A stretch of 50,874 nt of DNA from Flavobacteriales bacterium BRH_c54 (GTDB lineage: Bacteria > Bacteroidota > Bacteroidia > Flavobacteriales_E > Vicingaceae): contig LADZ01000026.1 of NCBI GenBank assembly GCA_000961845.1, positions 1-50,874 on the forward strand, read 5' to 3'. The notes below the pieces were generated by a model. It ran no database searches, was not told the origin of the DNA, and was given only the letters and a program-made list of their open reading frames with translations. Below, in pieces: positions 1 to 50,874 of the stretch. The position numbers and the translations under genes are program-made. Numbering within the stretch: the first letter of the stretch is position 1; each line of letters begins with the position of its first letter.

Positions 1-48
1 TATTTTTACCAGAAAAGCACCCTGTTCTTTAGGAGTTATAAACAGTAG
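1..48 (+). CDS. 3' end of a gene that begins left of the window (partial)
   Basis: Frame 1 is open from the first base to a TAG at 46-48 and encodes only YFYQKSTLFFRSYKQ. A strong hairpin (77-122) starts 28 bases after this stop, as expected for the end of a gene. Fifteen residues are too few to name a family, and an open frame this short could be chance. The stop codon lies at the left edge of a 29-base sequence that recurs at 2775-2803. Confidence 0.35.
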   Translation, partial: YFYQKSTLFFRSYKQ

Positions 49-72
49 CATTTTGAAATCTTTGCAAAATTG
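44..72 (+). repeat. 29-base direct repeat, left copy
   Basis: This stretch is identical over 29 bases to 2775-2803 and stays similar for about 13 bases further (3 mismatches). The two copies have the same orientation and bracket the sigma / beta-barrel / lipoprotein module. The left copy overlaps the stop codon of the partial gene; the right copy sits just upstream of the AlkD-like gene. Confidence 0.85.
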
Positions 73-76
73 GATT

Positions 77-122
77 AATAAAGAGAGGCTATTTTATAGT
101 TATAAAATAGCCTCTCTTTATT
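77..122. terminator. Bidirectional intrinsic terminator
   Basis: A perfect inverted repeat: 22-base arms (77-98 and 101-122) around a 2-base centre, with AAAGAGAGGC near the outside and TATTTTATA near the loop. It is followed by TTTT on the plus strand, and the A-rich left flank gives a T run on the minus strand. It separates the partial plus-strand gene from the minus-strand lipoprotein gene. Confidence 0.85.
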
Positions 123-202
123 TTACTCGATCTCTATTTAGAGAAAAAGTATTAAGTATAATTCTTAGGGGGGCACTAACTCCTTTAACTAAATCAAATT
201 AC

Positions 203-400
203 TTATTTACTATTACATACACATCCATCAGATTCATAGTTTTGAATCTGATCATTATAATCTGATGTTTTTTCAAAGTCGTCTTCACATAGTGTTGCTG
301 GAGCTAATGTTTTACAACTTTTACATTCCTTACAATCTTTACTACACGATACAAATGCTATTCCGATTAAAAATAAGCCAACAATTATTGATTTTTTCAT
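203..400 (-). CDS. Small cysteine-rich lipoprotein, function unknown
   Basis: A 65-residue protein. It opens with MKK and a hydrophobic stretch ending in a lipobox-like FVSC at residues 16-19, so it should be lipidated at Cys19 and held in the cell envelope. The mature part has six more cysteines, four of the total in the first eleven mature residues (C-x3-C-x2-C-x2-C) and a closing CVC, suggesting disulfides or metal binding. I do not recognise a family. It lies 81 bases downstream of the beta-barrel gene on the same strand, and its upstream region carries the same 15-base motif as the sigma gene (452-466), so it is probably part of the same regulon. A plus-strand open frame over the same bases (53-265) has no protein-like features. 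Confidence 0.7.
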   Translation of the reverse strand: MKKSIIVGLFLIGIAFVSCSKDCKECKSCKTLAPATLCEDDFEKTSDYNDQIQNYESDGCVCNSK

Positions 401-451
401 AATTAAATGTTTTAAATTATTAAATGTTTTTATTAATAGGAGAATCTAAAA

Positions 452-466
452 CAAAAAAGGTTGGGT
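452..466 (-). promoter_or_regulatory. Putative ECF-type promoter element upstream of the lipoprotein gene
   Basis: Read on the minus strand this is ACCCAACCTTTTTTG, identical to 2684-2698 upstream of the sigma gene. It contains the AAC core typical of ECF -35 elements. An AT-rich TATTAATA follows about 13 bases downstream, close to the position of TATAATA after the other copy. It may be the site read by the sigma factor encoded here. Confidence 0.5.
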
Positions 467-481
467 TTACAATAAAAAAAA

Positions 482-2098
482 TTAAAATTGATAACCAATA
501 CCCGTTGAAAAAATTATTGAAGAAGGCTTTATTTCAGAAGAATTGTTATTATTAATATTCATAATAGATTTGTTGTATGATGGAAGCATTAGTAATGAAA
601 TGTGATTGGATAAGTTATATTTTAAACCAACACTAACCATTCCACTTAATGTTACTTTTTTTGTATCATGAAAGTTTTCAATAATTAAAGGAGATTCAGG
701 GATATAAACATTACTAATTTCAATTTTCGATTTGTTGTTTATAACAATAGAAGTTGTCAAGCCTCCTCCAACTAATAATTTCAATTTCCCTTTACCAATT
801 TCATAATTTATAGCTAACGGTAGGTCTAACAATACAAAACTATATTCTTCTTTAAAGTTAAGGTCTGCAAAATCATCCTCATCATCTAAAAAAACATCAT
901 CTTCATCATCTCCAGCAAAATTAAAACTACCAACATCTTCAATCAATATAGTTCCTAAAGAACTGTTTATGGTTACACTATTATTTGTTGGGTTAATTAA
1001 CATTGGTAATTCATTTGGTCTAGCAACATCTTGCTTGAACTCATTATTAAACTTTCGATACCCAACACCAACACTTATGCTAAATTTATTTGAAATTTGA
1101 TATCCAAGATTAGCTCCAGCACTAAATTGAAAGTGATTTTCTTCTGCAGAATTATAAATTTTATTAGAATTACCCTTGGGAATAATACCAACAGTTGATA
1201 AGCCTGGCATAAACAGTAAGGAAATATTTATTTTTGATAGGTTCTTTTCCGAAACAAGGAGTGAAGTATCAGTTATAGCATCATTAACATTTGTAGAATC
1301 TATTAAAATTGTGTCTTTTTCATAATTATCGAGAGAGCCTAGAACTTCAGAAATAACAGGTAGAATAGAGTCATTTATTTGATTGTTGAAAATGGTCTCT
1401 TGGCTTACTACTTTGTCTTTATTAGAAGTAATAGTTTCGTTATTTATTGGATTAATTTCAAAATCTATAGCTTTATTATTAACTAATTGTGAATTTTCTT
1501 CAACTGTAGTGATAGTTTTTTCTTCTGTTGTTGTGGAATTATTTTGTTTTTTAATAGTCCCAATGCCCTTTACCATCAGTTCATTGTTTGGTGTCTCTTT
1601 TTTAGCTTTTGATTTATTACTATCAATTTCGTTAGAAAAATAAACACCTTCTTTCTTTTCTGAAATTAATCTCTTTTTTGATATTTGTTTTAAATTTTCT
1701 TGTTGAGTCTCTACTGATTTTCTTTCTTTAATTGATGTTAATTTTTGTGGCTTTTTATATTTATTATTCTTTTTATTACTTTTTAAATTTGGTATGATTT
1801 TGCTTTCTATACCAATAATCGATTCATCTATTTGTCTTTGATTTTTAGCGATTTGAGATACATTCTTATTTTCTACAAAGTTAGTTTGGTAATAAATCAC
1901 AACTCCAAAAATAGTTACCACTAAACTAAGTGTTAACCATCTATACCAAAAAATACGTTTACTGAGGGTCGTAATTTTTCTTTGAGAAGCAGCACTATCT
2001 ATATTTTTCCAGAGATGTTCCGGCACAGCACTTTCATGTTCAGCATACTTTTGCTGAATAAGTTTATCAAATTTTATATTATCAAAATCATCACTCAT
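482..2098 (-). CDS. Inner-membrane-anchored protein with C-terminal outer-membrane beta-barrel (ECF-linked)
   Basis: A 538-residue protein. Residues 1-48 are cytoplasmic in character and include PEHLWKNI, a motif seen in anti-sigma-like N-termini of Bacteroidota ECF partners. One membrane helix follows (about 50-70, WLTLSLVVTIFGVVIYY). Residues 75-285 are low-complexity, Lys/Asn/Glu/Thr-rich and probably extended. From about 290 to the end the pattern of alternating strands and the final FSTGIGYQF look like an outer-membrane beta-barrel with a terminal aromatic residue. One barrel loop is very acidic (GDDEDDVFLDDEDDFAD). The start ATG overlaps the sigma gene stop by one base (TAATG), so the two are translationally coupled. 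By analogy with sigma/anti-sigma pairs it may hold the sigma factor and sense the envelope; this is inference. Confidence 0.75.
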   Translation of the reverse strand: MSDDFDNIKFDKLIQQKYAEHESAVPEHLWKNIDSAASQRKITTLSKRIFWYRWLTLSLVVTIFGVVIYYQTNFVENKNVSQIAKNQRQIDESIIGIESKIIPNLKSNKKNNKYKKPQKLTSIKERKSVETQQENLKQISKKRLISEKKEGVYFSNEIDSNKSKAKKETPNNELMVKGIGTIKKQNNSTTTEEKTITTVEENSQLVNNKAIDFEINPINNETITSNKDKVVSQETIFNNQINDSILPVISEVLGSLDNYEKDTILIDSTNVNDAITDTSLLVSEKNLSKINISLLFMPGLSTVGIIPKGNSNKIYNSAEENHFQFSAGANLGYQISNKFSISVGVGYRKFNNEFKQDVARPNELPMLINPTNNSVTINSSLGTILIEDVGSFNFAGDDEDDVFLDDEDDFADLNFKEEYSFVLLDLPLAINYEIGKGKLKLLVGGGLTTSIVINNKSKIEISNVYIPESPLIIENFHDTKKVTLSGMVSVGLKYNLSNHISLLMLPSYNKSIMNINNNNSSEIKPSSIIFSTGIGYQF

Positions 2099-2568
2099 TA
2101 ACTAACTGTTTTAATAGCTGAACGTTTATTTATACTAATTTTCATTTTTAATATTTTTCTTGCATCAAACAATTGTGATTTAGATGTTCCTATAGAAATA
2201 TTTAACTTCTCCGAAATTTCTTTGTGAGAAAACCCATCAATAACATACATATTAAAAACTTCTCTACATCCTGTTGGTAATTGTTGGATTAAGTTTGTAA
2301 GTTCATCTGTCGACATTTGACTTAAAACATCTTCTGCATTGTCTGGTAATAAATTTAAGGACGCATCCATCGGTTCAACAACTCTAAGATAGTATTTTCT
2401 TTTAGTAAATTCTATGGCTTCATTTACAACAATCCTTTTTATCCAACCACTAAGTGCTTCAACATCTTTTAATTGGAATAAATTTTTGTAAATTAAAAAA
2501 AATGCTTGTTGAAAAACATCCTCTGCATCTTCTTGATTTTTAGTATATCGCAAACAAACACTAAACAT
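2098..2568 (-). CDS. ECF-family RNA polymerase sigma factor
   Basis: From the first ATG the product has 156 residues: sigma region 2 (MFSVCLRYTKNQEDAEDVFQQAF, shortened here to its key DAEDVFQQ) and region 4 with a helix-turn-helix (HKEISEKLNISIGTSKS). The ATG at 2568 falls inside region 2. The same frame stays open and sigma-like upstream (KGCINFDPKARSVLYEKY, then ASQ and the ATG) to a TAA at 2665-2667, but has no ATG, GTG or TTG. An ATT at 2661 would give 187 residues, the usual ECF length; another ATT lies at 2637. The true start is therefore probably upstream and non-canonical, or the gene has lost its start. The next gene begins inside the stop codon. A probable ECF-type promoter motif lies at 2684-2698. 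Confidence 0.85.
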   Translation of the reverse strand: MFSVCLRYTKNQEDAEDVFQQAFFLIYKNLFQLKDVEALSGWIKRIVVNEAIEFTKRKYYLRVVEPMDASLNLLPDNAEDVLSQMSTDELTNLIQQLPTGCREVFNMYVIDGFSHKEISEKLNISIGTSKSQLFDARKILKMKISINKRSAIKTVS

Positions 2569-2683
2569 TTGCGAAGCATATTTTTCATATAATACACTCC
2601 GAGCCTTTGGGTCAAAATTAATGCACCCTTTTACAATTGTATGATTATCCCAGGTTTTAATATATTATAAAGATAGTAAAAAG

Positions 2684-2698
2684 CAAAAAAGGTTGGGT
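2684..2698 (-). promoter_or_regulatory. Putative autoregulatory ECF promoter element upstream of the sigma gene
   Basis: The minus strand reads ACCCAACCTTTTTTG, the same 15 bases found at 452-466 ahead of the lipoprotein gene. TATAATA follows at 2669-2663. Two identical copies upstream of two genes of one module fit a promoter recognised by the encoded ECF factor; the assignment is inference. Confidence 0.5.
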
Positions 2699-2774
2699 AA
2701 TTGCTTTATTATTTGATATAAAAGTAAAAAATAAATTACTTTAAAGCAACTTTAACTAGTAAGATATAAATAGA

Positions 2775-2803
2775 AGTAGCATTTTGAAATCTTTGCAAAA
2801 TTG
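2775..2803 (+). repeat. 29-base direct repeat, right copy
   Basis: Identical to 44-72. It lies 44 bases upstream of the AlkD-like start codon and contains AATCTTTG, one mismatch from the Bacteroidota -7 element TAnnTTTG, so it may also act as promoter or leader of that gene. A TTG at 2784 inside it opens a longer frame, but that extension looks like leader sequence, not protein. Confidence 0.85.
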
Positions 2804-2846
2804 TATTGATAAAAAGAATATTTTTGATGAGTCAATCTCTATTTAT

Positions 2847-3515
2847 ATGCACCCATACATTAGCACACTTATTAAAGAATTTATGCTAAATGCGAATACT
2901 AAAATTGCGTTAGAGCAATCAGCATACATGCGTAATCAATTTTCATTTTTTGGTATAAAAACAACAGAAAGAAGGGTTTTACAACAAGCTTTTTTAGCCA
3001 AAGAAATGCTTCCAGATAAAAAAGAACTAGAAGGAATCATCACCACTTTATGGAAGCAACCTCAGCGAGAATTCCATTATTTTGCCCAAGAATTAGCTTT
3101 TAAATACATAAAACAATTAGAAAAACGAGATATCTATTTGTATGAATTTATGGTTATTAACCAATCGTGGTGGGATACAGTAGATTTTATTGCTGCTAAA
3201 CTAATGGGAGCTTATTTTAAAAAATTTCCTGAACAAAAAGCAATTTATGTAACTAAATGGTTGAAATCGAGAAATATTTGGCTGCAACGTTGTGCCTTAT
3301 TATTTCAATTAAAATACAAAGAAGAAACAGATATAATATTGCTTAGTAATACCATAAACGCATTATTAGGAAATAAAGAGTTTTTTATTAATAAAGCTAT
3401 TGGATGGATATTGCGAGAATATAGCAAAACAAATCCTGAATGGGTAACAACTTTTACCAAAAATACAGCGTTAAATCCACTTAGTAAAAAAGAAGCGTTG
3501 AGGTTGATAAAATAA
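2847..3515 (+). CDS. AlkD-like DNA alkylation repair protein (HEAT-like repeats)
   Basis: A 222-residue protein of the DNA alkylation repair (AlkD) family, all-helical glycosylases that excise alkylated bases. Family features are the N-terminal HPYISTLIKEF and AYMRNQFSFFGI, the core SWWDTVDFIA containing the expected Trp and Asp, and the C-terminal INKAIGWILREYSKTNP. The ATG at 2847 is chosen because the family normally starts near M-x-Y; an in-frame TTG at 2784 would add 21 residues that coincide with a repeated non-coding sequence. The gene ends directly against the stop of the convergent FkbM gene, with no room for a separate terminator. Confidence 0.88.
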   Translation: MHPYISTLIKEFMLNANTKIALEQSAYMRNQFSFFGIKTTERRVLQQAFLAKEMLPDKKELEGIITTLWKQPQREFHYFAQELAFKYIKQLEKRDIYLYEFMVINQSWWDTVDFIAAKLMGAYFKKFPEQKAIYVTKWLKSRNIWLQRCALLFQLKYKEETDIILLSNTINALLGNKEFFINKAIGWILREYSKTNPEWVTTFTKNTALNPLSKKEALRLIK

Positions 3516-4274
3516 TCAAACAAATTTTATGTAAACATCTCCATAAGACGTTACTGTAAAATCATCTGTTTGTATATAATCTACCATGTCTTTACCATTT
3601 TTCCAAGTTGGTAAATTCAACTGCATAGATTCTCCATAAGAAAAATTACATTCTATATTTCCTAATTTGTTAAGATGAGTCAAACAATCTACTAGTACTT
3701 GAGTATTTTCAGGAACAATATATTCTAATGAAAGTGCTTTAAGCGGTTGAGACAACCCTTTTAACACGTCATATTCATAACCTTCCACATCAATTTTGCA
3801 AAAATCAGGCACCCCAAATTGTTTAATTAGGTTGTCTAAAGTAGTCATCTGAATTTCTACTGTTTTGTTCCAGTTAGCTCCTTTAAAACGTTCTTCTTGC
3901 ATCATATCAACATGACTTTTAGAGAAAGAAGAGATTAATGTTGAACCTGAAACATATAATTTTTCGGTGCTTTCTTTTTCACCTAACCCTTTAGTAATGA
4001 GGTTAATTTTATCTCCAAATTTTTCTTGTAAGTGTAAGTAACACTCTTGTTGTGGTTCCACAGCAACTACTTTTGCTCCTAACTCTAAAAAGATCTCTGT
4101 TCTGTTGCCTTTATTGGCACCTACATCAAAACACAAACTGTCTTTTTTTATAAACTGACCGTAAAATTTTTTACGTTCAGGTTTTTTAATAAGGGTTATT
4201 AATTTATTTTCTATATCTATGGCAAAAGTGTATAATCCTAAAGCTCTAAGAATACTTCTTACTATTTTTTTCAT
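3516..4274 (-). CDS. FkbM-family SAM-dependent methyltransferase
   Basis: A 252-residue class I methyltransferase. The SAM-binding motif I is CFDVGANKGNRTEIF at about 48-62, followed by AKVVAVEPQ (motif II) and the FkbM signature CKIDVEGYEYDVLKGL at about 159-174. FkbM enzymes usually O-methylate sugars or small molecules. The gene begins 9 bases after the stop of the DUF2723 gene and is surely co-transcribed with it, which suggests a glycan or glycolipid substrate; the substrate itself cannot be read. The N-terminal 30 residues are basic and somewhat hydrophobic but do not form a clear membrane helix. Confidence 0.88.
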   Translation of the reverse strand: MKKIVRSILRALGLYTFAIDIENKLITLIKKPERKKFYGQFIKKDSLCFDVGANKGNRTEIFLELGAKVVAVEPQQECYLHLQEKFGDKINLITKGLGEKESTEKLYVSGSTLISSFSKSHVDMMQEERFKGANWNKTVEIQMTTLDNLIKQFGVPDFCKIDVEGYEYDVLKGLSQPLKALSLEYIVPENTQVLVDCLTHLNKLGNIECNFSYGESMQLNLPTWKNGKDMVDYIQTDDFTVTSYGDVYIKFV

Positions 4275-4283
4275 CGTAACGTT

Positions 4284-7200
4284 CTATCTTCCTGAGTTAA
4301 CAGTATTAGTAATAAAATCAAATCTTTCTTTCATTTCTTCATTTAAACCAGAAGCAGGATACCTGTCTCTTGCAAGCATTACTAATTGACCAAGAATGTA
4401 TTTTGTAAATCCTTCTTCACGTTCAACAGATTTTCTGTATTTTCCTTTTAAAGACATGTAATAATTTAAGTCATCTTCATAAATATCAAACAGTATTTTT
4501 ACAATTTCATTTGCCTTATCATAAGCTTCTAATCTATAATAATGTTCAGCGATAGAAACCATAAATTGGTTATAAGGAACATTTTTATGAGGGATTACTT
4601 CCAAGCATTTATCTAACACTTCTAATGCTTTTTCCTTTTTTCCTTGTCTAATAAAATCACCTGCTAAACGAGCAAAATTATTGCGTAAGTTCATACACAT
4701 TCTTCTGTTATTTTCATCCATATAAATTTCTGACTTGTTCATTCCTCCCCATTCAAACTCAGTCATCAAATTTTCATACATTTCTTCTGTACTTACCTCA
4801 CCTTTTTGTCCATCAAAACTTTGAGCTTTATAAGGCACTAACCTGTAAGCTAAACCTTCAATTTGAAAATAATCTGTTAATCCAAAAAAATCATCATCAG
4901 GCATAGTAATGGCAAAATAAATAGGTCGTTCCCAATCATTGGCTGCTAAAATATCTAAAATAATAAGATGTTTTTTATAGATTCCGTTAGCTTCAATACT
5001 CCACTCTACATTATCTAAAATTCTATCAGCTTTATCTTTAGAAACTGTTCCATTAGCTAAAACAACCTCTTTATCTACAGAAATTTTAAATTTCTTCGTA
5101 GGTAAATAATCTATTTGTTTGTTATTGTTCCCCGTTATTTTAGATTTAGGACTATCATCTGTAATAAACTTAATAATTTCATCTACATCAGTATGTCCTT
5201 CAATTCCTCTGTCATATACATAAACATAATCGTTGGTACTTTGTCTTATTTTATGGTCAGGAAGCATTTGTGGTATTCCATCAGAATCCCATGCTTTTCT
5301 TCGCATTTGTTCTATATACCAATCGGTATTTAATAAACTTAAATTAACCACTCTTACATCTGTTCTAAAACCTTCTACATCCTGAATATACCAAAGCGGA
5401 AAAGTATCATTATCTCCACTGGTAAATAATATAGCATTTGGTGCACAAGAATTTAAATAGTTTTTAGCAAAATCTCTTGCTGTATATCTTTTTGAACGAT
5501 CATGATCATCCCAATTTTGGTTAGCCATTAAAACAGGAACAGCTAACAAACAAATAGTAGTTACTAAACCTGCACTTGCTAAACGTTGGATTTTCTTTCC
5601 TAGAATTTCATACAAAGCATAAACTCCTAAGGCAATCCATATAGCAAAAACATAAAATGAACCTACATAAGCATAATCTCTTTCTCTTGGTTGCGGAGAA
5701 GGGGGATTGGTATAAAAATTAATAGCTAACCCTGTAAAGAAGAATAATAAGGCAAGAATTAACCAATCTTTGGGGTCTTTAATAAATTGATAAATCAACC
5801 CAATAATTCCTAATATAAGTGGTAAAAGAAAATAACGATTATGTCCTTCATTTTCAGTTACATTTTTAGAAAGTTTATCTTGATTTCCCAATCTAGCAGC
5901 ATCAATAGGTTTAATTCCACTAATCCAATTACCATTAACTATTTCATTGGGAGTAGAGTTTTGAATATCACTTTGCCTTCCAGCAAAATTCCACATAAAA
6001 TATCTCCAGTAAAGATGTCCCCATTGATAATTGAATAGAAAAGCTAGGTTATCTCCAAAAGTTGGTATTTTAATAGTCTCACCATTTGAAGCCCTAACAT
6101 TTTTCCCTTTAATATCCACCCACATTTTATAATCTCTTACATGATTTCCTTGAGAACTCCACATTCTTGGGAAAAATCCTGAAGCTTTATCATCATAGTT
6201 AGGTTTGTCTTTTTCTCCTTTATTAGTTGCCTCATACTTACCGGTCTCTTTATTTTGATAATATACCACTTTCCCCTCCACAAATGGCTCTCTACTATCT
6301 AATGGTGTATTATAAAATTGTCCGGATAAAAATGGAGCAGAACCATATTGCTCACGATTTAGGTAAGATAATAAACTAAATACGTTCTCTGGGTTATTTT
6401 CGTCCATTGGAGGGTTAGCAGCAGAACGAATCAAAATAACCGAATAAGTTGAGTATCCAATAATAATAACACTAAAGCAAAGCAAAACAGTATTCCATAA
6501 AACCTTTCCTTTTTGTTGAGTATAATATAATCCATAGGCAACTAATCCTGCTAAAAGAATAAAGTAGAAGACCAATCCTGAATGAAATGGCATTCCAACA
6601 GTATTTACCATAAACAATTCAAAGATAGAGGCTAATTTGTAAGTTCCCGGAATAATTCCAAACTGAACAATTCCCAGAATAAGTACGGATACACCTGAAG
6701 CAATAAAAAACCTTTTAGCAGTTAAATCTCTGGTTTTGAAATAATATAAAAACACCATTGCAGGTATTGCCAATAAATTCAATAAATGGACTCCAATGGA
6801 AAGTCCCATTAAATAAGCTATAAAAACCAACCACCTGGTACTATGTGACTCATGAGCGACTGCATCCCATTTAAGAATTCCCCAAAATACAGCAGCAGTA
6901 AATAAAGAAGACATAGCATAAACCTCACCCTCTACCGCAGAGAACCAAAATGAATCTGAAAAAGTGTAAGCTAAAGAACCTACAACAGCACTCCCAAATA
7001 CTGCAACCATAGCAGTTTTATCCATTTCTCCTGTTTTAACTACAATTTTTTTAATTATTGCAGTTATAGACCAAAATAAAAATAAAATAGTAAAAGAACT
7101 ACTTAATGCCGACATTACATTAATGGCAACAGCTGCATTCTCAGGAGTTGTAAACATAGTGAAAAACCTGCCTATTAGCATAAATAATGGTGCTCCCGGT

Positions 7201-7349
7201 GGGTGACCAACTTCTAAATTATAAGCAGCAGCGATAAACTCACCACAGTCCCAAAAACTTGTTGTTGGCTCTATGGTTGATAGATATACAAATGAAGCAA
7301 TTGCCCAAATTATCCATCCTATAATATTGTTCAGTTTTTTATATTCCAT
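4284..7349 (-). CDS. DUF2723 (TMEM260-like) polytopic membrane protein with C-terminal TPR-like region
   Basis: A 1021-residue protein. The N-terminal half has about a dozen membrane helices and the family signature FWDCGEFIAAAYNLEVGHPP (33-52), with further conserved NPPSPQPRERDYAYVGSFY near 560. The acidic residue in the first loop resembles the catalytic Asp of GT-C glycosyltransferases, and the family is related to TMEM260, a protein O-mannosyltransferase. The C-terminal 350 residues are soluble and end in helical repeats of TPR type (KKEKALEVLDKCLEVIP). It is the first gene of an operon with the FkbM methyltransferase. A role in protein or envelope glycosylation is plausible from family knowledge but not proven here. 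Confidence 0.88.
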   Translation of the reverse strand: MEYKKLNNIIGWIIWAIASFVYLSTIEPTTSFWDCGEFIAAAYNLEVGHPPGAPLFMLIGRFFTMFTTPENAAVAINVMSALSSSFTILFLFWSITAIIKKIVVKTGEMDKTAMVAVFGSAVVGSLAYTFSDSFWFSAVEGEVYAMSSLFTAAVFWGILKWDAVAHESHSTRWLVFIAYLMGLSIGVHLLNLLAIPAMVFLYYFKTRDLTAKRFFIASGVSVLILGIVQFGIIPGTYKLASIFELFMVNTVGMPFHSGLVFYFILLAGLVAYGLYYTQQKGKVLWNTVLLCFSVIIIGYSTYSVILIRSAANPPMDENNPENVFSLLSYLNREQYGSAPFLSGQFYNTPLDSREPFVEGKVVYYQNKETGKYEATNKGEKDKPNYDDKASGFFPRMWSSQGNHVRDYKMWVDIKGKNVRASNGETIKIPTFGDNLAFLFNYQWGHLYWRYFMWNFAGRQSDIQNSTPNEIVNGNWISGIKPIDAARLGNQDKLSKNVTENEGHNRYFLLPLILGIIGLIYQFIKDPKDWLILALLFFFTGLAINFYTNPPSPQPRERDYAYVGSFYVFAIWIALGVYALYEILGKKIQRLASAGLVTTICLLAVPVLMANQNWDDHDRSKRYTARDFAKNYLNSCAPNAILFTSGDNDTFPLWYIQDVEGFRTDVRVVNLSLLNTDWYIEQMRRKAWDSDGIPQMLPDHKIRQSTNDYVYVYDRGIEGHTDVDEIIKFITDDSPKSKITGNNNKQIDYLPTKKFKISVDKEVVLANGTVSKDKADRILDNVEWSIEANGIYKKHLIILDILAANDWERPIYFAITMPDDDFFGLTDYFQIEGLAYRLVPYKAQSFDGQKGEVSTEEMYENLMTEFEWGGMNKSEIYMDENNRRMCMNLRNNFARLAGDFIRQGKKEKALEVLDKCLEVIPHKNVPYNQFMVSIAEHYYRLEAYDKANEIVKILFDIYEDDLNYYMSLKGKYRKSVEREEGFTKYILGQLVMLARDRYPASGLNEEMKERFDFITNTVNSGR

Positions 7350-7502
7350 GTTATTCAGTATTATTTAAGTTCACGAAAATATGAAATTCTTGTCTAATGA
7401 TGAATAATATTTACAGTTAATGATTGTTAAAAGTTATAAAGAAGCATATGACACGATGACAAAAGAATAAAAATTACTCTAAATTAATGAATGTAAAAAA
7501 AT

Positions 7503-7532
7503 TTGTACAAGTAAAAAAAATTATTACTTTTG
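7503..7532 (+). promoter_or_regulatory. Bacteroidota-type promoter of the tRNA-Gln gene
   Basis: TTG at 7503-7505 and TACTTTTG at 7525-7532 are separated by 19 bases, a full match to the TTG-N19-TAnnTTTG consensus. Nine bases separate it from the first base of the tRNA. Confidence 0.75.
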
Positions 7533-7541
7533 CCGTCCAAT

Positions 7542-7614
7542 TGTCCGATGGTGTAACTGGCAACACGTCTGGTTTTGGTCCAGAAGAGTCTAGGTTCGAG
7601 CCCTAGTCGGACAA
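7542..7614 (+). tRNA. tRNA-Gln (anticodon TTG)
   Basis: A complete cloverleaf can be drawn: acceptor stem TGTCCGA/TCGGACA, D stem GTGT/ACAC, anticodon stem TCTGG/CCAGA with loop TTTTGGT (anticodon TTG, reading CAA and CAG), and T arm CTAGG-TTCGAGC-CCTAG. The discriminator base is A and CCA is not encoded. A perfect promoter lies just upstream and a terminator just downstream, so it is transcribed alone. Confidence 0.97.
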
Positions 7615-7618
7615 CTTT

Positions 7619-7658
7619 TAAAACCCAATAAATTGAAAAACAGTTTGTTGGGTTTTTT
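7619..7658 (+). terminator. Intrinsic terminator after tRNA-Gln
   Basis: Arms AAAACCCAA (7620-7628) and TTGGGTTTT (7649-7657) pair over 9 bases with a 20-base loop, and the second arm runs into TTTTTT. Confidence 0.85.
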
Positions 7659-7720
7659 GATTCTTACACCTTCTTTTCTAATTAAAAAATTAGGATTTCA
7701 ATACTACCTATCAAATAATA

Positions 7721-7751
7721 TTGTTTTTTGCTCTCTTTTAGGTTAACTTTA
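7721..7751 (+). promoter_or_regulatory. Possible promoter of the metalloprotease gene
   Basis: TTG at 7721-7723 and TAACTTTA at 7744-7751 are 20 bases apart; the second element has one mismatch to TAnnTTTG. The start codon follows 29 bases later. Confidence 0.4.
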
Positions 7752-7780
7752 TAGCTTAATTAATTTTAATCTGCTGCTTT

Positions 7781-10700
7781 ATGCGAAAAACAAACTTTTT
7801 TAAAACTACTTTTTTCTCTCTACTTTTATTAGGAACAGTAGTTTCAATTAATGCTCAACAACATGCTAACTTATGGACCAAAACAACCAAAGTAGCCGTA
7901 AATAATAAAATAAACACAACTACCCTCCCAATAAATTTCGATGTGTATCAGTTGGATGTTGCTACCTTACAAAATTTATTAAACCAAGCTCCGAAAAGAT
8001 TTTCTCAAAACACATCAACCGTTGTTTTAGGTTTTCCTACAGGAAATGGAACAATAGAAAACTTTGAAGTATTTGAAGCTTCTATCTTTCATCCAGATTT
8101 AGCTGCAAAATATCCGAAAATTAAATCTTTTTTTGGAAAAAGCACTTCTACCGCTTCCACCATTAGGTTTAGTTTTTCTCCACAAAAAGGCTTAAGCAGT
8201 ATGCTTTTCAGATTAGATAGAAAAAGTGTTTTTATTGAACCATATTCTACCGATTTAACCTCTTATGCTGTGTATTCAAGAAAAACAGACGAAGTAACTC
8301 AACATACTTTTGAATGTTTAACAGACGACATTGCTCTAGACATAAAAAAAATTAAGCAATCCAACAATAAGGATGCAAACGACCAAACATTAAGAACTTT
8401 TTTAACTGCTGTTTCCGCTTCAGGAGAATATACCGTTTGGCATGGGGGAACAAAAGTTTTGGCAATGGCAGCTATCAATGCTACTATGACAAGAGTTAAT
8501 GGTGTTTACGAAACAGATTTTGGTATTACCATGCAGTTGGTTGCCAATAATGATGATGTGGTATTTACCAATCCTTCAACAGATCCTTATACCAATAGTT
8601 TAAACAGCCAATTACAATCTACATTAAGCAGTGTAATTCAAGAAGCAAATTATCACGTAGGACATTTATTACATCAAGGTTCTAACAATGGAAATGCCGG
8701 TTGTATAGGTTGTGTTTGTGTAAACAATCAAAAAGGAAGTGGTTATAGTTCTCATTCTGTTCCTCAAGGAGATAATTTTGATGTGGATTATGTAGCACAT
8801 GAACTTGGACATCAGTTTGGAGCTAATCATACTTGGACTCATGGAGGAAGTGAGGGAACAGGAGCACAAATGGAACCAGGAAGTGGTTCTTCTATTATGG
8901 GATATGCGGGAATTACCGGAGCTTCAGATGTTCAGCCTCATAGCGATGATTATTTTCATTTTTTCAATATACAACAAGTTACTACCAATGTAGCCTCAAA
9001 AAGTTGTTACACTTCTACAGTAATGGTAAACACAGCTCCTACAGCCAATGCGGGACCTAATTACACTATTCCAAAAGGAACTGCTTTTATTTTAGAAGGA
9101 AATGGTTCTGATCCTGATGTAGATTCATTATCATTTTGTTGGGAACAAGGGGATGCCGGTTTTAATTCTCAAACAAGTGTAAGTGCCACAAGTACCGGAA
9201 GTCCGGCTTTTCGCTCTATAGCACCCACCACTTCTCCAAACAGATACATGCCACAACTTTCAAGTGTAATAGCTGGAAATTTAACCACTCAATGGGAGAC
9301 CGTTTCCAATGTAGGAAGAACCATGAATTTTTCATTAACTGTAAGAGATAATCTTTCAGGAGGTGGACAAAACAAAATAGACCAAATGATAGTTACTGTT
9401 GATGGCAATTCAGGCCCATTTACAGTTACTTCACAAAATACAGCTGTAACTTGGAATGAAGGTAGCTCAGAAACTGTTACATGGAATGTTGCCGGAACAA
9501 ATACAGGAGCTGTAAACACACCAAATGTAGATATATTCTTATCTCAAGATGGTGGATATACATACCCTATTACTTTAGCAACAGGAGTTCCTAATAATGG
9601 TTCAGCTAATGTTACCGTTCCAACAGGTAGTGCAACTACAAACGCCAGAGTAATGGTAAGAGGTGCCGGAAATATATTTTATGCATTAAATTCAACTAAT
9701 TTTACTGTTCAAGCATCTGAATTTGTAATGAATTTTGCACCTGGTGCTACTAGTAATGATATTTGTGCTCCAGGAACATCAACCTATATTTTTACATACA
9801 ATACTTTTTTAGGGTTTAATGATGTTACTACTTTTTCTGCTTCAGGAAATCCTGCGGGAACAACAGTAAGTTTTACTCCTTCAACAGCTCAGGCAAATGG
9901 CACAAATGTAACTGTTCAAGTTTCAGGAATAACAGCCGCAATGGTTGGCTCACATAACATCACAATAACAGGAACAGCAACCTCAGCAACTCAATCAACG
10001 AATATTAATTTAAATGTTTATTCCAACAATTTTACACCTATTAATTTACTAAGTCCGACAAATGGAGCTGTTAATGTTTCCGGACCTTATACATTTACTT
10101 GGCAAGCAAATCCTAATGCTGCAACTTATGATATTGATATCGCCACAGACGCTGCTTTTACTAACATAGTTGATAATGCTACAGGACTAACCACTGCAAC
10201 TTATACTTCATCAACACTTACTGCTGATACGGAATACTATTGGAGGGTAAGACCAAACAACCAATGTGGTTCAGGAAGTTTTTCTTCCAGTAACTCCTTT
10301 ACAACAAGTAATTGTATTACAGCTATGAGTACAAATGTGCCTGTAACAATTCCTAGTACTACTGCAATTGTAACATCAACATTAAATGTTACTAACTCAG
10401 GAACAATAAATGATGTAAATGTTATTGATTTAATAGGAACACATACATGGATAGCCGATTTAATTGTTACGTTAGAAAGTCCACAAGGAACAATTGTAAC
10501 ATTATGGGAAGAAATTTGTGATAGCGAAAATGATTTTGATGTGAATTTTGATGATGCCGCAACACCGGGAGCATTACCTTGTCCTCCAGTTGGAGGTGGA
10601 ACTTACCAACCTCAAGATGTTTTAGCTGCTTTTAATGGAGAAAACCCACAAGGAACATGGACACTTACTATTGAAGATGTTTTCAATTGGGACGGAGGAA

Positions 10701-10999
10701 GTTTAAATAGTTGGGGGTTAGAAATTTGTATGAACTCTACCATAATAGGTATGGATGAATTAAACAGCTTTATTGATGTTTTACTTTATCCAAACCCCGC
10801 TAATAACCAACTTAACATTAAAGGGTTACCTAATGGAAATACGAATATATCTATTACAGATGTAACCGGTAAAATTATTTTAACAACTAATGCCAGCTTA
10901 CAAAAAGTTTTAGATATAAGTAATTTCTCATCAGGAATTTATTTTATGCAATTAAATAATGATGCTACCACAAAAACATTAAAATTTGTAAAAGAGTAA
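7781..10999 (+). CDS. Secreted reprolysin-like zinc metalloprotease with P-domain and T9SS sorting domain
   Basis: A 1072-residue exported protein. A signal peptide ends near VSINAQ (about 26). The zinc site is HELGHQFGANH with His340, Glu341, His344 and His350 (HExxHxxGxxH), followed by a Met-turn SIMGY (Met373), the metzincin pattern. Then come Ig/PKD-like beta regions, a fibronectin III-like domain (about 755-845, WQANPNAATYDIDIA), a proprotein-convertase P-domain (about 848-985, ending LNSWGLEIC) and a type A T9SS C-terminal domain (about 1000-1072, LYPNPANNQLNIKG to FVKE). The protein should cross the outer membrane by type IX secretion, lose its tail and be attached to the surface or released. 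The P-domain suggests stabilisation or substrate binding. The gene seems to stand alone. Confidence 0.95.
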   Translation: MRKTNFFKTTFFSLLLLGTVVSINAQQHANLWTKTTKVAVNNKINTTTLPINFDVYQLDVATLQNLLNQAPKRFSQNTSTVVLGFPTGNGTIENFEVFEASIFHPDLAAKYPKIKSFFGKSTSTASTIRFSFSPQKGLSSMLFRLDRKSVFIEPYSTDLTSYAVYSRKTDEVTQHTFECLTDDIALDIKKIKQSNNKDANDQTLRTFLTAVSASGEYTVWHGGTKVLAMAAINATMTRVNGVYETDFGITMQLVANNDDVVFTNPSTDPYTNSLNSQLQSTLSSVIQEANYHVGHLLHQGSNNGNAGCIGCVCVNNQKGSGYSSHSVPQGDNFDVDYVAHELGHQFGANHTWTHGGSEGTGAQMEPGSGSSIMGYAGITGASDVQPHSDDYFHFFNIQQVTTNVASKSCYTSTVMVNTAPTANAGPNYTIPKGTAFILEGNGSDPDVDSLSFCWEQGDAGFNSQTSVSATSTGSPAFRSIAPTTSPNRYMPQLSSVIAGNLTTQWETVSNVGRTMNFSLTVRDNLSGGGQNKIDQMIVTVDGNSGPFTVTSQNTAVTWNEGSSETVTWNVAGTNTGAVNTPNVDIFLSQDGGYTYPITLATGVPNNGSANVTVPTGSATTNARVMVRGAGNIFYALNSTNFTVQASEFVMNFAPGATSNDICAPGTSTYIFTYNTFLGFNDVTTFSASGNPAGTTVSFTPSTAQANGTNVTVQVSGITAAMVGSHNITITGTATSATQSTNINLNVYSNNFTPINLLSPTNGAVNVSGPYTFTWQANPNAATYDIDIATDAAFTNIVDNATGLTTATYTSSTLTADTEYYWRVRPNNQCGSGSFSSSNSFTTSNCITAMSTNVPVTIPSTTAIVTSTLNVTNSGTINDVNVIDLIGTHTWIADLIVTLESPQGTIVTLWEEICDSENDFDVNFDDAATPGALPCPPVGGGTYQPQDVLAAFNGENPQGTWTLTIEDVFNWDGGSLNSWGLEICMNSTIIGMDELNSFIDVLLYPNPANNQLNIKGLPNGNTNISITDVTGKIILTTNASLQKVLDISNFSSGIYFMQLNNDATTKTLKFVKE

Positions 11000-11013
11000 T
11001 TTCACTACTTTTG
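10986..11013 (+). promoter_or_regulatory. Promoter of the cysteine-cluster gene, likely giving a leaderless mRNA
   Basis: TTG at 10986-10988 and TACTTTTG at 11006-11013 with a 17-base spacer. Only four bases separate the -7 element from the ATG at 11018, so transcription should begin at or next to the start codon. The -33 element lies inside the end of the protease gene. Confidence 0.6.
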
Positions 11014-11017
11014 CAGC

Positions 11018-11515
11018 ATGAATAGTAGTCTGAGATTAAAACTTAAAGAAGCCGAAAAGCATAAAAAAGACAATCAGCTATTGGTTAAAAAGCTTAAAAA
11101 AAGCAAACCAAAAAACTTAAATGATAATACACACGAAGCTCATGATGCTGCTTTTGATAAAATAGACTGCCTGCAGTGTGCCAATTGTTGTAAAACCACT
11201 AGTCCTATTTTTTATGATAGAGACATTGACAGATTGGCAAAACACCTAAAAATAAAGCCTTCAGCTTTTGTAGCTCAATATTTACATTTAGATGAAGTAG
11301 GTGATTATGTGCTCAATACTGCTCCTTGCCCATTTTTAGATTATGAAAATTATTGCATGGTTTACGAAAGCCGACCAACAGCTTGCAGAGAATATCCACA
11401 TACTAACCGAAAAAGATTTTATCAGATTTTAGATTTATCGCTAAAAAACACAGAAATATGTCCTGCTGTTGCAACTGTTTTTGAAGAATTAAGAAAAATA
11501 TATCCAGTATCTTGA
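11018..11515 (+). CDS. YkgJ-family cysteine-cluster protein
   Basis: A 165-residue cytoplasmic protein. After a Lys-rich helical N-terminus (1-35) it has the Fe/Zn-chelating CxxCxxCC motif (DCLQCANCCKTT, about 50-61) and later CPFLDYENYCMVYESRPTAC, where the two spaced cysteines and the ESRPTACREYP signature define the family (former UPF0153). The cysteines probably bind a metal; no reaction is established for most members. It starts 18 bases after the protease stop but has its own promoter. Confidence 0.88.
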   Translation: MNSSLRLKLKEAEKHKKDNQLLVKKLKKSKPKNLNDNTHEAHDAAFDKIDCLQCANCCKTTSPIFYDRDIDRLAKHLKIKPSAFVAQYLHLDEVGDYVLNTAPCPFLDYENYCMVYESRPTACREYPHTNRKRFYQILDLSLKNTEICPAVATVFEELRKIYPVS

Positions 11516-11555
11516 TTACTTAAAAAAATTACTTTACTCTCATTTTTTTATTTAG

Positions 11556-11563
11556 TACATTTG
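11556..11563 (+). promoter_or_regulatory. Promoter -7 element of the thiamine operon
   Basis: TACATTTG matches TAnnTTTG exactly; no TTG is seen at the ideal -33 position. Transcription would start about 11568-11570, exactly at the first base of the TPP riboswitch. Confidence 0.6.
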
Positions 11564-11568
11564 TGAAA

Positions 11569-11702
11569 CTTTAGGGGTGTCCACCAATTGGCAGACTGAG
11601 ATTATACCCTCAATACCTGATGCAGATAACGCTGCCGTAGGAAAAAGAAACTTCTCTCTTTGTCGAGAATATTCCTAAAGCTATATTGTTAAAAAATTTA
11701 GG
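11569..11702 (+). ncRNA. TPP riboswitch (thi-box) with its expression platform
   Basis: The aptamer (11569 to about 11647) shows the conserved pieces in order: GGGGTG, CTGAGA, ACCCTC, ACCTGATGCAGATAA and GCCGTAGGAAA. It binds thiamine pyrophosphate and lowers expression of the thi genes. Downstream lie a hairpin (TTCTC/GAGAA around 11652-11669), CCTAAAG (11674-11680) and TTTAGG (11697-11702) one base before the thiS ATG at 11704. CCTAAA can pair either with CTTTAGG at 11569-11575 or with TTTAGG at 11697-11702. P1 of the bound aptamer uses CTTT (11569-11572), so ligand binding should push CCTAAA onto the thiS start. There is no T run, so control is more likely at translation than at termination. 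Confidence 0.93.
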
Positions 11703-11703
11703 A

Positions 11704-13804
<2,101 letters not shown>

Positions 13805-13806
13805 TT

Positions 13807-14310
13807 ATGATTATTGTAATCTCTAACCCAACACAAATAAAAGGCGAATATTCAATCATTCATCAATTATTTGAGCAAGGGTTAGAAAGTTTTCATATTT
13901 ATAAACCTGATTTTTCTAGTGACCAAATAGCAGAATTTAAACAACAAATTTCTGCTAAATATCACAGCAGAATTATGCTTCATGAGGAGTATTTTAAATT
14001 TCATTCATTAAAAGAACTAGAAAATTGTAAAGAAAAATACGATTATGCTTTTCTTTCTCCTGTTTTCGATAGTATCTCTAAAGCAGGATATAAAAGTCAG
14101 TTAAATTTAAAAGAAGTAAGCAATGTATTGAAAAACAAAAAAGATAAAATCATTGCACTAGGAGGAATTGATGAAGACAAAATAAATACAATTAAAGCAA
14201 TAGGTTTTTCCGGAATTGCTTTGCTCGGAGCTATATGGAAAAGTGACAATCCTGTTAAAAAATTTAAACAAATAAAAGAAAAATGGTTGAAGAGCGAATT
14301 GGTGCATTAA
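13807..14310 (+). CDS. Short ThiE/TenI-like protein with a shrunken barrel
   Basis: A 167-residue member of the thiamine phosphate synthase / TenI group. It shows MIIVISNPTQ, the EQGLESFHIYKPDF block, KYDYAFLSPVFDSISKAGYKS and the C-terminal IIALGGIDEDKI, as in the first ThiE-like gene of other Bacteroidota thiamine operons. Those relatives have about 200 residues; here about 35 residues between MLHEEY and HSLKEL seem to be missing, which would remove one or two beta/alpha units of the TIM barrel. The reading frame is intact and overlaps thiD by 28 bases. Full-length ThiE is encoded two genes later, so this one may be regulatory, TenI-like or decaying. Confidence 0.75.
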   Translation: MIIVISNPTQIKGEYSIIHQLFEQGLESFHIYKPDFSSDQIAEFKQQISAKYHSRIMLHEEYFKFHSLKELENCKEKYDYAFLSPVFDSISKAGYKSQLNLKEVSNVLKNKKDKIIALGGIDEDKINTIKAIGFSGIALLGAIWKSDNPVKKFKQIKEKWLKSELVH

Positions 14311-15026
14311 GTATTGCCGGCTTTGACCCAAGCGGAGGGGCTGGTATTCTTGCAGATATAAAAACATTTGAAGTAAATAAGGTTTGTGGAATGGGAGCAC
14401 TGAGTGCCATCACTTTTCAAAATGATATTGAATTTGATGATGTAAAATGGCTTGAAACAACGGAAATTTTAAACCAAGTTTCAACACTTCAAAGAAGATT
14501 TCAATGGAATAGTGTTAAAATAGGATTAATAAAAGATTTGGAGACATTAGAAGGTGTCGTCAATTCCATTTCTACTTCACAAATTATTTGGGATCCAATA
14601 ATAAAAGCGAGTTCTGGATTTGAGTTTCATAAAACAATAAACAACGAACAATTAATTGAGATACTAAAAAAAATATATCTAATTACACCAAATATCGATG
14701 AAATAAAGTTTTTAACGGGAATAAAAAATCCCATAGAAGCTGCAAAAACATTATCGAAATATTGTAATGTATTACTAAAAGGAGGTCACAATAAAGAAGA
14801 ACCGGGAGTAGATTATTTATTTATGCAAGATAAAATAGAAAAAATAGTTCCAACAGAGAAAAACAATATCTACCCAAAACACGGTTCAGGATGTGTATTA
14901 TCTGCTGCAATTGTAGCTAACCTTGCCAAAGAAAATGATTTAACAACTGCTTGTCATCATGCAAAAAAATATGTAGAACAATTTTTAGCGAGTAACCCAT
15001 ATTTATTAGGAGTTCATCATGTTTAG
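14283..15026 (+). CDS. thiD: Hydroxymethylpyrimidine / phosphomethylpyrimidine kinase ThiD
   Basis: A 247-residue ribokinase-fold enzyme that phosphorylates HMP and HMP-phosphate to HMP-PP. The N-terminal IAGFDPSGGAGILADIKTF and CGMGALSAITFQN are family signatures, and the C-terminal KHGSGCVLSAAI holds the anion hole and catalytic region (GSGC). The start overlaps the preceding gene by 28 bases and the end overlaps thiE by 8, so translation is coupled through this part of the operon. Confidence 0.93.
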   Translation: MVEERIGALSIAGFDPSGGAGILADIKTFEVNKVCGMGALSAITFQNDIEFDDVKWLETTEILNQVSTLQRRFQWNSVKIGLIKDLETLEGVVNSISTSQIIWDPIIKASSGFEFHKTINNEQLIEILKKIYLITPNIDEIKFLTGIKNPIEAAKTLSKYCNVLLKGGHNKEEPGVDYLFMQDKIEKIVPTEKNNIYPKHGSGCVLSAAIVANLAKENDLTTACHHAKKYVEQFLASNPYLLGVHHV

Positions 15027-15663
15027 TAAATTACAATACATATCACAAGGAGCTACAGCTGAAGAACAAATAGAGAATATTCAACAGGTACTTGATGCAG
15101 GTTGTAAATGGATACAGTTACGTTTTAAAAATATAGATGAAAAAGAACTACTTGAAGTAGCTCAACAGGTAAAAAATAATTGCTCAAAACATCAAGCTAC
15201 ATTTATAATAAATGATTCCGTTAAAGTAGCTAAAAATGTTGATGCAGATGGGGTTCACCTTGGTCTAAAAGATATGTCTGTAGCAGAAGCAAAAACTATT
15301 TTAGGAGAAGATAAAATTATAGGAGGAACAGCAAATAGTATAGAAGATGTTTTAAAAAGAGTAGATGAAAAATGCAGTTATATTGGTTTAGGGCCATTTC
15401 ATTTTACTACAACAAAAGAAATTTTAAGTCCAATTTTAGGCTTAAAAGGTTATGAAACTATAATGCATGAACTTACAAAAAGAGAAATTTATATCCCAAT
15501 TTATGCTATTGGAGGAATACAAATGGATGATGTGAAAGGCGTTATGAACACAGGTGTTTATGGTGTTGCTGTTTCAGGTTCAATTACACATTATCCTCAA
15601 AAAAAAGAATGGATACAAAACTTTAATTTATTATTCGATGGACAAATTAATTATAGCAAATAA
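15019..15663 (+). CDS. thiE: Thiamine phosphate synthase ThiE
   Basis: A 214-residue TIM-barrel enzyme that joins HMP-PP and thiazole phosphate to thiamine phosphate. Key blocks are [53 protein letters not shown] and YAIGGI, covering the diphosphate and thiazole-phosphate sites. This is the full-length ThiE of the operon, in contrast to the shortened paralogue at 13807. Its 3' end overlaps the thiG start by 26 bases. Confidence 0.94.
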
Positions 15664-16405
15664 AGAATTTCAATCCCGATTATTTTTAGGAACAGGAAAA
15701 TTTGGTTCAACAAAACTGATGGAAGAAGCGGTATTGGCTTCTGATTCAGAATTAGTAACTGTTGCACTAAAACGAATAGATTTAGAAACGGATACAGACA
15801 CTCTATTATCACACTTAAATCACTCCCATATTAATTTATTACCCAATACTTCTGGTGCGCGTAATGCGAAAGAAGCAGTATTTGCGGCTCAACTTTCTCG
15901 CGAAGCCTTAGAAACAAATTGGTTAAAATTAGAAATTCATCCTGACCCTAAATATTTAATGCCTGACCCAATTGAAACATTAAAAGCCACTGAAGAGTTG
16001 GTGAAATTGGGCTTTATTGTGTTACCTTATATTCATGCCGATCCTGTTTTATGTAAACGATTAGAGGAAGTAGGGACAGCAGCAGTTATGCCGCTTGGTT
16101 CTCCGATAGGAACTAATAAAGGACTAAGAACTATTGATTTTTTAGAAATTATCATAGAACAAAGTAAAGTTCCTGTAATCGTTGATGCAGGAATTGGAGC
16201 TCCTTCAGATGCTGCAAAAGCAATGGAACTTGGTGCTGATGCTGTTTTAGTAAACACAGCCATAGCAGTAGCGGGAAATCCGGCAGAAATGGCAAAAGCG
16301 TTTAAAATAGCAGTAAAAGCAGGAAGAATGGGATATGAAGCAAAACTTGGAGGTATAAAAAACAATGCTTCAGCAAGTAGCCCGTTGATTTCTTTTTTAG
16401 ATTAA
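15638..16405 (+). CDS. thiG: Thiazole synthase ThiG
   Basis: A 255-residue TIM-barrel enzyme that builds thiazole phosphate from DXP, dehydroglycine and ThiS thiocarboxylate. The conserved [19 protein letters not shown] (with the Schiff-base Lys expected in this first part), [15 protein letters not shown] and [21 protein letters not shown] are all present. The ATG at 15638 ([12 protein letters not shown]) is chosen because the family starts here; an upstream ATG at 15554 would run far into thiE in another frame. The glycine donor branch is supplied by ThiH next door. Confidence 0.96.
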
Positions 16406-16426
16406 GATAAAATTAGATAGCAAAAT

Positions 16427-17536
16427 ATGAGTTTTAAAGAAATATATGATTCACAAAATTGGGAAGAAGCAAAAGCTACCATCTACAATAAAACTTCACT
16501 AGATGTGGAAAAAGCCCTTTCAGCTAAGCGAAGAACATTGGAAGATTTTAAAGCACTAATTTCTCCTGCAGCTGCTCCTTATCTGGAACAAATGGCTCAG
16601 TTGAGTCATCAACTTACGCAAAAGCGTTTCGGAAAAACCATACAACTTTTTGTCCCAATGTATTTAAGCAATGAATGTAACAATATATGCACGTATTGTG
16701 GATTTAGTTTTGATAACAAAATAAAACGTAAAACATTATCTGCTGATGAAATTTTAAGAGAAATTACGGAAATAAAAAAAAGTGGGTTTAATCATATTTT
16801 ACTTGTAACAGGTGAGGCCAATCATACTGTTCATGTAGATTATTTTAAAAAAGCCATTGAAATTATAAAACCACATTTTGCAAATATTTCGATAGAAGTA
16901 CAGCCCTTAGATCAAAATGAATACGAAGAATTACAGCAATCGGGAGTTTATGCCGTTTTGGTTTATCAAGAAACTTATCATCAAGATAAATACAAAGAGT
17001 ATCATCCTAAAGGGAAAAAATCAAACTTTTATTACCGAATGGAAACCCCCGAAAGAATTGGAAATGCAGGAATTCATAAAATTGGTTTAGGAGTTTTATT
17101 GGGTTTAGAAGATTGGCGAACAGATTCCTTTTTTTGTGCCTTACATTTAGATTATTTACAAAAAACATATTGGCAAACCAAGTATTCCCTTTCGTTTCCA
17201 CGAATTCGTCCGGCAGAAGGAATTGTAGTTCCAGAAAAAACCATTACTGATAAAGAATTGGTTCAATTAATCTGTGCTTACCGTCTTTTTAATGAAGATG
17301 TTGAAATTTCTGTTTCAACACGTGAATCAGAAATATTTCGTAATAATATTATCAAACTTGGGGTTACTAGTATGAGTGCCGAATCAAAAACAAATCCAGG
17401 AGGATATAGTGTTGAACCGGAATCGTTAGAACAATTTGAAATTTCAGATGAACGAAGTGCAAAACAAATTGCAACGCTTATTTCAGATAATAATTATGAA
17501 CCTGTTTGGAAAGATTGGGATAAATCATTTCAATAA
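16427..17536 (+). CDS. thiH: 2-iminoacetate synthase ThiH (tyrosine lyase)
   Basis: A 369-residue radical-SAM enzyme that cleaves tyrosine to dehydroglycine for ThiG. The cluster motif ECNNICTYCGF (C-x3-C-x2-C) lies near residue 84, and the C-terminal SAESKTNPGGYSVEPE block is typical. It is the last gene of the operon; ppk follows convergently with two bases between the stop codons. Use of ThiH, not the glycine oxidase ThiO, points to the oxygen-sensitive version of the pathway. Confidence 0.95.
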   Translation: MSFKEIYDSQNWEEAKATIYNKTSLDVEKALSAKRRTLEDFKALISPAAAPYLEQMAQLSHQLTQKRFGKTIQLFVPMYLSNECNNICTYCGFSFDNKIKRKTLSADEILREITEIKKSGFNHILLVTGEANHTVHVDYFKKAIEIIKPHFANISIEVQPLDQNEYEELQQSGVYAVLVYQETYHQDKYKEYHPKGKKSNFYYRMETPERIGNAGIHKIGLGVLLGLEDWRTDSFFCALHLDYLQKTYWQTKYSLSFPRIRPAEGIVVPEKTITDKELVQLICAYRLFNEDVEISVSTRESEIFRNNIIKLGVTSMSAESKTNPGGYSVEPESLEQFEISDERSAKQIATLISDNNYEPVWKDWDKSFQ

Positions 17537-17538
17537 AC

Positions 17539-19581
17539 TTAACTCTCAGCCTTATTTTTCAAGTATTCATAATAATCAAATTGAGCTCTAATTCTTTTCT
17601 GAGCAGTAGATTTTTTGTAGGGATTACTTTGTGTTTTGTTTAGTTTCCGAGCTTTTATAGAGTCTTTTAGCTGAAGTGAAAGTAGTTTTTTAATCTCCAT
17701 AGCCAATCGTTTGTCATAAATAGGAAAACCAACTTCTACTCGGTAAGTAAGATTACGTTTCATCCAATCAGCTGAGGCTAAAAATAGTTTTTCGTTGCCG
17801 CCATTATAAAACCAATAAATTCTTCCATGCTCTAAATAACGGTCGATAATACTAATTACCGTTATGTTTTTACTCATATCCTTAACCCCCGGAATTAAAC
17901 AACAAATACCTCGAACAATAATATTAATTTTTACTCCCGCATTGCTAGCTTCATATAATTTATCTATCATTTGTCGGTCTTCCAAGCTGTTCATTTTCAG
18001 AATCATTTGAGCTTTAAGACCTTTTTTTGCATTACTGATTTCATTGTCAATCATCTTATTAAATTGCTCTCGCATGTTAAAAGGAGCAACTAACAAATGT
18101 TTAAATCTTATTGTTTCTTTTTGTCTGTTTATCAAAAAGTGAAAGACCTTGCTTAATTCGTTGGTGAGCTGCGGATTTTTGGTAAGCAGAGCATGGTCAC
18201 AATAAATTCTAGAAGTATCTTCATTAAAATTTCCCGTTCCGAAATAAGCATATTTTGCCTTTTTGTTTCCCTCTTTTCGGGTAATTAAAAATATTTTTGA
18301 ATGTACTTTTAGTTCTTCAAAACTATAATGAACATCTACTCCGGCTTCCTTCATTTTGTCTGCCCAATGTAAATTTAATTCTTCATCAAACCGAGCTTTT
18401 ACTTCACTAAAAACCATTACTTTTTTACCCTTTTCGGCAGCTTTTATAAGTGCTTGACAAACCTTAGAGTGTTTGGCTACTCTATAAAGTGTAATGCTAA
18501 TCTCTTCTACATTTTCGTCCTCAGCTGCTTCTTCCAGAAAATCGGTGATGTAACAATAATTTTGATATGGAAAATGAAGAATAAAATCCTTCTTAGAAAT
18601 AGCATTAAAATAAGATTCACTTTTCTCTAATTCAGGATGTTGCAACACATCAAAAACAGGATAAAATAAATCAGGCTTGTTAGGCATGGGAAAAGCAAAA
18701 AAATCATTAAAATTATGGTACCTCCCACCGGGAATAGAATCTCCTTTTTGTAACCCAATATTTTTTCTGAGTATTTTTTGAAGCTCTTTTGGCATACGTT
18801 CGTCATATAAAAACCTAGACGGTGCTCCCACTTTTCTTTTATATAAACTTGCTGATATTTTTTCTTGAATAGTTTCAGCTATTTCTTCTTCTAAATAAAG
18901 CTCCGCATCACGAGTTAGGTTAATTTCATAACACTTTACCCAATTATAATCCGGAAAATGCTGAGGTAAAAACAAACGCATTACATCAGAAAGCTGAATA
19001 ATAATTTCTTTATTTTCATTATTAGGCAATTTAATAAAACGCTGTGTCTTTTTAATAGGCACATTAACAATAAAATAATTATGTTCTATAGTTGCTTTAT
19101 TAATTACATCAATTGCCAAATACAAGCCTTTGTTTTTAACAAATACAGAGGTGGTTTCACTAACTTCTTTAATTTTTAATAAGGGTAGAATATCGTTATC
19201 GAAAAAGCTTTTTAAAAAAGCTTTCTGCTCTTCGTTTATCTGCTTTTGATTTATTAAAAAGATATTCTCTTCTTCTAATTGAGGTAAAATTTTAGTGTTA
19301 AATATGTGATTAAACTCTGCTTGTTGTTCAAAAACAGTTTTTTTTATTTTTTTGAGTAGTTTTTTGATGTAAGGATTTGGTTCAAGACCTTGCTTTTTCT
19401 CAATTTTTAGAATGTTTTTTAATGAAGCTACCCTTACCTTATAAAACTCATCCAAATTAGCAGAATAAATAGCTAAAAACTTTAAGCGCTCCATTAAAGG
19501 TTCGTAAGGGTTAATAGCTTCTTGTAGTACTCTATAATTAAATGATAACCAACTTAGCTCTCTGTCGAAATATTTTTTCAT
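17539..19581 (-). CDS. ppk1: Polyphosphate kinase 1
   Basis: About 680 residues, the normal size for PPK1, which reversibly moves the ATP gamma-phosphate onto polyphosphate. The N-terminus KKYFDRELSWLSFNYRVLQ, the catalytic region VMVFSEVKARFDEELN and VHSKIFLI with its His, and YLEHGRIYWFYN are present. The ATG at 19581 is preferred: a longer frame from 19614 starts upstream of the probable transcription start (promoter 19612-19641). It lies 113 bases downstream of the methyltransferase gene on the same strand. Confidence 0.95.
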   Translation of the reverse strand: MKKYFDRELSWLSFNYRVLQEAINPYEPLMERLKFLAIYSANLDEFYKVRVASLKNILKIEKKQGLEPNPYIKKLLKKIKKTVFEQQAEFNHIFNTKILPQLEEENIFLINQKQINEEQKAFLKSFFDNDILPLLKIKEVSETTSVFVKNKGLYLAIDVINKATIEHNYFIVNVPIKKTQRFIKLPNNENKEIIIQLSDVMRLFLPQHFPDYNWVKCYEINLTRDAELYLEEEIAETIQEKISASLYKRKVGAPSRFLYDERMPKELQKILRKNIGLQKGDSIPGGRYHNFNDFFAFPMPNKPDLFYPVFDVLQHPELEKSESYFNAISKKDFILHFPYQNYCYITDFLEEAAEDENVEEISITLYRVAKHSKVCQALIKAAEKGKKVMVFSEVKARFDEELNLHWADKMKEAGVDVHYSFEELKVHSKIFLITRKEGNKKAKYAYFGTGNFNEDTSRIYCDHALLTKNPQLTNELSKVFHFLINRQKETIRFKHLLVAPFNMREQFNKMIDNEISNAKKGLKAQMILKMNSLEDRQMIDKLYEASNAGVKINIIVRGICCLIPGVKDMSKNITVISIIDRYLEHGRIYWFYNGGNEKLFLASADWMKRNLTYRVEVGFPIYDKRLAMEIKKLLSLQLKDSIKARKLNKTQSNPYKKSTAQKRIRAQFDYYEYLKNKAES

Positions 19582-19611
19582 CTTAATGAAATAAGCTTCC
19601 TCAATTTTTAG

Positions 19612-19641
19612 CAAATATCTATGAAATTAAGCACAAAACAA
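19612..19641 (-). promoter_or_regulatory. Probable ppk promoter
   Basis: On the minus strand TTG (19641-19639) and GATATTTG (19619-19612, one mismatch to TAnnTTTG) are separated by 19 bases. Transcription would start near 19606, upstream of the ATG at 19581. Confidence 0.5.
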
Positions 19642-19694
19642 GAAATGTGGCTTAGAATTACAAAAAATTAACGATGAGTTAACCTTAAAAACTA

Positions 19695-20849
19695 TTAATC
19701 TAAAAGACTTTCTAAATAATGTTGGTCAATATTAAATTCCTTTTTAATGGTATTAATTTCTTCATCAATCTTATCAACCATAGGTTTTTTGTTTGATTTT
19801 GAAGCAACTAACATGATGTTTTTACGAGTATGTTCGTTAGAAATAAATTCAAAAATTTTAGTGTTGTATTGCTGTTTTTCCATGATTAATGCACGCATGG
19901 CATCGGTAATCATTTCATATTGTCTTTCTTTAAAAATGCCATATTTTAACAAAGGATTGGCAATTTCTTTTCCTTTAGAAGCTTGTCTGAGTTGTTTGTG
20001 GCAACATGGTGCACAAATTATTAAAGCCGCTTTAGCAGAAACACCTTTAAAAATAGCATCATCTGTAGCTGTATCACAAGCATGAAGGGCAATTAAGATG
20101 TCTATTTTCTCTTCTTTTAAATCTTGTATCGTACTCTTTTCAAAAGATAATTGCTCAAAGCCGCATTTTTCTGCTGCATCGTTACAAAAATCAACCAATT
20201 CTTGTCGTATTTCTATGCCTTTAATCTCTACATTAAGCTTAAGTTGATTTTTCATAAAATCATACAAAGCAAAAGTCAAATATCCTTTACCGGAACCCAT
20301 ATCAACTATGCGAATAGGTTCATTAAACTGGTTGTCTTTTAGTAAATTTTCTACTATCTCAAGGTATTTATTAATTTGCTTGAATTTGCCTGCCATTTTA
20401 GGAAACACCTGGCCATTTTCATCTGCAATTCCTAAAACGTTTAAGTATTTACCTAGGGCAGCTCTTTTTTTCTTAGGTACATCATGTGTTTCAGGAGGTT
20501 TGTTTTCAAAACTAGGGGGTAAGGTTTTTAAACTTCCCTTACCTTTTTTAGAAAACTGAAGGACAACATCTTCTTTAAGCGTAAATAATCGAGCAATTTT
20601 AAACTTATTAGTGAGCAATTCCATTAACTCGGCATTGGTTTCTTCTAAGTTATAGTTTTTAACTTGGTCGTTCGTTTGGTAATGGTAGGTAAAAGAAAAA
20701 ACAAGCTCGTTTTTAATGCTTACTAAGCGAATATATACATTCAATAATCCATCACTTTTGTATGCTGGTTTACTTAATGTAATTTTTACAAAAGAATTGT
20801 TAGCGTAACTTTCAGCAAGTTTTTCTAAAAAAAGGTTGAGTTCATTCAT
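19695..20849 (-). CDS. Class I SAM-dependent methyltransferase (methyltransferase_32-like)
   Basis: A 384-residue protein. The N-terminal 130 residues are beta-rich and without a motif I can name. The methyltransferase core has motif I IVDMGSGKGYLTFALYDF (about 182-199), then IKGIEIRQELVDFCN, ILIALHACDTATDDA and the distinctive CAPCCHKQLRQA. The Cys-rich motif and the HACD acceptor region recall the METTL25 / RRNAD1 group of putative RNA or protein methylases. The substrate is unknown. It precedes ppk on the same strand, but no functional link is evident. Confidence 0.82.
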   Translation of the reverse strand: MNELNLFLEKLAESYANNSFVKITLSKPAYKSDGLLNVYIRLVSIKNELVFSFTYHYQTNDQVKNYNLEETNAELMELLTNKFKIARLFTLKEDVVLQFSKKGKGSLKTLPPSFENKPPETHDVPKKKRAALGKYLNVLGIADENGQVFPKMAGKFKQINKYLEIVENLLKDNQFNEPIRIVDMGSGKGYLTFALYDFMKNQLKLNVEIKGIEIRQELVDFCNDAAEKCGFEQLSFEKSTIQDLKEEKIDILIALHACDTATDDAIFKGVSAKAALIICAPCCHKQLRQASKGKEIANPLLKYGIFKERQYEMITDAMRALIMEKQQYNTKIFEFISNEHTRKNIMLVASKSNKKPMVDKIDEEINTIKKEFNIDQHYLESLLD

Positions 20850-20929
20850 GTGGCGAAGTTAGGTTAATTTAAGGAAATCTAAAATACTATGCTTTGTAAT
20901 AGATTAATCAACCCAATTAACCTTTCCTA

Positions 20930-20937
20930 CAAAAGTA
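20930..20937 (-). promoter_or_regulatory. Probable promoter -7 element of the methyltransferase gene
   Basis: Minus-strand TACTTTTG is an exact TAnnTTTG match, 80 bases upstream of the ATG at 20849. No well-placed TTG is seen. Confidence 0.4.
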
Positions 20938-21009
20938 CCGTAGTAAATACAATAAAGCGGAGTGGCATAAGTTTTGTAATAGAATCACCACACTAAAACT
21001 TTTTATGTT

Positions 21010-21846
21010 ATGAAAAATTTAAGAACCACAAAAATAGGATTAGGAATAGTTGCTGCTACGTTGGTATTGTCTTTTTCAGCGTACCAACAAAACGACCTTC
21101 CTACCATAAACACCGATGGCAACAGTAAACTAAGAACCGTTGACCATAAAGCTTTTAAAGATGGCGAAAAACTAGAATTTAGATTACACTATGGATTTGT
21201 AAATGCCGGAACAGCCAAAATAGAAGTGAATAAATTAGATAAAAAAATTGCCAACAGAGAAATCTATCATATAGTTGGTACAGGTAAAACGGTAGGAGCT
21301 TTCGATTGGGTTTTTAAGGTAAGAGACCGTTATGAAACTTTTTTGGATGTTGAAGGTGTTTTCCCTTGGATGTTTGTAAGAGATATTAACGAAGGTGGTT
21401 ATAAGAAAAAACAGAAATACCAATTTTCACAAACTAAAAAAATGGTAGAAACTCACAAAGGAGAAGTTTATGAAACTCCTGAAGGAATTCAAGATATGCT
21501 TTCTTCTTTCTTTTATGCCAGAACCTTAGATTATAGTAAAGCAAAAAAAGGCGAGGTTTTTACCATCTGGACTTTTGTAGATGAAGAAGTTTGGCCATTA
21601 AAAATTAGATACATGGGCGAAGATAAAGTTAAAATTGGTGGAACTTATTATAACGCACTTAAATTCCATCCCGTAACACAAAAAGGTAGAATATTTGATA
21701 AAGAAGAAGATGTAAGTTTTTGGGTGTCTAATGACGGAAATAAAATTCCATTAATGATAGAAGCAAAAATTTTAATTGGAGCAGTAAAAGCAGAATTAAC
21801 CAATGCTGAGGGATTAGCTCACCCATTATCTATAGCGAAAAAATAA
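21010..21846 (+). CDS. DUF3108 periplasmic protein
   Basis: A 278-residue exported protein. A hydrophobic N-terminus (IGLGIVAATLVLSFSAY) acts as a signal sequence. The DUF3108 pattern is seen in KAFKDGEKLEFRLHYGFVNAGTAKIEV, here marked by its core LEFRLHYGFVNAGTA, then ILSSFFYARTL-like MLSSFFYARTLDY and the C-terminal VSFWVSNDGNKIPLMIEAKI. Members are predicted lipid-binding-like beta proteins of the periplasm or outer membrane without a known function. The M23 peptidase gene follows after 91 bases, but a strong terminator that doubles as the next promoter separates them. Confidence 0.88.
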   Translation: MKNLRTTKIGLGIVAATLVLSFSAYQQNDLPTINTDGNSKLRTVDHKAFKDGEKLEFRLHYGFVNAGTAKIEVNKLDKKIANREIYHIVGTGKTVGAFDWVFKVRDRYETFLDVEGVFPWMFVRDINEGGYKKKQKYQFSQTKKMVETHKGEVYETPEGIQDMLSSFFYARTLDYSKAKKGEVFTIWTFVDEEVWPLKIRYMGEDKVKIGGTYYNALKFHPVTQKGRIFDKEEDVSFWVSNDGNKIPLMIEAKILIGAVKAELTNAEGLAHPLSIAKK

Positions 21847-21893
21847 AAAGTTTTTTTCAGCATTCAACATTAATTTGTTTAAAACAGGCAAAC

Positions 21894-21929
21894 AAATACC
21901 ATTGAGATTCGTATCTTAATGGTATTTTT
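21894..21929 (+). terminator. Intrinsic terminator of the DUF3108 gene, overlapping the next promoter
   Basis: Arms AAATACCATT-G-AGAT (21894-21908) and ATCT-T-AATGGTATTT (21913-21927) give a stem of about 15 pairs with one G-T pair and loop TCGT, running into TTTTT. Confidence 0.8.
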
Positions 21930-21930
21930 G
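21902..21930 (+). promoter_or_regulatory. Promoter of the M23 peptidase gene inside a terminator
   Basis: TTG (21902-21904) and TATTTTTG (21923-21930) are 18 bases apart, a full match to the Bacteroidota consensus. Both elements are embedded in the arms of the terminator hairpin. The ATG follows 7 bases later, so the mRNA has almost no leader. Confidence 0.65.
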
Positions 21931-21937
21931 TTGCAAT

Positions 21938-23179
21938 ATGAAGAAATTTCTACCCATACTTATTATAGTTGTAGCTGCTGTCAGCTTGTTTTTTACTCAA
22001 TATAAGGGAGGTAAAAACAATGTTGACGAAAAAATAGTAGAACAAATTATTGAAGAAGAAAAGAAAGAACCAATTGTTGAATATGGTTTTGAAATAGATT
22101 CTTTTGCTGTTTATAAAGATGTTATCCAACCCAACCAATTTTTAGCTAATATTCTTCTAAAATACCATATTCCTTATACCGATATTGATATGTTGGCAAA
22201 AATGTCAAGAGATATTTTTGATGTAAGAAAGATTGCCTCCGGTAAAAAATACACCATACTTTGCAGTAAAGATTCGTTAGGGAAAGCTCAATGTTTTATT
22301 TACGAACCCAACGAAACAGAGTATGTTGTTTTTGATATGCGCGATTCTATTTCCATTTATAGAGGACAAAAAGAAGTTACCACTAAAATAAAACAAATTG
22401 AAGGCACTATCAACTCATCCTTATACCAAACATTGGTAGAACAAGAAGCGAGTCCTATTTTAGCTATAGAAATGGCAAATGTTTACGCTTGGACAATCGA
22501 TTTTTACAGCATACAAAAAGGAGATCATTTTAATGTAGTATATGAAGAACGATATGTAGATGATAAATTTATTGGAATAGGAAAAGTATTAGCAGCTAAT
22601 TTTAACCATTATGGAAGAGATTATTACGCTTACCGATTTGAACAAGATGGTATCACCAATTATTTTGATGCTGAAGGAAATAGTTTAAAAAGAGCCTTTT
22701 TAAAATCTCCATTAGAGTACGGCAGGTTAACTTCAGGTTTTACTATGAGAAGATTTCACCCTGTACAAAAAGTTAACAAACCACACTTAGGAACAGATTA
22801 TGCTGCTCCAACAGGAACTCCTATTTTAGCAACAGGCGATGGTGTAGTTGTAGAGTCTGCCTATAAAAAATACAATGGCAATTATGTAAAAATTAAGCAC
22901 AACAGCACTTATACCACTCAGTACTTACATATGAGTAAAAGAAATGCAAAAACCGGACAAAGAGTTAAACAAGGTGATGTTATTGGTTATGTTGGTAGTA
23001 CAGGTTTAGCAACAGGACCTCATGTATGTTATAGATTTTGGAAACATGGTAGTCAGGTAAATCATTTAAAAGAAGAAACACCACCAGCCGACCCTGTTAA
23101 AAAAGAATATCTGCAAAAATTTACTCAACTTAAAGATAGTCTAAACCAAAAATTGGTTAAAAAAGATTTAGTTAGTTGA
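21938..23179 (+). CDS. M23-family (LytM-like) murein endopeptidase
   Basis: A 413-residue protein with an N-terminal membrane anchor or signal (FLPILIIVVAAVSLFF, 3-18), a middle region with an OapA/LysM-like feature (YTDIDMLAKMSRDIFDVRKI), and a C-terminal LytM domain (about 270-385). The zinc ligands are visible as HLGTDYAAP (H-x3-D), QYLHM and GPHVCYRFW (H-x-C/H). It should cut peptidoglycan cross-links or activate amidases in the periplasm. The active-site residues are intact, unlike in pure EnvC-type activators. It is transcribed alone from a promoter within the preceding terminator. Confidence 0.92.
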   Translation: MKKFLPILIIVVAAVSLFFTQYKGGKNNVDEKIVEQIIEEEKKEPIVEYGFEIDSFAVYKDVIQPNQFLANILLKYHIPYTDIDMLAKMSRDIFDVRKIASGKKYTILCSKDSLGKAQCFIYEPNETEYVVFDMRDSISIYRGQKEVTTKIKQIEGTINSSLYQTLVEQEASPILAIEMANVYAWTIDFYSIQKGDHFNVVYEERYVDDKFIGIGKVLAANFNHYGRDYYAYRFEQDGITNYFDAEGNSLKRAFLKSPLEYGRLTSGFTMRRFHPVQKVNKPHLGTDYAAPTGTPILATGDGVVVESAYKKYNGNYVKIKHNSTYTTQYLHMSKRNAKTGQRVKQGDVIGYVGSTGLATGPHVCYRFWKHGSQVNHLKEETPPADPVKKEYLQKFTQLKDSLNQKLVKKDLVS

Positions 23180-23185
23180 GATAAA

Positions 23186-23578
23186 TCACCCCGAACAAAC
23201 AACTTCAACTTTAATCCTATCCGGATCTTCAAAAAACACAGCATAATAATCTTCTGTATGAGGATGTTTGTCAGCATACAGAATAGTAACATCTTTTTCT
23301 TTCAGTTCTGCTGTTAACTTATCTACAAATGCTTTTGAATCGCAATGAAAAGCCAAATGATTTAATCCTGTTCTTTTTCTATGATAAACAACATCTAAAT
23401 AATTATCTTCTGTTTGAACAAAAACAATATACGTATCTTTAAATTTAAAACTTATGCCATGTTGCCATTCCTGAAACTTTGTGTAAGAAAATTTTGAAGT
23501 TAACAACCACTCCCAAAAAAGCTTTGTTTTTTCTAAATCTGACACATAAATTTCTATGTGATGAATTGTTCCGTTCAT
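23186..23578 (-). CDS. VOC-family (glyoxalase-like) protein
   Basis: A 130-residue protein made of two beta-alpha-beta-beta-beta modules of the vicinal oxygen chelate fold. Metal-ligand candidates are His in TIHHIEIYV, His in GLNHLAFH and the Glu in IKVEVV near the end. Members are lyases, dioxygenases or resistance proteins and the substrate here cannot be told. The ATG at 23578 (MNGTIHHIEIYV) fits the family better than the one seven codons upstream. It converges on the M23 gene with six bases between the stops. Confidence 0.85.
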   Translation of the reverse strand: MNGTIHHIEIYVSDLEKTKLFWEWLLTSKFSYTKFQEWQHGISFKFKDTYIVFVQTEDNYLDVVYHRKRTGLNHLAFHCDSKAFVDKLTAELKEKDVTILYADKHPHTEDYYAVFFEDPDRIKVEVVCSG

Positions 23579-23705
23579 GTTTCTATTAATTTTTACCACT
23601 AAAGTAGGAAGTTTTAAACGAAACTTATCAATTCTTAATATCTTTCAAAATATTTTGCTTTAAGAATAAGTTAAATTGGTTAATTTTACTACTTAATAAT
23701 TTGTT

Positions 23706-24149
23706 ATGAGCTCAACTGAAGAAACTCAACAAAAAGTAAAAGAAATTTTCACCAATTACCTGGAGGAACACAAGCATAGAAAAACTCCGGAGCGTTTTGC
23801 CATACTCCAAGAAATTTACGCAAACGATGATCATTTTGATGTGGAAGAGTTATATCTTTCCATGAAAAACAAAAAATACAGAGTTAGTAGAGCTACGCTT
23901 TATAATACCATAGAATTATTATTAGCTGCTAATCTAGTCAGAAAGCATCAATTTGGCAATAATATTGCTCAATATGAAAAATCTCATGGCTCTAAACAAC
24001 ATGACCATATTATTTTGAGTAATGGCGAAGTAATAGAGTTTTGTGACCCAAGAATTCAAACTATTAAAAACACACTTCAAGAAATGTTTGATGTAAAAAT
24101 TTTACATCATTCACTTAATTTTTATGGAGTTAAAAATGAAAAAAAATGA
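23706..24149 (+). CDS. Fur-family transcriptional regulator
   Basis: A 147-residue protein with an N-terminal winged helix ([14 protein letters not shown], then [22 protein letters not shown]) and a C-terminal dimerisation domain with the metal motif [17 protein letters not shown]. It has only one of the paired cysteines, so the structural zinc site of E. coli Fur is absent. It could be Fur-, PerR- or Zur-like; the sequence does not decide. It overlaps the STAS gene by 4 bases (ATGA) and lies upstream of purA. Confidence 0.92.
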
Positions 24150-24511
24150 ACTTTTCCTTTGAAATAAAAAAAGAACAAGAGTTACTTCTTATCTCGCTTT
24201 CGGGTAGTTTGAATAATAAACAACAAGCCGAAGAGTTACTTTCGGAATTAGATTTTTATTATAACGAAGGTTTAAATTTTATTATTTTAGATTTAGCTAA
24301 GATGGACTATATGAACAGTTCAGGATTGGGTGTTTTTATTTCAATTCTTACCCAAACAAGAAATAGAAACGGAGAAGTGTTTATAGTAAATATTCCGAAA
24401 AAAATAAACCAATTATTAGTTATTACTAAGCTGAACAATGTGTTTAACATTGCTGAGAACATTAAAGAAGCAAAAGAAACTATTCTTAAAATAAAACAAC
24501 CAATAAATTAA
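24146..24511 (+). CDS. STAS-domain protein (anti-anti-sigma-factor-like)
   Basis: A 121-residue single-domain STAS protein. The phosphorylation loop is intact as [18 protein letters not shown], with the conserved Asp and Ser, followed by [10 protein letters not shown]. Such proteins bind a serine kinase/anti-sigma partner or a SpoIIE-type phosphatase target. A SpoIIE-type phosphatase is encoded at 43794-45224, but nothing here shows they work together. It is translationally coupled to the Fur-family gene. Confidence 0.88.
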
Positions 24512-24531
24512 TATTCAACATAAAACAAATG

Positions 24532-24597
24532 AAACGATCATGAATAAAAATTTCTCACACAGGAGAATGATTATAAAGAGAGTTACATGTAACAGAT
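24532..24597 (+). other. Conserved leader element, copy 1 (upstream of purA)
   Basis: About 66 bases, roughly three quarters identical to 28879-28946. It can form two small hairpins: TTCTC-acacag-GAGAA (24552-24567) and GTTACATGTAAC (24582-24593). It also holds two short overlapping open frames, ATG 24529 (MKRS) and ATG 24540 (19 codons, ending 20 bases before purA). It could be a regulatory RNA, a leader-peptide region or a dispersed repeat. Confidence 0.5.
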
Positions 24598-24619
24598 AAA
24601 AAGCAATAAAAATAAACAC

Positions 24620-25900
24620 ATGAAAGTAGATGTATTGTTAGGACTCCAATGGGGAGACGAAGGTAAGGGTAAAATTGTAGATGTATTAACACCAAAATAT
24701 GATGTAATTGCTCGTTTTCAAGGTGGTCCAAATGCTGGTCATACCTTAGAGTTTGATGGAATTAAACATGTTTTGCATACCATTCCTTCAGGAATTTTCC
24801 ATAAAGGAGTAAACAACATTGTTGGTAATGGCGTTGTAATAGATCCTGTAATTTTAAAAAGAGAAATTGATGCCCTAATTAATATGGGTGTTGATATGAA
24901 CAAACAATTATTCGTTTCTAAAAAAGCACACTTAATTCTTCCTACACACCGTTTGTTAGATGCGGCTTCTGAGGCAGCAAAAGGCAAAGGAAAAATAGGT
25001 TCTACATTAAAAGGAATTGGTCCAACTTACATGGATAAAACAGGTAGAAACGGATTAAGAGTAGGTGATATTTTTGAAATAGATTTTAAAGAAAAATACG
25101 ACCAATTAGTAGTTAAGCATAAAGATTTATTGAAATTTTACGATTATGGTTACGATTTAAGTGCGTTGGAAGATGATTTTTTTAATGGTATTGAAACCAT
25201 TAAAAACCTAACAGTAATTGATAGTGAGCATTTCTTAAATCATGCTATTAATGATAACAAATCTATATTAGCAGAAGGTGCTCAAGGAACTATGTTAGAT
25301 ATAGATTTTGGGTCTTACCCTTTTGTAACCTCATCAAACACAACTACTGCAGGAACTTGCACAGGTTTGGGTATTGCTCCTAATAAAATAGGAAAAGTAT
25401 TGGGAATTTTTAAAGCTTATTGTACTAGGGTAGGTAGTGGTCCTTTCCCCACAGAACTTCATGATGAAGTCGGTGAAAGCATTAGAAAAGCCGGAAATGA
25501 ATTTGGCTCTACAACCGGAAGACCAAGAAGATGTGGCTGGGTTGATCTACCTGCTTTAAAATATGCAATTATGATTAATGGAGTTACCGAATTAATTATG
25601 ATGAAAGCTGATGTTTTAAGCGACTTTGAAACGATTAAAGTTTGTACACATTACGAAATAGATGGAGAAAAAATAGACTATATGCCTTATGATATTGTTT
25701 CTAAAGAAGTAAAACCTATTTATACTGCATTAAAAGGCTGGAAAAAAGACTTGACTAAGTTAGCCTCAATAAATGATGTTCCACAAGAATTAACAGCTTA
25801 TATTGAGTATTTAGAGCAAGAATTAAATGTGCCAATAACTATTGTTTCGGTTGGTCCGGATAGAACTCAAACTATTTACAGAGAAAACGTATTAGCTTAA
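24620..25900 (+). CDS. purA: Adenylosuccinate synthase
   Basis: A 426-residue enzyme of full family length that makes adenylosuccinate from IMP, aspartate and GTP in AMP synthesis. The N-terminal LGLQWGDEGKGKIVD contains the catalytic Asp and GTP-binding loop, followed by GGPNAGHT and the C-terminal SVGPDRTQTI. It begins 108 bases after the STAS gene; the gap is filled by the leader element described separately. It converges on argS. Confidence 0.97.
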   Translation: MKVDVLLGLQWGDEGKGKIVDVLTPKYDVIARFQGGPNAGHTLEFDGIKHVLHTIPSGIFHKGVNNIVGNGVVIDPVILKREIDALINMGVDMNKQLFVSKKAHLILPTHRLLDAASEAAKGKGKIGSTLKGIGPTYMDKTGRNGLRVGDIFEIDFKEKYDQLVVKHKDLLKFYDYGYDLSALEDDFFNGIETIKNLTVIDSEHFLNHAINDNKSILAEGAQGTMLDIDFGSYPFVTSSNTTTAGTCTGLGIAPNKIGKVLGIFKAYCTRVGSGPFPTELHDEVGESIRKAGNEFGSTTGRPRRCGWVDLPALKYAIMINGVTELIMMKADVLSDFETIKVCTHYEIDGEKIDYMPYDIVSKEVKPIYTALKGWKKDLTKLASINDVPQELTAYIEYLEQELNVPITIVSVGPDRTQTIYRENVLA

Positions 25901-25914
25901 AAAGCTTGTTTTAC

Positions 25915-27690
25915 TTACATTTTGTTAGGAACACTTATTCCAAGCAATTTCATGCCTGAAGCGATAACTTTTGCTACACTTTGAGACAATACTAACCTCA
26001 TGGCTAGTTTATTTTTATCTTCTTCACGCAAAATAGGTACGTTTTGATAAAAATGATTAAAGGTTTTTACCAACTCATAAATATAATTACTTAAGGTTGC
26101 CGGACTAATATTTTCTCCAGCTTCTTTAATTATTGTAGGAAAGTCTTTTAATAGCTTTACTAAAGTAATTTCTTCTTCATTTAGTTTTGCATCAGTGTAA
26201 GAAGTACTATAATTTAACTCATTTGCTTTTCTCAATAACGATTGTATTCTGGCATGAGCATATTGTATGAAAGGAGCGGTATTGCCATTCAAATCAATAG
26301 ATTCTTCCGGATTAAACACCATGCCTTTTTTAGCATCTACTTTAAGCAAATAATATTTTAGACCACCTAAACCAATTTGAGCGTATAGTTCGTCTTTTTC
26401 AGCATTACTTAATCCATCTAAATGCCCACGTTCTTGAGTCATTAGTTTGGCATCATTTACAATTTCTGCCATTAAATCATCGGCATCTACAACCGTTCCT
26501 TCTCTAGATTTCATTTTACCATCGGGCAATTCTATCATGCCATAAGATAAATGATGACACTCATCTGCCCATTGATACCCTAATTTTTTTAGGATGGCAA
26601 ACAATACCTTAAAATGATGATTTTGTTCGTTTCCAACAGTATAAATGATACCATTTAAGTTAGGATGATTTTTATAACGTTCTATAGCTGTTCCAATATC
26701 TTGTGTCATGTAAACAGAAGTTCCGTCAGCTCTTAACAACAGTTTATCATCCATTTTTTCAGCACTTAAATCGCACCAAATAGAACCATCTTCTTTTTTA
26801 TAAAAATGTCCTTCTGCTAAGCCTTTTTCTACCACATCTTTACCTAAAATGTAAGTGTTGGATTCATAATAAATTTCATCAAAATCAACCCCCATAGTTT
26901 GGTAAGTAACATCAAAACCATCATATACCCAACCATTCATTTTTTTCCATAAATCTACCACCTCTTTATCTCCATTTTCCCACTTAAGCAGCATTTCTTG
27001 GGCTTGTTTAAATATGGGAGCTTCTTTTTCGGCTTCTTCTTTTGTTAATCCTTTTTCAATAAGTTGATTAATTTCTTTTTTATAAGCCTTATCAAATTCT
27101 ACATAATATTTTCCTACTAAATGGTCGCCTTTTAAGCCAGAGCTTTGAGGAGTTTCTCCGTTTCCAAATTTTTGCCAAGCCAACATACTTTTACAAATGT
27201 GTATACCTCTGTCGTTGATAATTTGGGTTTTAAACACTTCGTGTCCGTTAGCTTTTAAAATTTCAGCAACAGAAAATCCTAAAAAAATGTTTCTTAAATG
27301 TCCTAAATGTAGAGGTTTGTTGGTATTTGGTGAAGCATATTCTACCATATAGGTTTTACCTGATGGAGCTGCTTGTCCGAATGTTTTATTTTGAGCAATA
27401 GTATTGAGTTCATTTAGCCAATATTCAGCAGAAATGCTAAGGTTTAAAAAGCCTTTTACCACGTTAAAATTAGTGATTTGAGGAATATTTTCAACCAAGT
27501 ATTTTCCTAAATCTTCAGCCGTTTGTTCAGGAGATTTTTTAGATATTTTGGTGAAAGGAAAAACCACTACCGTCAAATCACCATCAAATTCTTTTCTGGT
27601 TTTTTGAGGTTGAATAGTATTTACATCTACTTCAGCACCATAAATTGACGCCATTCCTTTTTCTACTGCCTGTATAATTAATTCTTCCAT
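25915..27690 (-). CDS. argS: Arginyl-tRNA synthetase
   Basis: A 591-residue class I aminoacyl-tRNA synthetase. The HIGH motif is HLGHLRN within SPNTNKPLHLGHLRN, and the KMSKS equivalent is KMKSREGTVV. The C-terminal DALR anticodon-binding domain has YAHARIQSLLRK and the end LLGISVPNKM. It lies 58 bases downstream of the arginase-family gene on the same strand, so two genes that use arginine may share a transcript. Confidence 0.97.
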   Translation of the reverse strand: MEELIIQAVEKGMASIYGAEVDVNTIQPQKTRKEFDGDLTVVVFPFTKISKKSPEQTAEDLGKYLVENIPQITNFNVVKGFLNLSISAEYWLNELNTIAQNKTFGQAAPSGKTYMVEYASPNTNKPLHLGHLRNIFLGFSVAEILKANGHEVFKTQIINDRGIHICKSMLAWQKFGNGETPQSSGLKGDHLVGKYYVEFDKAYKKEINQLIEKGLTKEEAEKEAPIFKQAQEMLLKWENGDKEVVDLWKKMNGWVYDGFDVTYQTMGVDFDEIYYESNTYILGKDVVEKGLAEGHFYKKEDGSIWCDLSAEKMDDKLLLRADGTSVYMTQDIGTAIERYKNHPNLNGIIYTVGNEQNHHFKVLFAILKKLGYQWADECHHLSYGMIELPDGKMKSREGTVVDADDLMAEIVNDAKLMTQERGHLDGLSNAEKDELYAQIGLGGLKYYLLKVDAKKGMVFNPEESIDLNGNTAPFIQYAHARIQSLLRKANELNYSTSYTDAKLNEEEITLVKLLKDFPTIIKEAGENISPATLSNYIYELVKTFNHFYQNVPILREEDKNKLAMRLVLSQSVAKVIASGMKLLGISVPNKM

Positions 27691-27748
27691 TTTTTATTTA
27701 TTTTTCCACGAATGCACCAAGTTTTTGCATTCCCACATTATCAAACTC

Positions 27749-28711
27749 TCACATTGATAATTTAGCTTCAATATTTTTGGTAACCTCATTCAACACTTCA
27801 AATGCAGTTTCTGCCATTACGTTTCCTTTATTATCTAACGTAGGGTTTACTTCAACTATTTCTAAGCAAATTACCTTATTACTTTCTATCAACTCGTTGA
27901 TAATATTTTTTACTTCATATTGGTCAAAACCTTTAGAAACAGGGGTTCCTGTTCCTTTAGAAATTAAATCACAATCCATTGAATCCACATCAAAAGAAAT
28001 ATAAATGTAATCGCAATTTTTAAGTTTCTCCAACGCCTCTTTAACACATACTTCCAAACCTCTAAACCTAACTTCTTCTACTTTGTAGTTTTTCATGCTA
28101 TTTTTCAACATACAATAATCTTCTGGTTCTTCCGTATCTCTCACACCAAAAAACACCACATCTTCATGCAATACTTTTGGAGAAATTCCACCAATATTTT
28201 TCATGCCTTCCCAATTCTCATGAGTTTCTTCCTTAACTTCATTTACTTTTCTGTCTAAATTATCATCTGCCAAAGCAGCAGCCAAAGGCATTCCATGAAT
28301 ATTACCTGATGGAGTAGTATATGGAGAATGCAAATCGCCATGAGCATCTATCCAAACCACACCAATACGTTTATCTGGATAAGCACATTTTAAACCACTA
28401 ATAGTTCCTAATGCCGAAGAATGATCTCCGGAAAGTACCAATGGAAAACAGTTTTCTTCAATAGTTTGTTTAACCGCTTTACTCAACCGTTTGCAGACTT
28501 TCAATACTTTTCCAATTCTTTTAGCATAAGGTGTTTGTTGTTTTTCATAAACAACCTCATTTTCACTTTCAATTTCAACATAATCATAGTTGTTAAAATA
28601 ATCATTTCCGGCATTAATAGCTGCAATTTCAATAGCATCTATTCCCATGTCAGAACCTCTTGTCCCGGCACCAATATCAGAACGGTTTTTAATGATTTTA
28701 ATAGCTTTCAT
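27749..28711 (-). CDS. Arginase-family ureohydrolase
   Basis: A 320-residue binuclear manganese enzyme. Metal-binding motifs are SGDHSSALGT, WIDAHGDLHSP and ISFDVDSMD, all complete. Length and the GNIHGMPLAAAL segment fit arginase better than agmatinase, but formimidoylglutamase cannot be excluded by eye. It would release ornithine and urea from arginine. It is followed by argS after 58 bases. Confidence 0.88.
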   Translation of the reverse strand: MKAIKIIKNRSDIGAGTRGSDMGIDAIEIAAINAGNDYFNNYDYVEIESENEVVYEKQQTPYAKRIGKVLKVCKRLSKAVKQTIEENCFPLVLSGDHSSALGTISGLKCAYPDKRIGVVWIDAHGDLHSPYTTPSGNIHGMPLAAALADDNLDRKVNEVKEETHENWEGMKNIGGISPKVLHEDVVFFGVRDTEEPEDYCMLKNSMKNYKVEEVRFRGLEVCVKEALEKLKNCDYIYISFDVDSMDCDLISKGTGTPVSKGFDQYEVKNIINELIESNKVICLEIVEVNPTLDNKGNVMAETAFEVLNEVTKNIEAKLSM

Positions 28712-28822
28712 ATAATTATGATTTAAGTATTTTTACTTAACTTACTAAGTAGAATTTTTATAAATTATAGGGGTTTTAGGTATAAATTAAACCCTTTAAC
28801 AATTAGGAAACAAAAATATTGA

Positions 28823-28830
28823 TATATTTG
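28823..28830 (+). promoter_or_regulatory. Probable promoter -7 element of the DUF4412 pair
   Basis: TATATTTG matches TAnnTTTG exactly. Transcription from about 28836 would give a leader of about 160 bases that contains leader element copy 2. Confidence 0.5.
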
Positions 28831-28878
28831 TTGTTACGAATTATATAATATACTTTTTTTTAATCTTTATTCATCACG

Positions 28879-28946
28879 AAACGACCATGACTAAAAATTT
28901 ACTCCCACAAGAGAAATAATGTCAAGGGAAGTTACATCTGACAGAT
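28879..28946 (+). other. Conserved leader element, copy 2 (upstream of the DUF4412 lipoprotein gene)
   Basis: Similar to 24532-24597 over its whole length with a single one-base gap. Both hairpin positions are kept: CTC/GAG (28902-28904 with 28911-28913) and GTTACATCTGAC (28931-28942), where an A to G change keeps a T-G pair. A 10-codon open frame starts at 28887. The first start codon of copy 1 is ACG here. Confidence 0.5.
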
Positions 28947-28999
28947 TTAATAAAATAAAAAACAGATGAAAAAGAATTAAAAAACACAGCGTTTTTGGT

Positions 29000-29689
29000 A
29001 TGCTTAAAATACATTTTTATTTACTTCTTTTTGGTGTAATTGTTCTTTCTTCTTGTAAAGATAGTGTTTCAGACAAGTCCGAAGGTGTTATAGAGTACAA
29101 AGTAACTTATCCTAAAATGGATAAAACCAATTTTATGTTGGATTTTATGCCTAAGGAAATGAGAATGTATTTTAAAGACAACAAATACATTACTACCGTT
29201 TCTGCTGGGATGGGAACCTTTAAAACAGAATTTGTGTGCGACCAAGCAACAGATGAGTTCTTTCAGTTGGTAAAACTTATTAATAAAAAATATGTGTTGA
29301 GATTAACAGGAAAAGAAATTCCTAACACTCTTAAAAATCTTCCTGAATACCAGATAGAATTTGTAGATGAGTACAAAGAAATTTTAGGATATGTATGTAA
29401 AAAAGCCATTGTAACGGTAAAAAATGAAACGAATGATGCTTTTACTGTGTTTTACACTAAAGATATTAATATAGAAAACCCCAACTGGTGTAATCAATTT
29501 GCTCCAATAGATGGAGTAATGTTAGAATATCAGTACGATAAGTACGATATTTGCATGCGCTTTGAAGCAAAAAAAGTAAAATTTGAAAAAGTAAAAGACA
29601 ACGTTTTTGAAATCCCTTCTGAATATAAAGCAGTTACTTTTGACGAAATGGAACAAGAAATGACTGAAATCTTTGATAGTTTCAAATAA
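29000..29689 (+). CDS. DUF4412-like lipoprotein
   Basis: A 229-residue protein with a lipoprotein signal (LLLFGVIVLSSC, Cys20 being the likely lipidated residue). The mature domain is beta-rich with MPKEMRMYF, EILGYVCKKAIVTV, FTVFYTKDI and a C-terminal FEIPSEYKAVTFDEME. These blocks recur in the next gene (MPKEM, AGYTCKKAEIT, FTIPSDYESMTEEE), so the two are tandem paralogues of the DUF4412 / GLPGLI-like type. Function is unknown; the location is the envelope. It has a long leader with a conserved element. Confidence 0.78.
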   Translation: MLKIHFYLLLFGVIVLSSCKDSVSDKSEGVIEYKVTYPKMDKTNFMLDFMPKEMRMYFKDNKYITTVSAGMGTFKTEFVCDQATDEFFQLVKLINKKYVLRLTGKEIPNTLKNLPEYQIEFVDEYKEILGYVCKKAIVTVKNETNDAFTVFYTKDINIENPNWCNQFAPIDGVMLEYQYDKYDICMRFEAKKVKFEKVKDNVFEIPSEYKAVTFDEMEQEMTEIFDSFK

Positions 29690-29714
29690 ATATTAACCTT
29701 ATAAATCAATTAAG

Positions 29715-30359
29715 ATGAAAAAAATTCTATTAACCAGTTTAGCGACTTTAGCAATTACTTTCAGTGTAATAGCTCAAAAATCTTTTGAAGGAACTGTAAA
29801 TTTTGGTATTACTTATACCGATATGCCAGATGAAATGAAACAATATGAGTCAATGATGCCAAAAGAAATGACGCTTAAAATTAAAGGTGATAAAAGCAGA
29901 ATGGAACAGAACTCCGCTATGGGCTCTACAACTACCATTACAGATGATAAAGCTAAAAAAGTTACCATTTTAATGAATATGATGGGTCAGAAAATAGCCA
30001 TGGAACAAAATACTTCTGACGATAAAGAAAAAGTAGATCCTAAAATTAACTATTTAGAAGGAACTAAAAAAATTGCAGGTTATACGTGTAAAAAAGCTGA
30101 AATAACCCACCCTGATATGGAGGAGGCTATGATAGTTTACTATACTGAAGAAATTTCAGGAACTAAAACCAACACTCAATTTAAAGGGCTAAAAGGTTTT
30201 TTAATGGAATACACTGTTGAAAATCAAGGTATGACGATGACTATTGCTGCTAAAGAAGTAAAAGAAGAAAAAATTTCTAATGCAGAATTTACCATTCCTT
30301 CCGATTACGAAAGTATGACAGAGGAAGAATTTAAAAAACAAATGGGAGGAGGTCAATAG
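29715..30359 (+). CDS. DUF4412 secreted protein
   Basis: A 214-residue protein with a cleavable signal peptide ending VIAQ (about 20) and no lipobox. It is Met- and Lys-rich, with MPKEMTLKIKGDKSRMEQ, IAGYTCKKAEITHPD and IPSDYESMTEEEFKKQMGG. It is a paralogue of the preceding lipoprotein, 25 bases downstream. It should be periplasmic; its role is unknown. The stop codon lies inside the loop and arm of the terminator that ends the transcript. Confidence 0.82.
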   Translation: MKKILLTSLATLAITFSVIAQKSFEGTVNFGITYTDMPDEMKQYESMMPKEMTLKIKGDKSRMEQNSAMGSTTTITDDKAKKVTILMNMMGQKIAMEQNTSDDKEKVDPKINYLEGTKKIAGYTCKKAEITHPDMEEAMIVYYTEEISGTKTNTQFKGLKGFLMEYTVENQGMTMTIAAKEVKEEKISNAEFTIPSDYESMTEEEFKKQMGGGQ

Positions 30360-30373
30360 ACCTCCTTTTTTTT
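30347..30373 (+). terminator. Strong intrinsic terminator overlapping the DUF4412 stop codon
   Basis: AGGAGGTC (30347-30354), loop AATA and GACCTCCT (30359-30366) followed by eight T. The TAG stop occupies 30357-30359, so the 5' arm is coding sequence. Confidence 0.9.
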
Positions 30374-30416
30374 ATGTTTATTCACAATCAATTGTTATTT
30401 ATTAGCGTTCTTTCGG

Positions 30417-30447
30417 TTAGTAAACGCCTTACTAATGTATAAATTTG
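30417..30447 (+). promoter_or_regulatory. ftsK promoter -7 element with an adjacent dyad
   Basis: TAAATTTG (30440-30447) matches TAnnTTTG and lies 24 bases before the ATG. A perfect dyad TTAGTAA/TTACTAA (30417-30423, 30429-30435) sits between the expected -33 and -7 positions and could be an operator. Confidence 0.45.
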
Positions 30448-30471
30448 TTAGTTGATACCGTAAAGAACAAA

Positions 30472-32946
30472 ATGGCAGTTAATCAGTTTAAAAAAAATAT
30501 TAAAGAAAAAAACGAACCTAAATCGACCCCTAAAAAAGAGCGAAAAATTGGTCGATTTTCTTTTTTCAGCAACATTAGCAATAAGCTTAAAAATATTGTG
30601 CAAAATGAAAAATTAGCACAAATTACAGGCCTGTTGTTATTGGTTTTTTCTGTCTTTTTATTATTGGCATTTTCATCCTACCTGTTTACTTGGAAAGCCG
30701 ACCAAAATTTAATTATAAACCACTGGGATAACCCTGAAATACAAGCTGAAAACTGGTTAGGTAAATTAGGTGCTTATGCGGCACATCAGTTTATTTTTAA
30801 TGCATTCGGAGTAGCTTCCTTTTTGTTTTGCTTTTTGTTTTTTATTGTAGGGTTTAAAGCACTTTTTAAAATAAAACTGGTTCCGTTTAATAAGGCTTTT
30901 GCTTATTCTTTGTTTACTATTGTTTGGTTGTCAGTAGTATTAGCCTATATTTTTAAAAGCTACCCCATTTTAGGAGGAACTTTTGGATTTCAATCTACTG
31001 TTTGGCTTACCAGTATTGTAGGAAGTGTTGGTGTTGGCTTACTTTTATTCCTTTCATTATTAATATTTATAGTGCTAAATTTTAATGTTTCATTTAAACT
31101 TCCTCAATTAGAAAAAATAATGGAAGATGATTTAGAAAGCCCCTCAGAAGAAGAATCTGCGGATGAAATAGACTTGATTCATGAGGCCGCATTAAACGAA
31201 GTGGAAGAAGAAAATAATAATGAAGAAGAAGCAACTCCAGTTAGTTTAGATGAAGCTCCTGAAGAACTTCCTGAAATTGAAGAAGAGGAAACTGAAAGTA
31301 TTCCTCTTTCAACAGACATTCCTGAAATAGAAGAGAAAAAAGACGGAGAAGTAAAGTTTTCTGTAGAGGAAGCCAAACCAGACGAAAAAACGCTTTCAGA
31401 AGAAGAACTAAACCAAAAAGCCAAAGATTTTGGAGAATATGACCCAACACTTGATTTAGCTTCATTTAAAATGCCTCCTATTGAGTTACTAAAAGACTTT
31501 GGAACTAGTCAACAAACAGTAACTAAAGAAGAATTAGAAGCCAATAAAAATAAAATTTTAGAAACGCTTTCTAACTACAATATTGAAATTACGAGCATAA
31601 AAGCTACTATTGGACCAACAGTAACATTGTATGAAATTATCCCTGCTCCTGGCATTAGAATTTCTAAAATTAAAAATTTAGAAGATGATATTGCGCTTAG
31701 TTTGGCAGCATTAGGAATTAGAATTATTGCTCCAATTCCGGGTAAAGGAACTATTGGTATTGAGGTGCCAAACCAAAATCCTGAAATTGTTTCCATGCGT
31801 TTAGCAATTGCTTCCGATAGATTTCAAAATGCAAAAATGGAGCTTCCTGTGGTAATGGGAAAAACCATTACCAACGAAAACTTTGTTTTTGATTTGGCTA
31901 AAATGCCTCACTTACTTATGGCTGGAGCTACCGGACAAGGAAAATCGGTTGGTTTAAATGCTGTTTTAACTTCTTTATTATATAAAAAACATCCATCGCA
32001 ATTGAAGTTTGTTTTGGTAGATCCTAAAAAAGTAGAGCTTACACTTTACAACAAAATAGAACGCCATTATTTAGCAAAATTACCCGATACCGATGAAGCA
32101 ATTATTACTGATAATCAGAAAGTAATCAACACACTAAATTCGTTGTGTATTGAAATGGATAATCGTTACGAGTTACTTAAAAATGCACAAGTAAGAAATA
32201 TTGTGGAATACAATAGTAAATTTATTGCTCGAAAACTAAATCCAAATGACGGACACAAGTTTTTACCTTACATCGTATTGGTTATTGATGAGTTTGCCGA
32301 CTTAATAATGACAGCAGGTAAAGAAGTAGAAACACCAATTGCTCGTTTGGCTCAATTGGCAAGAGCTATTGGTATTCATTTAATTATTGCAACTCAACGA
32401 CCTTCAGCCAATATTATTACAGGAATTATAAAAGCTAACTTCCCCGGAAGAATTGCTTTTAGAGTAACTTCTGGAATTGATTCCAGAACTATTTTAGATT
32501 CTAGCGGAGCAGACCAATTAATCGGACGAGGAGATATGCTTATCTCTCAGGGCAACGATTTAACACGTGTACAATGTGCTTTTGTAGATACTCCTGAAGT
32601 AGAAAGAATATGTGATTTTATTGGTGAACAAAGAGGTTATCCAGAAGTCTTTACACTTCCCGAATATGTTGGAGAATCTTCATCAGGCGGCTCAGGAACT
32701 TTTGATAGTGATGATAAAGATGATTTATTTGATGATGCTGCTAGAATGATTGTTCAACATCAACAAGGTTCGGCTTCATTGTTGCAAAGAAAAATGAAAA
32801 TTGGTTACAACCGTGCAGGAAGGCTTATAGATCAATTAGAAGAAGCAGGAATCATTGGTCCTTTTGAAGGAAGTAAAGCTCGACAAGTATTAATGACCGA
32901 CATGAATGCTTTGGAACAGTTTTTGAAAGGTGGTGAGGGAGAATAA
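30472..32946 (+). CDS. ftsK: DNA translocase FtsK
   Basis: An 824-residue septal DNA pump for chromosome segregation. Four membrane helices occupy about 55-205, an acidic Glu-rich linker about 215-325, then the motor with Walker A GATGQGKSVGLNAV (Lys491) and Walker B VLVIDEFADLI, and a C-terminal winged-helix gamma domain (LLQRKMKIGYNRAGRLIDQLE). The ATG at 30472 is used because an upstream TTG at 30445 falls in the promoter. The gene is complete and the LolA-like gene follows after 69 bases with its own promoter. Confidence 0.96.
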   Translation: MAVNQFKKNIKEKNEPKSTPKKERKIGRFSFFSNISNKLKNIVQNEKLAQITGLLLLVFSVFLLLAFSSYLFTWKADQNLIINHWDNPEIQAENWLGKLGAYAAHQFIFNAFGVASFLFCFLFFIVGFKALFKIKLVPFNKAFAYSLFTIVWLSVVLAYIFKSYPILGGTFGFQSTVWLTSIVGSVGVGLLLFLSLLIFIVLNFNVSFKLPQLEKIMEDDLESPSEEESADEIDLIHEAALNEVEEENNNEEEATPVSLDEAPEELPEIEEEETESIPLSTDIPEIEEKKDGEVKFSVEEAKPDEKTLSEEELNQKAKDFGEYDPTLDLASFKMPPIELLKDFGTSQQTVTKEELEANKNKILETLSNYNIEITSIKATIGPTVTLYEIIPAPGIRISKIKNLEDDIALSLAALGIRIIAPIPGKGTIGIEVPNQNPEIVSMRLAIASDRFQNAKMELPVVMGKTITNENFVFDLAKMPHLLMAGATGQGKSVGLNAVLTSLLYKKHPSQLKFVLVDPKKVELTLYNKIERHYLAKLPDTDEAIITDNQKVINTLNSLCIEMDNRYELLKNAQVRNIVEYNSKFIARKLNPNDGHKFLPYIVLVIDEFADLIMTAGKEVETPIARLAQLARAIGIHLIIATQRPSANIITGIIKANFPGRIAFRVTSGIDSRTILDSSGADQLIGRGDMLISQGNDLTRVQCAFVDTPEVERICDFIGEQRGYPEVFTLPEYVGESSSGGSGTFDSDDKDDLFDDAARMIVQHQQGSASLLQRKMKIGYNRAGRLIDQLEEAGIIGPFEGSKARQVLMTDMNALEQFLKGGEGE

Positions 32947-32961
32947 CTCATAAAAATTAAT

Positions 32962-32969
32962 TACATTTG
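32962..32969 (+). promoter_or_regulatory. Probable promoter -7 element of the LolA-like gene
   Basis: TACATTTG is an exact TAnnTTTG match 46 bases upstream of the ATG at 33016; no good -33 TTG is seen. Confidence 0.4.
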
Positions 32970-33015
32970 AATAAATCAAGTAAATTAACGAAATCAATAA
33001 TCTAACTATAACATT

Positions 33016-33657
33016 ATGATCAAAAAATTATCCCTACTATTATTAAGCTTAACCATAACTATTGGCATTTTTGCTCAAGATGATGCTAAAGCCAAAACCA
33101 TTTTAGACAAATTAAGCGATAAGACTAAAAAATATACTTCCATTAAAACTACGTTTGAATACCACATTCACAACAAAACGGAAGGAATAGATGAAAAACA
33201 AACAGGAAGCTTGCAAACAAAAGGCGATAAGTATTATTTATCCATAAAAGGACAAGATGTTTTTTCTGATGGTAAAAGTGTTTATACCTTATTAAAAGAT
33301 GCTGAAGAAGTACACATCAATTCAATTCCAGATGAAAGTGAAGAAGATGCAATAAGTCCTTCAACTATCTTTACTTTATACGAAAAAGGATTCAAGTATA
33401 AATATGCTAAAGAAGAAGGCGGAAATGATGTTATCAACTTGTATCCCAACAAACCTGAAGAAAAATCTTTTCACAGAGTGGAGTTATACATTAATAAAGC
33501 TAAAGGAGAAATCTCTAAAGTAATAGTTTATGGTAAAGATGGTACCAACATGACTTATACCATTAAAACCTTTACACCAAATGTTGCTATTCCTGATGCT
33601 ACTTTTACTTTTGATAAAGCAAAATATGCTAACTATGATGTTATTGATTTACGATAA
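33016..33657 (+). CDS. LolA-like outer-membrane lipoprotein carrier protein
   Basis: A 213-residue protein with a signal peptide ending IFAQ. The LolA-type fold is suggested by AKTILDKLSDKTKKYTSIKTTFEY at the N-terminus (core KYTSIKTTFEY), GSLQTKGDKYYLSIKGQDVFSDGKSVYTL and the C-terminal NVAIPDATFTFDKAKYANYDVIDLR (core PDATFTFD). LolA carries lipoproteins across the periplasm. Bacteroidota have several LolA-like proteins, so this may be the carrier or a relative. The ftsK-lolA order is common in bacteria. Confidence 0.85.
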   Translation: MIKKLSLLLLSLTITIGIFAQDDAKAKTILDKLSDKTKKYTSIKTTFEYHIHNKTEGIDEKQTGSLQTKGDKYYLSIKGQDVFSDGKSVYTLLKDAEEVHINSIPDESEEDAISPSTIFTLYEKGFKYKYAKEEGGNDVINLYPNKPEEKSFHRVELYINKAKGEISKVIVYGKDGTNMTYTIKTFTPNVAIPDATFTFDKAKYANYDVIDLR

Positions 33658-33673
33658 TGTACAATCTATATAT

Positions 33674-33711
33674 AACAAAGAAAGCCACTAAGATTAGTGG
33701 CTTTCTTTGTT
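33674..33711. terminator. Bidirectional terminator between the LolA-like gene and rnhA
   Basis: Perfect 17-base arms (AACAAAGAAAGCCACTA at 33674-33690 and its complement at 33695-33711) with loop AGAT. It is followed by a short T-rich stretch on the plus strand and overlaps the last two bases of rnhA on the minus strand. Confidence 0.85.
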
Positions 33712-34171
33712 ATTCTTGCCCATTCTCATACCCTTCATCCACCAACAACTCCTTACTTTCTGCTGCAGCAACTGCCAACTCATCGCAACGTTCGTTGTAG
33801 AGGTTTCCTGCATGTCCTTTAACCCAATGAAATTTTACATGATGCTTAGGATAGATTTTTAGAAATCGTTGCCACAAATCAATATTTTTTTTGCCTTTAA
33901 AACCTTTTTTCTGCCAACCAAATACCCAGCCTTTTTCTACAGCATCCACCACATATTTAGAGTCAGAAAAAATTTCTACATCTGCTTTTTCTACTTTTAT
34001 AGCTTCCAACGCAATAATTACACTTAACAGTTCCATTCGGTTGTTAGTAGTATTTCTAAAGCCTTCGGAAAGTTCTTTTTTGTGCTTTCCGCTCATCATT
34101 ACCACTCCGTAACCTCCGTTACCTGGATTTCCTTTAGCTGCTCCATCAGTATATATGGTAATTTTTGGCAT
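33710..34171 (-). CDS. rnhA: Ribonuclease HI
   Basis: A 153-residue enzyme that cuts the RNA strand of RNA-DNA hybrids. All catalytic positions are visible: Asp in IYTDGAAKGNPG, Glu in NNRMELLS, Asp in IFSDSKYVV and the C-terminal Asp in ERCDELA, with WVKGHAGN holding the His. The start is two bases after the stop of the MarC gene, so both are in one operon. It ends in a bidirectional terminator. Confidence 0.96.
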   Translation of the reverse strand: MPKITIYTDGAAKGNPGNGGYGVVMMSGKHKKELSEGFRNTTNNRMELLSVIIALEAIKVEKADVEIFSDSKYVVDAVEKGWVFGWQKKGFKGKKNIDLWQRFLKIYPKHHVKFHWVKGHAGNLYNERCDELAVAAAESKELLVDEGYENGQE

Positions 34172-34173
34172 TT

Positions 34174-34758
34174 TTATAATCCTGCGTTACTTCTAAATAA
34201 TTTAACGGCTATTGCCAGTAAAATTACACCAAAAACTTTTCTTAGTACATTTATTCCTCCTTGTCCTAAAATTCGCTCTATAAACTTAGAAGATTTTAAA
34301 ACAATATAGACCATAATAATATTTACCACAATAGCCACAATTATATTCTGAACAGCATATTCTGCTCTTAAAGAAAGTAACGAGGTCATAGTCCCGGCAC
34401 CGGCAATTAACGGAAATGCAATAGGAACAATAGAAGCTGTGCTTTTTCCTCCATTATTTTCTTCTTTATATAAACGTATTCCTAAAATCATTTCTAATGC
34501 TAAAAAGAAAATGATAAACGAACCCGCTATAGCAAATGAGCTTACATCAATGCCTATCAATCCTAAAATAGATTCTCCAACAAAAAGAAACAATATCATT
34601 AAAACCAAAGAAACTAAACTAGCTTTTTCCGATTGAATATGTCCGGTTTTCTGACGTAAATCAATGATAATTGGCACAGAACCAACAATATCAATTACTG
34701 CAAAAAGAATCATAGTTGCCGTAGCAATTTCTTTAAAATTAAAATAGCTAAATAACAT
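34174..34758 (-). CDS. MarC-family integral membrane protein
   Basis: A 194-residue protein with about six membrane helices. Typical blocks are FAVIDIVGSVPIIIDLRQKTG near the N-terminus (core VIDIVGSVPIIIDL), FIIFFLALEMILG and VPIAFPLIAGAGTMTSLLSL. The family was once linked to multiple antibiotic resistance, a role since withdrawn; its transport substrate is unknown. It is the first gene of a two-gene operon with rnhA. Confidence 0.92.
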   Translation of the reverse strand: MLFSYFNFKEIATATMILFAVIDIVGSVPIIIDLRQKTGHIQSEKASLVSLVLMILFLFVGESILGLIGIDVSSFAIAGSFIIFFLALEMILGIRLYKEENNGGKSTASIVPIAFPLIAGAGTMTSLLSLRAEYAVQNIIVAIVVNIIMVYIVLKSSKFIERILGQGGINVLRKVFGVILLAIAVKLFRSNAGL

Positions 34759-34794
34759 AAGGTTAAATCATTAGATTGTTTAACAAAAAGTCGG

Positions 34795-34802
34795 CAAAAG
34801 TA
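34795..34802 (-). promoter_or_regulatory. Probable promoter -7 element of the marC-rnhA operon
   Basis: Minus-strand TACTTTTG is an exact TAnnTTTG match 36 bases upstream of the ATG at 34758; no clear -33 TTG at the ideal distance. Confidence 0.45.
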
Positions 34803-34918
34803 AGCTTAACACTTAAATAAAACGTGTGTTTTCTTATAAGAACATTGTTAAGATTTAGTTAAACTTTTGTAACGCTAAATACCAATAAGGAAACGAAGTC
34901 TTCAGGGGGTGTTTAAAA

Positions 34919-36364
34919 CTAATAACTAACCACCTTCAATTTATCATCATCTAACCTAATTCTAAGCCAGTTTTGAAGAGAAGTTTTCTTAGTTTGTCTA
35001 ATTTTGGTGTCCATATCAGGATTCCATTTTACTAAAATAGTGGTTGAAGTATCTTGTTTATTGCTAAAATTGGTATAAATCGTTTTTCCTACCTCCATTC
35101 CTATCACATCTTCATATTGCATTTTTACTTCTTTAGATAAAGATGTAAAAGGAATCTTGCTAAAACCCATTTTATTGATTTCGTTTTCTAATAATTTTAT
35201 TTTTGCATCTTTATCTTCAATAGTTTCTTGGTTTTTTTTATATATTTCTTCAATAATTCCCGATTTTACTTCAGAAGTAAGTCTGTTTGCTAATTCATTT
35301 GAATTATCTTCAGACTGATAAACTTTTAGTTCGGCATTTTTTAAATTATAACTCAACATTTTTTTAGTCAACATTTTTTTAGTTTCACCGGAAATAGGTT
35401 TACCTATTAAATAAACTTCAATCAAAGGGTTTCCTTCTTCAGTAGTATAGTTTACTTTTTTGTTAATTACTTCACTTTCTGCAAATTCAAAATTTTCTAC
35501 TATAAACTTTTCTGCATTACTTTTAAAAATACTTTCTTGTATAGATTTCCAAAAAGTGTAAGAGCTAGGCAAAATAATAATGATAGTAAAAATCCAAATA
35601 AATCTGGTTACTTTTTTTTGTTTAGCCTTATCAATATAAGAGGTTAATGGGAATCTTAAATATTTAACTACCAACCATGTAGATAAAATAATAAATACGG
35701 AGTTGATAATAAACAAGTAAAAAGCTCCAAAGAAAAAGCTCCAATTAGCATTGGCTAAACCATAACCAGCAGTACATAAAGGTGGCATTAAGGCAGTAGC
35801 AATAGCAACCCCATAAATAGTACTTGCAATTGTACCTTTTTTTGTTTTAGCAACAATAAGAGCAACCCCACCAAATACAGCAACTAATACATCTAATGAT
35901 GTAGGTCTTGTTCTGGCTATTAATTCCGATTGCACCTCACCTAAAGGAGTAAGTAAAAAATAAATTGTAGAAACTACCACACTAATTAATACAGCTGTTC
36001 CTAAACTTATTAAAGATCTTTTTAGCATCTTTAAATTGTTGATGCCTATAGCTAAACCAATTCCAACAATCGGTCCCATTAGTGGAGAAATAAGCATGGC
36101 TCCAATAACTACTGCTGTTGAGTTCACATTTAAGCCAATGGAGGCAATAGCAATAGAAGCTCCTAAAATCCATATATTTACCCCTTTAAAATCAATATCA
36201 TTCCTAATGGCCTCAATTGATCCTTCTACATCAACGCCTTCTCTAATACTTATTACGTCTTTAAGGTATTTTATTAGTAATACAAACGAACGCAAAAAAC
36301 TAAATTTCAACTCCTTGTTGTCAGTAGCAGTTTCATTTGCCGAATTATTTTCTTGATTTTCCAT
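34919..36364 (-). CDS. DUF389 (TIGR00341-like) membrane protein
   Basis: A 481-residue protein. After a cytoplasmic N-terminus, about 65-275 holds several membrane helices with the DUF389 signature VVIGAMLISPLMGPIVGIGL and IATALMPPLCTAGYGLA. The C-terminal 200 residues are soluble with a coiled-coil-like stretch (KKNQETIEDKDAKIKLLEN). The family is widespread and its function unknown; transport is assumed. It stands alone on the minus strand and diverges from the carboxylase gene. Confidence 0.9.
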   Translation of the reverse strand: MENQENNSANETATDNKELKFSFLRSFVLLIKYLKDVISIREGVDVEGSIEAIRNDIDFKGVNIWILGASIAIASIGLNVNSTAVVIGAMLISPLMGPIVGIGLAIGINNLKMLKRSLISLGTAVLISVVVSTIYFLLTPLGEVQSELIARTRPTSLDVLVAVFGGVALIVAKTKKGTIASTIYGVAIATALMPPLCTAGYGLANANWSFFFGAFYLFIINSVFIILSTWLVVKYLRFPLTSYIDKAKQKKVTRFIWIFTIIIILPSSYTFWKSIQESIFKSNAEKFIVENFEFAESEVINKKVNYTTEEGNPLIEVYLIGKPISGETKKMLTKKMLSYNLKNAELKVYQSEDNSNELANRLTSEVKSGIIEEIYKKNQETIEDKDAKIKLLENEINKMGFSKIPFTSLSKEVKMQYEDVIGMEVGKTIYTNFSNKQDTSTTILVKWNPDMDTKIRQTKKTSLQNWLRIRLDDDKLKVVSY

Positions 36365-36473
36365 AGGAATAACGTTTTTTCTTAGTTGACTAAATTACCA
36401 TTTCCCTCCATATATTCATTTGGATTTTTTATTTTTACATCAAATTTTTTTGACCTAAAATAATAACTATCCT

Positions 36474-38015
36474 ATGAAAGAAAAACTAGATCTATTAAAT
36501 AAGAAAATTGAAGAAGCTAAGTTAGGTGGAGGTGAAGACAGGATTGCTGCTCAACATAAAAAAAGAAAACTTACTGCCAGAGAAAGAATACATTTTTTAT
36601 TAGATGAAGGTTCTTTTGAAGAAATAGGGATGTTTGTGATGCACCGTTCTACCAATTTTGATTTAGCAGAACAAAAATATCTAGGTGATGGAGTAGTTAC
36701 TGGTTATGGAACTATTCATGGGCGATTAGTATATGTTTTTTCTCAAGATTTCACCGTTTTAGGAGGTTCATTAGCTGAAGCTTATGCTGAAAAAATTTGT
36801 AAAGTAATGGATTTAGCAATAAAAAATGGAGCTCCGGTAATTGGATTAAACGATTCGGGAGGTGCTAGAATTCAAGAAGGTGTTGTTTCTTTAGCCGGTT
36901 ATGCCGATATTTTTTATAGAAATACCATGGCAAGTGGCGTTATTCCTCAACTATCAGCTATTATGGGACCTTGTGCAGGTGGAGCTGTTTACTCTCCGGC
37001 TCTAACAGATTTTATTATGATGGTGGAAAACACATCATATATGTTTGTCACAGGACCAAATGTAGTAAAAACAGTTACACACGAAGAAGTTACTTCTGAA
37101 GAATTAGGAGGTGCATCTGCTCATTCTATAAAATCAGGTGTTACCCATTTAACTTATGCTAATGAAGTAGCTTGTATCAATGGAATTAAAACTTTACTTT
37201 CTTATATGCCTCAAAACTGTGAGGATGATGCTCCTTCTATTCCTTATGAAGCAGCAGATGAAAGTCGTTTAGCATTGAATGATATTATTCCTGAAAACCC
37301 CAACCAACCTTACGATATTAAAGATGTAATTAACAATACTGTTGATACGGATACTTTTTACGAAATTCAAAAAGATTTTGCAGAAAATATTGTAGTTGGT
37401 TTTGCTCGTCTAGCTGGAAAATCAATTGGAATTGTTGCTAATCAGCCGGCATTTTTAGCTGGTGTATTGGATATAAAATCATCTCAAAAAGCAGCTCGTT
37501 TTGTTCGTTTTTGTGATTCTTTTAACATTCCCTTATTAGTTTTTGAAGATGTTCCTGGCTTTTTACCTGGTACTGACCAAGAATGGAATGGAATTATTAC
37601 CAATGGAGCAAAATTATTGTATGCTTTCTGCGAAGCAACTGTTCCGAGAATTACGGTAATTACCAGAAAAGCTTATGGAGGAGCTTATGATGTAATGAAC
37701 TCTAAACACATTGGTGCCGACATGAATTTTGCATGGCCAACTGCAGAAATTGCTGTAATGGGAGCGAAAGGAGCAGCAGAAATTATCTTTAAAAAAGAAA
37801 TTGCCGCAGCAGAAAATCCTGAAGAAAAATTAAAAGAAAAAGAAGCAGAATATGCTGAAATGTTTGCTAACCCCTACAACGCTGCTGCAAGAGGTTATGT
37901 AGATGAGGTTATTCGTCCCGACCAAACTAGAGAAAAGCTAATAAAAGCATTTAAAATGCTCGAAAATAAAGTAGCTTCTTTACCCAAAAAGAAACATGGC
38001 AATATTCCTTTGTAA
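36474..38015 (+). CDS. Acyl-CoA carboxylase carboxyltransferase (beta) subunit
   Basis: A 513-residue carboxyltransferase of the propionyl/acetyl-CoA carboxylase type that moves CO2 from biotin to an acyl-CoA. Both crotonase-like halves are complete: [29 protein letters not shown] and [17 protein letters not shown] in the first, and [31 protein letters not shown] and [15 protein letters not shown] in the second. It is most like PccB. The biotin carboxylase/biotin carrier subunit is not in the window. It heads a plus-strand run with a thiolase 17 bases downstream. Confidence 0.93.
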
Positions 38016-38032
38016 AAATTAAAAATATAGAA

Positions 38033-39241
38033 ATGAAAGACGCTTATATTATAGATGCTATCAGAACGCCAATAGGAAATTTTGGAGGAACGTTAGCTGC
38101 AATTAGAACAGATGATTTAGCGGCAATAGTTATTGCTGAATTAATAAAAAGAAACCCTACATTAAATCAAAAAGCCATTGAAGATGTGCTTTTTGGATGT
38201 GCTAACCAAGCAGGTGAAGATAACCGAAACGTGGCTCGAATGGCTGGTTTATTAGCTGGTTTACCATGGCAAGTGGGTGGAGAAACTGTAAACAGATTAT
38301 GTGCATCAGGTATGGCTGCTGCTATAAATGCTTCCAGAGCAATTAAAATAGGTGATGGCGATTTGTATATTTCAGGGGGTGTTGAAAACATGTCGAGAGG
38401 GCCTTATGTTATTTCAAAGTCTGCTAAACCTTTTGGAACAGATGCTAAAATGTATGATTCTAGCTTTGGCTGGAGGTTTATCAATCCAAAAATGGAAGCT
38501 CTTTATGGTACTGACGGAATGGGACAAACTGCTGAAAATTTAGTGGATATGTATAAGATTAGCAGAGAAGATCAAGATAAATTTGCCTATTGGAGTCAGA
38601 TGAAAGCAACTAAAGCTCAACAAAGTGGGAGGTTATCAGAAGAAATTGTATTAGTAGAAATTCCTCAACGAAAAAAAGATCCCATCATTTTTGCTCAAGA
38701 TGAATTTATTAAGCCGACTACCAGCTTAGAAATCTTAGGAAAACTTGCTCCTGCTTTCCGAAAAGAAGGTGGCTCTGTTACAGCTGGAAATGCCTCAGGA
38801 TTGAACGATGGAGCTGCAGCCATGTTAATAGCTTCTGAAGAAGCTGCAAAACAATATAATTTACAGCCAATCGCACGAATTGTTTCTAGCGCAATTGCAG
38901 GGGTTGAACCCAGAATTATGGGTATAGGTCCTGTTTATGCCACCGAAAAAGCACTGAAAAGAGCAGATTTAACTTTAGATCAAATGGATATTATTGAAAT
39001 TAATGAAGCATTTGCTGCTCAAAGTTTGGCGTGTACTCGAAAAATGGGCTTGGCAGATGATGATCCTCGTATTAACCCCAATGGAGGAGCAATTGCTTTA
39101 GGCCACCCGTTAGGAATGACAGGTTCAAGAATATTACAAACAGCTGCCATAGAATTGCACAAACAAAATAAAAAATATGCATTAGTTACACTTTGTATTG
39201 GTGTAGGACAAGGGTATGCAACAATTATTGAAAGAGTATAA
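38033..39241 (+). CDS. Acetyl-CoA C-acyltransferase (thiolase)
   Basis: A 402-residue thiolase. The nucleophile is Cys90 in [11 protein letters not shown], the active-site His lies in [17 protein letters not shown] and the second Cys is Cys388 in [23 protein letters not shown] is also present. It could act in beta-oxidation or, like PcaF, on 3-oxoadipyl-CoA; the neighbours favour acyl-CoA metabolism without deciding. It follows the carboxylase gene by 17 bases and precedes the RelA/SpoT gene by 24. Confidence 0.94.
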
Positions 39242-39265
39242 AGGTTAACACCTTGAGAATAAACT

Positions 39266-41467
39266 ATGCAAATCGATTTAGAAAAAGAGAAACAAGAGAT
39301 TGAGGCCGCCTTTGAAGGGTTAGTAAAATCTGCTGTACATGCTAAAAAAGATGCTGCAACTAAAAAGCGTATCCGTAAAGCATTTGATGTTGCACATGAA
39401 GCTCACAAAGATGTAAGAAGAAAATCCGGAGAACCTTATATTTTCCATCCTATAGCTGTTGCCCGAATTTGTGCTGAAGAAATTGGACTAGGAGCAACCT
39501 CCATTATTTGTGCCTTATTACACGATACGGTTGAGGACACTGAACTTACCATTGATGATGTTAAAAACCTTTTTGGAGAAAAAGAAGCCAGAATTATTGA
39601 AGGACTAACCAAAATTTCAGGAGTAGTAGATGCTAATATTTCTTTACAGGCAGAAAATTTTAAAAAAATACTACTTACCCTTGCTGATGATGTAAGGGTA
39701 ATTTTAATAAAACTAGCTGATAGGTTGCATAATATGCGAACCATTGGCTCCATGAGAAGAGATAAGCAACTTAAAATTGCTTCAGAAACCTTGTTTTTGT
39801 ATGCACCTTTAGCTCATCGATTAGGTTTACACGCTATTAAGTCTGAATTGGAAGATTTATCATTAAAATGCCAAGAACCGGAAGTTTTTGAAGAAATTCA
39901 AAGTAAACTAAAGAAAACACAAGAAGTTAGAACAAGGTTTATCAATCATTTTTCTGCACCTCTTAAAAAAGCCTTAGAAGCCAAAGGTTTCAAATTTGAA
40001 ATGAAAGGGCGACCAAAATCTATTTATTCTATTTGGAAGAAAATGAGTAATAAAAGTATTCCTTTTGAAGAGGTTTATGACTTGTTTGCTGTTAGAATTA
40101 TTATTGATTCACTTCCCGAAAATGAAAAATCAGACTGTTGGCAAGCTTATTCTATTGTTACCGATTTTTACCAACCCAATATTGAGAGATTAAGGGATTG
40201 GATTTCTGCTCCAAAAGCGAACGGTTATGAATCACTGCACACAACCGTTATGAGTCCAACCGGAAAGTGGGTAGAAGTACAAATACGTACCAAACGTATG
40301 GACGAAATTGCAGAAAAAGGTTTTGCTGCACATTGGAAATACAAAGAAGGTAGTGAAGAAAGTCAATTTGATAAGTGGATAAACCAGATTAGAGAGTTAA
40401 TAGAAAATAATGATGCTAATGCATTAGATTTGGTTGATGACTTTAAATTAGATTTATTCTCTGATGAAATTTATGTGTTTACTCCCGAAGGTGAAATGAA
40501 AAATTTACCCACAGGTGCCAGTGCATTAGATTTTGCTTTTTCTGTACATACCGAAATAGGTGAACAATGTATTGGAGCTAAAGTAAACAACAAGTTAGTC
40601 CCTTTAAGCACCCCCCTAAAAAGTGGTGATCAAATTGAAATTCTTACCTCTAAAAATCAACGACCAAAAGAAGACTGGCTCAATTTTGTAAAAACCCATA
40701 AGGCAAAATCTAAAATAAAATCTTCGCTTAAAGAAGAAAGAAAAGAAATTGCTTTAATTGGTAAAGCCATGTTGGATAAAGAATTTAAGCGTTTAGGAAT
40801 AAAACGAGAAAACATTAGCTTAAACGAACTTAAAAAACACTTTAAAGAAACTTCTGACATTGATTTTTATTACGGAATTGCTAAAAACACCATTCAGCTT
40901 AATCACTTAAGAGATTTTGAAGTTAAAAATGGCACTTTAAAACTTAAAAGAACTTTCCCTAATAGACTCAAAACCTATTTTGAAAGAAAAAAACCTACAA
41001 AATCTGAAAGAAAAGATGAAATTTTAGTAATTGGCGACAACATGGAAAAAATTGATTACAGTCTTGCCAATTGCTGTAATCCTATTCCAGGTGATGAAGT
41101 TTTTGGATTTATAACAGTTGCCGAAGGAATTAAAATACATAAAACTACTTGCCCAAATGCAGTTCAGTTAATGTCTAATTATGCTTACAGGGTAATAAAA
41201 GCTCGGTGGATAGAAAAAGAAAAAGTAGACTTCTTAACAGGATTAAAAATTATTGGAATTGACAATGTAGGAATTGTAAACAACATCACTCAAATAGTTT
41301 CTAATGAGTTACATGTAAACATGCGTTCCATAAAATTTGAAAGTTATGACGGCATATTTGAGGGAACAATAATGGTTTTCGTTCAAAATACCATCCACCT
41401 TAACAACCTTATTACTAATCTTAAAAAAGTAGAAGGAGTAAAGAAAGTAGAACGTATTGATAATTAG
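39266..41467 (+). CDS. Bifunctional (p)ppGpp synthetase/hydrolase (RelA/SpoT family)
   Basis: A 733-residue Rel/SpoT homologue. The hydrolase half has the HD motif ALLHDTVEDTELT and RLHNMRTIGSM, so hydrolysis should be active. The synthetase half has VYDLFAVRIII, KANGYESLHTTV and EVQIRTKRMDEIAEKGFAAHW. TGS (VFTPEGEMKNLPTGASALDFAF, core EGEMKNLPTGASALDFAF) and C-terminal ACT domains follow. It controls the stringent response. It sits in a run with acyl-CoA genes upstream and the photolyase gene 3 bases downstream. Confidence 0.96.
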   Translation: MQIDLEKEKQEIEAAFEGLVKSAVHAKKDAATKKRIRKAFDVAHEAHKDVRRKSGEPYIFHPIAVARICAEEIGLGATSIICALLHDTVEDTELTIDDVKNLFGEKEARIIEGLTKISGVVDANISLQAENFKKILLTLADDVRVILIKLADRLHNMRTIGSMRRDKQLKIASETLFLYAPLAHRLGLHAIKSELEDLSLKCQEPEVFEEIQSKLKKTQEVRTRFINHFSAPLKKALEAKGFKFEMKGRPKSIYSIWKKMSNKSIPFEEVYDLFAVRIIIDSLPENEKSDCWQAYSIVTDFYQPNIERLRDWISAPKANGYESLHTTVMSPTGKWVEVQIRTKRMDEIAEKGFAAHWKYKEGSEESQFDKWINQIRELIENNDANALDLVDDFKLDLFSDEIYVFTPEGEMKNLPTGASALDFAFSVHTEIGEQCIGAKVNNKLVPLSTPLKSGDQIEILTSKNQRPKEDWLNFVKTHKAKSKIKSSLKEERKEIALIGKAMLDKEFKRLGIKRENISLNELKKHFKETSDIDFYYGIAKNTIQLNHLRDFEVKNGTLKLKRTFPNRLKTYFERKKPTKSERKDEILVIGDNMEKIDYSLANCCNPIPGDEVFGFITVAEGIKIHKTTCPNAVQLMSNYAYRVIKARWIEKEKVDFLTGLKIIGIDNVGIVNNITQIVSNELHVNMRSIKFESYDGIFEGTIMVFVQNTIHLNNLITNLKKVEGVKKVERIDN

Positions 41468-41470
41468 AAA

Positions 41471-42760
41471 ATGGAGATTACTTTTTTTTGGTTCAGAAGA
41501 GATTTACGGTTATCAGATAATACCGCTTTATTCCATGCTTTAAGCGAAAACCAACAGGTTATTCCATTGTTTATTTTCGATACAGATATTATTGATGAAC
41601 TTCCAAAAGATGATGCTCGTATTAGTTTTATTTACCAACAACTGGAGCAGATTAATGTAGAGTTACAAAAAGTAGAAAGCAGCTTGTTAGTTTTAAAAGG
41701 GAACCCCAAAGATGTTTGGCAAAAAATAATATCAGAATATAAAGTTAAAAACATCTATTTCAACAAAGATTATGAGCCTTATGCCATTAAAAGAGATACA
41801 GAAATTACCACTTTAGCCAAAACTAACAACGTTGCTGTTTTTAGCTTTAAAGACCAGGTTATTTTTGAAGAAAACGATGTCTTGAAAGATGATAAAACGC
41901 CTTACACCATTTATACTCCCTATAAAAATAAATGGTTAGCAGCTTTTTCTTTAAACCTTTGTGATACTAAAAACAACAAAAACCACCTTACTAATTTAGC
42001 CAAAAATCAATTTTCTTTCCCAAGTTTAGCATCTCTAAATTTTAACTTATCTTCTATCAAGGTTAAGCCTTACTCTTTAGCAAACCTAGAAAATTACGAA
42101 GCTGAAAGAAACTTTCCGGCAACGGACAATACCAGCTATTTAAGTCCACACTTACGTTTTGGAACGATAAGCATCAGAAATAGTGTAAAAAACAGTCTAG
42201 AAAAAAGTCCCGTATTTTTAAGTGAACTGATATGGCGAGAATTTTTTATGCAAATATTGTTTCACTTTCCACATGTTGTCAATAAAAGTTTTAAAGCTAA
42301 ATACGATAATATAAATTGGCGAAACAATAAAAACGAATTTGCTCTTTGGTGTGAAGGAAAAACAGGCTATCCTATTGTAGATGCCGGCATGCGACAACTC
42401 AACGAAACCGGATATATGCACAACAGAGTTCGAATGGTTGTTGCTTCATTTTTATGCAAACACTTGCTAATAGATTGGCGTTGGGGAGAAGCTTATTTTG
42501 CTAAAAAATTATTAGATTATGATTTGTCGGCAAACAACGGCAACTGGCAATGGGCGGCCGGAACAGGCTGCGATGCCGCTCCCTATTTCAGAGTATTTAA
42601 TCCTTACGAACAAGTTAAAAAATTTGATCCTGATTTAAAATACATCACAAAGTGGGTAAAAAACCTCAACGAACTGACTTATCCTGCTCCCATAGTAGAA
42701 CATAAATTTGCCCGAGAAAGAGCTATTGCAACTTATAAAAAAGGATTGGAAAAAACTTAA
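41471..42760 (+). CDS. Cryptochrome/photolyase family protein, probable CPD photolyase
   Basis: A 429-residue flavoprotein. The N-terminal alpha/beta domain starts FFWFRRDLRLSDNTAL. The FAD-binding helical domain has WREFFMQIL, GYPIVDAGMRQLNETGYMHN (cited as GMRQLNETGYMHNR in part), LIDWRWGEAYFAKKLLDYD and NNGNWQWAAGTGCDAAP, the class I photolyase signature. It repairs UV-induced pyrimidine dimers with light. It begins 3 bases after the RelA/SpoT stop and ends the operon. Confidence 0.94.
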   Translation: MEITFFWFRRDLRLSDNTALFHALSENQQVIPLFIFDTDIIDELPKDDARISFIYQQLEQINVELQKVESSLLVLKGNPKDVWQKIISEYKVKNIYFNKDYEPYAIKRDTEITTLAKTNNVAVFSFKDQVIFEENDVLKDDKTPYTIYTPYKNKWLAAFSLNLCDTKNNKNHLTNLAKNQFSFPSLASLNFNLSSIKVKPYSLANLENYEAERNFPATDNTSYLSPHLRFGTISIRNSVKNSLEKSPVFLSELIWREFFMQILFHFPHVVNKSFKAKYDNINWRNNKNEFALWCEGKTGYPIVDAGMRQLNETGYMHNRVRMVVASFLCKHLLIDWRWGEAYFAKKLLDYDLSANNGNWQWAAGTGCDAAPYFRVFNPYEQVKKFDPDLKYITKWVKNLNELTYPAPIVEHKFARERAIATYKKGLEKT

Positions 42761-42882
42761 GCTTTTGGAGTTCAAGTTCACTGTTTCTGTAGTATAACAT
42801 TTTAAAATTATTTTTTACACAGAATTTTTTTAATATATTTACCACGATTTTAATCACTTATTAGGTGAATAAACCCTGAATT

Positions 42883-43797
42883 ATGACAAAAAACACCTTG
42901 ATTTTTTTATTTGTTGTGGTGATAACTTCAACTAATATTTTTGCACAAACAGTAAATTCATCTCATATTGTTGAAGCTACCGGACAACCCAATGAGTTTT
43001 TAGTGAAAACCGCTATTACCGGGTTAGAAAATGTTGATATTGCTCGTATTGAATACGATATTGATGATGCTCATACTTATACACCATCCCCTAATAATTC
43101 TTTTTTTACAGACAGAAAAAATAATCAATTAAAATTTTATTTAATGGCTGTTCCTGCATCAGGAATTATAAACATTGAGTTTATACTAACCATTAGCAAC
43201 GGACAAACCCTAAATATTCCTGCAGCTATTCAATATTCTCGTAATGAAGTAAAAGACAAAGTAGCTCTTGCGCCACTGACTATTAACATAGATGGAAGTG
43301 CTAGTACTTTAGCTTCAACAACTCCTGAGGTTGAAAAAGAAACTGAGGCTACTGAAGAAACAACCACTCCTATTGAAAGCGAAAAAGAAGAGGAAGAGGA
43401 AATTGTTGCTGAAACCATCAAAGAAACAGAAGAAGTTGAGGAAGAAAGTTCAACGCCTGTAATTGAAGAAACTCCTGAAGAAGAAACAACTCCACCTGCC
43501 GAAACTTCTTACAAAAAACCTGAAGAAAACCCCAAGCCTACACCAACACCAACAAATACCTCTTCTAAAAAACAATACGGAGTGCAGATTTTAGCTCTTT
43601 CAGAATATTCTGAAACACGAGTGCGTAATTTCTGTAAGCAACATGGTTTAGATTACAACTTAATTACCAAAGAAAATGTGGGCGGATTAACTAAAATCCG
43701 TTATGGAAAATCTTCTTCTGCTACAGAAATTCAAAACCTAAAAGAAGAATTGATTAACAAAGGGCTTAGAGGTGTTTTTATGGTTACTTTGCCTTAA
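42883..43797 (+). CDS. SPOR-domain protein
   Basis: A 304-residue protein with a signal peptide ending IFAQ (about 22), an N-terminal beta domain (25-125), a long Glu/Thr/Pro-rich linker (about 140-225) and a C-terminal SPOR domain (about 228-304, YGVQILALSEYSE to LRGVFMVTLP). SPOR domains bind denuded peptidoglycan, often at the division site. The acidic linker probably spans the periplasm. Its 3' end overlaps the convergent phosphatase gene by 4 bases. Confidence 0.88.
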   Translation: MTKNTLIFLFVVVITSTNIFAQTVNSSHIVEATGQPNEFLVKTAITGLENVDIARIEYDIDDAHTYTPSPNNSFFTDRKNNQLKFYLMAVPASGIINIEFILTISNGQTLNIPAAIQYSRNEVKDKVALAPLTINIDGSASTLASTTPEVEKETEATEETTTPIESEKEEEEEIVAETIKETEEVEEESSTPVIEETPEEETTPPAETSYKKPEENPKPTPTPTNTSSKKQYGVQILALSEYSETRVRNFCKQHGLDYNLITKENVGGLTKIRYGKSSSATEIQNLKEELINKGLRGVFMVTLP

Positions 43798-45224
43798 ACT
43801 CTTATCCCAATCACACAAATATCATCTAACTGCTCTTGTTCTCCTCTCCACTCTTTATGAGCATTTGTCAGTATTTCTTGTTGCTCTTGTACAGATAAAT
43901 TTGCTACATCTGTTAATAATTGCTTAAACTGCCTATAATTAAATTTTTTACCTTTTAATCCCCCAAACTGATCTGCATAACCATCAGAAAACAAATAAAC
44001 CATATCCCCTTTCTGCATTTCTATTTCATGGTTTTGAAAAGAATTTTCCGTTTCATAAGCACCAATAGGTTGTTTATCTGCTTTAATTTCCAACAATTCT
44101 CCATTTCTAACAATATAAAGCGGATTATTCGCTCCGGAATATTGTAACACAGCTACTGTTTCTGATTCAATATTTGAAGTTTCAAGTTTATAACTTATAC
44201 TACATAAAGAAATATCCATTCCGTCTCTTATCACATTTTCATCATCTGTATGAATGTTTATCGTACTATAAACCTCATCATTTAAATAATTTAACGCTTC
44301 TGCAGGAGAATTTATATTTGGCTGTATTTTAGATTGATTTAAAATTTTTAACCCTATAATACTCATAAATGCTCCGGAAACTCCATGTCCGGTACAGTCT
44401 GCAACAGCAAAAACGACCATTTTTTCGTTAGGTTCAGATGCCTTAGTAGTCGTAATTTCAGTTGCCCAATAAAAATCTCCACTTACAATATCTTTAGGCA
44501 AATAAATCACAAACGATTCGGGCAACAACTTTTTTAGTTTAGCCGGAGGTGTAATTAATGCGTCTTGAATTCGTTTGGCATAATTAATACTATCAACAAT
44601 TTCCTTATTTTTTTCTTCGGTAATAGCTTTTTGTTCTTCTAGTTCTTTTTTAGATTTTTCTAACATTAAACGAGCAACAATTTCTTTTTTAGTCAATCGG
44701 TAACGCATTCTAATTAACAAGATTGAAAAAATAGCTACCGCACCTGTAAGCAATCCACCATTTACTAAAATTTCATCAAGACTTAATGTGCTGTTGTAAT
44801 AAAAGAAAATGATGTTGGCAATAATATTGGCAACCACTATTAAAACAGAATAATAAACATGATAAAACATAAACATTCCTGAACCTATAAATAAAGCAAT
44901 GTAGGCAAAAGCATGCTTTTGAAGGTGTTCTAAATCCATCACGCTCCACATATAAGCATTTTGTATAGATATTAAAAAGACCGGAATAAAACCTAAAACT
45001 TCAATAGGAATTTTAATCTTTTCATGAAACAAAACAGTTACCAAACAAACCAAAGAAACAGCCACCCTAAAGGTTAAAAACTCTTGCCAATATTCATAAA
45101 TATTAAAATAATCGGTAACAAAAAAGAGCATGTTAAAAATCACAGCAACCCATAAAGCAATGGTGTGATAACGTAAAATGGTTTTGTTAATCTCCGATTG
45201 CCAATTGACTGAAGTTGTGTTCAT
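43794..45224 (-). CDS. Membrane-bound SpoIIE-type (PPM) serine phosphatase
   Basis: A 476-residue protein. The N-terminal 170 residues form about six or seven membrane helices, a short coiled coil follows (KKELEEQKAITEEKNKEIVD), and then a PP2C/SpoIIE domain with SGDFYWATE, FAVADCTGHGVSGAFMSIIG and KGDMVYLFSDGYADQFGG, which keeps the metal-binding aspartates. Such proteins dephosphorylate STAS anti-anti-sigma factors in partner-switch systems. A STAS protein is encoded at 24146-24511; a link is only a guess. Confidence 0.92.
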   Translation of the reverse strand: MNTTSVNWQSEINKTILRYHTIALWVAVIFNMLFFVTDYFNIYEYWQEFLTFRVAVSLVCLVTVLFHEKIKIPIEVLGFIPVFLISIQNAYMWSVMDLEHLQKHAFAYIALFIGSGMFMFYHVYYSVLIVVANIIANIIFFYYNSTLSLDEILVNGGLLTGAVAIFSILLIRMRYRLTKKEIVARLMLEKSKKELEEQKAITEEKNKEIVDSINYAKRIQDALITPPAKLKKLLPESFVIYLPKDIVSGDFYWATEITTTKASEPNEKMVVFAVADCTGHGVSGAFMSIIGLKILNQSKIQPNINSPAEALNYLNDEVYSTINIHTDDENVIRDGMDISLCSISYKLETSNIESETVAVLQYSGANNPLYIVRNGELLEIKADKQPIGAYETENSFQNHEIEMQKGDMVYLFSDGYADQFGGLKGKKFNYRQFKQLLTDVANLSVQEQQEILTNAHKEWRGEQEQLDDICVIGIRV

Positions 45225-45318
45225 TTAAGTAGTTTTAGTTAGGTAGTTTCGGGATTTAAAATTATGAATTTTTTATATACTTAATTACAAAAACCACATA
45301 GATTCTGAGTTTTTAATC

Positions 45319-45326
45319 TACTTTTG
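45319..45326 (+). promoter_or_regulatory. Promoter -7 element of the FAD oxidoreductase gene, near-leaderless
   Basis: TACTTTTG lies 5 bases before the ATG at 45332, the same arrangement as at 11006-11013. No TTG at the ideal -33 position. Confidence 0.5.
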
Positions 45327-45331
45327 TTTTA

Positions 45332-46378
45332 ATGAATGAAATTGATTACATCATAGTTGGACAAGGATTAGCGGGTTCTGTGTTGGCTTATCAGCTGATG
45401 GAGGAAGGTAAAAAAATTGTGGTAATTGATGAAAATCATCCTCAAACCTCATCTAAAATTGCTGCGGGTTTATGTAATCCGATAGTTTTTAAACGACTTA
45501 CCAAAAGTTGGATGGTAGATAGTGTATTGCCTATTGCTGTTAATTTTTACCGAAAGCAAGAACAATTGCTTAACAATAATTTTTACCAAGAAATGCCTAT
45601 TTACAAACTTTTTGTAGATGAAAAAGAAAGTACTTTTTGGAAACAAAAAAGTAATGAACCCGAATTGTTCGATTGGATAAGTGATAAAAACGAAAAACCT
45701 TTTGATGAACAATATATTGCTATGCCTTACGGTGCTTCAAAAGTACTTCAATCGGGATTTTTACGAACCAAAAAATGGCTACAGGCTTTTCAAGAATACC
45801 TCATTAAAAACAATGCTTTTGTTGAAAGTACATTTGATTATGCTGATTTAAAAATGGAAACATCAGCTGTTTGCTGGAACAATTTTAAAGCTAAAGGCAT
45901 CATCTTTTGCGAAGGCTATAAAAATATCAATAACCCTTATTTTAATCACTTACCGTTTAAACTTACCAAAGGAGAAGTGTTAAGTGTTGATTTTGAAAAC
46001 ACCTCTTTAAATGTTGTTATTAACAAAGGCATTTTTGTATTGCCTTACGATGGAACTTATAAATTAGGAGCTACTTATAATTGGGATGAAATTAATGAAA
46101 ATATTAGCGAAAAAGCTAAAGATAAGCTCTTAAACAAAGCTCAAAAATTTATAAAAGACAACATCATCGTTAAGAAACATGAGGCTGGTGTGAGACCAAC
46201 CGTTAGCGACAGAAGACCATTGTTGGGGGTACATCATCAACACAACAATTTTTTCATTTTTAACGGATTAGGAACTAAAGGAGTAATGTTGGCTCCTTGG
46301 TTAACTCAAAAATTTGTACGATATTTGTTGCATGATGAACCACTTCCTGAAGAAGTAAACATTAACCGATTCAATTAA
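45332..46378 (+). CDS. FAD-dependent oxidoreductase (DAO family)
   Basis: A 348-residue flavoprotein. The FAD-binding Rossmann motif is IIVGQGLAGSVLAYQL (GxGxxG, residues 7-22), followed by IVVIDEN. The C-terminal half has GVRPTVSDRRPLLGVH and FIFNGLGTKGVMLAPWL, as in the D-amino acid oxidase / glycine oxidase group. The substrate cannot be read; a role as ThiO in thiamine synthesis is unlikely because ThiH is present. The repeat protein follows after 12 bases. Confidence 0.88.
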   Translation: MNEIDYIIVGQGLAGSVLAYQLMEEGKKIVVIDENHPQTSSKIAAGLCNPIVFKRLTKSWMVDSVLPIAVNFYRKQEQLLNNNFYQEMPIYKLFVDEKESTFWKQKSNEPELFDWISDKNEKPFDEQYIAMPYGASKVLQSGFLRTKKWLQAFQEYLIKNNAFVESTFDYADLKMETSAVCWNNFKAKGIIFCEGYKNINNPYFNHLPFKLTKGEVLSVDFENTSLNVVINKGIFVLPYDGTYKLGATYNWDEINENISEKAKDKLLNKAQKFIKDNIIVKKHEAGVRPTVSDRRPLLGVHHQHNNFFIFNGLGTKGVMLAPWLTQKFVRYLLHDEPLPEEVNINRFN

Positions 46379-46390
46379 AAAAATAAAATT

Positions 46391-46741
46391 ATGAGTAAAA
46401 AAATCATCCTTCCTTTAGTAGTGTTCTTTGCACTTACTTTTAGTAGTAATGTTGCTTTCGGACAAAAAATTTTCAAAGTAAAATATGAGTCTCAGGCAGA
46501 CTTAAAAGTGTATGTCGTTGATTACGAATCACAATGCGACTTAAAAGTATATCACGTTAAGTATGAAAGTCAGGCAAGTAAAGATGGTTTGTGGTATGCT
46601 GTAAAGTATGAAAGTCAGGCAGATAAAAAAGTTTATTTTGTTGATTATGAATCGCAAGCTGATTTAAAAATCTATTATGTAGATTACGAATCTCAAGCAG
46701 GTTGGAAAAATAAATCCAAAGCTCATTTATTGAAGTTTTAA
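46391..46741 (+). CDS. Small exported protein made of six YESQA repeats
   Basis: A 116-residue protein with a signal peptide ending AFGQK (about 26) and then six copies of a unit of about 13-15 residues, Y-E-S-Q-A/C-D/S-x-K-x-Y-x-V-x, for example YESQADLKVYVVD. The units form regular beta strands. It resembles small Bacteroidota repeat proteins annotated DUF6150 or as septoil-knot domain proteins; I recall the pattern but did not search. Its function is unknown. It probably shares a transcript with the FAD oxidoreductase gene. The repeat units differ at the DNA level, so the array is old. Confidence 0.82.
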   Translation: MSKKIILPLVVFFALTFSSNVAFGQKIFKVKYESQADLKVYVVDYESQCDLKVYHVKYESQASKDGLWYAVKYESQADKKVYFVDYESQADLKIYYVDYESQAGWKNKSKAHLLKF

Positions 46742-46749
46742 CGGCTCTG

Positions 46750-46873
46750 GATATGGCGAGTGCGGGATTTCGAAGCCGCTTTCTTGTCCGCCTGCCATAA
46801 ATTTATTTAGTTATAATATCTTCATTTTTAAGCAGTCAACCCGTATTTGTGCTATAGCCGATATTGTAGTGCG
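46750..46873. repeat. GC-rich inverted/direct repeat patch, cassette-boundary-like
   Basis: GATATGGCGAGTGCG (46750-46764) and GATATTGTAGTGCG (46860-46873) are an imperfect direct repeat. Between them GCGG/CCGC and GGCG/CGCC can pair (46755-46792). The first 55 bases are clearly richer in GC than the flanks. The layout recalls attC-like or other small mobile boundary elements of Bacteroidota but does not meet a strict attC pattern. Confidence 0.4.
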
Positions 46874-46878
46874 TTTTT

Positions 46879-47097
46879 TTATTTACTTCGGTAATTAGAA
46901 TTTGGAATGAACTCGCCTTCAATCTTTCCGTCCTTATCAACTTTATATGCTCCTTTGATATGTTCAGGCGGAACTTCCTCTTTTCCTTCAAATTCAGGAT
47001 CTAAAGCGTATATGTATCCGTTGGGGAATTTTTTTGCCTCCTCAATTAAGGTAGGATTATTCTTATCTATTTGGTTTGACTTTTTCTTAAAAAACAT
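46879..47097 (-). CDS. Small conserved-looking cytoplasmic protein, function unknown
   Basis: A 72-residue hydrophilic protein, without a signal or membrane segment. It contains NGYIYALDPEFEGKEEVPPEHIKGAYKVDKDGKIEG, whose core PPEHIKGAYKVDKDG resembles small proteins found singly next to unrelated genes in other Bacteroidota. It lies alone on the minus strand between a GC-rich repeat patch and an AT-rich gap, as a cassette gene would. No function is assigned. Confidence 0.6.
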   Translation of the reverse strand: MFFKKKSNQIDKNNPTLIEEAKKFPNGYIYALDPEFEGKEEVPPEHIKGAYKVDKDGKIEGEFIPNSNYRSK

Positions 47098-47249
47098 CTT
47101 TTTATTTTTTTAATGCACCACAACTTGTATGTATACACCTTTTGGTTACATCTATTTTTTGTAAATATAAAAAAATTATAATTATAATACGAACAGCTTG
47201 CCTCTACACTAACGCACAAAACGAACACAAAGCATCGCAATGCCGATTT

Positions 47250-47281
47250 AAAAGGGCTTTGTGTATTAGAAAAGCCCTTTG
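47250..47281. terminator. Hairpin downstream of dsbD
   Basis: AAAGGGCTTT (47251-47260) and AAAGCCCTTT (47271-47280) pair perfectly around a 10-base loop. The T run is weak in both directions, so termination is likely but not certain. It lies 6 bases past the dsbD stop. Confidence 0.6.
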
Positions 47282-47286
47282 TAAGA

Positions 47287-49335
47287 TTAGGGGGTTTTAT
47301 ACAACTCAACCCCTTCTTCTAACCAATTTTTAAACGCTTCTACATTACCATGGTTTTCGTAATCGGCACTACCATTACCAACTTCGTTGCCATTTTCATC
47401 TAATATTAAATAATACGGTTGGGTGTTTACTTTGTATTTTGAAGATTGATAATGACTCCATTTTTTTCCTATGGTAGTAATTTTTATGGTTTTACCGTTT
47501 TCTTCTACTTCAAATTGATCTTCTAGTGGCAGCGGTCGTTTATCATCTACATAAAGCGATACCAACACCACCTCATTTTTTAAAATTTCTATCACTCCCG
47601 GCTCTCCCCAAACGCCTTCTTCCATTCTTCTGCAGTTAACACAGGCTTTTCCGGTAAAATCTAAAAATATAGGTTTACCCACTTTTTTGGCATACGCCAA
47701 TCCGTCTTCTATGTCTAAAAATGCAGGAATACCTTGTGGACCAACATGTGTTCCTTCAATATAATCTACTGTTGAGGCAGTGTTTCCAAAACCTCTGGGA
47801 GATTCGCTGTATTCCATTGGTGGTGGAAATCCGCTAATTAATTTTAATGGAGCTCCCCAAAGTCCTGGAATTAAGTAAATAACAAAAATTACCACTAAAG
47901 TACCAAACAAAGTTCTTCCAACAGAAAGGTTTTGCATAGAACTATCGTGTGGTAATTTAATAAACCCAAATAAATACATTGCCAATACTCCAAAAACGCC
48001 TATCCAAATGGCTAAAAACACCTCTCTTTCTAACAAGTGCCAATCCATTACTAAATCAGCATTCGATAAGAATTTAAAAGCTAATGCCAACTCTAAAAAT
48101 CCTAATACTACCTTAACTGTATTTAACCATCCCCCCGATTTTGGTAAAGAATTCATCCAACCCGGAAATGCTGCAAATAAACCAAAAGGTAATGCCAATG
48201 CCAATGAAAAGCCCAACATACCTACAAATGGAGCCATTCCCCCAATTGATGCCGACTGAACCAATAAGGTTCCTACAATTGGTCCTGTACATGAAAATGA
48301 AACCAATGCTAAGGTAAATGCCATAAAGAAAATACCTATTAATCCTCCTCTATTAGAAGCTGAATCTGCTTTATTTACCCAAGAGCTGGGCAACACAATT
48401 TCGAATGCTCCCAAAAATGAAACGGCAAAAACAATCAACAATAAAAAGAAGAAAATATTAAAATACACATTAGTTGATAATGCATTTAAAGCATCTGAAC
48501 CAAAAATTGCTGTAATAATTGTCCCTAACAACACATAAATAATAATAATGGATAAACCGTAAATAATGGCATTTCTAATCCCTGCTGCACGGGTTTTACT
48601 TTGTTTGGTAAAAAAACTAACCGTCATAGGTATCATTGGAAAAACACAAGGTGTTAATAGTGCTGCAAAACCGCTTAAAAATGCTAAAAAGAAAATGGTT
48701 AACAACGATTTATCTGTTAGTTTGTCCTCAGATTTTTTGGTGGGAGTTTGTTCTGTTTTATTTTCTGGAAGCTCTGTGGTTATGGTTGCTTGTTCTTCTA
48801 TAGAATCCGTATTATCAGTTTCGTTTAAAACAAAACTCATTTCACTATTACTATTTTCTTCTTTATTACAAGCTTTTATTTTTACCTCAAAAACATCATC
48901 AAAAGGAGGTAAACATTGCATATCATCGCAAGTTTGGAAAGAATAATTGCCTTTTAGGGTAAAGTCCTTTGTTGAAAGTATTTTTATTTTCTGTTTAAAC
49001 GTAACTGTTCCGGAATGTAAATATAAGTCTTCGTTAAGAATTTCATCACGAACTTTTTCCGGTTTAGGTTCTTCTAATTTTCCGATTATTTCATACTTAT
49101 CAGATTTTTCCAACTCCATTACTGTAGGTAATGCAAAACCACCTTCGGGCAAATGAGCTCCGTAAACATGCCAATGATTTACTATAGTTGCTGTTCCTAT
49201 AACATAAGCCTCACAACCATTTTGTTCTACACTAAACTTCCAACTAACTTTTTCTAAAGGATTTATTTGAGCAACTGAAAATTGATAACTTAATAATGCT
49301 ATTAATAAAATAAAAGCGTGTTTTATAGCTCGCAT
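47287..49335 (-). CDS. dsbD: Thiol:disulfide interchange protein DsbD
   Basis: A 682-residue protein that carries electrons from cytoplasmic thioredoxin to the periplasm. A signal peptide ends FSVAQ. The N-terminal DsbD-alpha-like domain (about 25-155) is followed by eight or so membrane helices with the two redox cysteines in LTPCVFPMIPMTVSFF and VSFSCTGPIVGTLL, and a C-terminal thioredoxin domain with GKACVNCRRME (CxxC). In the alpha domain the usual Cys pair is represented by NGCEAYVIG and QTCDDMQC. It ends at a hairpin. Confidence 0.93.
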   Translation of the reverse strand: MRAIKHAFILLIALLSYQFSVAQINPLEKVSWKFSVEQNGCEAYVIGTATIVNHWHVYGAHLPEGGFALPTVMELEKSDKYEIIGKLEEPKPEKVRDEILNEDLYLHSGTVTFKQKIKILSTKDFTLKGNYSFQTCDDMQCLPPFDDVFEVKIKACNKEENSNSEMSFVLNETDNTDSIEEQATITTELPENKTEQTPTKKSEDKLTDKSLLTIFFLAFLSGFAALLTPCVFPMIPMTVSFFTKQSKTRAAGIRNAIIYGLSIIIIYVLLGTIITAIFGSDALNALSTNVYFNIFFFLLLIVFAVSFLGAFEIVLPSSWVNKADSASNRGGLIGIFFMAFTLALVSFSCTGPIVGTLLVQSASIGGMAPFVGMLGFSLALALPFGLFAAFPGWMNSLPKSGGWLNTVKVVLGFLELALAFKFLSNADLVMDWHLLEREVFLAIWIGVFGVLAMYLFGFIKLPHDSSMQNLSVGRTLFGTLVVIFVIYLIPGLWGAPLKLISGFPPPMEYSESPRGFGNTASTVDYIEGTHVGPQGIPAFLDIEDGLAYAKKVGKPIFLDFTGKACVNCRRMEEGVWGEPGVIEILKNEVVLVSLYVDDKRPLPLEDQFEVEENGKTIKITTIGKKWSHYQSSKYKVNTQPYYLILDENGNEVGNGSADYENHGNVEAFKNWLEEGVELYKTP

Positions 49336-49422
49336 CTGCCTGATTTTAAAAGATGAATGTCAAAACTAATTAATAATTGTAATTTATATTAAACTATTAA
49401 CATATATATAAGTTAATAAAAC

Positions 49423-49453
49423 TAAAAAAGCTCCCAAAATTAGGAGCTTTAGT
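49423..49453 (-). terminator. Intrinsic terminator of the 104-residue protein gene
   Basis: GGAGCTTT/AAAGCTCC arms (49443-49450 with 49427-49434) and an 8-base loop; on the minus strand the stem is followed by TTTTTT. Confidence 0.85.
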
Positions 49454-49476
49454 AAGTTTAATAAAAAAACAAATAA

Positions 49477-49791
49477 CTAGAAAAATTTAATTTCATGAAT
49501 ACTTCTAATAGGAATAATCGTTGTTCCTTTTAGAATAATATTTTGTTCGGTTATTCCCCAAATAGAAGTATCAACCACTTTTTTACCTTCAGTATCTTGA
49601 AAAATAATTTTTACTTTAATTTTATTATTTCCTAAGTGCATTGCCCTTTCAATCTTTTGTAATCTTTCTTTTTTTTCTTCTAAGGTTAATAAAACATCCT
49701 CTTTTGGGAAAAGCAACGTTGAAATATTTTCTTTATTTATTAATACCGCTTCAGCTTGTGGAGTAGAAATACTGTTGTTTATAGCATCCAT
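49477..49791 (-). CDS. Conserved-looking 104-residue protein, function unknown
   Basis: A hydrophilic 104-residue protein with no signal or membrane helix. A helical stretch (LLTLEEKKERLQKIERAMHLGN, core KKERLQKIERAMHLGN) is followed by a small beta domain (KIKVKIIFQDTEGKKVVDTSIWGITEQNIILK). The beta part resembles short conserved proteins of Bacteroidota without assigned function. It is transcribed alone or after rpiB (96 bases upstream) and has a strong terminator. Confidence 0.75.
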   Translation of the reverse strand: MDAINNSISTPQAEAVLINKENISTLLFPKEDVLLTLEEKKERLQKIERAMHLGNNKIKVKIIFQDTEGKKVVDTSIWGITEQNIILKGTTIIPIRSIHEIKFF

Positions 49792-49887
49792 AGTTTGTTA
49801 GTTTTAAAAGTTATTAAAAATGAAAGGCGATTTCTTTAACGTAAGTAATTTGAAAAAAGTTTCTTTAAATACTTAATTTTTAATAAA

Positions 49888-50328
49888 CTAACAACAAGCG
49901 ATTTTATTTACTCTATTTTGATGACGACCACCTTCAAAATCAGTAGATAAGAAAACATCCACACATTTTATAGCTTCTTCATTACTAATAAAACGAGCAG
50001 GAAGTGCAATTATATTGGCATTATTATGTAAACGAGCTAATTCAGCTATTTCCGGTTTCCAGCATAAGGCAGAACGAATTTCTTGATGTTTATTAGCAGC
50101 CATATTAATACCATTTCCACTTCCACATATTAATATACCTAAAAAATCATTGTTATTAGCTACTTCATTAGCTACCAGATGAGCAAAGTCGGGATAATCT
50201 ACACTATCAGCAGATGATGGTCCAACATCTTTTACTTCTATGCCTTTAGTTAATAAATCTTGTTTAATTACCTCTTTTAATTCATATCCGGCATGATCGC
50301 TACCTATTAAAATTTTTTTGATTTCCAT
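49888..50328 (-). CDS. rpiB: Ribose-5-phosphate isomerase B
   Basis: A 146-residue enzyme that interconverts ribose 5-phosphate and ribulose 5-phosphate. Signatures are IGSDHAGYELKEVI at the N-terminus and the active-site ILICGSGNGINMAANK with the catalytic Cys. The ATG at 50328 (MEIKKILIGSDHAG) is chosen, because the family begins here; a longer frame from 50370 adds a basic stretch from the leader. The upstream region is very AT-rich. Confidence 0.95.
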   Translation of the reverse strand: MEIKKILIGSDHAGYELKEVIKQDLLTKGIEVKDVGPSSADSVDYPDFAHLVANEVANNNDFLGILICGSGNGINMAANKHQEIRSALCWKPEIAELARLHNNANIIALPARFISNEEAIKCVDVFLSTDFEGGRHQNRVNKIACC

Positions 50329-50370
50329 TTTTTTGATTTTTAAGCGGTTAACTATTACTTGTTTAAACAA

Positions 50371-50874
50371 TAAAATTAGCCTTTTTAAATGATTTATCTA
50401 CTTACTAACATTCAATTTTTTTAATAACTATAAGTACTTGTTTTTAAGTATTTTATATATAACAATGAAGTTGTTAATAATCTTGAAAAAAGTTAATAAA
50501 AATCAAAAACTATTTCTTGCATTATCCAATTAAAATGCTAATCAAAATTACAAATGAAATAAGTGCTATGTTAATATGCCTATTTTTAGAAAATATACTA
50601 ACAACAATAAAAAATTCTTGTTTATAACATTAAAATTAACAATTGGTTAATAGCTTAAATTAACAAAAAGTTAATAGTTTAGTTATTTAAAAGATTATCA
50701 AATCTATATAAAATTAAAAATTGTTAATAGCAGTCAATAACTTTTTATATTTTACAAAAACAAGAACTATAATTATTAATTTTAAACCTTCTTAACACCT
50801 TAATAGTAATAGTAGTTTTTTTTTATATTTAATTAATAATAATATATATATAATAGTGTATTCATATCTTAATA
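50371..50874. other. AT-rich gene-free region with six GTTAATA copies
   Basis: No open frame of note and no tRNA. Base composition is far more AT-rich than elsewhere in the window. GTTAATA occurs six times on the plus strand (50473, 50492, 50570, 50646, 50670, 50723). No DnaA box (TTATCCACA) is present; TTATCCAAT at 50522 is the nearest. It could hold a promoter/operator region for a gene to the right, or an origin-like region. Confidence 0.5.

Follow-up and report, generated by a model that had tools for sequence, protein, structure and literature searches.

Bacteroidetes mRNAs are reported to lack Shine-Dalgarno sequences, with initiation in F. johnsoniae tuned by local structure (PMC6847099), and because Bacteroidota translate without this element, how their riboswitches stop translation was open. 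The question is raised in concrete form by a TPP riboswitch of Flavobacteriales bacterium BRH_c54, in a stretch of 50,874 nucleotides (contig LADZ01000026.1; hereafter the window). The aptamer scores above the curated cut-off for RF00059, and thiS, thiC, and further thi genes lie downstream, supporting membership of the family. We propose that this is very probably a riboswitch with OFF logic, controlling translation of thiS by masking of the start codon. The features concerned are as follows.

11556..11563, plus strand: TACATTTG, a Bacteroidota -7 box (TAnnTTTG), from sequence.
11563..11660, plus strand: TPP aptamer (RF00059), Rfam match of 62.0 bits against a cut-off of 54.3.
11569-11572 with 11644-11647, plus strand: P1 of the aptamer, from the pair listing.
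11573-11576 with 11607-11610, plus strand: P2 of the aptamer (5' strand first), from the pair listing.
11569..11578, plus strand: segment A, CUUUAGGGGU, the 5' strand of P1/P2, a putative anti-sequestor that pairs with B and nearly copies C (centroid fold, A:B p = 0.003).
11652..11669, plus strand: small spacer hairpin UUCUC/GAGAA between the aptamer and B, in minimum-energy folds.
11670..11680, plus strand: segment B, UAUUCCUAAAG, the putative switching strand, pairing with A or C (folds, shuffles, relatives).
11697..11706, plus strand: segment C, UUUAGGAAUG, the thiS start site with the whole AUG (folds, relatives).
11704..11907, plus strand: thiS, Pfam PF02597, E 1.2e-12 over 11704-11904.
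To about 17536, plus strand: operon thiS-thiC-(TMP/TenI-like)-thiD-thiE-thiG-thiH, from Pfam matches.

The six genes after thiS match the Pfam families ThiC, TMP-TENI, Phos_pyr_kin, TMP-TENI, ThiG, and Radical_SAM with BATS, and the names thiD, thiE, and thiH were assigned from family and gene order. Two genes of the TMP-TENI family stand in this one operon, at 13807-14310 and 15019-15663, the former being short and covering only the C-terminal part of the profile (103-180 of 180). The window genome also holds a second TPP aptamer (L002, at G000:C8:16269-16388 on the minus strand; 39.7 bits, below the Rfam cut-off), which precedes a gene encoding CarboxypepD_reg and TonB plug domains. Linkers of its relatives (e.g., L074-L078, L085, L100) show, by eye, a hairpin loop of GCCCC or ACCCC that is complementary to the GGGG of the aptamer, possibly a loop-to-aptamer switch of another kind. 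Upstream of the thiS aptamer, the -7 box is informative about the transcript: the Bacteroidota consensus is given as TAnnTTTG (PMC7366714, PMC9723704) and is placed at -12 to -5 (PMC9723704), so from the box at 11556-11563 transcription would begin at about 11568. Of the 106 thiS-headed TPP loci assembled below, 63 have a TAnnTTYG box within the 30 nt that precede A, with a gap between box and A that is most often 4-8 nt and is 4 nt in the window.

Two helices compete for segment B. In the centroid fold, A at 11569-11578 pairs with 11671-11680 (CUUUAGGGGU/AUUCCUAAAG; 10 pairs including two G.U), and in the minimum-energy fold 11670-11679 pairs with C at 11697-11706 (UAUUCCUAAA/UUUAGGAAUG; 10 pairs including one U.G), a helix that takes in the complete thiS AUG at 11704-11706. 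Both use the same B and are mutually exclusive, and A:B is incompatible with P1 and P2 as well. The aptamer's 5' strand is therefore, judged as complementarity, a candidate anti-P1 partner of the linker, and B:C, in the folding model, a stem that spans the start codon and shares its strand with A:B. The two pairings lie in one register: with A written as CUUUAGGGGUG and C as AUUUAGGAAUG, the AGGGGUG of the aptamer lies over the AGGAAUG of the start, and B fits both because A is a near-copy of C, with GG in A where C has AA and U's in B that pair with either.

The original prediction had pointed to CTTTAGG at 11569-11575, CCTAAAG at 11674-11680, and TTTAGG at 11697-11702, all of which are in place ahead of the thiS ATG at 11704-11706, and its central claim, one linker segment with two exclusive partners at the aptamer's 5' edge and the thiS start, holds at the level of sequence. 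Its helices exist but are longer than described, at 10 pairs each; the copied element extends beyond TTTAGG, to CTTTAGGGGTG against ATTTAGGAATG; and at the aptamer edge, CUUU does belong to P1 as claimed, with the correction that AGGG belongs to P2. The observation itself is thus confirmed, and the reading built on it is supported, with the amendments given here and below.

Against dinucleotide shuffles of the linker, the window gave p = 0.003 for A:B and p = 0.04 for B:C, and a second run on the identical copy in a genus mate gave 0.003 and 0.056. Taken alone, B:C is only borderline, and relatives carry the case for it. The exact pattern ATTCCTAAA-N8-38-TTTAGGAATG matched 5 of 395 genomes of the class: the window genome, its genus mate G004, G066 and G330 (both of family f22), and G128. 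The first four matches sit at thiS-type TPP sites and that in G128, by eye, at another kind of place; the control pattern, read backwards, matched 3 of 395 genomes (G054, G157, G294).

Folding of the window gave ensemble energies of -33.8 kcal/mol with A:B enforced, -26.3 with the aptamer enforced, and -34.2 unconstrained, from which RNA without ligand is expected to favor A:B over the aptamer. TPP binding energy is of a scale that could plausibly pay the 7.5 kcal/mol between them. Given that the unconstrained minimum-energy fold has B:C without the aptamer and the centroid has A:B, switching may need cotranscriptional timing. Opening positions -8 to +9 of the window's thiS start is predicted to cost 8.0 kcal/mol when B is free and 2.0 kcal/mol when B is taken, and with the aptamer enforced the probability of being unpaired is 0 to 0.25 over 11697-11706. 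The claim that the start is open without TPP stands only in part: in the folding model it is unmasked from B, but a weak hairpin remains over the AUG when A:B is enforced (probabilities of being unpaired 0.28, 0.28, and 0.41), and blocking B raises the mean for the AUG from 0.06 to only 0.21.

Relatives were drawn from three sources. In 100 genomes (that of the window and 99 relatives), RF00059 matched at E <= 0.001 in 90 and above the Rfam cut-off in 61, and all 105 RF00059 places listed were taken as loci. A ThiC search returned 80 loci, of which the 35 that appeared to be Bacteroidota or near kin were scanned; 34 of these carry a TPP aptamer, and thiS is the first gene in all 34. These first two sources held 60 thiS-headed loci, which became 56 on removal of three with starts more than 130 nt away and of L048, an exact duplicate of the window site that was retained in a 57-locus set for dinucleotide shuffles. 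The ThiS profile matched 109 of the 395 class genomes; 91 ThiS-search loci were taken in (30 + 60 + G330 = L186), leaving out 10 first-set genomes and 8 places, and 81 remained once 10 more from first-set genomes were set aside. The TPP pattern or the start rule removed 31 of these 81, although a TPP aptamer is present in some of them and was overlooked, and with L186 restored by hand and L248 removed for its short linker, 50 were kept. The final set comprises 56 + 50 = 106 thiS-headed TPP loci from Bacteroidota (72 genomes and 34 named loci), with p-values from mononucleotide shuffles for the 106 and from dinucleotide shuffles for the 57-locus set. Since the loci come in part from related species, which are not independent, no combined p-value can be read as a probability; the site in G004 is identical to that of the window and does not count as independent evidence. 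Within the genus, ThiS matched in the window genome (G000) and G004, not in G002 and G003, a distribution suggesting that the thi operon has been lost or transferred in a patchy manner. Flavo-1 RNA (RF01705) was matched on the minus strand beside thiC (L134, L128, L137), after the gene in Tenacibaculum and before it in Galbibacter.

The pairing of A with B is widely kept. It reached p <= 0.05 in 57 of the 106 loci and p <= 0.01 in 41 by mononucleotide shuffles; by the combination of dinucleotide shuffles and duplex energy, applied to the first 57 loci (L048 included), the corresponding counts were 34 and 21. When linkers were swapped among loci, A with its own linker had a mean score of 19.5, and the largest of 2000 permutations reached 18.2. 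Where A varies, B follows, as with GACAAAGG and CCTTTGT at L021 and L263, and with AAACAGGGG and CCCCTGTTT at L005, whose first gene is not thiS. Among other TPP loci, A:B was found in 21 of 64 (22 of 65 when L048 is counted).

For B:C, the sharpest evidence came from a register test in which B was chosen solely by its fit to A and then scored against the start. Strong pairing fell at register 0, that of the window, in 23 of the 57 loci with A:B; every other register from -20 to +20 had 0 or 1, except +6 with 5, the far-upstream registers being scorable in fewer loci (13 at -20). Over all 106 loci, strong pairing off register 0 was limited to 6 at +6, 2 at +12, and 0-1 elsewhere. An earlier test that allowed free best sites for both helices was weak, with overlapping sites in 29 of 57 loci against 22.3 expected and B:C at p <= 0.05 in only 12 of 57; fixing B by A was the sharper approach. 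Within the 23 three-segment loci, mean pairwise identity was 0.92 for B and 0.90 for C, three of the eight C bases being the fixed ATG, against 0.36 and 0.35 in the 10-nt flanks on the two sides of B and, for C, 0.43 in the upstream flank and 0.60 in the downstream flank, which is coding. The 23 loci span 8 families together with Chryseobacterium, Myroides, Flavobacterium, Sphingobacterium, Dyadobacter, Xanthocytophaga, and one unclassified Bacteroidetes MAG (families and the six named genera may overlap), and the same arrangement, as read from sequence, was thereby found in a range of other Bacteroidota. Opening the start cost at least 3 kcal/mol more with B free in 23 of 23 three-segment loci and in 11 of 83 others, a contrast that is partly built in, the 23 having been selected for B:C; the probability that the AUG is unpaired rose by at least 0.4 in only 9 of the 23, while the energy-cost measure agrees in all 23. 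GGA directly 5' of ATG occurs in 21 of the 23 and 1 of the 83, again partly by selection. Two-sided changes were few (five cells in three columns): G-C to A-U at -2 in L235 and L109, G-C to A-U at +4, inside codon 2, in L222, and U-A to C-G in L114 and L225 at -5, where just 11 of the 23 loci have a pair. Register and conservation consequently carry more of the case than covariation does.

The complementarity that the original prediction expected in relatives was thus recovered in part, for A:B in 57 loci and, in the same register, for B:C in 23 of these, but strong register-0 B:C is absent from 83 of the 106 loci. Among the 83 are L009, L022, and L067, which lie before thiS in other genera of the same family as the window and have A:B. 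At L133, L038, and L216, B pairs instead with codons 1-4 of thiS (e.g., GTTGACTTCTA/TGGAAGTCAAT; swap p 0.021, 0.010, and 0.041), so the principle may extend beyond one register. In a swap test with free register, over the 97 loci with enough room, 0 of 5000 permutations reached the observed mean; among the 74 of these without strong register-0 pairing 18 of 5000 did, and among the 33 of those 74 that have A:B, 3 of 5000, which is suggestive of start masking in other registers among the remaining loci.

Two kinds of switch were considered for the window and rejected. A sequestered Shine-Dalgarno sequence does not fit the start, where AGGA abuts the ATG and nothing SD-like stands at 5-10 nt (TTAAAAAATTTAGGAATG, by eye). 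A transcription-terminating TPP riboswitch would need a terminator, and a search for intrinsic terminators found no site in 11500-11950, a weak test (loops of 3-8 only; 0.2 expected in shuffles), with no T-run after the B:C hairpin.

Other accounts of the same segments have to be weighed against start masking. It is doubtful, though far from fanciful, that the anti-P1 helix A:B is the true conserved device and B:C a lineage-specific addition, with most Bacteroidota using another step after loss of A:B. The excess of A:B (57 of 106 thiS loci and 21 of 64 other TPP loci) over register-0 B:C (only 23 of the 57) speaks for this, as do the three loci in which B turns to codons 1-4; on the other side, B:C, where present, is kept as islands of sequence in 8 families and 6 named genera, which may overlap, and the swap result for the 33 remaining A:B loci hints that B masks the start in other registers. 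Control mainly at the RNA level, in which the leader, untranslated or paired in its TPP state, leads to Rho-dependent termination or decay and start masking is secondary, seems to us unlikely. It has precedent in E. coli thiC, where most TPP-bound complexes at the pause site are reported to undergo Rho-dependent termination beside translational control (PMC5234074), and in Bacteroides thetaiotaomicron, where mRNA of the thiS operon falls with thiamine (PMC5613172), so that an effect on RNA, direct or by way of decay or Rho, is possible. Against it stand the lack of a terminator-like site (a weak test) and of a T-run, and the centering of conservation and paired changes on the AUG register, which a device acting purely on RNA would not need.

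A third account would dispense with the switch and treat the pairings as a by-product of conserved A-rich or AGG-like sequence near the aptamer and start. The borderline B:C of the window (p = 0.04-0.056) and the three genomes matched by the backwards pattern speak for it. The sharp register peak, the swap test, the conservation islands, and some paired changes speak against it, as does the concentration of GGA before ATG in the three-segment loci, which selection partly built in, and we consider the by-product reading highly improbable and strongly disfavored.

Under start-codon masking, the favored reading, the switch would work as follows. In the absence of TPP, B, the linker strand just transcribed, would pair with A at the 5' end of the transcript, breaking P1 and P2 and unmasking the thiS start. 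With TPP, P1 and P2 would hold A, and the freed B would form its 10-pair helix with C and so enclose the AUG; this ligand-driven exchange would be expected to block initiation and to repress the whole operon. We think it rather probable that this is an SD-free platform of Bacteroidota in which the AGGGGUG of the aptamer doubles as an in-register decoy of the thiS start AGGAAUG, with some lineages shifting the strand to codons 1-4. One linker strand would then read "aptamer folded" directly as "start codon closed". The thiS site offers a concrete, testable answer to how a riboswitch may act in the absence of a Shine-Dalgarno sequence, with the AUG itself masked. Such a platform can be recognized and scored in genome sequences by how three short segments relate to one another, its prediction can be tested in Flavobacterium or Chryseobacterium, and it would also explain the sequence constraint around the thiS start.

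The nearest relatives of this arrangement within the phylum are the TPP riboswitches of Bacteroides, which likewise precede a thiS-headed operon that is repressed by thiamine, and for which Costliow and Degnan (2017) describe the level of control in Bacteroidetes as uncertain (PMC5613172). More broadly, Barrick and Breaker (2007) report translational control as most common outside Firmicutes, and the sequestor/antisequestor platforms of their survey share with the window an OFF logic by ligand-driven loss of the antisequestor; structures that hide the RBS were not explicitly modeled there, translation being assigned by default (PMC2258182). In the literature searched we found no description of the present platform in Bacteroidota. 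A 2019 preprint by Costliow, Degnan, and Vanderpool reportedly concerns, by its title, whether Bacteroides TPP riboswitches act on transcription or translation. That preprint (10.1101/867226), known by title, may describe part of the platform.

E. coli thiM resembles the window in that its linker can pair with either the aptamer or the translation start region, and TPP masks initiation. It differs in masking the SD (TTGCTTCT/AGGAGCAA) where the window would mask the AUG, and the best linker match of the 12-mer that corresponds to A has only 4 pairs. By sequence, the best match between aptamer and linker of thiM is GCGTGAAGG/TCTTCACGT, which may not be a real pairing, given that, in probing cited in PMC3280964, RNA free of TPP has a mispaired P1 but forms P2 and P3. 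The closer parallel is E. coli thiC, where experiments by Chauvier et al. (2017) showed that the ON state, formed in the absence of TPP, contains a long-range anti-P1 stem which is incompatible both with P1 and with an OFF stem hiding the RBS and AUG (PMC5234074); the complementarities in the window predict the same exclusions. The original prediction was right that the putative masked site is not a Shine-Dalgarno sequence, but masking of an AUG is not in itself unusual, being known from this system. The thiC 5' strand CTTGTCGGA can form 9 pairs, one of them G.U, with TCTGACAAG, located at -37 relative to the ATG; among the eight best linker:start matches, those that overlap the TCTGACAAG segment have only 4-5 pairs, so thiC shows no single strand that fits the two partners in a shared register. 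For thiC, pausing and Rho action are demonstrated (PMC5234074), and an RBS is hidden besides the AUG, whereas the window has no SD at working distance and the AUG would be the core of the masked site. The logic of the proposed window switch thus matches one already known, the anti-P1/sequestor switch of E. coli thiC. What appears to be new in its Bacteroidota form is that no SD is present, that the AUG forms the core of the predicted masked site, and that a single strand fits aptamer and start in one register.
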